A model generated the notes under the pieces. It had not been told where the DNA came from and ran no database searches. It saw nothing but the letters and a program-made list of their open reading frames with translations. 32,647 nucleotides of DNA, from positions 1-32,647 of the forward strand of contig JAITMV010000123.1 of NCBI GenBank assembly GCA_031277295.1. Direction: 5' to 3'. Positions 1 through 32,647 of this stretch are shown piece by piece. Each line of letters starts with the position of its first letter. Position 1 is the stretch's first letter. The position numbers were made by a program, and so were the translations under genes. The DNA is from Burkholderiaceae bacterium. GTDB taxonomy: Bacteria; Pseudomonadota; Gammaproteobacteria; Burkholderiales; Burkholderiaceae_C.

Positions 1-116
1 CCCCCCTGAGGCGCTTACGCGCCATCCCCCCTGAGGGGGGACGCACCCAGCGGCCTGGCAAAGCCAGCTCCACGGGTGCCCTGGCGTGGCTTGCTCCGCA
101 GCCTTGCGGCTCTTTA

Positions 117-172
117 CGTTTCATGCGGCGCGGGTGGCGCGTGAGCGTCATGGGCAACTGAAGTGAAACTTG
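117..172 (+). repeat. Dispersed REP-like repeat (consensus CGTTTCATGCGTCGCGGGTGGCGCGTGAGCGTCATGG...AACTGAAGTGAAACT)
   Basis: Further copies near 287-337, 2775-2828, 15352-15389 and degraded ones near 18052-18080 and 18241-18283; core TGGCGC-TCAC-GCGCCA is a hairpin. Confidence 0.75.
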
Positions 173-337
173 ACCCGTTTAGCACGACCGCTGTAGGGGC
201 AACCCTTGTGGTTGCCCTTGTGTCCACTGGACCAGGGCCGGTGTCGCGCACACAGGGCAACAACAAGGGTTGCCCCTACGCCAAACGTTTCATGCGTCGC
301 GGCTGGCGCGTGGGCGTCATGGGTCACTGAAGTGAGC
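160..337 (+). repeat. Left arm of a ~178-bp inverted repeat
   Basis: Contains TGAAACTTGACCCGTTTAGCACGACCGCTGTAGGGGCAACCC...GGGTTGCCCCTACGCCAAACGTTTCATGCG; reverse complement recurs at 2775-2951. Confidence 0.85.
193..279. repeat. Palindromic 87-bp element with ~25-bp imperfect terminal inverted repeats (GTAGGGGCAACCCTTGTGGTTGCCCT)
   Basis: Its ends are inverted complements of each other; second copy at 2836-2922. Confidence 0.8.
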
Positions 338-378
338 CTAGTGAGTCAGAAATTCGTGAACAAAAAAATCGGCCGCAA

Positions 379-1290
379 TCAGAGCCGCTCCAGTACCCCC
401 AGCGCAAACGGCAAGCTGGCTATGCCCAGCACGGTAGACAGGGTCACCAAGCCGGCCACGTAAGGCCCGTTGTAACCCATGCGCGCGGCCAGTACGTAGC
501 AGCTTGACGCGGTGGGCAGCGCCGCGAAGGTGAGCAAGATCGTCGTCTCGGCCGCGCCCAAGGCAAACGCGCGCGCCAGTAGCAAGGCGGTGACGGGCAA
601 AATCAAGTGCTTGATCGCCAGCACGCTGACGCCGAGCAGCTTGCCGCGCGCCAGGCTCTGGAACTGCATGCCGGCGCCAGCAGCCATCAGGCCGAGCGCA
701 ATCGAGGCCGCGCCGATGCGCGTGACGGTGGGCGCAAGCCATTGCGGGATCGACAATCCAAGCAGATTGGCCGCCAGGCCCGACGCGGTGGCGATGATGA
801 GCGGATTGCGCGCAATTTCGCCCCAAAAACCGCGCCCGGCGTGCCGCGCCATCGGCCACACCGCGCCCAGGTTGTACAGCGGCACGCAGACGCCGATCAG
901 CACTGCGATCAGTTGCAGCCCCTGCGCGCCGGCCAGCCGCTCAGCCAGCGCCAGGCCGATGAAGGAGTTGAAGCGAAAGGCGATCTGCGCGCTGGCCGCG
1001 TGGTCGCGCGCGTCGATGCGACCGCTTAAGCCCGGCAGCCGGGGCAAGGCATAGGCCAGCGCGATGCCGGCGGCCCCCATGACCAGCCCTGCGCCCATCA
1101 GACCGGACGCCGCGCGCAAATCAAGCGGCGTGCGCACAATCGACTGAAACAGCAGCACCGGAAACAGAAAGTAATAGACCAGTCCTTCCACCGCCTGCCA
1201 CACCGGTCTGCCCAGCGCGGTGTGCCGACACAGCAGGTAGCCGATCAGGATGAGCGAGAAGTCGGGCAGCAGCAGTTGGGCGTAATGCAT
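379..1290 (-). CDS. AEC (auxin efflux carrier) family transporter
   Basis: 303-aa ORF with multiple hydrophobic helices and AEC-like pattern (FSLILIGYLLCR..., C-terminal LPTASSCYVLAARMGYNGPYVAGLVTLSTVLGIASLPFAL). Confidence 0.85.
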   Translation of the reverse strand: MHYAQLLLPDFSLILIGYLLCRHTALGRPVWQAVEGLVYYFLFPVLLFQSIVRTPLDLRAASGLMGAGLVMGAAGIALAYALPRLPGLSGRIDARDHAASAQIAFRFNSFIGLALAERLAGAQGLQLIAVLIGVCVPLYNLGAVWPMARHAGRGFWGEIARNPLIIATASGLAANLLGLSIPQWLAPTVTRIGAASIALGLMAAGAGMQFQSLARGKLLGVSVLAIKHLILPVTALLLARAFALGAAETTILLTFAALPTASSCYVLAARMGYNGPYVAGLVTLSTVLGIASLPFALGVLERL

Positions 1291-1658
1291 CGGGTCCAGC
1301 TTGGGTTTAGGCCATTTTCCGACGCGCCAACTCCACGGTTGCCGGTGGCCTTGTCTGTGTTGCGCTTGATGGTGTTGGCCGGCATGTTGGCCGCCTTGGC
1401 CTTGTCAACGTTTAGCCGGGGGCACTACGGCTTACCACCCGGCGGGTGCGATTCAAAGTGGTGTGCGCTTGAATTGACTCCTTCACCCGCTGAGGGAAGA
1501 AGCCCGCCCCCACCCTTACCCTTCCCCAAAGGGGGAGGGAGAAATACCGGCAGCGCCGCCCGGCCACAGGGTGGGGTTTCCAGGTCCGAACCAAAGTCAG
1601 TTTACGATGAACGACAAACCGGGAACAATAGCGCATTCAACATTATTGGAGAGCGGCC

Positions 1659-2576
1659 ATGAAAGCCAGCAATATTCTCGAAACCATCGGCCGCACGCCT
1701 GTCGTGCGTATCAACCGGCTGTTCGGCGCCGGCGCCAATGTCTGGATCAAAAGCGAGCGCGGCAACCCCGGCGGATCGATCAAGGACCGCATTGCGCTGG
1801 CAATGATCGAGAACGCCGAGCAGTCGGGCCGGCTGGCGCCCGGCGGCACGATCATCGAGCCGACCAGTGGCAACACCGGCGTCGGCCTGGCGATGGTGGC
1901 CGCCGTCAAGGGCTACAAGCTGATTTTGGTGATGCCCGACAGCATGAGCGTGGAGCGCCGCCGGCTGATGCTGGCCTATGGCGCGAGGTTCGATTTGACG
2001 CCACGCGAAAAAGGCATGAAGGGCGCCATCGCCCGCGCCGAAGAGTTGGCCGCGCAAACGCCCGGCGCGTGGATTCCGCAACAGTTCGACAACCCGGCCA
2101 ACGCAGCGGCGCACGAACGCACCACGGCCCAGGAAATCCTGGCTGACTTTCCCGATGGCCTGGACGCCTTGATTACCGGCGTGGGTTCCGGCGGCCACCT
2201 GAGCGGCTGCGCGCGCGTGCTGAAGGCCAAATGGCCCAAGCTGAAGGTGTTCGCGGTCGAGCCGGCACAGTCGCCCGTGATCAGCGGCGGCCAGCCGGCG
2301 CCGCACCCGATTCAGGGCATCGGCGCGGGGTTTATCCCGAAGAACCTGGATACCTCGCTGCTGGATGGCGTGATCCAGGTCGAAGCCGAGACCGCGCGCG
2401 AGATGGCCCGCCGCAGCGCGCGTGAGGAGGGGATTTTGGTCGGCATCAGCAGCGGCGCGACGCTAGCGGCGATTGCACAGAAGCTGCCCGAGTTGCCAGC
2501 GGGCGCGCAGGTGCTGGGGTTCAACTACGACAGCGGCGAGCGTTATCTGTCAGTGGAAGGGTTTTTGCCGGGGTGA
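1659..2576 (+). CDS. cysK: Cysteine synthase (PLP-dependent O-acetylserine sulfhydrylase)
   Basis: 305 aa; [11 protein letters not shown] (PLP lysine), [32 protein letters not shown] motifs. cysK versus cysM naming is uncertain. Confidence 0.93.
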
Positions 2577-2774
2577 CGGCCCCCTTGAGGCGCTGGCGCG
2601 CGACCCGCGGCGCATGAAACGAAACGCGCTGGTTTGTAATTCCCTCCCCTTTTGGGGAGGGTTGGGTGGGGGCCTGCGGCGTTGGCGCTTCACGCTCCAG
2701 CCTATTATTTGATGTGCCGTCGGCCCCCATCCCTGCCTTCCTCAAAGGGGGAGAAAAACCGACGAGATCAAGGT

Positions 2775-2951
2775 CAGTTTCACTTCAGTTGTTCATGGCG
2801 CTCACGCGCCACCCGCGACGCATGAAACATTTGGCCTAGGGGCAACCCTTGTGGTTGCCCTGTGTGCGCGACACCGGCCCTTGTCCAGTGGACACAAGGG
2901 CAACCACAAGGGTTGCCCCTACAGCGGTCGCGCTAAACGGGTCAAGTTTCA
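2775..2951 (-). repeat. Right arm of the ~178-bp inverted repeat
   Basis: CAGTTTCACTTCAGTTG...GACGCATGAAACATTTGGCCTAGGGGCAACCC...GTTGCCCCTACAGCGGTCGCGCTAAACGGGTCAAGTTTCA. Confidence 0.85.
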
Positions 2952-3013
2952 TCTCAGAAACAGCGGTGTTTTCAAACCGCACCCAGTTTTACCAAGAAAA
3001 TTTTCAGGCTCGT

Positions 3014-3865
3014 TCAGCCGTCGCCGCGCGCCGCGTTCAGCGCGTCGCGCGTGCTTTGTGCCGCCGCCCGCGCGGCGGCGGCAAAATCCTCCGCACCGCT
3101 GCCGGCGTACAGAATAGCGCGCGAGCTGTTGACGATGACCGGCCCTGTCGCCAACCCCGCCGCGTTGCCGCGCCAGCCGGCTTTTACCGTCGCCGCGGCG
3201 TCGCCGCCTTGGGCGCCGACACCGGGAATCAGCAGCGGCAGCGTCGGCGCCAGGGCGCGCACGCGCTCGATTTCGCGCGGGTAGGTCGCGCCGACCACCA
3301 GGCCGAGTTGACCGCCCACGTTCCAGCGCCCCTGGGCCAGCCGCGCGATGTGCTCGTACAAAAGCGGCTGGCCGTCCACGCTGGCCAGCCGCTGGTTTTG
3401 CAGGTCGTCGCCGCCGGGGTTGGAGGTGCGGCACAGCAAAAACGCGCCCTTGCCGGGATAGCGCAGATACGGCTCGACCGAATCAAAGCCCATGAAGGGC
3501 GACAGCGTCACCGCGTCAGCCCCGTAGCGATCAAATGCCTCGCGCGCGTATTGCTCGGCGGTGCTGCCGATGTCGCCGCGCTTGGCGTCCAGAATCACCG
3601 GCACTTGCGGGGCCACGCGCTTGAGGTGCGCGATCAGGCGCTCAAGCTGCGCCTCGGCCCGGTGCGCGGCAAAGTAGGCGATCTGCGGCTTGAACGCGCA
3701 CACCAGGTCCGCCGTGACCTCGGCGATGCGGGCGCAAAAGTCATACAACCCCTCGGCGTCACGCCCCACTCCCGCCGGAAAGCGCTCCGGCTGCGGGTCC
3801 AGCCCGACGCACAACAAGGATTGGTTTTGAACGGTGGCGGCGCGCAGTTGATCGAGGAAGGTCAT
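3014..3865 (-). CDS. pyrF: Orotidine 5'-phosphate decarboxylase (type 2 PyrF)
   Basis: 283 aa; LCVGLDPQPERFP, DAKRGDIGSTAEQYA, IPGVGAQGGD, VNSSRAILYA motifs. Confidence 0.95.
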   Translation of the reverse strand: MTFLDQLRAATVQNQSLLCVGLDPQPERFPAGVGRDAEGLYDFCARIAEVTADLVCAFKPQIAYFAAHRAEAQLERLIAHLKRVAPQVPVILDAKRGDIGSTAEQYAREAFDRYGADAVTLSPFMGFDSVEPYLRYPGKGAFLLCRTSNPGGDDLQNQRLASVDGQPLLYEHIARLAQGRWNVGGQLGLVVGATYPREIERVRALAPTLPLLIPGVGAQGGDAAATVKAGWRGNAAGLATGPVIVNSSRAILYAGSGAEDFAAAARAAAQSTRDALNAARGDG

Positions 3866-3930
3866 GGTGGGGATTCTAGGAGCGGCGGCATAAAATGCTC
3901 GCTGCTTTTGTTTACCTTACCCATACGCCA

Positions 3931-5046
3931 ATGACCAAGCCGACCCGCAAACCGAACATCCCCAACTTCTCTTCCGGCCCCTGCGCCAAGCGGCCCGGTT
4001 ATGACGTGGCGCGGCTCGATTTGTCGGCGTTGGGGCGTTCGCACCGCTCGGGCTTGGGCAAAAAACTGCTCGGCGCGTGTTGCAGCGAAACGGCGCGCAT
4101 CCTCGGCCTGCCGGAGGGTTACCGGGTGGCGGTAGTTCCCGCATCCGACACCGGCGCGGTCGAGATGGCGATGTGGTCGCTACTGGGCACGCGCCCGGTG
4201 GACATGCTGGCCTGGGAATCGTTCGGCTCAGGCTGGGTCACCGACGTGATGAAGCAGCTCAAGCTGAAAGACGCCCGCAAGCTGGAAGCCGGCTATGGCG
4301 ACATCGTGGACTTCAACCAAGTGAACTTCGATCACGACGTGGTCTTCACCTGGAACGGCACCACCAGCGGCGTGCGGGTGCCAAATGGCGACTGGATCGC
4401 CGATAACCGTCAAGGACTGACCATCTGCGACGCCACCAGCGCCGTGTTCGCCATGCAACTGCCGTGGCACAAGTTGGACGTCATCACCTATTCTTGGCAA
4501 AAGGTGCTGGGCGGCGAAGGCGGCCACGGCATGTTGATCCTCGGCCCACGCGCCGTCGAGCGGTTGCAAAGCTACAGCCCGCCGTGGCCGCTGCCGAAAA
4601 TTTTCCGCATGACCTCGGGCGGCAAACTGAGCGAAGGGCTGTTCAAGGGCGAAACCATCAACACCCCCTCGATGCTGTGCGTGGCCGACTATCTGGACGC
4701 GCTGAAGTGGTGCGAAAGCGTCGGCGGCGTACCCGGCACCATTGCCCGCTCCCTGGCCAACCTGAAGGTGGTGGAAGATTTCGTCGCCGCCAACGGCTGG
4801 ATTCACTTCCTCGCCAAGACACCCGAAACCCGCTCCAACACCAGCGTCTGCCTGTCGCTCGATCTGCCCGAGGACAAGGTCAAGGCGCTAGTCAAACTGC
4901 TTGAAACCGAAGGCGCGGCCTACGACATCGGCTCATACAAAGACGCGCCACCCGGCATCCGCATCTGGTGCGGAGCGACGGTGGAAAAAAGCGATCTGCA
5001 AGTGTTGATGGAATGGCTGGCCTGGGGCTACGAGCAAGTCAAGTGA
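3931..5046 (+). CDS. serC: Phosphoserine aminotransferase
   Basis: ORF opens at 3895; likely start [24 protein letters not shown] at 3931; [27 protein letters not shown] contains the PLP lysine region. Confidence 0.92.
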
Positions 5047-5159
5047 AAAAGGTTTGGCGTTAGCGTGAGCCGTTTTGCGGCGATGCGCCCGCGCCGAAAG
5101 AGGTATTCACGCCAAACGCACAACGCTAAATGCACAACGGCACAACGCACAACACGAAA

Positions 5160-6332
5160 ATGTTCAAAATCAAAACCTTCAACGCCATTTCCCCCAAGGG
5201 ACTCGCGCGCTTTGACACCGCGCGCTACCAGGTCGGCCCCGATGTGACCGCGCCCGAGGCCGTGCTGCTGCGCAGCCACAAGCTGCACGGCGAGGCGGCG
5301 CCCGAATCGCTGCTGGCGGTAGCGCGCGCCGGCGCCGGGGTCAACAACATTCCTGTTGATGATTACGGCAAGCGCGGCATCGTCGTCTTCAACACTCCCG
5401 GCGCCAACGCCAACGCGGTAAAAGAGTTGGTGCTGGCCGGCATGTTGCTGTCGGCGCGCGGCATTCTGCCCGGCATCGACTACGCGCGTTCGCTCGGCGC
5501 CATGAACGACGCCTCCGCCATGCACGCGCTGCTGGAAAAGGAAAAATCCAAATTCGCCGGCGGCGAACTGCGCGGCAAAACGCTCGGCATCGTCGGCCTG
5601 GGCGCCATCGGCTCGATGGTGGCCGACGCCGCGCTAGCACTGGGCATGACGGTGCTGGGGCATGACCCGGCGCTGTCCATCGACGCCGCCTGGCGTCTGT
5701 CCAACGCCGTACAGCGCATGGACAGCCTGCCCGCGCTACTGGCGCGCTCAGACTACGTCAGCCTGCACGTGCCCGCAATGGACGCCACCCGCGGCCTTAT
5801 CAACGCCGACATGCTGGCGCACCTGCGACCGCACGCCGTGCTGCTGAACTTCGCGCGCGAAAGCATTGTCGATCCCACGGCGGTGTTGGCCCAATTGGCC
5901 GCCGGCAAACTGGGCCGCTACGTGTGCGACTTTCCCGAGCCGGGCTTTGCCGCCGAACCGAAGATCATCGCCATGCCCCACATCGGCGCCAGCACCGAGG
6001 AGTCGGAAGAAAACTGCGCCGTCATGGCCGCCGATCAATTGATCGATTACCTGGAACAAGGCCACATCGTCAACAGCGTCAATTACCCCGCGCTGCGCAT
6101 GGACCGCACCGCCGGCGCCACCCGCATCACCTTCGCCAACGACAACGTGGCGGGCGTGCTCGGCCACGTCCTGTCGGTGCTGGCTGGCGCTGGCGTCAAC
6201 GTCATCGACATGAGCAACCGCAGCCGCGACGCGCTGGCCTACAACATCATCGACGTCGCCACGCGCCCCAACGACGCGGTACTGAGCGCCATCGGCGCGG
6301 TCGAGCACGTGATCCGGGTGCGGGTGGTTTAG
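5160..6332 (+). CDS. serA: D-3-phosphoglycerate dehydrogenase-like protein with C-terminal ACT-like region
   Basis: ORF opens at 5130; likely start MFKIKTFNAIS at 5160. GIVGLGAIGSMVADAA NAD site; FAEPKIIAMPHIGASTEESEENCA; C-terminal GVLGHVLSVLAGAGVNVIDMSNRSR. Confidence 0.92.
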   Translation: MFKIKTFNAISPKGLARFDTARYQVGPDVTAPEAVLLRSHKLHGEAAPESLLAVARAGAGVNNIPVDDYGKRGIVVFNTPGANANAVKELVLAGMLLSARGILPGIDYARSLGAMNDASAMHALLEKEKSKFAGGELRGKTLGIVGLGAIGSMVADAALALGMTVLGHDPALSIDAAWRLSNAVQRMDSLPALLARSDYVSLHVPAMDATRGLINADMLAHLRPHAVLLNFARESIVDPTAVLAQLAAGKLGRYVCDFPEPGFAAEPKIIAMPHIGASTEESEENCAVMAADQLIDYLEQGHIVNSVNYPALRMDRTAGATRITFANDNVAGVLGHVLSVLAGAGVNVIDMSNRSRDALAYNIIDVATRPNDAVLSAIGAVEHVIRVRVV

Positions 6333-6338
6333 AGCCTG

Positions 6339-7454
6339 TTAACGCTCCACCTCATCCAGCAACCGCAGCAACGGCATCAGTTCGCGATAGCGCGCCGCGG
6401 TATGGCGGATGTAGCCGATAAAGCGCGGCGCGTCGGCCAAATATTTGGGCTTGCCGTCGCGCAGGGTCAGGCGGGCAAAAATGCCGGCCACTTTCAAGTG
6501 GCGTTGCAGGCCCATCCACTCGAGCGCGCGCCAAAAGCTGGCGAAGTCGCTCGCCCAGTCCTCGAAGTCAAGCAACCCGAGCTGGCGCGCGCGCTCCCAG
6601 TAGCGGATGGTGATGTCGAGCACGAAGGGCTCATCCCAGCTCAAAAAGGCATCGCGCATCAGGCTGGCGATGTCGTAAGTGACGGGGCCATGCACGGCGT
6701 CCTGAAAGTCGAGCACGCCGATGCCTTGCGCGTCCGCTGAAGACCCGCCAGCGGCGGCCCTCTCGGGAGGGGCCATCAGATTCCTGGGCATGAAATCACG
6801 ATGCACATACACCTTCGGCGCGGCCAAATTGCGCGCCACGATCAGATCGAAAGTCTGCTCCAGCGTCCGCCGCAGTGCGCCGTCCACCGCCACGCCGCGA
6901 TGACGGGCCAGATACCAGTCGGGAAACAGCGCCAATTCGCGCCGTAGCAGCGCCTCGTCATAGGGCGGCAATTGACCGCCGCGGCTGGCCTGCTGCCACT
7001 GCAATAGCGCATCGACGGCTTGCAGGTACAGCGGGCGATTGGCCTCGGGGCGAGCCGGGTCGATGACGTCCATCATGGTTCGCGTGCCCAGGTCGGTCAG
7101 CAGCATGAAGCCTTGTGCCGGATCAAACTCCAAAATGCGCGGCACATTCAAGCCGGCGTCCCGCATCAGCGCGGCCACATGGACAAAAGCGGCGCAATTT
7201 TCGTGCGTCGGCGGGGCGTCCATGACGATGCGGGTCGTGCCGTCATCGGCGTCAACGCGCAAATAGCGCCGGAAGCTGGCGTCGGCCGAAGCCGGACGCA
7301 AGCTCGCGGCCACCAGCCCGTGTGCTGGCGCCACGTCTGCCAGCCAGCGGACGAAGGCAGCCTCGCGCTGCGGATCGGACCAAACAACGGCGGCGGCGGC
7401 GCCGACAATGGCGGAGTCTGTCGGGGTAATGGCAGTGTTGGCAGTGTCGCTCAT
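6339..7454 (-). CDS. amgK: Aminoglycoside phosphotransferase-family sugar kinase (AmgK-like)
   Basis: VYVHRDFMPRNLM and GVLDFQDAVHGPVTYDIASLMRDAFLSW kinase motifs; adjacent and divergent to lptD. Confidence 0.8.
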   Translation of the reverse strand: MSDTANTAITPTDSAIVGAAAAVVWSDPQREAAFVRWLADVAPAHGLVAASLRPASADASFRRYLRVDADDGTTRIVMDAPPTHENCAAFVHVAALMRDAGLNVPRILEFDPAQGFMLLTDLGTRTMMDVIDPARPEANRPLYLQAVDALLQWQQASRGGQLPPYDEALLRRELALFPDWYLARHRGVAVDGALRRTLEQTFDLIVARNLAAPKVYVHRDFMPRNLMAPPERAAAGGSSADAQGIGVLDFQDAVHGPVTYDIASLMRDAFLSWDEPFVLDITIRYWERARQLGLLDFEDWASDFASFWRALEWMGLQRHLKVAGIFARLTLRDGKPKYLADAPRFIGYIRHTAARYRELMPLLRLLDEVER

Positions 7455-9921
7455 GGATAATCGATTCTATAGAGCGCTTCGCCGATGTCGGCCTTGGCCG
7501 CTGCCGCGCCCAAACTTATTTATCACTGTGCACGTCACTTTGTCCATTCCCGCCGTACCCGGAGCGTGCTCCGTCTGTCGCGCCGCCCTGCCGCGATGGG
7601 CGGCGGCGGCGCTGCTGGCGGGTAGCGCCGCCGCGCAGCAAAGCGCGCCGTCGGCAGCGCCGCTGGAGTTGCGCGCCACGCCGATGCTGGCCGAAAAGCT
7701 ATCGCCCGACGGCAGCCAATCGCCGACTTTCGTGTCCGGCGAGCAAATCACCGGCCGCGCCAATCTGGAAACGATAGTGCAAGGCCAGGCCGAACTGCGC
7801 CGCCCTGGGCTGACGGTGCATGGCGTCAAAATGACCTACGACCAGACGACCAACATCGTCACCTTCGATGGCCCGCTCCAGGTCAATGCGCAAGGCAACC
7901 GCTACACCGCCACCGAAGGTCAACTGCAAGTCGATGCCTTCGAGGGCTTTTTCCTGCAACCCACGTACCGCTTTTTAGCCAACGACGCGCACGGCAGCGC
8001 CGACCGTATCGATGTGCTCGACCCAGATCGCGCCACCATCTTGAACGGTAACTACACCACTTGCCGACGCGAAGACGGCGATTGGCGTCCGGCCTGGATC
8101 CTGCGCGCCAAGCGCATCGACATCGACCGCGAAGAAGACGAAGGCCACGCCGAAGGCGCGGTGCTTGAGTTCAAGGGCGTGCCGATCTTGCCGCTGCCGG
8201 CCATGAGCTTTCCGCTCAGCGAGCGCCGCCGCTCCGGTTGGCTGCCGCCGACAATCGGGTTGGACAACAAAAGCGGACTCGATCTATCGGTACCGTACTA
8301 CTGGAACATCGCGCCCAACCGCGACGCCACCTTCACGCCACAGGTCATGCAGCGGCGCGGCGTCAACGCGCAAGGCGAATTCCGCTACCTGGAAGCCAAC
8401 TACCGCGGCCGCGTGCAAGCCAGCTACATGCCCCAAGACCGCCTACGCCAGCGCGACCGCTGGAGCCTGTTCGCGCAGCACAGCGGCAGCTACGACACCG
8501 GGCTGGCGGGCATCGGCCCCATCGATCTGAACATAAACCTCAACCGCGTCAGCGACAACAATTACTGGAATGACTTTGCCCGCGAGAGAATGTCCTCAAC
8601 CACTCGCCTGCTCGTCAACGACGCCGCGATAAGCTGGGCGCGCGGCGATTTTTCGTTTACGGCCCGCGCCTCGAAGTGGCAAACGCTGCAAGACGTGGCG
8701 GCCCCCATCGTGCCGCCCTATGATCGCTTGCCCCAGTTGTCGGGCCGTTGGGCGCGCGTCGATGATGGCGGGTTTGACTACTCGGTGGACGTCGATTTCA
8801 CCCGCTTTCGCGCCGACCCGACGTTGACCCGACAACCCAATGCCGACCGCGGGCTGCTGCGCGCGCAACTGGCGCGCCCGTTCACGCGGCCCTGGGGATT
8901 TTTCACGCCCAAGGTGCAACTGCACGCCACCACATACCGATTCGACCGCGAACTGGAAGGCGGCGCCAATTCGGCCAATCTGACCATACCCACGCTCAGC
9001 CTGGACAGCGGGCTGGTGTTCGAGCGCGACGCCAACTACTTCGGCCGCGCGCTGCGGCAAACGCTGGAGCCGCGCGTAATGTACGTCTACACCCCGTACC
9101 GCAACCAGAACCACCTGCCCAACTACGACACCGGGTTGTACGACTTCAACTTCGCCACCATCTGGGCCGAGAACTCGTTTGTCGGTGGTGATCGCGTCAT
9201 AGACAACAACCTGATCACCGGCGGCCTGACCACCCGTTTGCTTGACCCCGAAAGCGGCAGAGAACTGCTGCGCCTGGCAGTCGCTCAGCGCTACCGCTTT
9301 TCCGGCCAGCGTGTGGTGCTGCCCGGCGGTACGCCCAACAGTCCCGGCTGGTCGGACATCATGTTCGGCGCTTCCCTCAACTGGAACCCGCGCTGGTCGT
9401 TCGACACCGTGGTGCAATACAACCCCGACACCCGGCGCTCCATGCGCACCACCATCCACGCGCGCTACTCGCCGGGGCCGTACCGCACCGTCGGCGTAGC
9501 CTACCGAAATCAGCGCGACCTGAAAAGCGAATCCATCGACCTCGGCTGGCAATGGCCGCTGAGTAACCTCATCGGCAAGTCCAAAGAAAACAACGCGCGC
9601 CAGAGCAAGGGCGGCAACAGTTGCAACGGCGCCTGGTACAGCATGGGCAGACTGAACTACAGTTTGAGCGACCGCAAAGTGGTTGATGCCGTGGTAGGGT
9701 TCGAATACGACGCTGGCTGCTGGATCGGCCGTATCGCGTTGGAGCAGATGCACAGTTCCACCACTTCGGCGGCCACGCGGCGCGTCATGTTCCAGTTGGA
9801 ATTGGTCGGCCTCTCGCGCCTGGGCAGCAACCTGCTAAGCACGCTGCGCAACCACATTCCGCGTTATCAGAACCTGCGCGAGCCTGTTCCGCCTCCCAGC
9901 CGTTTTACCACTTATGACTAA
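7453..9921 (+). CDS. lptD: LPS-assembly outer membrane protein LptD
   Basis: 837-aa ORF from 7408 (start uncertain; MDNRFYRALRR at 7453). Signal-like segment, OstA-like N-terminus, ILNGNYTTCRREDGDWRPAWILRAKRI, large beta-barrel; precedes surA and ksgA. Confidence 0.92.
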   Translation: MDNRFYRALRRCRPWPLPRPNLFITVHVTLSIPAVPGACSVCRAALPRWAAAALLAGSAAAQQSAPSAAPLELRATPMLAEKLSPDGSQSPTFVSGEQITGRANLETIVQGQAELRRPGLTVHGVKMTYDQTTNIVTFDGPLQVNAQGNRYTATEGQLQVDAFEGFFLQPTYRFLANDAHGSADRIDVLDPDRATILNGNYTTCRREDGDWRPAWILRAKRIDIDREEDEGHAEGAVLEFKGVPILPLPAMSFPLSERRRSGWLPPTIGLDNKSGLDLSVPYYWNIAPNRDATFTPQVMQRRGVNAQGEFRYLEANYRGRVQASYMPQDRLRQRDRWSLFAQHSGSYDTGLAGIGPIDLNINLNRVSDNNYWNDFARERMSSTTRLLVNDAAISWARGDFSFTARASKWQTLQDVAAPIVPPYDRLPQLSGRWARVDDGGFDYSVDVDFTRFRADPTLTRQPNADRGLLRAQLARPFTRPWGFFTPKVQLHATTYRFDRELEGGANSANLTIPTLSLDSGLVFERDANYFGRALRQTLEPRVMYVYTPYRNQNHLPNYDTGLYDFNFATIWAENSFVGGDRVIDNNLITGGLTTRLLDPESGRELLRLAVAQRYRFSGQRVVLPGGTPNSPGWSDIMFGASLNWNPRWSFDTVVQYNPDTRRSMRTTIHARYSPGPYRTVGVAYRNQRDLKSESIDLGWQWPLSNLIGKSKENNARQSKGGNSCNGAWYSMGRLNYSLSDRKVVDAVVGFEYDAGCWIGRIALEQMHSSTTSAATRRVMFQLELVGLSRLGSNLLSTLRNHIPRYQNLREPVPPPSRFTTYD

Positions 9922-11482
9922 AACCAAACCGCTTCGCTGCGCGCTGATTCTGGCACCCGTGCTAAGCGCCCTGATCGCCTGGCCGGCCTCAGCGCAAAGC
10001 GGTCGTGCCCAGACCAGCCCGGCCAAATCCGCTGCCGCCAAACGCGCATCGGTCAAACCGAAACCCGCCACCGCTAAACGCGCGCCGCTCAAAAAACCCG
10101 CCGCCGCCAAACGCGCACCGGCGCCGCCCAAGCCCGCCACATCCGCTGCGGCGCCGGTTGTCGCGCCGGTTGCTGCGCCGGCCTCCCCATCCGCCGCGCC
10201 GACACCGCAGCCCGCCGCCGCGCCCAGCCCCGCCGACGCGAACGCCAGACAAGCCGACTTCATCGTCGCCATCGTCAACACCGAACCGATCACCAACAAC
10301 GAAGTCCGCACGCGCACGTTGCGGGCGCAGCGCCAGTTAGCCGAGCGCGCAATGACAGCTCCGCCCACCGAACAATTGCGCAAGGAAATGCTGGAGCGCC
10401 TCATCGGCGAGCGCGCCCAGTTGCAATACGCGCGCGAGCAGGGCCTGACCGTAAGCGATGCCGCGTTGAGCCAAGCCGAGATGGCAATCGCGCAGCAAAA
10501 CCAACTGACCTCGGTCGAAGAACTGCACCGCCGCGTCGAGCGAGAGGGCCTCACGGTCAAGGACTTCCGCGACGACGTGCGCAACCAGGTGTTGCTGGCG
10601 CGCCTGCGCCAAAACGAGATCGAACCGCGCATACAAGTTACCGAAAGCGAAATCGACGCCTTTTTGCGCGAACAAACCGGTGCTCAAATTGGCGGCATCG
10701 ATCTGAACCTGGCCATGATCTTAATCGCCGTACCGGAGCAAGCCAGCGCCGAGGAAACCGAGCGTCTACGCGCGCGCGCCGACGACATAGCAAAGCGCGC
10801 CCGCGACGGCGAGAATTTTGCCCAACTGGCGCGCGAGTTTTCCGACGCCAACAACCGCGGCGGCGACGGCGGCGTGCTCGGCCTGCGGCCAAGCGACCGT
10901 TACCCCCAACTGTTCGTGCGCAGCACCCAATCCGCGCGCGTAAGCGACATCGTCGGCCCGGTCAAATCCGACGCCGGCTTTCACATACTCAAGGTGCTGG
11001 AGCGCAAACAAAACAACGACCTGCCTGAAGTCAAGATTGCGCAAACCCACGTGCACCACATCCTGCTGCGCGTCACCCCGGCGCAAAACGAGGCGGTGGC
11101 GCGCGAGCAGTTGGCCGACCTCAAGCGCCGCATCGAATCCGGCCAGGCCAGCTTCGAGCAACTGGCTCAGCAATACTCGCAAGACGACAGCGCCCGCGAC
11201 GGCGGCGATCTGGGCTGGACCACGCCCGGCCAATTCGCGCCCGAATTCGAACAAGCCATGAACAGCCTGACAGCGGGCCAACTCAGCAACCCCGTCATCA
11301 GCCGCTTTGGCGTACACCTGATCCGCGTCGATGAACGGCGCGAACAGGTGCTGACTGCCGCCGAGCAACGCCAGATGGCGCGTAACGTGCTGCGCGAAAA
11401 GAAAGCGCAGGAAGCCTTCGACACCTGGGTCAAGGAAGTGCGGGGCCGCGCTTACGTCGAATACCGCGATCCGCCTAGATGA
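9914..11482 (+). CDS. surA: Periplasmic chaperone / peptidyl-prolyl isomerase SurA with an extended Ala/Pro/Lys-rich N-terminal linker
   Basis: 522 aa; SurA_N region VAIVNTEPITNNEVRTR; two parvulin domains (LAMILIAVPE..., QTHVHHILLRVTP...). Overlaps the lptD 3' end by 8 nt. Confidence 0.93.
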   Translation: MTKTKPLRCALILAPVLSALIAWPASAQSGRAQTSPAKSAAAKRASVKPKPATAKRAPLKKPAAAKRAPAPPKPATSAAAPVVAPVAAPASPSAAPTPQPAAAPSPADANARQADFIVAIVNTEPITNNEVRTRTLRAQRQLAERAMTAPPTEQLRKEMLERLIGERAQLQYAREQGLTVSDAALSQAEMAIAQQNQLTSVEELHRRVEREGLTVKDFRDDVRNQVLLARLRQNEIEPRIQVTESEIDAFLREQTGAQIGGIDLNLAMILIAVPEQASAEETERLRARADDIAKRARDGENFAQLAREFSDANNRGGDGGVLGLRPSDRYPQLFVRSTQSARVSDIVGPVKSDAGFHILKVLERKQNNDLPEVKIAQTHVHHILLRVTPAQNEAVAREQLADLKRRIESGQASFEQLAQQYSQDDSARDGGDLGWTTPGQFAPEFEQAMNSLTAGQLSNPVISRFGVHLIRVDERREQVLTAAEQRQMARNVLREKKAQEAFDTWVKEVRGRAYVEYRDPPR

Positions 11483-11757
11483 CGCCCCCCCCCAGGCTCC
11501 ACTCGCTTCGCGATGTTGCGCCACCCTCCCTAAAAAGGTTGCCGCAACAGGAGCAAGGCAGCCACAACAGCCGCCCCTACGCCAATCCTCTGTCAGGAAA
11601 TTTCGTAGAGCCAAGCCTTGGGCCGGCCTGCTCCGCGACCATTAATTTTGACTTAGGCGCCACGCCCGCTCACCAGCGCGCTCATGCGGTTGCGCAGACA
11701 TCCTGTCGGCCTTCCCACGCTGGGAAAGGGTTGGGGTAACGGCTGGGTAGCGCGCGC

Positions 11758-12522
11758 ATGCATCACCTTCCCCGCAAGCGCTTCGGCCAGCACTTTCTAT
11801 CCGACCTGGGCGTCATCGACGCCATCGTTCGCGCCATCGACCCGCGCCCAGGTCAGTCCATGGTGGAAATCGGCCCCGGCTTGGCCGCGCTCACGCAACC
11901 GCTGCTCGAACGCCTGGGACGCCTGACGGTGATCGAACTGGACCGTGACTTGGCCGCCCGTCTGCGCCAACACCCGCAGTTGCACGTCATCGAATCCGAC
12001 GTGCTGAAAGTCGATTTTGACCGGCTGCTGCAAGACCGGGCCACCGCCAAAACAAGAATCGTCGGCAACCTGCCCTACAACATCTCCACGCCGATCCTGT
12101 TTCACCTGCTGCCGTTTGCCGACGGCATTCAGGATCAGCACTTCATGCTGCAAAAAGAAGTCGTTGATCGCATGGTCGCACGGCCAGCCACTGCCGAATA
12201 CGGGCGCCTGTCCGTCATGCTGCAATGGCGCTACGCAATGGAACGCTTGCTGCCCGTACCACCCGCGGCCTTCGATCCGCCGCCCAAAGTTGACAGCGCC
12301 GTCGTGCGCATGATCCCGCGCGCCGAATTCGCGCCGCTGGACGCGAACGCATTTTCAGCACTGGTACAAGTCGCCTTCAGCCAGCGCCGCAAGCTGCTGC
12401 GCCACACGCTAGGCAAATGGCTTGCCGCGCGCGACTTTACCGGCGCCTTCGACGTACAGCGCCGCGCCGAGGAAGTCCCCGTCGCTCAATACGTGCAACT
12501 GGCGCTGGCGCTGGCAAGCTGA
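11758..12522 (+). CDS. ksgA: 16S rRNA dimethyladenosine transferase (KsgA/RsmA)
   Basis: 254 aa; [53 protein letters not shown]. Confidence 0.96.
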
Positions 12523-12549
12523 CGGCGGCAACGCGCTCCATGACCTTAT

Positions 12550-12701
12550 GGACGTGTTTGCGATCCTGGCGTGAGGTGTGCGGCGATGCTGCATTGGGAT
12601 GGGCTGCAAGGCGCAATCCGCAGCCAATGGCCCGTGTCATTGGCAAGGATTGCTTGCGCCGCAGCGCTTCCTGAGCACGCGCCCGCTAAGCCCACGCCGG
12701 A
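12550..12701 (-). mobile_element. MITE-like element, copy 3 (inverted, one end degraded)
   Basis: GGACGTGTTTGCGATCCTGGCGTGAGG...CATTGGGATGGGCTGCAAGGCGCAATCCGCAGCCAATGGCCCGTG...GCGCCCGCTAAGCCCACGCCGG is the reverse complement of copies 1/2; lies between ksgA and uvrD. Confidence 0.8.
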
Positions 12702-12859
12702 ACGAATTTTGCAAGGCTGTCTGCCTATTTTCGTTGACTACCCCGGTCGCCTGCGATCATGCTTGACCACGAGGATGACGATTTCCTGGACAGTAACGCG
12801 GCAGATCACCGTGTATGGAAATACCTTCATGGACAAGCCACGTCTACTGCTTGGCAGGA

Positions 12860-15268
12860 TCATTCGTCCACCACCCGCAACTTGGCCACTACCAGCGCCA
12901 GCCACTTGAGGCCGTGGCGCAGAAAGTCGACCTGCGCGCGAGCGTCGTCGCCTGCGCCTTCAATAGCCAGCACGCGGCCCTGGCCGAATTTGTTGTGGAA
13001 CACGTCCATGCCGACGGCAATGCCGTGCGCGGCGACCCGCGGCGCACGGGTGGGCGTCATTGACTCAGGATAAAGAGCGCTGCGGCCCCACGCCGGCTGC
13101 GGGTTGCGCGCGGGCACGGCGGAAATATCGGCAAAACCGGGATGGCGCGGAGTAATCCATTTGAGCGCGCCTTCAGGCAACTCGTCAATAAAGCGGCTGC
13201 GCACGTGATAGCGCGTTTGCCCGTGCAACAGACGAGTCTGCGCGTGGCTCAAGTACAACCGCTTGCGCGCGCGGGTAATGGCGACGTACATCAAGCGGCG
13301 CTCCTCTTCCAGCCCGTCGCGATCAGACAGGGCGTTTTCGTGCGGGAACAGTCCCTCTTCCAGCCCAGTAATGAAAACGGCGTCAAACTCCAGCCCCTTG
13401 GCGGCATGGACGGTCATCAGTTGCACCGCGTCCTGTCCGGCCTGGGCCTGGTGATCGCCTGCTTCCAGCGCGGCGTGCGTCAGAAAGGCAGCCAACGGAC
13501 TGACGGTTTCGCCGGTAGCGGCGTCGATGGGCGCGGGCGGCCGAGGCAGTGATTCATCCAGCAGCGGCTCATCCATCTGCGGCGCTTCAGGGTCAAGCCC
13601 CTGGCTGACGGGACTTTGCGTCAGCGCGGCGGTTTCGTCCACCGGCAGGGCGACGGCGTCGCGGCCAAAACCCTCTTGCGTCACAAAGCTCTCGGCAGCG
13701 CTGGCGAGCTCTTCCAGGTTTTCGATACGGTCAGCGCCTTCCTTGTCGGCGCGGTAGTGGTCGATCAGACCGCTGGCGCCCTGCATCAATTCGATGATTT
13801 CGCGCAGGGTGCGGCCTTCAGTCTGCTCGCGCAGCACATCGATCAGGGCGACGAAGCCGGCCAGCCGGCTCCCCGCCTTACCCGGCACGCTGGCGACAGC
13901 GACGCATAGCGGCAGCGCGGCGGCACGGGCAGCGTCTTGCAACTGCTCAATGCTGCGCGCGCCGATGCCGCGCGGCGGGAAGTTGACGACACGCAAAAAA
14001 CTGGTGTCGTCGCGCGGGTTTTCGATCAGACGCAAATAAGCCAGCGCATGCTTGATCTCGGCGCGCTCGAAAAACCGCAGCCCACCATACACGCGATAGG
14101 GCACACCAGCGTTGAACAACTGCGTCTCCAGCACGCGGCTTTGCGCGTTGCTGCGGTAGAGCACGGCGATTTCGCGGCGCGACAGGCCGTCGTTGCCCAC
14201 GAGTTGGCTCACCTCGTCCACCACCCATTCGGCCTCGGCAAAGTCACTGACAGCCTCAAGCACGCGCACCGGCTCGCCCGCGCCTAACGTGGTGCGCAGG
14301 TCTTTGCCCAACCGCCGCCGGTTGTGCGCAATCAGCGCGTTGGCTGCGTCGAGAATGTGGCTATGGCTACGGTAGTTTTGCTCCAGCTTGATTTGGTGGC
14401 ACACCTGGAACTCGCGCACGAAATCGGCCATATTGCCCACCCGCGCGCCGCGAAAAGCGTAAATGCTCTGATCGTCGTCGCCCACGGCCATCACAGCGCC
14501 TGCGTTGCCCTGCTCTGTGTTTTCATCGGGCAGGCCGGCAATGATCTTGATCCAGGCGTATTGCAAGCGGTTGGTGTCCTGAAACTCGTCGATCAGAATG
14601 TGGCGAAAGCGTCGCCGGTAGTGCCGGCGCAGCGGTTCGTTGTCACGCAGCAGCTCATAGCTGCGCAGCATCAGCTCGCCAAAGTCGGCCACGCCCTCGC
14701 GCTGGCATTGCGCCTCGTACAACTGGTAAATCTCGACCTTGCGGCGTGATTCGGCGTCAGTCGTCACCACGTCGCCGGGACGCAAACCGTCCTCCTTGCA
14801 ACCGGCGATGAACCACTGCAACTGCTTGGGCGGGAAACGCTCCTCGTCGACGCCGTACTGCTTGCACAGCCGCTTGATGGCCGAAAGCTGATCCTGCGTA
14901 TCCAGAATCTGAAACGCCTGCGGCAGTCCCGCCAGCTTATGGTGCGCGCGCAAGAAACGATTGCACAGCCCGTGAAAAGTGCCAATCCACATGCCGCGCA
15001 CGTTCAACGGCAGCACGGCGCCCAGGCGCGTCAGCATCTCCTTGGCCGCCTTGTTGGTAAAGGTGACGGCCAACACGCCGCCGGGCGACACCTGCCCGGT
15101 CTGCAACAGCCAGGCGATGCGGGTAATCAGCACACGCGTCTTGCCTGAGCCGGCGCCAGCCAGAATCAGCGCGTGCTCAGGCGGCAGGGTAACGGCGGCA
15201 CGTTGTTCGGGGTTGAGGCCAGCCAGCAGAGGCAAATCTGACGGCAGCTTGGCCGGTGGAAGGGACAT
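12860..15268 (-). CDS. uvrD: UvrD/Rep-family ATP-dependent DNA helicase (helicase II)
   Basis: 802 aa; GLNPEQRAAVT, AGAGSGKTRVLITR, DEFQDTNRLQY, VGDDDQSIYAFRGA, LMTVHAAKGLEFDAVFITGLEEGLFPH, EERRLMYVAITRARKRLYLSHA. Confidence 0.96.
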   Translation of the reverse strand: MSLPPAKLPSDLPLLAGLNPEQRAAVTLPPEHALILAGAGSGKTRVLITRIAWLLQTGQVSPGGVLAVTFTNKAAKEMLTRLGAVLPLNVRGMWIGTFHGLCNRFLRAHHKLAGLPQAFQILDTQDQLSAIKRLCKQYGVDEERFPPKQLQWFIAGCKEDGLRPGDVVTTDAESRRKVEIYQLYEAQCQREGVADFGELMLRSYELLRDNEPLRRHYRRRFRHILIDEFQDTNRLQYAWIKIIAGLPDENTEQGNAGAVMAVGDDDQSIYAFRGARVGNMADFVREFQVCHQIKLEQNYRSHSHILDAANALIAHNRRRLGKDLRTTLGAGEPVRVLEAVSDFAEAEWVVDEVSQLVGNDGLSRREIAVLYRSNAQSRVLETQLFNAGVPYRVYGGLRFFERAEIKHALAYLRLIENPRDDTSFLRVVNFPPRGIGARSIEQLQDAARAAALPLCVAVASVPGKAGSRLAGFVALIDVLREQTEGRTLREIIELMQGASGLIDHYRADKEGADRIENLEELASAAESFVTQEGFGRDAVALPVDETAALTQSPVSQGLDPEAPQMDEPLLDESLPRPPAPIDAATGETVSPLAAFLTHAALEAGDHQAQAGQDAVQLMTVHAAKGLEFDAVFITGLEEGLFPHENALSDRDGLEEERRLMYVAITRARKRLYLSHAQTRLLHGQTRYHVRSRFIDELPEGALKWITPRHPGFADISAVPARNPQPAWGRSALYPESMTPTRAPRVAAHGIAVGMDVFHNKFGQGRVLAIEGAGDDARAQVDFLRHGLKWLALVVAKLRVVDE

Positions 15269-15436
15269 GCGGCAATTGTAGAAAGGCTGCTTTGCATGTA
15301 CGCCGTGCGCGCGCCGCCGCCCGGCGTGAACCCCATCCCATCATCCTGGTTTTCCATAGCGCTCACGCGCCACCCGTGACGCATGAAACACCCGGATAAT
15401 GAATCCGCGTAACTTGCTACAATAACAGGAGCACTC

Positions 15437-16306
15437 ATGAACCTCACCGTGCTCGGCATCGGCCGCATGGGCTACCCGATGGCACGGCGGCTGTGCCAGG
15501 CCGGACACGCCGTCCACATCTGGAACCGCAGCCCCGGCAAGGCCCGGCCGCTGGCCGCCGAAGGCGCCACGGTGCACGCCAGCGCCGAAGGCGCCGCGGC
15601 AGCCGGCGACATCGTCATCAGCATGTTGGAAAACGGCCCAGCCGTCACCGACGTGCTATTCGGGCAAGGCGCAGCAGCGGCCATGCGGCCCGGCACGCTA
15701 TTCATCGACATGGCCTCGATCCAACCCGCCGAGGCGCGCGCCCATGCCGCGCAGCTGGCCGAGCACGGCATCGCCTGCCTGGACGCGCCCGTCTCCGGCG
15801 GCACCGTCGGCGCCGAATCCGGCACACTGGCCATCATGGCCGGCGGCGCCGATGCAGACTTCGCTCGCGCCCTGCCCGTGCTGCAAACACTGGGCCGCGC
15901 CATTCACGTCGGCCCCATTGGCGCCGGGCAGTTGGCGAAACTGGCCAATCAGATGATCGTCGGCATCACCATCGGCGCCGTAGCCGAAGCGCTGCTGATG
16001 TGCCAGCGCGGCGGCGCCGACCCGGTCAAAGTGCGCCAGGCGATCAGCGGCGGTTTTGCCGACAGCCGCATCTTGCAACTGCACGGCCAACGCATGTTGC
16101 AACGCGACTTCGCCCCCAGGGCACGCATGGCGGTACAGCTCAAAGACATGCGCAACGCACTGGAAACCGCCACCGGTATGCACTTCAACGCCCCCATCAC
16201 CGAAGCGCTGGAGCGCCTGTATGCCGACGCCATTGCCCACGGCGACGCCGAGCTTGACCACAGCGGCCTGTTCGTCGAACTCGCGCGCCGCAACGGAATG
16301 CTGTAA
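15437..16306 (+). CDS. NAD(P)-dependent beta-hydroxyacid dehydrogenase (2-hydroxy-3-oxopropionate reductase / GarR-like)
   Basis: 289 aa; LGIGRMGYPMARRLCQAGH, DAPVSGGTVGAESGTLAIMAGG, GAGQLAKLANQMIVG. Confidence 0.9.
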   Translation: MNLTVLGIGRMGYPMARRLCQAGHAVHIWNRSPGKARPLAAEGATVHASAEGAAAAGDIVISMLENGPAVTDVLFGQGAAAAMRPGTLFIDMASIQPAEARAHAAQLAEHGIACLDAPVSGGTVGAESGTLAIMAGGADADFARALPVLQTLGRAIHVGPIGAGQLAKLANQMIVGITIGAVAEALLMCQRGGADPVKVRQAISGGFADSRILQLHGQRMLQRDFAPRARMAVQLKDMRNALETATGMHFNAPITEALERLYADAIAHGDAELDHSGLFVELARRNGML

Positions 16307-16544
16307 TCCCCAAGCCCGCTCACACGCGGAACACCGGGCTAACTTAGCACAGCCTTCATCTGCCTCTGCACAAACTGAAACTCCCGGTACGAAGACCTAC
16401 ATCTTCGGGAGCAAAGTCAGGTTGATTTTGTATGCTGCATTTGCTTGCGATTTAATTAATTTGTTACAATTCAATGTGATATAAAAGTAAGTGCCTTCTG
16501 CACAGCAAGTGCGCAAAGTCCTAAGCAAGATAGGCCATGCGCCC

Positions 16545-16716
16545 TTAGAACGTGTTCACGATCCCGGCGCAGGCTTAGCGGGCGCGTGCTCAGGAAGCGC
16601 TACGGCGCAAGCAATCCTTGCCAATAACACAGGCCATTGGCTGCGGATTGCGCCTTGCAGCCCATCCCAATGCCGCATCCCGCATACCTCACGCCGAAAT
16701 CGCAAACACGTTCTTA
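16545..16716 (+). mobile_element. MITE-like element, copy 1 (element 16548-16713 plus 3-bp TTA duplication)
   Basis: TTA|GAACGTGTTCACGATCCCGGCG...CGCCGAAATCGCAAACACGTTC|TTA; near-identical copy at 18814-18986; no coding content. Confidence 0.85.
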
Positions 16717-16857
16717 GAGAAACTTTGAAAACCCATAGTCACCGTATGCATGATGATGCCTTCACACACACCCCCTCGCAAACACGTCCATGATGAAAAA
16801 TACAGGATGAAGACTTATCCCACTGCCCGCTACCCACGGCACAGTGCGCTCTAACAG

Positions 16858-16999
16858 GCGGCTGAAATACATCTTCGGAAGGGAAATTCTTGCCTCAAAG
16901 ATGATACCTTACCCCCCGACCTACACTGAAAAACGCTTGTAAGTCGTTCTATAAGGTCGTCTCTTTCACTCCAAGGTGGGAGAACAGTATTTCAGCAGC
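16858..16999. repeat. ~142-bp segment bounded by 13-bp inverted repeats (12/13 match)
   Basis: GCGGCTGAAATAC (16858-16870) and GTATTTCAGCAGC (16987-16999). Confidence 0.55.
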
Positions 17000-17007
17000 T
17001 TACCAAA

Positions 17008-17119
17008 GAATCTCTGATTAATTTCGTTCACCCTGTGGGCTTGTCGAAGAGCATCTCCAGGAAAATCAAGTGTACCGACAGAACTTCAGCCAGAACGGTA
17101 GTAAATTGTTCAGAGGTTC
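17008..17119. repeat. IS/MITE-terminus-like imperfect inverted repeat upstream of luxR
   Basis: GAATCTCTGATTAATT (17008-17023) ... AATTGTTCAGAGGTTC (17104-17119). Confidence 0.55.
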
Positions 17120-17187
17120 CCTGACAATCAGCCGTTGAGGGCAAATCAATCCGTTATTAGTTCTGGAGCACAGTATTTGGAGGAAAC

Positions 17188-17901
17188 ATGAGAAATTGGC
17201 AAGAAGATTTACTTCATATCGCGCACCATAATACGATGGATAAACATGATGTTTTTAAGCGCATTAAAATCGCCGCGACAGCACTTCAGTTTGATTATGT
17301 TGCATATGGCTTCGAGTCGCCCTACCCTTTTAGCAGACCCAAAATCACATTATTGAACAACTACCCTAGATCATGGCAAGAGAATTACAAAAAAGAAGGG
17401 TACATAAGAATTGATCCTACGGTTACTCATGGGCGTCGATCTCGAAATCCAATCATTTGGTCTGATCAACTTTTCATAAATGCTCAAAATTTTTGGGAAA
17501 ATGCAAGAGATCATGGGCTGAATGTGAGCTGGGCGCAATCCATATTAGATAATTTTGGCGGCAAAAGTATGATTACGCTCTCAAGATCTTATAAGTCATT
17601 GACCACTAAAGAACTCGAAGGCAATGAATTAAAAATGCGTTGGCTTGCTCAAGTCGCTCACTTCGCATTATCTAAGTTTTTCCAAATTGATTTAATTACA
17701 AAAGAGACACCCCTTTCCCGCCGGGAAGTAGAGGTATTGAAGTGGTCGGCCGACGGGAAGTCCGCTCAAGATATAGCAGATATTTTAAATCTATCCAAGA
17801 ATACAGTAGATTTTCATATTAAAAACTCTCTAGCCAAGCTCCAAGCTCCAAACAAAACCGCGGCAGTAATTAGGGCCGCACTGACAGGATTATTAAATTA
17901 A
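17188..17901 (+). CDS. LuxR-family acyl-homoserine-lactone-responsive transcriptional regulator
   Basis: 237 aa; autoinducer-binding-domain pattern (WQENYKKEGYIRIDPTVTHGRR...W) and C-terminal HTH LSRREVEVLKWSADGKSAQDIADILNLSKNTVDFHIKNSLAKLQAPNKTAAV; RBS-like GGAGGAAAC upstream of ATG. Confidence 0.93.
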   Translation: MRNWQEDLLHIAHHNTMDKHDVFKRIKIAATALQFDYVAYGFESPYPFSRPKITLLNNYPRSWQENYKKEGYIRIDPTVTHGRRSRNPIIWSDQLFINAQNFWENARDHGLNVSWAQSILDNFGGKSMITLSRSYKSLTTKELEGNELKMRWLAQVAHFALSKFFQIDLITKETPLSRREVEVLKWSADGKSAQDIADILNLSKNTVDFHIKNSLAKLQAPNKTAAVIRAALTGLLN

Positions 17902-17971
17902 ATCTGAATTTTCTATTTTATGCAGCCATCCCTGCAAAATTCATCTCAGTTTTCCATGTCGCTAGGGAAAC

Positions 17972-18049
17972 TCTGATTTATTCGGCAGCACCAATCGTAA
18001 GTCATTGATTTTTGATGGAGCAATAGTGTGGTTTTCGAATAAATCAGAG
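17972..18049. repeat. 14-bp perfect inverted repeat spanning 78 bp downstream of luxR
   Basis: CTCTGATTTATTCG (17972-17985) ... CGAATAAATCAGAG (18036-18049). Confidence 0.75.
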
Positions 18050-18330
18050 CCTCCCTGGCGCGCCACCCGCATCGCATGAAGCCGGTGCAGCCTCACCTGA
18101 TTGGCGCAGCCTCATCTTTCGTCATTCCCGCTCACCCTTGCCCTTTCGTCACTCCCACGAAGGCAGCAATGATAGGGAACTACGTGGCAATAACGATGGA
18201 AAAGTTGTACAACACGCGCGGCGAAGATACAGACCCAACTCAGTTTCACTTTAATTGCCCATAGCGTTCACGTGCCATCAGCATAGGGCATTGAAATAAA
18301 TTTTCAGAACTGACTCACAAGCTCGAAAAT

Positions 18331-18729
18331 TCAGAAAACTTTAATACCAATGATTGTCAAGCAAACTCCAGCAAAAGCTGTAAAAACCAGACAAAGTGTT
18401 GGAAGGAGTGTCAATAAAAACCCTAATCCTCGCCTTGAAGGATCACTGACATAAGAACGCCAATAAATTAGACGACCGACAAGATAAATAATTCCTAACC
18501 CTGCAATGAAGGCAGAAGGCCAGTATTTTGCTGAAAGAAATAAGGCAGGAAGAAAAGCCATAAGAAATTCTAATGTATTGATCTGTACGCGATATATGCG
18601 CTCAAATTCTTGATGCCCTGAAATTGCAGGCGCTTTGACGTCATAAATTCGACGCGCATTCGCTGTCAAAGCGCCAAACATAAGAAACTGAATTATAGCT
18701 ATGATCGCCACCAATTCCACGTAATACAT
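18331..18729 (-). CDS. MAPEG-family membrane protein
   Basis: 132 aa; NARRIYDVKAPAISGHQEFERIYRVQINTLEFLMAFLPALFLSAKYWP...GRLIYWRSYVSDPSRRGLGF. Confidence 0.88.
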   Translation of the reverse strand: MYYVELVAIIAIIQFLMFGALTANARRIYDVKAPAISGHQEFERIYRVQINTLEFLMAFLPALFLSAKYWPSAFIAGLGIIYLVGRLIYWRSYVSDPSRRGLGFLLTLLPTLCLVFTAFAGVCLTIIGIKVF

Positions 18730-18813
18730 ATCAATCCTTCCGGAAATTGTTTAACAAATGAAATATTAACAAACGCCTGGATCCGCGGCCCAAAGGATGG
18801 AGCTGTCTTGCCC

Positions 18814-18986
18814 TTAGAACGTGTTCACGATCCCGGCGCGGGCTTAGCGGGCGCGTTGCTCAGGAAGCGCTGCGGCGCAAGCAATCCTTGCCAATGACAC
18901 GGGCCATTGGCTGCGAATTGCGTCTTGCAAGCCCATCCCAATCCGCATCCCGCACATCTCACGCCGAGATCGTGAACACGTTCTTA
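18814..18986 (+). mobile_element. MITE-like element, copy 2 (element 18817-18983 plus TTA duplication)
   Basis: TTA|GAACGTGTTCACGATCCCGGCGCGGGCTTAGCGGGCGCG...GAGATCGTGAACACGTTC|TTA. Confidence 0.85.
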
Positions 18987-19134
18987 TAGTCTACAGCATA
19001 TGATACAGCTCACGGCCATCACATTCGTCCCCCCTGCGCTAAGCGGGAGTCCACGGGGAAAATTCCTGCCCCCACTTAAACGACCAACCAGAGCTTCCAG
19101 GCCCAGCCATTATACAGAAAACTTTCCCTCTAGC

Positions 19135-19689
19135 TCAAAAATTCAAATCGATGCTTAGTGCAACCAGGTTTTCTCGGCCGTATTTCTTTGGTATTCCAGC
19201 ACGGGATACACAAAATCTATTCATATGCAATAGGCGCTCTATCTCAACAGGCGATACAGTAACCAAAGTGCGCGCACCATGTTCCTTTGCAATTTGTGTC
19301 GTATACTGAAATAGATTTCGTGCATTCCCCGTTAAATTCTGCTCAGCAGGGGAAGGGATCGCATCGAAATCGAGTGCAGCGAATCGTGACAATTCCCATA
19401 TTTCAATACTATTTGGAAAATCACCTTTACCCCACAGCTCGTGAAATACTTTTTTTAAAAGATATGAATCAGTCGTTGGCAGCAACCTTGCGAATCCATT
19501 AATCCATCCGCGTTGACTTCTGGAAAATACATAGATGGCATTTGAATTATCAAATTCATCTGACTCTACATCCGCTGAAACACACATCGGCCAACCCAGG
19601 TGACCAACAAAAACCCTGTGTCTATAACGTCCGATCTCCTCCAATAAGTTCAATGGCAAGTCCTTACGCTTCCCAGCGGAATAAATCAT
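19135..19689 (-). CDS. LuxI-family acyl-homoserine-lactone synthase
   Basis: 184 aa; RYRHRVFVGHLGW, ESDEFDNSNAIYVF, GFARLLPTTDSYLL, EIWELSRFA motifs. Confidence 0.93.
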   Translation of the reverse strand: MIYSAGKRKDLPLNLLEEIGRYRHRVFVGHLGWPMCVSADVESDEFDNSNAIYVFSRSQRGWINGFARLLPTTDSYLLKKVFHELWGKGDFPNSIEIWELSRFAALDFDAIPSPAEQNLTGNARNLFQYTTQIAKEHGARTLVTVSPVEIERLLHMNRFCVSRAGIPKKYGRENLVALSIDLNF

Positions 19690-19923
19690 GCGCCTTCCTT
19701 ATCCTGAATCTACAACTTTACCAAAACATAAACAAATTCATCCCACAAATTCAATCTTTTTAAAACTTAAAAACTCATTTAAAATCAACAGGTTATGGTC
19801 GTTATTATAAATCTTCTTTGTGAACCGTAGATATTAACTTGCTAGTAAATTTCCCTCTTGAAATCACGAGTCCAGATGGTCGGCATTGGTTCCCTAATAA
19901 TAAAATAATTTTGACGGACACGC

Positions 19924-21285
19924 TCAGTCGTGGCTCGTCAGCAACCGGTTTATAGATTCTAAGTCAGCCGAATTCAGTGTGCCTGCAGTTTGTTTCAAAC
20001 GCAGCAGACCAACAATTGCGTCATACCGCGCTTTGGCTAGATCATGGCGCGTTTGATACAGTTGGCTTTGAGCGTTAAGCACATCAATGTTAAGCCGTAC
20101 GCCGGCTTGGTAGCCGACTTGCATAGTTTCCAGGGCACTTAAACTGGATTGTTCTGCTGTTTGCAAGGCCGTAACTTGGTTTAGACTGGATTGGACACCA
20201 AAAAAAGCAGATCGAATGGCTTGAGAGATGGTGCGCTCAGTATTGTTAAGGTCGTTTTGTGCCTTGGCTTGCAGCGCCTGGGTTTCGCGTACACGGTCTT
20301 CAACGGCAAAGCCGGAAAACAGTGGCCAATTAAGCATGATAGAAATGCCCGCATTATTAGCATGGTAGGGATCTCTAGGTGTGGTGAAAAATGCTGGATT
20401 GCCACGAGGATAACGCTGCAGGCCGACTGTGGCTTGCAAATCGACCGTGGGTAAATAACCGGTTTTGGCTTTTTTGATTTCCATGCCGGCAACGTCCAGT
20501 GTTATACGGTTTTGCAATATCGTGGGATGCTGTTTGACAGCGAACTCGATCCAGATATTTACATCATTCGGCTTAGGCACGGGCACGACGACAGGCTGTA
20601 TCAATGGGTGCGGCTTGCTATTGAGACGGCCGCTGATCTGGTCAAGTGCAAATTGCTTGACCAGCAGATCATTTTGAGCAGCAATTTCTTGCGCCACGAC
20701 CAGGTCAAAGCGTGCCTGAGCTTCGCGGCTGTCTGTGATGATGGCCGTGCCGCGTTCAAAGTTTTGTCGAGCTGATTTCAACTGCTCGGCGACCGCATTT
20801 TTGAGAGCGCGTACAGTACTCAGGGAATCGGCGGCACCAAGCACATCAAAATAGGCTTGCGACAGACGAACGATGAGATCCTGTTCAGCGGCAATCAGTT
20901 GAATTTGCGCTAATTTGACTTGTTTGCGGCTTTGTTCCCAACCGATACTGCTGGTAGGACGATACAGGGGCTGCGAGCCAATCAGAGCGCCACTGACCGA
21001 ATGGTGCCGAAATGAATTGGAGCCCGCGCCTGAAAAAGAAGAATCCAGAGCATTGACTTGCGCGCCGGCCTGCAAGCCGATCTGCGGCAGTAAAGCAGCG
21101 CGTGACTGACCGGCGCGCGCCTCGCTGGCTTGGAGTTGGTTAAATGCGGACTGGAAAAGAGCGTCGTAGCCGCGGGCGACCAAGTACAGATCTAGCAATG
21201 ACTGGGCTTGACAAGAAGCGACGCAGCACAACAGCCCCAGTATTAGTAGATTTTTATTTTTGAAAATCCTCATAACAGTATTCAA
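19924..21285 (-). CDS. TolC-family outer membrane efflux protein
   Basis: 453 aa; LLDLYLVARGYDALFQSAFNQLQASEARAGQSRAALLPQIGLQAG, C-terminal GYQAGVRLNIDVLNAQSQLYQTRHDLAKARYD. Confidence 0.93.
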   Translation of the reverse strand: MNTVMRIFKNKNLLILGLLCCVASCQAQSLLDLYLVARGYDALFQSAFNQLQASEARAGQSRAALLPQIGLQAGAQVNALDSSFSGAGSNSFRHHSVSGALIGSQPLYRPTSSIGWEQSRKQVKLAQIQLIAAEQDLIVRLSQAYFDVLGAADSLSTVRALKNAVAEQLKSARQNFERGTAIITDSREAQARFDLVVAQEIAAQNDLLVKQFALDQISGRLNSKPHPLIQPVVVPVPKPNDVNIWIEFAVKQHPTILQNRITLDVAGMEIKKAKTGYLPTVDLQATVGLQRYPRGNPAFFTTPRDPYHANNAGISIMLNWPLFSGFAVEDRVRETQALQAKAQNDLNNTERTISQAIRSAFFGVQSSLNQVTALQTAEQSSLSALETMQVGYQAGVRLNIDVLNAQSQLYQTRHDLAKARYDAIVGLLRLKQTAGTLNSADLESINRLLTSHD

Positions 21286-21301
21286 ATAAAATAGTGGCCT
21301 T

Positions 21302-22849
21302 TTAATTCGGCTCGGCTGTATTGGTTTGAGCGATTTTGGTGGAATCGATAAAAAGTACCAACAGCATGGGAAAGACGAAGAAGACCGCCATCAACACAAA
21401 GACATCCGACACACTCATCGTGAGTGCTTCACGCAAGCCAAGTCGTGAAGTAAGCATGAGGGTGACGCGAGCGATCATGTCGTCATCGGTCATGACACGA
21501 CCGAGCAAACTCGTCAACAACTCCGCTCGCTCTTGGACGATCATCGTCGCGGCCGAAAGTTTGTCAAACAAGCGCTCGCGGTGAAAGCTCAAGCGTTCGT
21601 AGAAAAGCTGTGAATTGATCACAGCCAGACCGATAGCGCCACCGAGGTTGCGCATCAGGTTGTAGATACCGCTGCCTCCCTTGAGGTGTTCGACAGGCAA
21701 AGCCCCCAAAGCCAAACCCGTGACCGGAATAATGCAAACCATGGTGGCAATGCCACGCAAAATTTGCGGCAACAAAAGCTGGCTTTTCCCCCAGTTAGCG
21801 TCGATGCGCACAAACATGATGCAACTGGCCATGAAGATAGCAAACCCGATCAGCAATAGCAGTTTGAAGTTCACTCGCTGCATCAGCGCCACCGTCAAAG
21901 GGGTGGCCACGATGTTTGCCAGGCCCACAACGAAAACAATGCCGCCAATCTGCTGGGCGCCAAGTCCACGCACACTACCTAAGAACACGGGTGTGAGATA
22001 AATCGACCCATATAGCCCTACGCCGACCGCAAAACTCAACACACAACCGATGGCAAAGTTGCGTTGCTTGAATGCACGCAGTTCGACCAATGGCTCGGGA
22101 TGATGGAGTGTTCGGAGCACGAACACTGCTCCGGCAAGTAGCGCAATAGGCGTCATCCATTGCAAAAGCGGGTCATCCAACCACTGTCGGCGTGGCCCTT
22201 CTTCCAAAGTGAATTGAATTCCGCCGAGAAACACGACGAGCAAACCGGCTGCCAATACATCGAAGCGCTTTAATAATCCAAAATCAGGTTTATCAATCCT
22301 CACGACACGCGGCACGATCAAGATAATAACGATGCCCGGCAACACGTTAATGAAGAAAAGCCACCGCCAGGACAGCGTCTCCGTGATATAGCCACCGATC
22401 GTGGGACCCAAAGCCGGCGCGAGCGTGGCCACCAGCCCAAGAATCGCGGGTACGCGCATTTGCGCTGCCCCCCGAAACATCACCATGCCCGCAGCGAAAA
22501 CAGTTGGAATCATGGCTCCGCCGAGAAATCCCTGTAGGGCGCGGAATACAACCATCGATTCCAGGCTCCAAGCCATGCCACAAGCAACGCTTGTCACGGT
22601 AAAGCCAATGGCCGATAGCGTGAAGAGCCAGCGTGTCGACAGCATTCTCGACAACCAGCCCGACAGCGGGATCATGATGACCTCGGCGATCAAGTAAGAA
22701 GTTTGCACCTGCGAGACCTCGTCAGCAGTCGCCGACAAACCGGCTTGGATCTCACGCAGCGAACTGGTAACGATCTGAATGTCCAGCGACGCCATGAACA
22801 TGCCCATGGCCATCACAATGAAGGCTACGGTGCTTTGGCCAGTGGACAT
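21302..22849 (-). CDS. DHA2-family (EmrB/QacA-type) MFS drug exporter
   Basis: ORF reaches 23212 but the plausible start is MSTGQSTVAFIVMAMGMFMASLDIQIVTSSL at 22849 (alternative GTG near 22939); ~14 hydrophobic segments; TMHST motif-C-like LVATLAPALGPTIGGYITETLSWRWLFFINVLPG. Confidence 0.9.
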   Translation of the reverse strand: MSTGQSTVAFIVMAMGMFMASLDIQIVTSSLREIQAGLSATADEVSQVQTSYLIAEVIMIPLSGWLSRMLSTRWLFTLSAIGFTVTSVACGMAWSLESMVVFRALQGFLGGAMIPTVFAAGMVMFRGAAQMRVPAILGLVATLAPALGPTIGGYITETLSWRWLFFINVLPGIVIILIVPRVVRIDKPDFGLLKRFDVLAAGLLVVFLGGIQFTLEEGPRRQWLDDPLLQWMTPIALLAGAVFVLRTLHHPEPLVELRAFKQRNFAIGCVLSFAVGVGLYGSIYLTPVFLGSVRGLGAQQIGGIVFVVGLANIVATPLTVALMQRVNFKLLLLIGFAIFMASCIMFVRIDANWGKSQLLLPQILRGIATMVCIIPVTGLALGALPVEHLKGGSGIYNLMRNLGGAIGLAVINSQLFYERLSFHRERLFDKLSAATMIVQERAELLTSLLGRVMTDDDMIARVTLMLTSRLGLREALTMSVSDVFVLMAVFFVFPMLLVLFIDSTKIAQTNTAEPN

Positions 22850-22955
22850 GACCACCTCGCCCCGAGATTCGCCAGCGGCAGGCTGAGTCTGAATCTCCGC
22901 AAACGAGTCGTCGCCAACATGATGGGCAGCGGAAGTCACGCCATCATCTCTGAAA

Positions 22956-24050
22956 TCATCTTTGGCCGCGCCCCAGGGATACCGCGCCACTGGGGCCGGC
23001 GACTGCCTTGTCCGCAGTGTTGGCGGCGACCGGTAGCGTGTCCACGCGCACGTTGACCGACATCCCCGAACGCAAGCGATCCAGCCCCTGCTGGGCTTCG
23101 TCGAGCACGATGCGCACAGGCACCCGCTGCACGATCTTGGTGAAGTTGCCCGTCGCATTCTCAGGAGGCAACAAGCTGAACTCGGCACCGGTAGCCGGTG
23201 CCATGCTCTCAATGTGTCCGCTCAAGCGCAGTTCAGGATAGGCGTCAACCTTCACGCTCACCGGCTGCTGCAATTTCAAGGAAGTCATTTGCGTCTCTTT
23301 GAAGTTTGCAACCACATACGCCTGACGCGCTGATACAAGCTTGAGCACTTGCGATCCGGCCCGCACGAGCTGTCCAATCTCCACCGTCTTGTCACCAACG
23401 ACACCATCGGATGGCGCTATCAAGGTGGCGTTTTTCAGGTCGATCTCAAGCAATTGCGTTTCAGCGCGGGCCTGCTCCAACTCGGCACGTTGTTGAGACG
23501 CTTGTGCGTCGAGTACTGCCAACTGCTTGTGTGCAGCATCCAGTTGGGCGCGCATACGGGATTCGGTGGAAACTGCCACGCGCATATTGAGCGTGCTGGC
23601 ATCAAACTGAGCGACCGAAACAACGCCCTGCTCGAACAAGCCTGAGTCACGTTGATGGTCCGATGCTGCCTTGGCCGCCTGCGCGTGCGCGGCCTCAAGT
23701 GCGTATCGCGCCTGATCAACTTCGGCCAGCCCCAGCAACTTTCGCTGCTCCATGGTTTTCAGCGCCGCCTCGCGGCTAACCAGCCTTGCGCCGGCCTGAG
23801 CCAGACGCACCTCGAAATCGGTCGGATCGATGCGCACAAGCACATCACCACTTTTGACCTTTTGGTTGTCCTTGACCTCAACAGCCACCACGTACCCGCC
23901 AACCCTGGGGCTGATTCCCACGCTGTCAATCTTGAGATAAGCGTTGTCAGTGCTGACGAAGCGGTTAGCCACAGCCCACGCATATACGGTGCCCACACCC
24001 ATGGCCGCAGCCAACGCAACCAAACCGATAAGCTTGTGCGATTTCTTCAT
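22956..24050 (-). CDS. HlyD/EmrA-family periplasmic adaptor
   Basis: 364 aa; one N-terminal TM, TDNAYLKIDSVGISPRVGGYVVAVEVKDNQKVKSGDVLVRID, LIAPSDGVVGDKTVEIGQLVRAGSQVL. Confidence 0.93.
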   Translation of the reverse strand: MKKSHKLIGLVALAAAMGVGTVYAWAVANRFVSTDNAYLKIDSVGISPRVGGYVVAVEVKDNQKVKSGDVLVRIDPTDFEVRLAQAGARLVSREAALKTMEQRKLLGLAEVDQARYALEAAHAQAAKAASDHQRDSGLFEQGVVSVAQFDASTLNMRVAVSTESRMRAQLDAAHKQLAVLDAQASQQRAELEQARAETQLLEIDLKNATLIAPSDGVVGDKTVEIGQLVRAGSQVLKLVSARQAYVVANFKETQMTSLKLQQPVSVKVDAYPELRLSGHIESMAPATGAEFSLLPPENATGNFTKIVQRVPVRIVLDEAQQGLDRLRSGMSVNVRVDTLPVAANTADKAVAGPSGAVSLGRGQR

Positions 24051-24084
24051 GCAAAAACGGGCTTCTTCCCACCATGCGCCAAGC

Positions 24085-24408
24085 TTAGCGCTCCAGAAGG
24101 GGAAACTTGTTTTGCACCTTAGCCCATTTTTCGGCCTCAGGCGCCACCGATTTTCTGCGCACGATCAGAGGCCAAGAGCGGGATAAAGATTCGTTGATTT
24201 CAATCCAGTGCAATTGATCTTCAGGTAAGTCTTTCGCTTCAACGATAGCCATAACAGGACACTCCGATACACATAAGCCGCAGTCGATGCACTCTTCGGG
24301 ATTGATTGCGAGAAAATTAGAACCTTCGTGGAAACATTCAGTGGGGCAAACGGCCACACAATCGGTGTACTTGCACTTAATGCACATTTCAGTCACAACG
24401 TGGGTCAC
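24085..24408 (-). CDS. 7Fe-type ferredoxin (FdxA-like)
   Basis: [14 protein letters not shown] and [12 protein letters not shown] cluster motifs; ORF extends to 24441, GTG start (V)[13 protein letters not shown] at 24408 proposed by analogy to FdxA N-termini. Confidence 0.88.
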
Positions 24409-24455
24409 AATAGCATCTCCGGTCGTTGTTTCACCAGGCAAGATAGAGCAACTAC

Positions 24456-24483
24456 CCAGAACCGGCCTTCAGGGCAGTTCTGG
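24456..24483. promoter_or_regulatory. Hairpin between the FabG-like and ferredoxin genes
   Basis: CCAGAAC-N14-GTTCTGG inverted repeat in the intergenic region; no clear T-tract on the minus strand. Confidence 0.4.
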
Positions 24484-24523
24484 ATCGCTGCTGAGTTCGA
24501 TCCACAATGCACCGTTAACGGGT

Positions 24524-25273
24524 TCAAGCGGTCATGCCGCCATCAACGACGATGGTCTGACCGGTGATGTAGGAGGCTCCGGCAGACAGCAAAAACTCGG
24601 CGGCGGCGCCGACGTCGTCCGCGCTTCCGATTCGGCGCAGCGGAATAGATTTGGCCATCGCTTGCTGCCGCGCGGCGGGCATTTGTTCGACCATCTCGGT
24701 AGCGATCAAACCGGGCGCGATGGCATTGACTCGAATATTGAAACGAGCAACCTCCGTCGAAAGCGCGCGCGTGAAGCCCAGTAACGCACTCTTCGTCGCC
24801 GAATAATTGGTCTGCCCACGATTGCCACGCAGCCCGGAGACGGAAGAAATCTGGATAACACAACCATCTCCAGACTCCAGCATCGGCGGCAGCAGACGAT
24901 GGGTCATGCGGTACACCGAGTTGATATTCGAGTCGATCACATCGAACCAACTTTGCGGCGGCATGTTGACCAAAATAGCGTCGTGCGTAATGCCGACATT
25001 GTTGATGAGCGCGTAGGGGCGACCATGCTGACCAAGGACTTTGGAGACAAAGGCGTCAACGTCTTCATTGCTGCGCGCATCGCAACGATAACCGTGCATT
25101 CTGCGGCCAACCGCATCAGCGTCCTTGACCATCGCTTGCGCGGCGTCTTCAGAGTTGGCGTAGGTAAAAACCATGTCGTAGCCGGCGTGTGACAACCGCT
25201 CGACAATGCCGCGGCCGATGCCGCGCGTACCCCCAGTGACCACCACAAGCTTTCGCTGTTGCTGAGAATTCAT
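24524..25273 (-). CDS. 3-oxoacyl-ACP reductase (FabG-like SDR)
   Basis: Start MNSQQQRKLVVVTGGTRGIGRG at 25273 overlaps the upstream FAD-protein stop by 4 nt; NNVGITHD, catalytic ISSVSG...YSATKS, C-terminal ITGQTIVVDGGMTA. Confidence 0.93.
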   Translation of the reverse strand: MNSQQQRKLVVVTGGTRGIGRGIVERLSHAGYDMVFTYANSEDAAQAMVKDADAVGRRMHGYRCDARSNEDVDAFVSKVLGQHGRPYALINNVGITHDAILVNMPPQSWFDVIDSNINSVYRMTHRLLPPMLESGDGCVIQISSVSGLRGNRGQTNYSATKSALLGFTRALSTEVARFNIRVNAIAPGLIATEMVEQMPAARQQAMAKSIPLRRIGSADDVGAAAEFLLSAGASYITGQTIVVDGGMTA

Positions 25274-26919
25274 CGTGTTTCCAGTTCCATGTGTTCGGTC
25301 TGATCTCCTGGAGCAAAAGCGCCAGTCCGTGCGCAAAGCCGGCTCTCGGGAGCCCACGACAATGCCTTGTGTTCGGCATAACCGAACGCAGCCTCATAGC
25401 TTGCCCCCGCCACCCAAGTACTCATGAAATACAGCCCCCTGACCGGGAAGTTGTGGTGAAAAATATGCGGATTGCGCGATGTCCCGACAAACGCGCCAAA
25501 ACCAGCTCCGTCAGAATTATTTGTATAGCGAATGTAGGTGCGAGGACTAGACACCTCTGTGTATTGCACATGTCCTCTAAAACCGGGAAAACGCTGATAT
25601 AGCCGCTCAAGCATCATCTCGGTAAACCGGCGCTTTTTCTTTTTGTATTCCAGAGTCCGGCGCTGAGGCCAGTGCTCCACCGAGTCGAGCAAATTGAAAA
25701 TCAGTACATGGCCATTATTCGGTTCAAGGGCATGATAGTTGGTGACCTCGACCGGTGAATGTTTCCAGTAGGCGAGTTCACACAGTAACGGATCAGCAGT
25801 GCGTTTGGCTTCCTCCCGCAAACGGTCTGCCTCGTCGTTGGGCAGGTCGATCAGAAAGGTTTCAGTGCAATCCAATCCGCACTCGGCAGGAGCCGTATCG
25901 GCCACGAGATACAGCGTTGTCGTTGACCAAGAAGACTGCAATTGGCGTAACTTTTCCTTTACTGTCTGTAGCGGCAACGTCTCGACCAGCAGCTCCTCGA
26001 CAACATATTTCGGCGCCGCGTTCACGAAAACCTGCCGGGCCGCGTAGAACTCTTTTGACGCGGTAACGCCAGCCACACGCATGTCGCAGTCAACTTCAAT
26101 ACGATCAACGGGCGTGTCCAATAGCACCTTGCCGCCCCCCCGCTCGATGCGGGCCACCAACGCATCCGATAGACGCTGCGAAGTACCGCGAACATAGGCA
26201 TTGCCGCAGTACAGCGTAGCGTAAATAACGTGCAGGTAGTAGAGATAACTCAGATCTTCTGGGTGCCCCCCCACGTAGCAGCCGGGCATGGAAATAATTT
26301 CACCGACTTCCCAGGACTTGAACATCTTGTGAAACGCATCTTTCATCGTGATGTTCTTGTAGTTCTTGTGGGCAAAGCGGATATCGCGGATCAGTGCACC
26401 GATAGGCTCGTTGTACGTGCCATTCATGATCTGGAACTGGAAGTACGAATTCTTGCCGTGCAATTCGACATCGGCGAACAACTGTTCAATGCCTTGGCGG
26501 TCATCAGGATAGAGTTCGCACAACGTCCGTTTAAGCCATACCGCATCGTTGGGCAACAACACGTTTTTATCGGGTAACGACGCCTGGAAATAGTGATTGG
26601 GATAGACAAGTTCCAACTCATCCATCAAACCCAACTCGTCGAAGATGCGACGGAGATTTCCAGCCCCGGCCATGCCGCTCAATTTGTGGAGGCTACAGTC
26701 AAAAACAGCGCTCTGTTTAGGTCTGCGAAAGGCACTGGCATACCCCCCAGGCACTGAATGCTTCTCGATCACCAACACGCGCAACCCTGGGTGGCGCATC
26801 GTGAGTTGAGCGGCAAATGCCAAACTTGTGAGACCAGCACCAACGCAAATTATGTCCCACGTGCTCGATATGTTCGACTTAAAAGGGGTCGAAAATCTTG
26901 TCACCATGAGATAACTCAC
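25270..26919 (-). CDS. CrtI/phytoene-desaturase-like FAD-dependent oxidoreductase
   Basis: 549 aa, GTG start overlapping the ACP stop; N-terminal dinucleotide fold DIICVGAGLTSLAFAAQL...VLVIEKHSVPGGYASAFRR, C-terminal NFPVRGLYFMSTWVAGASYEAAFGYAEHKAL. Confidence 0.88.
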   Translation of the reverse strand: MSYLMVTRFSTPFKSNISSTWDIICVGAGLTSLAFAAQLTMRHPGLRVLVIEKHSVPGGYASAFRRPKQSAVFDCSLHKLSGMAGAGNLRRIFDELGLMDELELVYPNHYFQASLPDKNVLLPNDAVWLKRTLCELYPDDRQGIEQLFADVELHGKNSYFQFQIMNGTYNEPIGALIRDIRFAHKNYKNITMKDAFHKMFKSWEVGEIISMPGCYVGGHPEDLSYLYYLHVIYATLYCGNAYVRGTSQRLSDALVARIERGGGKVLLDTPVDRIEVDCDMRVAGVTASKEFYAARQVFVNAAPKYVVEELLVETLPLQTVKEKLRQLQSSWSTTTLYLVADTAPAECGLDCTETFLIDLPNDEADRLREEAKRTADPLLCELAYWKHSPVEVTNYHALEPNNGHVLIFNLLDSVEHWPQRRTLEYKKKKRRFTEMMLERLYQRFPGFRGHVQYTEVSSPRTYIRYTNNSDGAGFGAFVGTSRNPHIFHHNFPVRGLYFMSTWVAGASYEAAFGYAEHKALSWAPESRLCARTGAFAPGDQTEHMELETR

Positions 26920-27185
26920 GGAGACACGGCGACGGATTCGGAACTCGCTTGCTCAGCGATATAGGTACAAAGCTGACCAACGTTGATGATCTTTCCCGAA
27001 GAAAAAAGCTCTGGCGAAAGATCGACGCCAAACCTTTTTTTCGCCTCAATCTGGGTCTGGACATAGTCTAGGCTGTCCAGCTCAAGCTCATCAAAAGTGG
27101 TTGCGTCGGTGATTTCAGCATCGAAATCTTTCACTTCTTCGATAATTTCTCGAATGAAATCAAGAACTTGCGAACGTGTCGTCAT
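26916..27185 (-). CDS. Acyl carrier protein
   Basis: 89 aa; phosphopantetheine-site motif FDELELDSLDYVQTQIEAKKRFGVDL. Confidence 0.92.
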   Translation of the reverse strand: MTTRSQVLDFIREIIEEVKDFDAEITDATTFDELELDSLDYVQTQIEAKKRFGVDLSPELFSSGKIINVGQLCTYIAEQASSESVAVSP

Positions 27186-27236
27186 ATCATTTACTCCTGG
27201 TTGGGGCGGGTTTGGAAACTTCCTAGAAAAACAATA

Positions 27237-28004
27237 TCAAGCAGGCACGCCAGCTTTGGCGAGCAAGCCGATTTCAATCACCATGGCAGGCGAGCCGTCA
27301 ACAAAAACGTCTAACTCGGCGACGCCTGATTCGCTACCCGGAGATGCGCTTTTGTCCTCGTTGCGAACCGAGTAACCCACATGAGGTATCCTGTCGACGT
27401 CACTGAACCGCGCCTTTAACTGCCGGGGAACACAAGAAACGCTATGACTGACCTGCACCGCAACGATGTCTGGCGGGATTTCCGACAACCGACCGAATCG
27501 CTGTTGCAGAAATTTGCCGAAAATTAACGCGTCGAGAAAAATCCAGTCGTCATGAACGAACCGGAACGATTCACAAAAGCGGGCGTGCTGTGCTTGAACA
27601 TAGGCCGCCTCCAACACATACGCGGGCGAAGCATTTGCCTGCTGTAATGGTGGTGTTTGGAGCGTTTCATGTACCCCTCGACCGTACTCACGGCTATCGC
27701 CTTGCAGCACAAAGCGCACTCCCTCGTTCTTTGGACGAATCGAGAGATCCAGCCGGCTGCTTTGCGGAATTGGGTTGCGAAACAACGCCTTGAATCGGCT
27801 CCAGCCATCGTCCGCCGAGGTAACCGCCGCGAGCGCACGCATTGTGGCCTGTTTGACATGCAGTAAGGCCAACATACCGTGAACGATGAGACGATCAGAG
27901 CCTGCCTTGGCAGCCCGCGCCAAATCGAAATGAATTGGATTGAAATCGCCCGAAAATTCGGCCCACTTCAGCACCGCGGCGGGCGTGGTCGCCTCATGGA
28001 TCAC
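27237..28004 (-). CDS. MaoC-like (hotdog) dehydratase
   Basis: 255 aa; hydratase-2-type motif FSGDFNPIHFDLARAAKAGSDRLIVHGML near the N-terminus; start overlaps the ketosynthase stop by 4 nt. Confidence 0.85.
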   Translation of the reverse strand: MIHEATTPAAVLKWAEFSGDFNPIHFDLARAAKAGSDRLIVHGMLALLHVKQATMRALAAVTSADDGWSRFKALFRNPIPQSSRLDLSIRPKNEGVRFVLQGDSREYGRGVHETLQTPPLQQANASPAYVLEAAYVQAQHARFCESFRFVHDDWIFLDALIFGKFLQQRFGRLSEIPPDIVAVQVSHSVSCVPRQLKARFSDVDRIPHVGYSVRNEDKSASPGSESGVAELDVFVDGSPAMVIEIGLLAKAGVPA

Positions 28005-29269
28005 GACAGGCTCCGATACAAGATAGCGCAGTTGGCGCCGCCAAAGCCGAAACTAAGATTCAGTACTGTGTTTACATCCGCACCACGAACATGCGCGTTG
28101 GGTGTGTAATTGAGGTCACACGCCAAGTCTGGATTGTTCAGATGAATCGTTGCCGGAATCATCGAGTCTTGCATGGCCTTTAGGCAAAAAATTGATTCGA
28201 TCGCGCCAGCAGCGCCGATCAGGTGGCCCGTGTATGACTTGGTACTCGAAATCGGCACCCGATAAGCGGCCTCTCCCAGCGCAAGTTTGATCGACTCGCT
28301 TTCGTTCAAGTCATTGAGCGGCGTGGATGTACCGTGGGCATTGATGTAGTCGATATCCTTGGCCGCGATGCCAGCCTGGTGCATTGCCGCCTCAATGGAT
28401 TTGACGCGCGCCAGCATATCGGCGGCCGGCGCTGTAATATCGTAGGCGTCGGAGTAATTGCCGTAACCTATGACTTCGCCGTAGATCTTGGCACCGCGCT
28501 TGACGGCGTGCTCATAGTCTTCGAGGCATAGCATCGCCGCGCCTTCGGACAAGATGAATCCGCTGCGATCCTTACTGAACGGACAGCAAGCCAACTCGAT
28601 CCGATGTTGCTCCTTGGACAGCGCCTGGATCACATCTATCGACCAAACCGTACTGTCGATCTTGATCGATTCGCTACCGCCAGTCAGCATCATCTTGGCG
28701 CGCCCCGAGCGAATGATTTCGTAAGCGTCACCAATGGCCATAGTGCCGGCGGCACAGGCGGAGATAGTGGTATTCTGGTAGCCGCGTGCATTCCAATTCA
28801 TTGAAATCGCCGCAGTGGCGATGTTGTTCATCGACATCACCGTAGAAAACGAGCTCGAAACACCACTGGATCTGTAATCGTCGTGGTTGAGCAACCCATC
28901 ATCGAAACCACCCCAGCCCGTGCCGACAATCGTGCCTCGTTCAAACGGGCTGTAGTAACGATCCAGATCGGCATCCGGCCCAAACGCCATGCTCAGCGCT
29001 TCCTTGGCGGCCACCATCGCATTCTTGGCAAACGCCGGAAGCATCTTTAAAATAGGCTTGGGGATACCTTTGTAGCGCGTTTTATCGGCTTCTAGCAGAC
29101 CGAAGAATTTGGCCTTGATACTCTTATCTTCAAAAGCCCGAACACGATAGCCAACCTTATATTCGCTAATGGCGTTCCAAATGTCGTGACTGGTTTCACC
29201 CAGCGAACACAAAGCACCGTAACCCGTTATCACCACTCGGGAACCATTCTGTTTTCTCATCATTTTCAT
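28001..29269 (-). CDS. Beta-ketoacyl-ACP synthase II-like (FabF-type)
   Basis: 422 aa; intact Cys-His-His: TTISACAAGT, INAHGTSTPLND, KSYTGHLIGAAGAIE. Confidence 0.94.
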   Translation of the reverse strand: MKMMRKQNGSRVVITGYGALCSLGETSHDIWNAISEYKVGYRVRAFEDKSIKAKFFGLLEADKTRYKGIPKPILKMLPAFAKNAMVAAKEALSMAFGPDADLDRYYSPFERGTIVGTGWGGFDDGLLNHDDYRSSGVSSSFSTVMSMNNIATAAISMNWNARGYQNTTISACAAGTMAIGDAYEIIRSGRAKMMLTGGSESIKIDSTVWSIDVIQALSKEQHRIELACCPFSKDRSGFILSEGAAMLCLEDYEHAVKRGAKIYGEVIGYGNYSDAYDITAPAADMLARVKSIEAAMHQAGIAAKDIDYINAHGTSTPLNDLNESESIKLALGEAAYRVPISSTKSYTGHLIGAAGAIESIFCLKAMQDSMIPATIHLNNPDLACDLNYTPNAHVRGADVNTVLNLSFGFGGANCAILYRSLS

Positions 29270-29503
29270 CGGGGGTTAATTTAACTGTGCATAGTACAAA
29301 TATAGAATACCAACCCGGCGCCTTCGACACGCAACCCAGCTGGTGAATACTATGGGTAAAATTTCAGCATACGTACACTTGGTGCATCTTCATCTGAATC
29401 CGCGAACTCAAGAAAGAAAGGTCTCACCCGAAAGGTGATGCGTTTTCCCTCTTCAAATCACGGATTCAGGTCTTCAGAAAGAACACCTCCTGCACACACA
29501 AAT

Positions 29504-29884
29504 TCAGGAAATCCATCCCATGCTTGCCGCAACGATGAATGCGGAAAGGAGCGCCGTGACTGGAAACGGAGACTTTGGTAATGCGACAGTGCCCATCACT
29601 GAAACCCCGAACAGGTACAGACCAATGATCTGCAGTGACGCCATGTCACCATCGGTGACCGCGGTTACCGCCAAATGGCCGCTCATAAGCAGCAAAGGGC
29701 CAAAAGCGGTAAACCAAAAAGCTAAACGCCGCTCAGGAATACCAGCAAACTTTCCAATAATCCCTTCACGTAGCGCTGCGACGATTGGCTTGCGGAACAC
29801 CACCAATCCAAGCAAGCAGTGAACCACACCGAGCACAACTAAAATCCATGCCACAAGACTCAACATGGCGCCTCTCGCATCCAT
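29504..29884 (-). CDS. Small four-helix membrane protein, DUF6463-like
   Basis: 126 aa, about four hydrophobic segments; LVAWILVVLGVVHCLLGLVVFRKPIVAALREGIIG...PERRLAFWFTAFGPLLL resembles DUF6463 from memory; 3-nt gap from upstream gene. Confidence 0.7.
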   Translation of the reverse strand: MDARGAMLSLVAWILVVLGVVHCLLGLVVFRKPIVAALREGIIGKFAGIPERRLAFWFTAFGPLLLMSGHLAVTAVTDGDMASLQIIGLYLFGVSVMGTVALPKSPFPVTALLSAFIVAASMGWIS

Positions 29885-29887
29885 TGA

Positions 29888-30793
29888 TCAAATAACATCA
29901 CATTCAACCTCAGCAAGCCATTTATTCATTTCCTTAAATTTTATCTTATTGATTTTCTGATTATGTTCTGAATTACGAACTTCAGCGATAGCTTCTCTAT
30001 CATCGGGGCCAATAGGAAAATTGAACGACGTAAACTGACCGATAAGTCGGTTATATGTGATTTCGTTATACACTCCCTCCACAATTGGCCGAAACGTTGC
30101 ACTGAACTTTATCCGATCATCACTCGAAGCTTGTCCGATGTAGCTCTCGACCAGCCGCTTTCCAAAGGCAATGTGACGCACCTCTTCCAGATGATGTTCA
30201 TAGAACATTTTCTTGGTCAGCGGCTCACACCCTTCATACTGTGTACACATTAGTGCGTTCAGCTCGGCTGCCCATTCGACCACCAAGGTAAACATGACGC
30301 CATAAATTGGAGGAATGCTGCTGATATCCTCAAGAAAACTTTTAGAGGGGGATTCCGCATCCTGAATGAACGGTAGATTGCCGAGCTTCATGAAACGACG
30401 GAACATCATCGTGTGAACTATTTCCTCTTTCGAGAAAATCAGCATATAATCGTATATTTCTTTGAAAAGTGCGTTGCGGTAGCGGTTAATAAAACCAACA
30501 TACAACACTGGAAGAAATCGCTCCAGCTTGATGAAGGCAGTAATGTCTCGGCCCGTTTCAAGCCACATCAGTTCATGACGCTGTTCCGGCGTGAGCATAT
30601 CCCAGTATTTTGTGCCGTATATCCAACAGTGCTCTGCGCGCTTCGGCGCCATACTCTTCTCAATTCCTTTACTCCAAGGAAGAACACTATCGACCTCCAT
30701 TGAGCTGCGATTGGAACTATTAACTAATGTTCCAATGAACTTTCCGATGGCGGTAGAGAACTGAAAGGGGACTGTTTGCTGCGCTACTTGCAT
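29888..30793 (-). CDS. AurF-like non-heme diiron oxygenase, copy 2
   Basis: 301 aa; putative carboxylate/His ligands in LETGRD, KEEIVHTMMFRR, VEWAAELNA, HHLEEVRHIAFG. Confidence 0.85.
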   Translation of the reverse strand: MQVAQQTVPFQFSTAIGKFIGTLVNSSNRSSMEVDSVLPWSKGIEKSMAPKRAEHCWIYGTKYWDMLTPEQRHELMWLETGRDITAFIKLERFLPVLYVGFINRYRNALFKEIYDYMLIFSKEEIVHTMMFRRFMKLGNLPFIQDAESPSKSFLEDISSIPPIYGVMFTLVVEWAAELNALMCTQYEGCEPLTKKMFYEHHLEEVRHIAFGKRLVESYIGQASSDDRIKFSATFRPIVEGVYNEITYNRLIGQFTSFNFPIGPDDREAIAEVRNSEHNQKINKIKFKEMNKWLAEVECDVI

Positions 30794-30834
30794 ATGATTT
30801 ACCTCCTATTAACCAAAATATTTTTAGCCGTGCC

Positions 30835-31794
30835 CTAATTGATAGTGCTGGACACAGGCTCCATCCCCAAAGGAACGATTCGCTCCGGCATCAGGTCAAG
30901 CCGCGTGAGCCAGTCGATGATCTCCTTAAACCGCACGGCGTTCAGGCGGGTATTATTCTCAGACGCGCGCACGGCACGAATAGCTGCGAGGTCCGTTTTA
31001 TGGATCGGGAACTCGAAGGAAGTCAGATCACTGATCTGCTCGGTGTATTTAAACTCTTCGAGGACATCGCCAATCGCCGGTTTGAACAGATTGCGGATTG
31101 GCGTCAACTCCTCAACACTCTTGCTCGTAAAGTAGTCTTCGCACAACCGACGTCCAAAGGTGATGTGCCGCACCTCGTCAATGTGATGCGCCCAGAACAT
31201 CTGTTTGGTGATCGGCTCAATACCATCGACCTGAGTGCAATGCACGGCATTGAGTTCCGCCGCCCACTCAAGCACCAATGTCCACATCACGCCCACAATC
31301 GGCGGCAAGCTTCTGGGCGAATGCTCCAACGTGTGCATGACATGCGCGAATCCGGGGCGTTGCGGAATAACGAAATTAGGCAAATTCGCCTTCTCCAAAT
31401 ATCGTCTGAACATCTGCGTGTGGACGATCTCCTCTTTAGCGAAGATCATCATGTATTCCTCAATTTCAGGCGCAAGCGCCGCGCCGAACGCCGTAAGATA
31501 GCTCATATACATGGGCGGGAGGAACTGCTCCAACTGAATAAAAAACGACACGTCACGGGCGTTTTCCAGCCACAGAACCTCCAAACGCTGCGCCTCGGTG
31601 AGTTGCTCCCAGTATTTGGTGCCGTATATCCAGGAAGTACTGGCAAGCTTGGGTGGGGCGGATCGATCAATCATTTCATCCCACGGCAATACGTCACCCA
31701 ACAACATAGGCGATCTATGCGAGGTATTGATCATCGAATTGATTACGTGCAGGTTTTCCTGCGACGCAAAGAGCGGCGCGTTCAATGCGGCCAT
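30835..31794 (-). CDS. AurF-like non-heme diiron oxygenase, copy 1
   Basis: ORF reaches 31971 but the likely start is MAALNAPLFASQENLH at 31794 with AAGGAGT upstream. Ligand motifs LENARD, KEEIVHTQMFRR, LEWAAELNA, HHIDEVRHITFG; clearly paralogous to copy 2 (shared WIYGTKYW). Confidence 0.86.
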   Translation of the reverse strand: MAALNAPLFASQENLHVINSMINTSHRSPMLLGDVLPWDEMIDRSAPPKLASTSWIYGTKYWEQLTEAQRLEVLWLENARDVSFFIQLEQFLPPMYMSYLTAFGAALAPEIEEYMMIFAKEEIVHTQMFRRYLEKANLPNFVIPQRPGFAHVMHTLEHSPRSLPPIVGVMWTLVLEWAAELNAVHCTQVDGIEPITKQMFWAHHIDEVRHITFGRRLCEDYFTSKSVEELTPIRNLFKPAIGDVLEEFKYTEQISDLTSFEFPIHKTDLAAIRAVRASENNTRLNAVRFKEIIDWLTRLDLMPERIVPLGMEPVSSTIN

Positions 31795-31921
31795 GAGCAC
31801 TCCTTGATAAGTGAATAAAACAACAACCAGAACCAGCCTTCTTAACCGGGGGGCGCGGCCTACCGCTGCCGACCAGAGTGGGGGTTTCAAACCAAACCCA
31901 GTTTTACGATGAGCACGCATC

Positions 31922-31945
31922 GCAACAATGCTTGCGCATCGTTGC
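31922..31945. promoter_or_regulatory. 24-bp imperfect palindrome upstream of the diiron-oxygenase operon
   Basis: GCAACAATGC-TTGC-GCATCGTTGC, about 130 nt upstream of the proposed ATG at 31794. Confidence 0.4.
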
Positions 31946-31947
31946 TC

Positions 31948-31959
31948 ACTATCGATAGT
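31948..31959. promoter_or_regulatory. 12-bp perfect palindrome ACTATCGATAGT upstream of the diiron-oxygenase operon
   Basis: Read directly from the sequence; next to the 31922-31945 palindrome. Confidence 0.35.
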
Positions 31960-32052
31960 TTGCGCTAACAATAGCTTCGAGAGGCGCTCCTATGCTCCTA
32001 TGCATATCGCATCAAGATGACTTATCTTGAACGAAAGAGAGCGTTCACACAA

Positions 32053-32188
32053 CTACCAAGACTGGTAGGTCTGGCCAAGCAGCATGGCGCCAACCAATTG
32101 GGTGATCAGGACATGGTTGGGGAAGATGCCCGCCACGTTGGTGCGCCACTTGATTTTCTGCGTTGCGCCGCTGCGTAAGGCCGACGCC
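32053..32188 (-). pseudogene. C-terminal relic of an IS256-family (mutator-type) transposase
   Basis: Minus-strand translation SALRSGATQKIKWRTNVAGIFPNHVLITQLVGAMLLGQTYQSW* matches the typical IS256-family C-terminus; not in the supplied ORF list because it has no start. Confidence 0.75.
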
Positions 32189-32647
32189 TTAGAACGTGTT
32201 CAAAATCTTCTGAGCAGCACCGCCAAGAATGCGAGATGGACAAACTGCAAGCTGGTGCCCGAGCAGTCGCTCGCAGTTTTTCCATAGCCTGCGGTTCTTC
32301 TCGAGCCAGACAAAGCTGCGCTCCACCACCCAACGCTTAGGCATCACCTTGAATGTGTGCAGTTCGCTGCGTTTGGCAATCTGCCCCGTCACATGTTCGC
32401 CCAGGATGGCCTTGACGCCTTGCTTAAACGGCTGGCCCACGTAACCACTGTCGCACAGCAAACTCTGCACCTGCGTCAGTGTCAGCTTGCAACGCTCAAG
32501 CGCTTGCAACGCCCCTTTGCGGTCAGTGACCTCCGCCGTACTCACTGCCACCGCATGCGGCAAACCCTGTGTGTCCACCGCTATGTGACGCTTGATCCCA
32601 GAGACCTTCTTGCCCGCGTCATAGCCCTTGAGCTTGGCCGTATCGGT
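32189..32647 (-). mobile_element. IS5-family (IS1031-like) insertion sequence with transposase, truncated by the window end
   Basis: Transposase reads into the window edge: TDTAKLKGYDAGKKVSGIKRHIAVDTQGLPHAVAV...SELHTFKVMPKRWVVERSFVWLEKNRRLWKNCERLL; terminus GAACGTGTTCAAAATCTTC flanked by TTA. Confidence 0.85.

Follow-up and report, generated by a model that had tools for sequence, protein, structure and literature searches.

A tandem pair of AurF-type diiron oxygenases in a fatty acid synthase-like gene cluster of a Burkholderiaceae bacterium

The best-known reaction of the AurF-type diiron site is the oxidation of nitrogen, and the 3-His/4-carboxylate ligand set of this site is described as largely unique to N-oxygenases (PMC12101540). 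In the CylC branch of the family, the reaction is the chlorination of acyl-ACP. The tandem proteins NocN and NocO are distant relatives of AurF, and the substrate of NocO is an ACP-tethered dodecanoyl chain (PMC5333925, PMC12101540). A QExxH motif is conserved in the CylC relatives (PMC12101540), whose gene clusters carry one or two copies and have been reported almost exclusively from cyanobacteria (PMC8406957). LitN, which is also related to AurF, may introduce a hydroxyl group at the amide of an N-acyl threonine (PMC10616846). The addition of double bonds is the role proposed for phytoene-dehydrogenase-like enzymes encoded in FASII clusters (PMC2649909).

We analyzed a stretch of 32,647 nucleotides from a Burkholderiaceae bacterium (contig JAITMV010000123.1), hereafter called the window, in which two adjacent genes, AurF1 and AurF2, lie in a fatty-acid-like cluster together with a CrtD-like FAD enzyme. 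The family to which they belong, PF11583, is already known; the branch, the pairing, and the gene context constitute a variant of it.

AurF1 and AurF2 and their predicted iron sites

AurF1 (30835..31794, minus strand, 319 aa) heads the gene run and is separated by 41 bases from AurF2 (29888..30793, minus strand, 301 aa), with which it forms one apparent transcription unit. The start codon of AurF1 is the ATG at 31794, preceded by AAGGAG; a 378-aa frame that begins with TTG and reaches 31971 is only an upstream extension of this gene. AurF2 has a strong ribosome-binding site (AGGAGG), and both genes are full-length frames with good ribosome-binding sites. A profile search, proposed in a preliminary description of this DNA, assigned both proteins to PF11583 with 60.4 bits (AurF1) and 55.2 bits (AurF2) against a curated cut-off of 29.6 bits, and no other Pfam family was matched by either. 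The NCBIfam R2lox model gave 19.6 bits for AurF1, against a cut-off of 194, and no match for AurF2. Because the two proteins share 47% identity across 283 aa (E 4e-97), the earlier statement that they differ widely outside their shared blocks was overstated.

Single-sequence searches of the PDB with AurF1 and AurF2 did not match AurF directly. A profile built from 17 relatives and run against the PDB recovered AurF (3chh, E 3e-6), CmlI (5hyg), a VlmB homologue, and R2lox. The ligands were then placed by two alignments, an HMM alignment to PDB 3chh and a MAFFT L-INS-i alignment. In both, the seven AurF ligands (E101, E136, H139, E196, H223, E227, and H230) are identical in the two copies, where they correspond to E89, E122, H125, E176, H203, E207, and H210 of AurF1 and to E91, E124, H127, E173, H200, E204, and H207 of AurF2. 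The aligned set of three His and four Glu is thus complete in each protein, as had been predicted from the motifs, and neither copy lacks a ligand. One assignment has to be corrected: the residue equivalent to AurF E101 is the Glu of the I[KQ]LE block, not that of the LE.xRD motif named previously. A third relative, the single AurF copy (locus L008) of genome G037, which belongs to another family in the same order, also keeps all seven ligands. If the ligand sites changed at the average rate, the chance that seven of seven given sites are identical at a mean identity of 0.47 would be approximately 0.005.

The second-sphere residues D135 and D226 of AurF correspond to E121 and D206 in AurF1 and to E123 and E203 in AurF2. 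Arg302 of AurF, which we take to be the residue that binds the substrate carboxylate, aligns with A286 in AurF1 and K283 in AurF2 in a weakly aligned region of the L-INS-i alignment, and this position varies in other family members too. The QExxH signature of the halogenases is EExxH in both copies (KEEIVH). The HxxDExxH motif, which AurF itself also has, is fitted by HHIDEVRH in AurF1, whereas HHLEEVRH in AurF2 has Glu in place of Asp. AlphaFold models of the two sequences are helical and of low confidence (pLDDT 53.4 and 48.6); a Foldseek search with the first of these low-confidence models listed ferritins, CmlI, R2lox, and AurF near the top, none of them below an E value of 0.29. Based on the conservation of the ligands, both proteins are predicted to bind iron and appear to be catalytically competent, separately maintained diiron oxygenases.

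A GC-poor island with acyl-chain, export, and quorum-sensing genes

The GC content is 0.61–0.68 over the first 1–16 kb of the window and 0.40–0.59 from approximately 16.5 kb to its end. This GC-poor island (16500–32647) holds the entire cluster and is missing from the sampled congeners; as its composition indicates, the cluster is horizontally acquired. The contig ends with the window, inside an IS5-type transposase (IS at 32189–32647) whose coding region stops 394 bases upstream of AurF1. Therefore, upstream genes for loading, release, or amine supply may be missing.

The gene order on the minus strand is AurF1, AurF2, DUF6463, KS, MaoC, ACP, CrtD-like enzyme, FabG, FdxA, EmrA, EmrB, TolC-type protein, LuxI, and MAPEG. 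The DUF6463 gene (29504..29884, PF20064, 71.6 bits), which encodes a small membrane protein, begins 4 bases past the stop codon of AurF2. It is followed by a FabF-like beta-ketoacyl synthase (28001..29269, PF00109/PF02801), additional to three other matches found in an own-genome search (best 39%), and a MaoC-like hydroxyacyl dehydratase (27237..28004, PF01575) with an intact GDFNPIHFD motif. An acyl carrier protein (26916..27185, PF00550, LDSLDY) comes next. The CrtD/CrtI-like FAD oxidoreductase (25270..26919, PF13450/PF01593) scores best with TIGR02733 (89 bits, under the cut-off of that model), and no match to it was found at 1e-30 among 60 relatives. The FabG-like ketoacyl-ACP reductase (24524..25273, PF13561/TIGR01830) starts with MNSQQQ. 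These KS, MaoC, ACP, and FabG genes bear out the FAS-like setting with a carrier protein that had been recognized earlier. No adenylation, NRPS, thioesterase, aminotransferase, or arylamine gene was recognized in the part of the island that lies on the truncated contig, and the window contains no fatty acyl-AMP ligase.

The FdxA-type ferredoxin (24085..24441, NF045490, 145 bits against a cut-off of 135) is the third copy in the genome; the other two are 55% and 48% identical to it. It is a probable electron donor. Genes for an EmrA-type periplasmic adaptor (22956..24050, TIGR00998), an EmrB-type DHA2 MFS exporter (21302..22849, start MSTGQS, TIGR00711, 385 bits against a cut-off of 230), and a TolC-type outer membrane efflux protein (19924..21285, PF02321, 180 bits) follow, all on the minus strand.

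The end of the cluster opposite AurF1 carries a LuxI-type acyl-homoserine-lactone synthase (19135..19689, PF00765, 67.6 bits), located behind the TolC-type gene on the same strand, and a LuxR-type autoinducer-binding regulator on the plus strand (17188..17901, PF03472 and PF00196). Between them lies a MAPEG-family small membrane protein (18331–18729, minus strand). The presence of LuxI and LuxR suggests that the cluster is probably under quorum-sensing control, with a possible positive feedback of the two proteins on it. A scan before AurF1 found no convincing lux box (best 10/16). A perfect 12-base palindrome, ACTATCGATAGT, occurs at 31948–31959, approximately 155 bases before the start codon of AurF1; because it occurs only once in the window, it gives no evidence of a regulon. 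Two candidate parallels were set aside. The paper on butuanimide, a quorum-sensing-regulated product (PMC13151354), contains no diiron or oxygenase term, and the product of the afc cluster is an N-acyl-tetrapeptide of nonribosomal origin (PMC12186527).

Age, rarity, and relatives of the pair

Maximum-likelihood analysis leaves AurF1, AurF2, and L008 in an unresolved trichotomy, whose terminal branches measure 0.66, 0.78, and 0.54. The GC3 values of AurF1 and AurF2 are 0.68 and 0.49. The two genes are not recent duplicates of each other; they either stem from an ancient duplication or arrived independently. This divergence, together with the kept ligands, leaves a fresh, decaying tandem copy unsupported. 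The preliminary description had likewise preferred two intact copies to a decaying duplicate, and the complete frames and good ribosome-binding sites agree with that preference.

Beyond its own genome, the pair has no match in 24 congeners. Matches below 1e-12 came from a single genome within the order (G037, 46%) and from another within the class (G430, 31%). Three of the 399 other members of the family have matches at 26–27% identity, which lie in different gene contexts. In a plasmid search, only Photobacterium sp. GJ3 passes 1e-5, with AurF2. The pair therefore belongs to a rare, uncharacterized branch of the AurF family. Two further loci were noted in passing. In the same genome as the window, a 390-aa diiron-like protein with weak AurF and R2 matches is followed by a BenC-type ferredoxin reductase (L003, 1054–3259, G000:C255), and in a genome of the window's own family, a 26% AurF relative is located approximately 1.5 kb from a protein that was judged by eye to be AfsA-like (L036, 8801–12259).

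G037, G430, and Photobacterium each have a single copy of their AurF relative. A common cluster is found on the plasmid of Photobacterium sp. GJ3 (L007, 9186–23556, NZ_CP073579) and in G430, which represents another family (L024, 2293–16835). It contains flavodoxin, AMP-ligase, KSIII-like genes, ACP, a CrtD-like FAD enzyme, the AurF relative, SCP2, FabG, KS, and FabZ, with identities to the window of 26–30% for AurF, 31–32% for the FAD enzyme, 31–33% for KS, and 44–47% for FabG. The Photobacterium cluster ends with a DUF3995 membrane protein, which is perhaps a counterpart of the DUF6463 protein of the window. On a Bacillaceae plasmid, the gene for a related FAD enzyme lies in a KS/ACP/SDR/KSIII/FabZ cluster in which no diiron oxygenase is annotated. 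In G037, the nearest AurF relative (46%) lies between a FadD-type long-chain fatty acyl-CoA ligase and an enoyl-CoA hydratase, and in Gordonia, an AurF relative is followed by a FAD oxidoreductase, an SDR, and a ferredoxin-NADP reductase. We found no description of the cluster shared by GJ3 and G430 in the literature, no described cluster of the window's make-up in the open-licence literature, and no published, experimentally tested substrate for any member of the AurF1/AurF2 subfamily.

Proposed reaction and comparison with known systems

Based on their location in the fatty-acid-like cluster, AurF1 and AurF2 probably oxidize the carrier-bound chain of a secreted compound, acting in turn on an acyl or polyene chain held by the ACP. 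KS, FabG, MaoC, and ACP would build this chain on the cluster's own carrier, and the CrtD-like FAD enzyme may desaturate or isomerize it. The island FdxA would pass electrons to the diiron sites, which would activate O2 and oxidize the ACP-bound chain, either at two positions or by two reactions in succession; export of the product would fall to EmrAB and the TolC-type protein. As a whole, this explanation, in which each of two diiron oxygenases serves one position or one step, has in our estimate a probability of about 0.5. An acyl-ACP substrate, as opposed to an arylamine, had been suggested at the outset. It is favored by the FAS-like genes, the ACP, and the lack of a recognized arylamine-making gene in the window, and it is from this context that we infer the substrate. 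The neighborhoods of the relatives also support the acyl reading, because those of GJ3 and G430 adjoin ACP, CrtD-like, FabG, and KS genes and that of G037 adjoins an acyl-CoA ligase. We tentatively propose, at somewhat less than even odds, that the pair represents an uncharacterized AurF subfamily, in which paired 3-His/4-carboxylate enzymes, under quorum-sensing control, would oxidize C–H or C=C bonds, without halogenation, in a polyene that a stand-alone FAS-like set with a CrtD-like oxidase makes on the ACP.

The main rival is the oxygenation of an amine or amide nitrogen, with one or both proteins being true N-oxygenases like AurF, CmlI, and LitN and with the nitrogen supplied by genes off the contig or by general metabolism. 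Such a reaction is possible because the ligand set is of the N-oxygenase type and the same as in AurF, because LitN is thought to use a lipid amide, and because the contig is truncated at the IS. However, the cluster contains no recognized gene for an amine, for amino-acid activation, or for an arylamine, the weakly aligned position of Arg302 is Lys or Ala, and independent relatives adjoin acyl-chain genes; we consider this reading unlikely. Ferritin-like oxygenases of the AurF kind are commonly dimers, and the two adjacent genes in one apparent transcription unit might encode an obligate heterodimer, with both sites or one site catalytic, that performs one reaction rather than two. Both successive oxidations and a heterodimer had been put forward at the outset. 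We consider an obligate heterodimer unlikely: both copies keep the seven ligands, which would be dispensable in a partner with only a structural role, and the three relatives named above do without a second copy. The combination of tandem AurF-like genes, ACP, and acyl genes resembles the nocN/nocO and CylC clusters (PMC5333925, PMC8406957) and would suit CylC/NocO-type dimetal halogenases acting on acyl-ACP. We rejected this assignment as very improbable, since the invariant Gln of QExxH is Glu in AurF1 and AurF2; the window also lacks the acyl-AMP ligase, and reports of CylC types come almost entirely from cyanobacteria (PMC8406957).

A paired, non-halogenase AurF branch associated with acyl-ACP genes would offer a test of whether this site can also oxidize carbon and of which second-sphere residues determine the type of reaction. 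The cluster itself marks a probable exported compound under quorum-sensing control. If the proteins are ordinary N-oxygenases, the pair is one more rare member of PF11583.

Compared with the p-aminobenzoate N-oxygenase AurF (3chh/2jcd) and with CmlI (5hyg), the window pair is alike in its PF11583 score and its seven ligands, and it shares with AurF the acidic character of the second-sphere positions D135 and D226. It differs from AurF in the absence of Arg302, in its FAS-like neighborhood, in being present as two copies, and in having no direct single-sequence PDB match; the arylamine supply that the AurF function implies was not recognized among the genes of the truncated contig. LitN of the lipothrenin cluster is also an AurF-like enzyme of a lipid-derived pathway, but it has been proposed to act on nitrogen in an acylated amino acid, and no amino-acid gene is present in the cluster of the window. 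NocN/NocO and the CylC halogenases share the distant relationship to AurF, the tandem arrangement, and the ACP in the cluster, and differ in the QExxH motif and the acyl-AMP ligase. R2lox is a ferritin-like di-metal enzyme, as the window pair is predicted to be, with a weak profile match, whereas its 2-His/4-carboxylate set lacks the third His of the window pair. The clusters of Photobacterium sp. GJ3 and G430, despite a single AurF copy of approximately 30% identity and extra AMP-ligase, KSIII, SCP2, FabZ, and flavodoxin genes, resemble the window in combining an AurF relative with ACP, a CrtD-like FAD enzyme, FabG, and a FabF-type KS.
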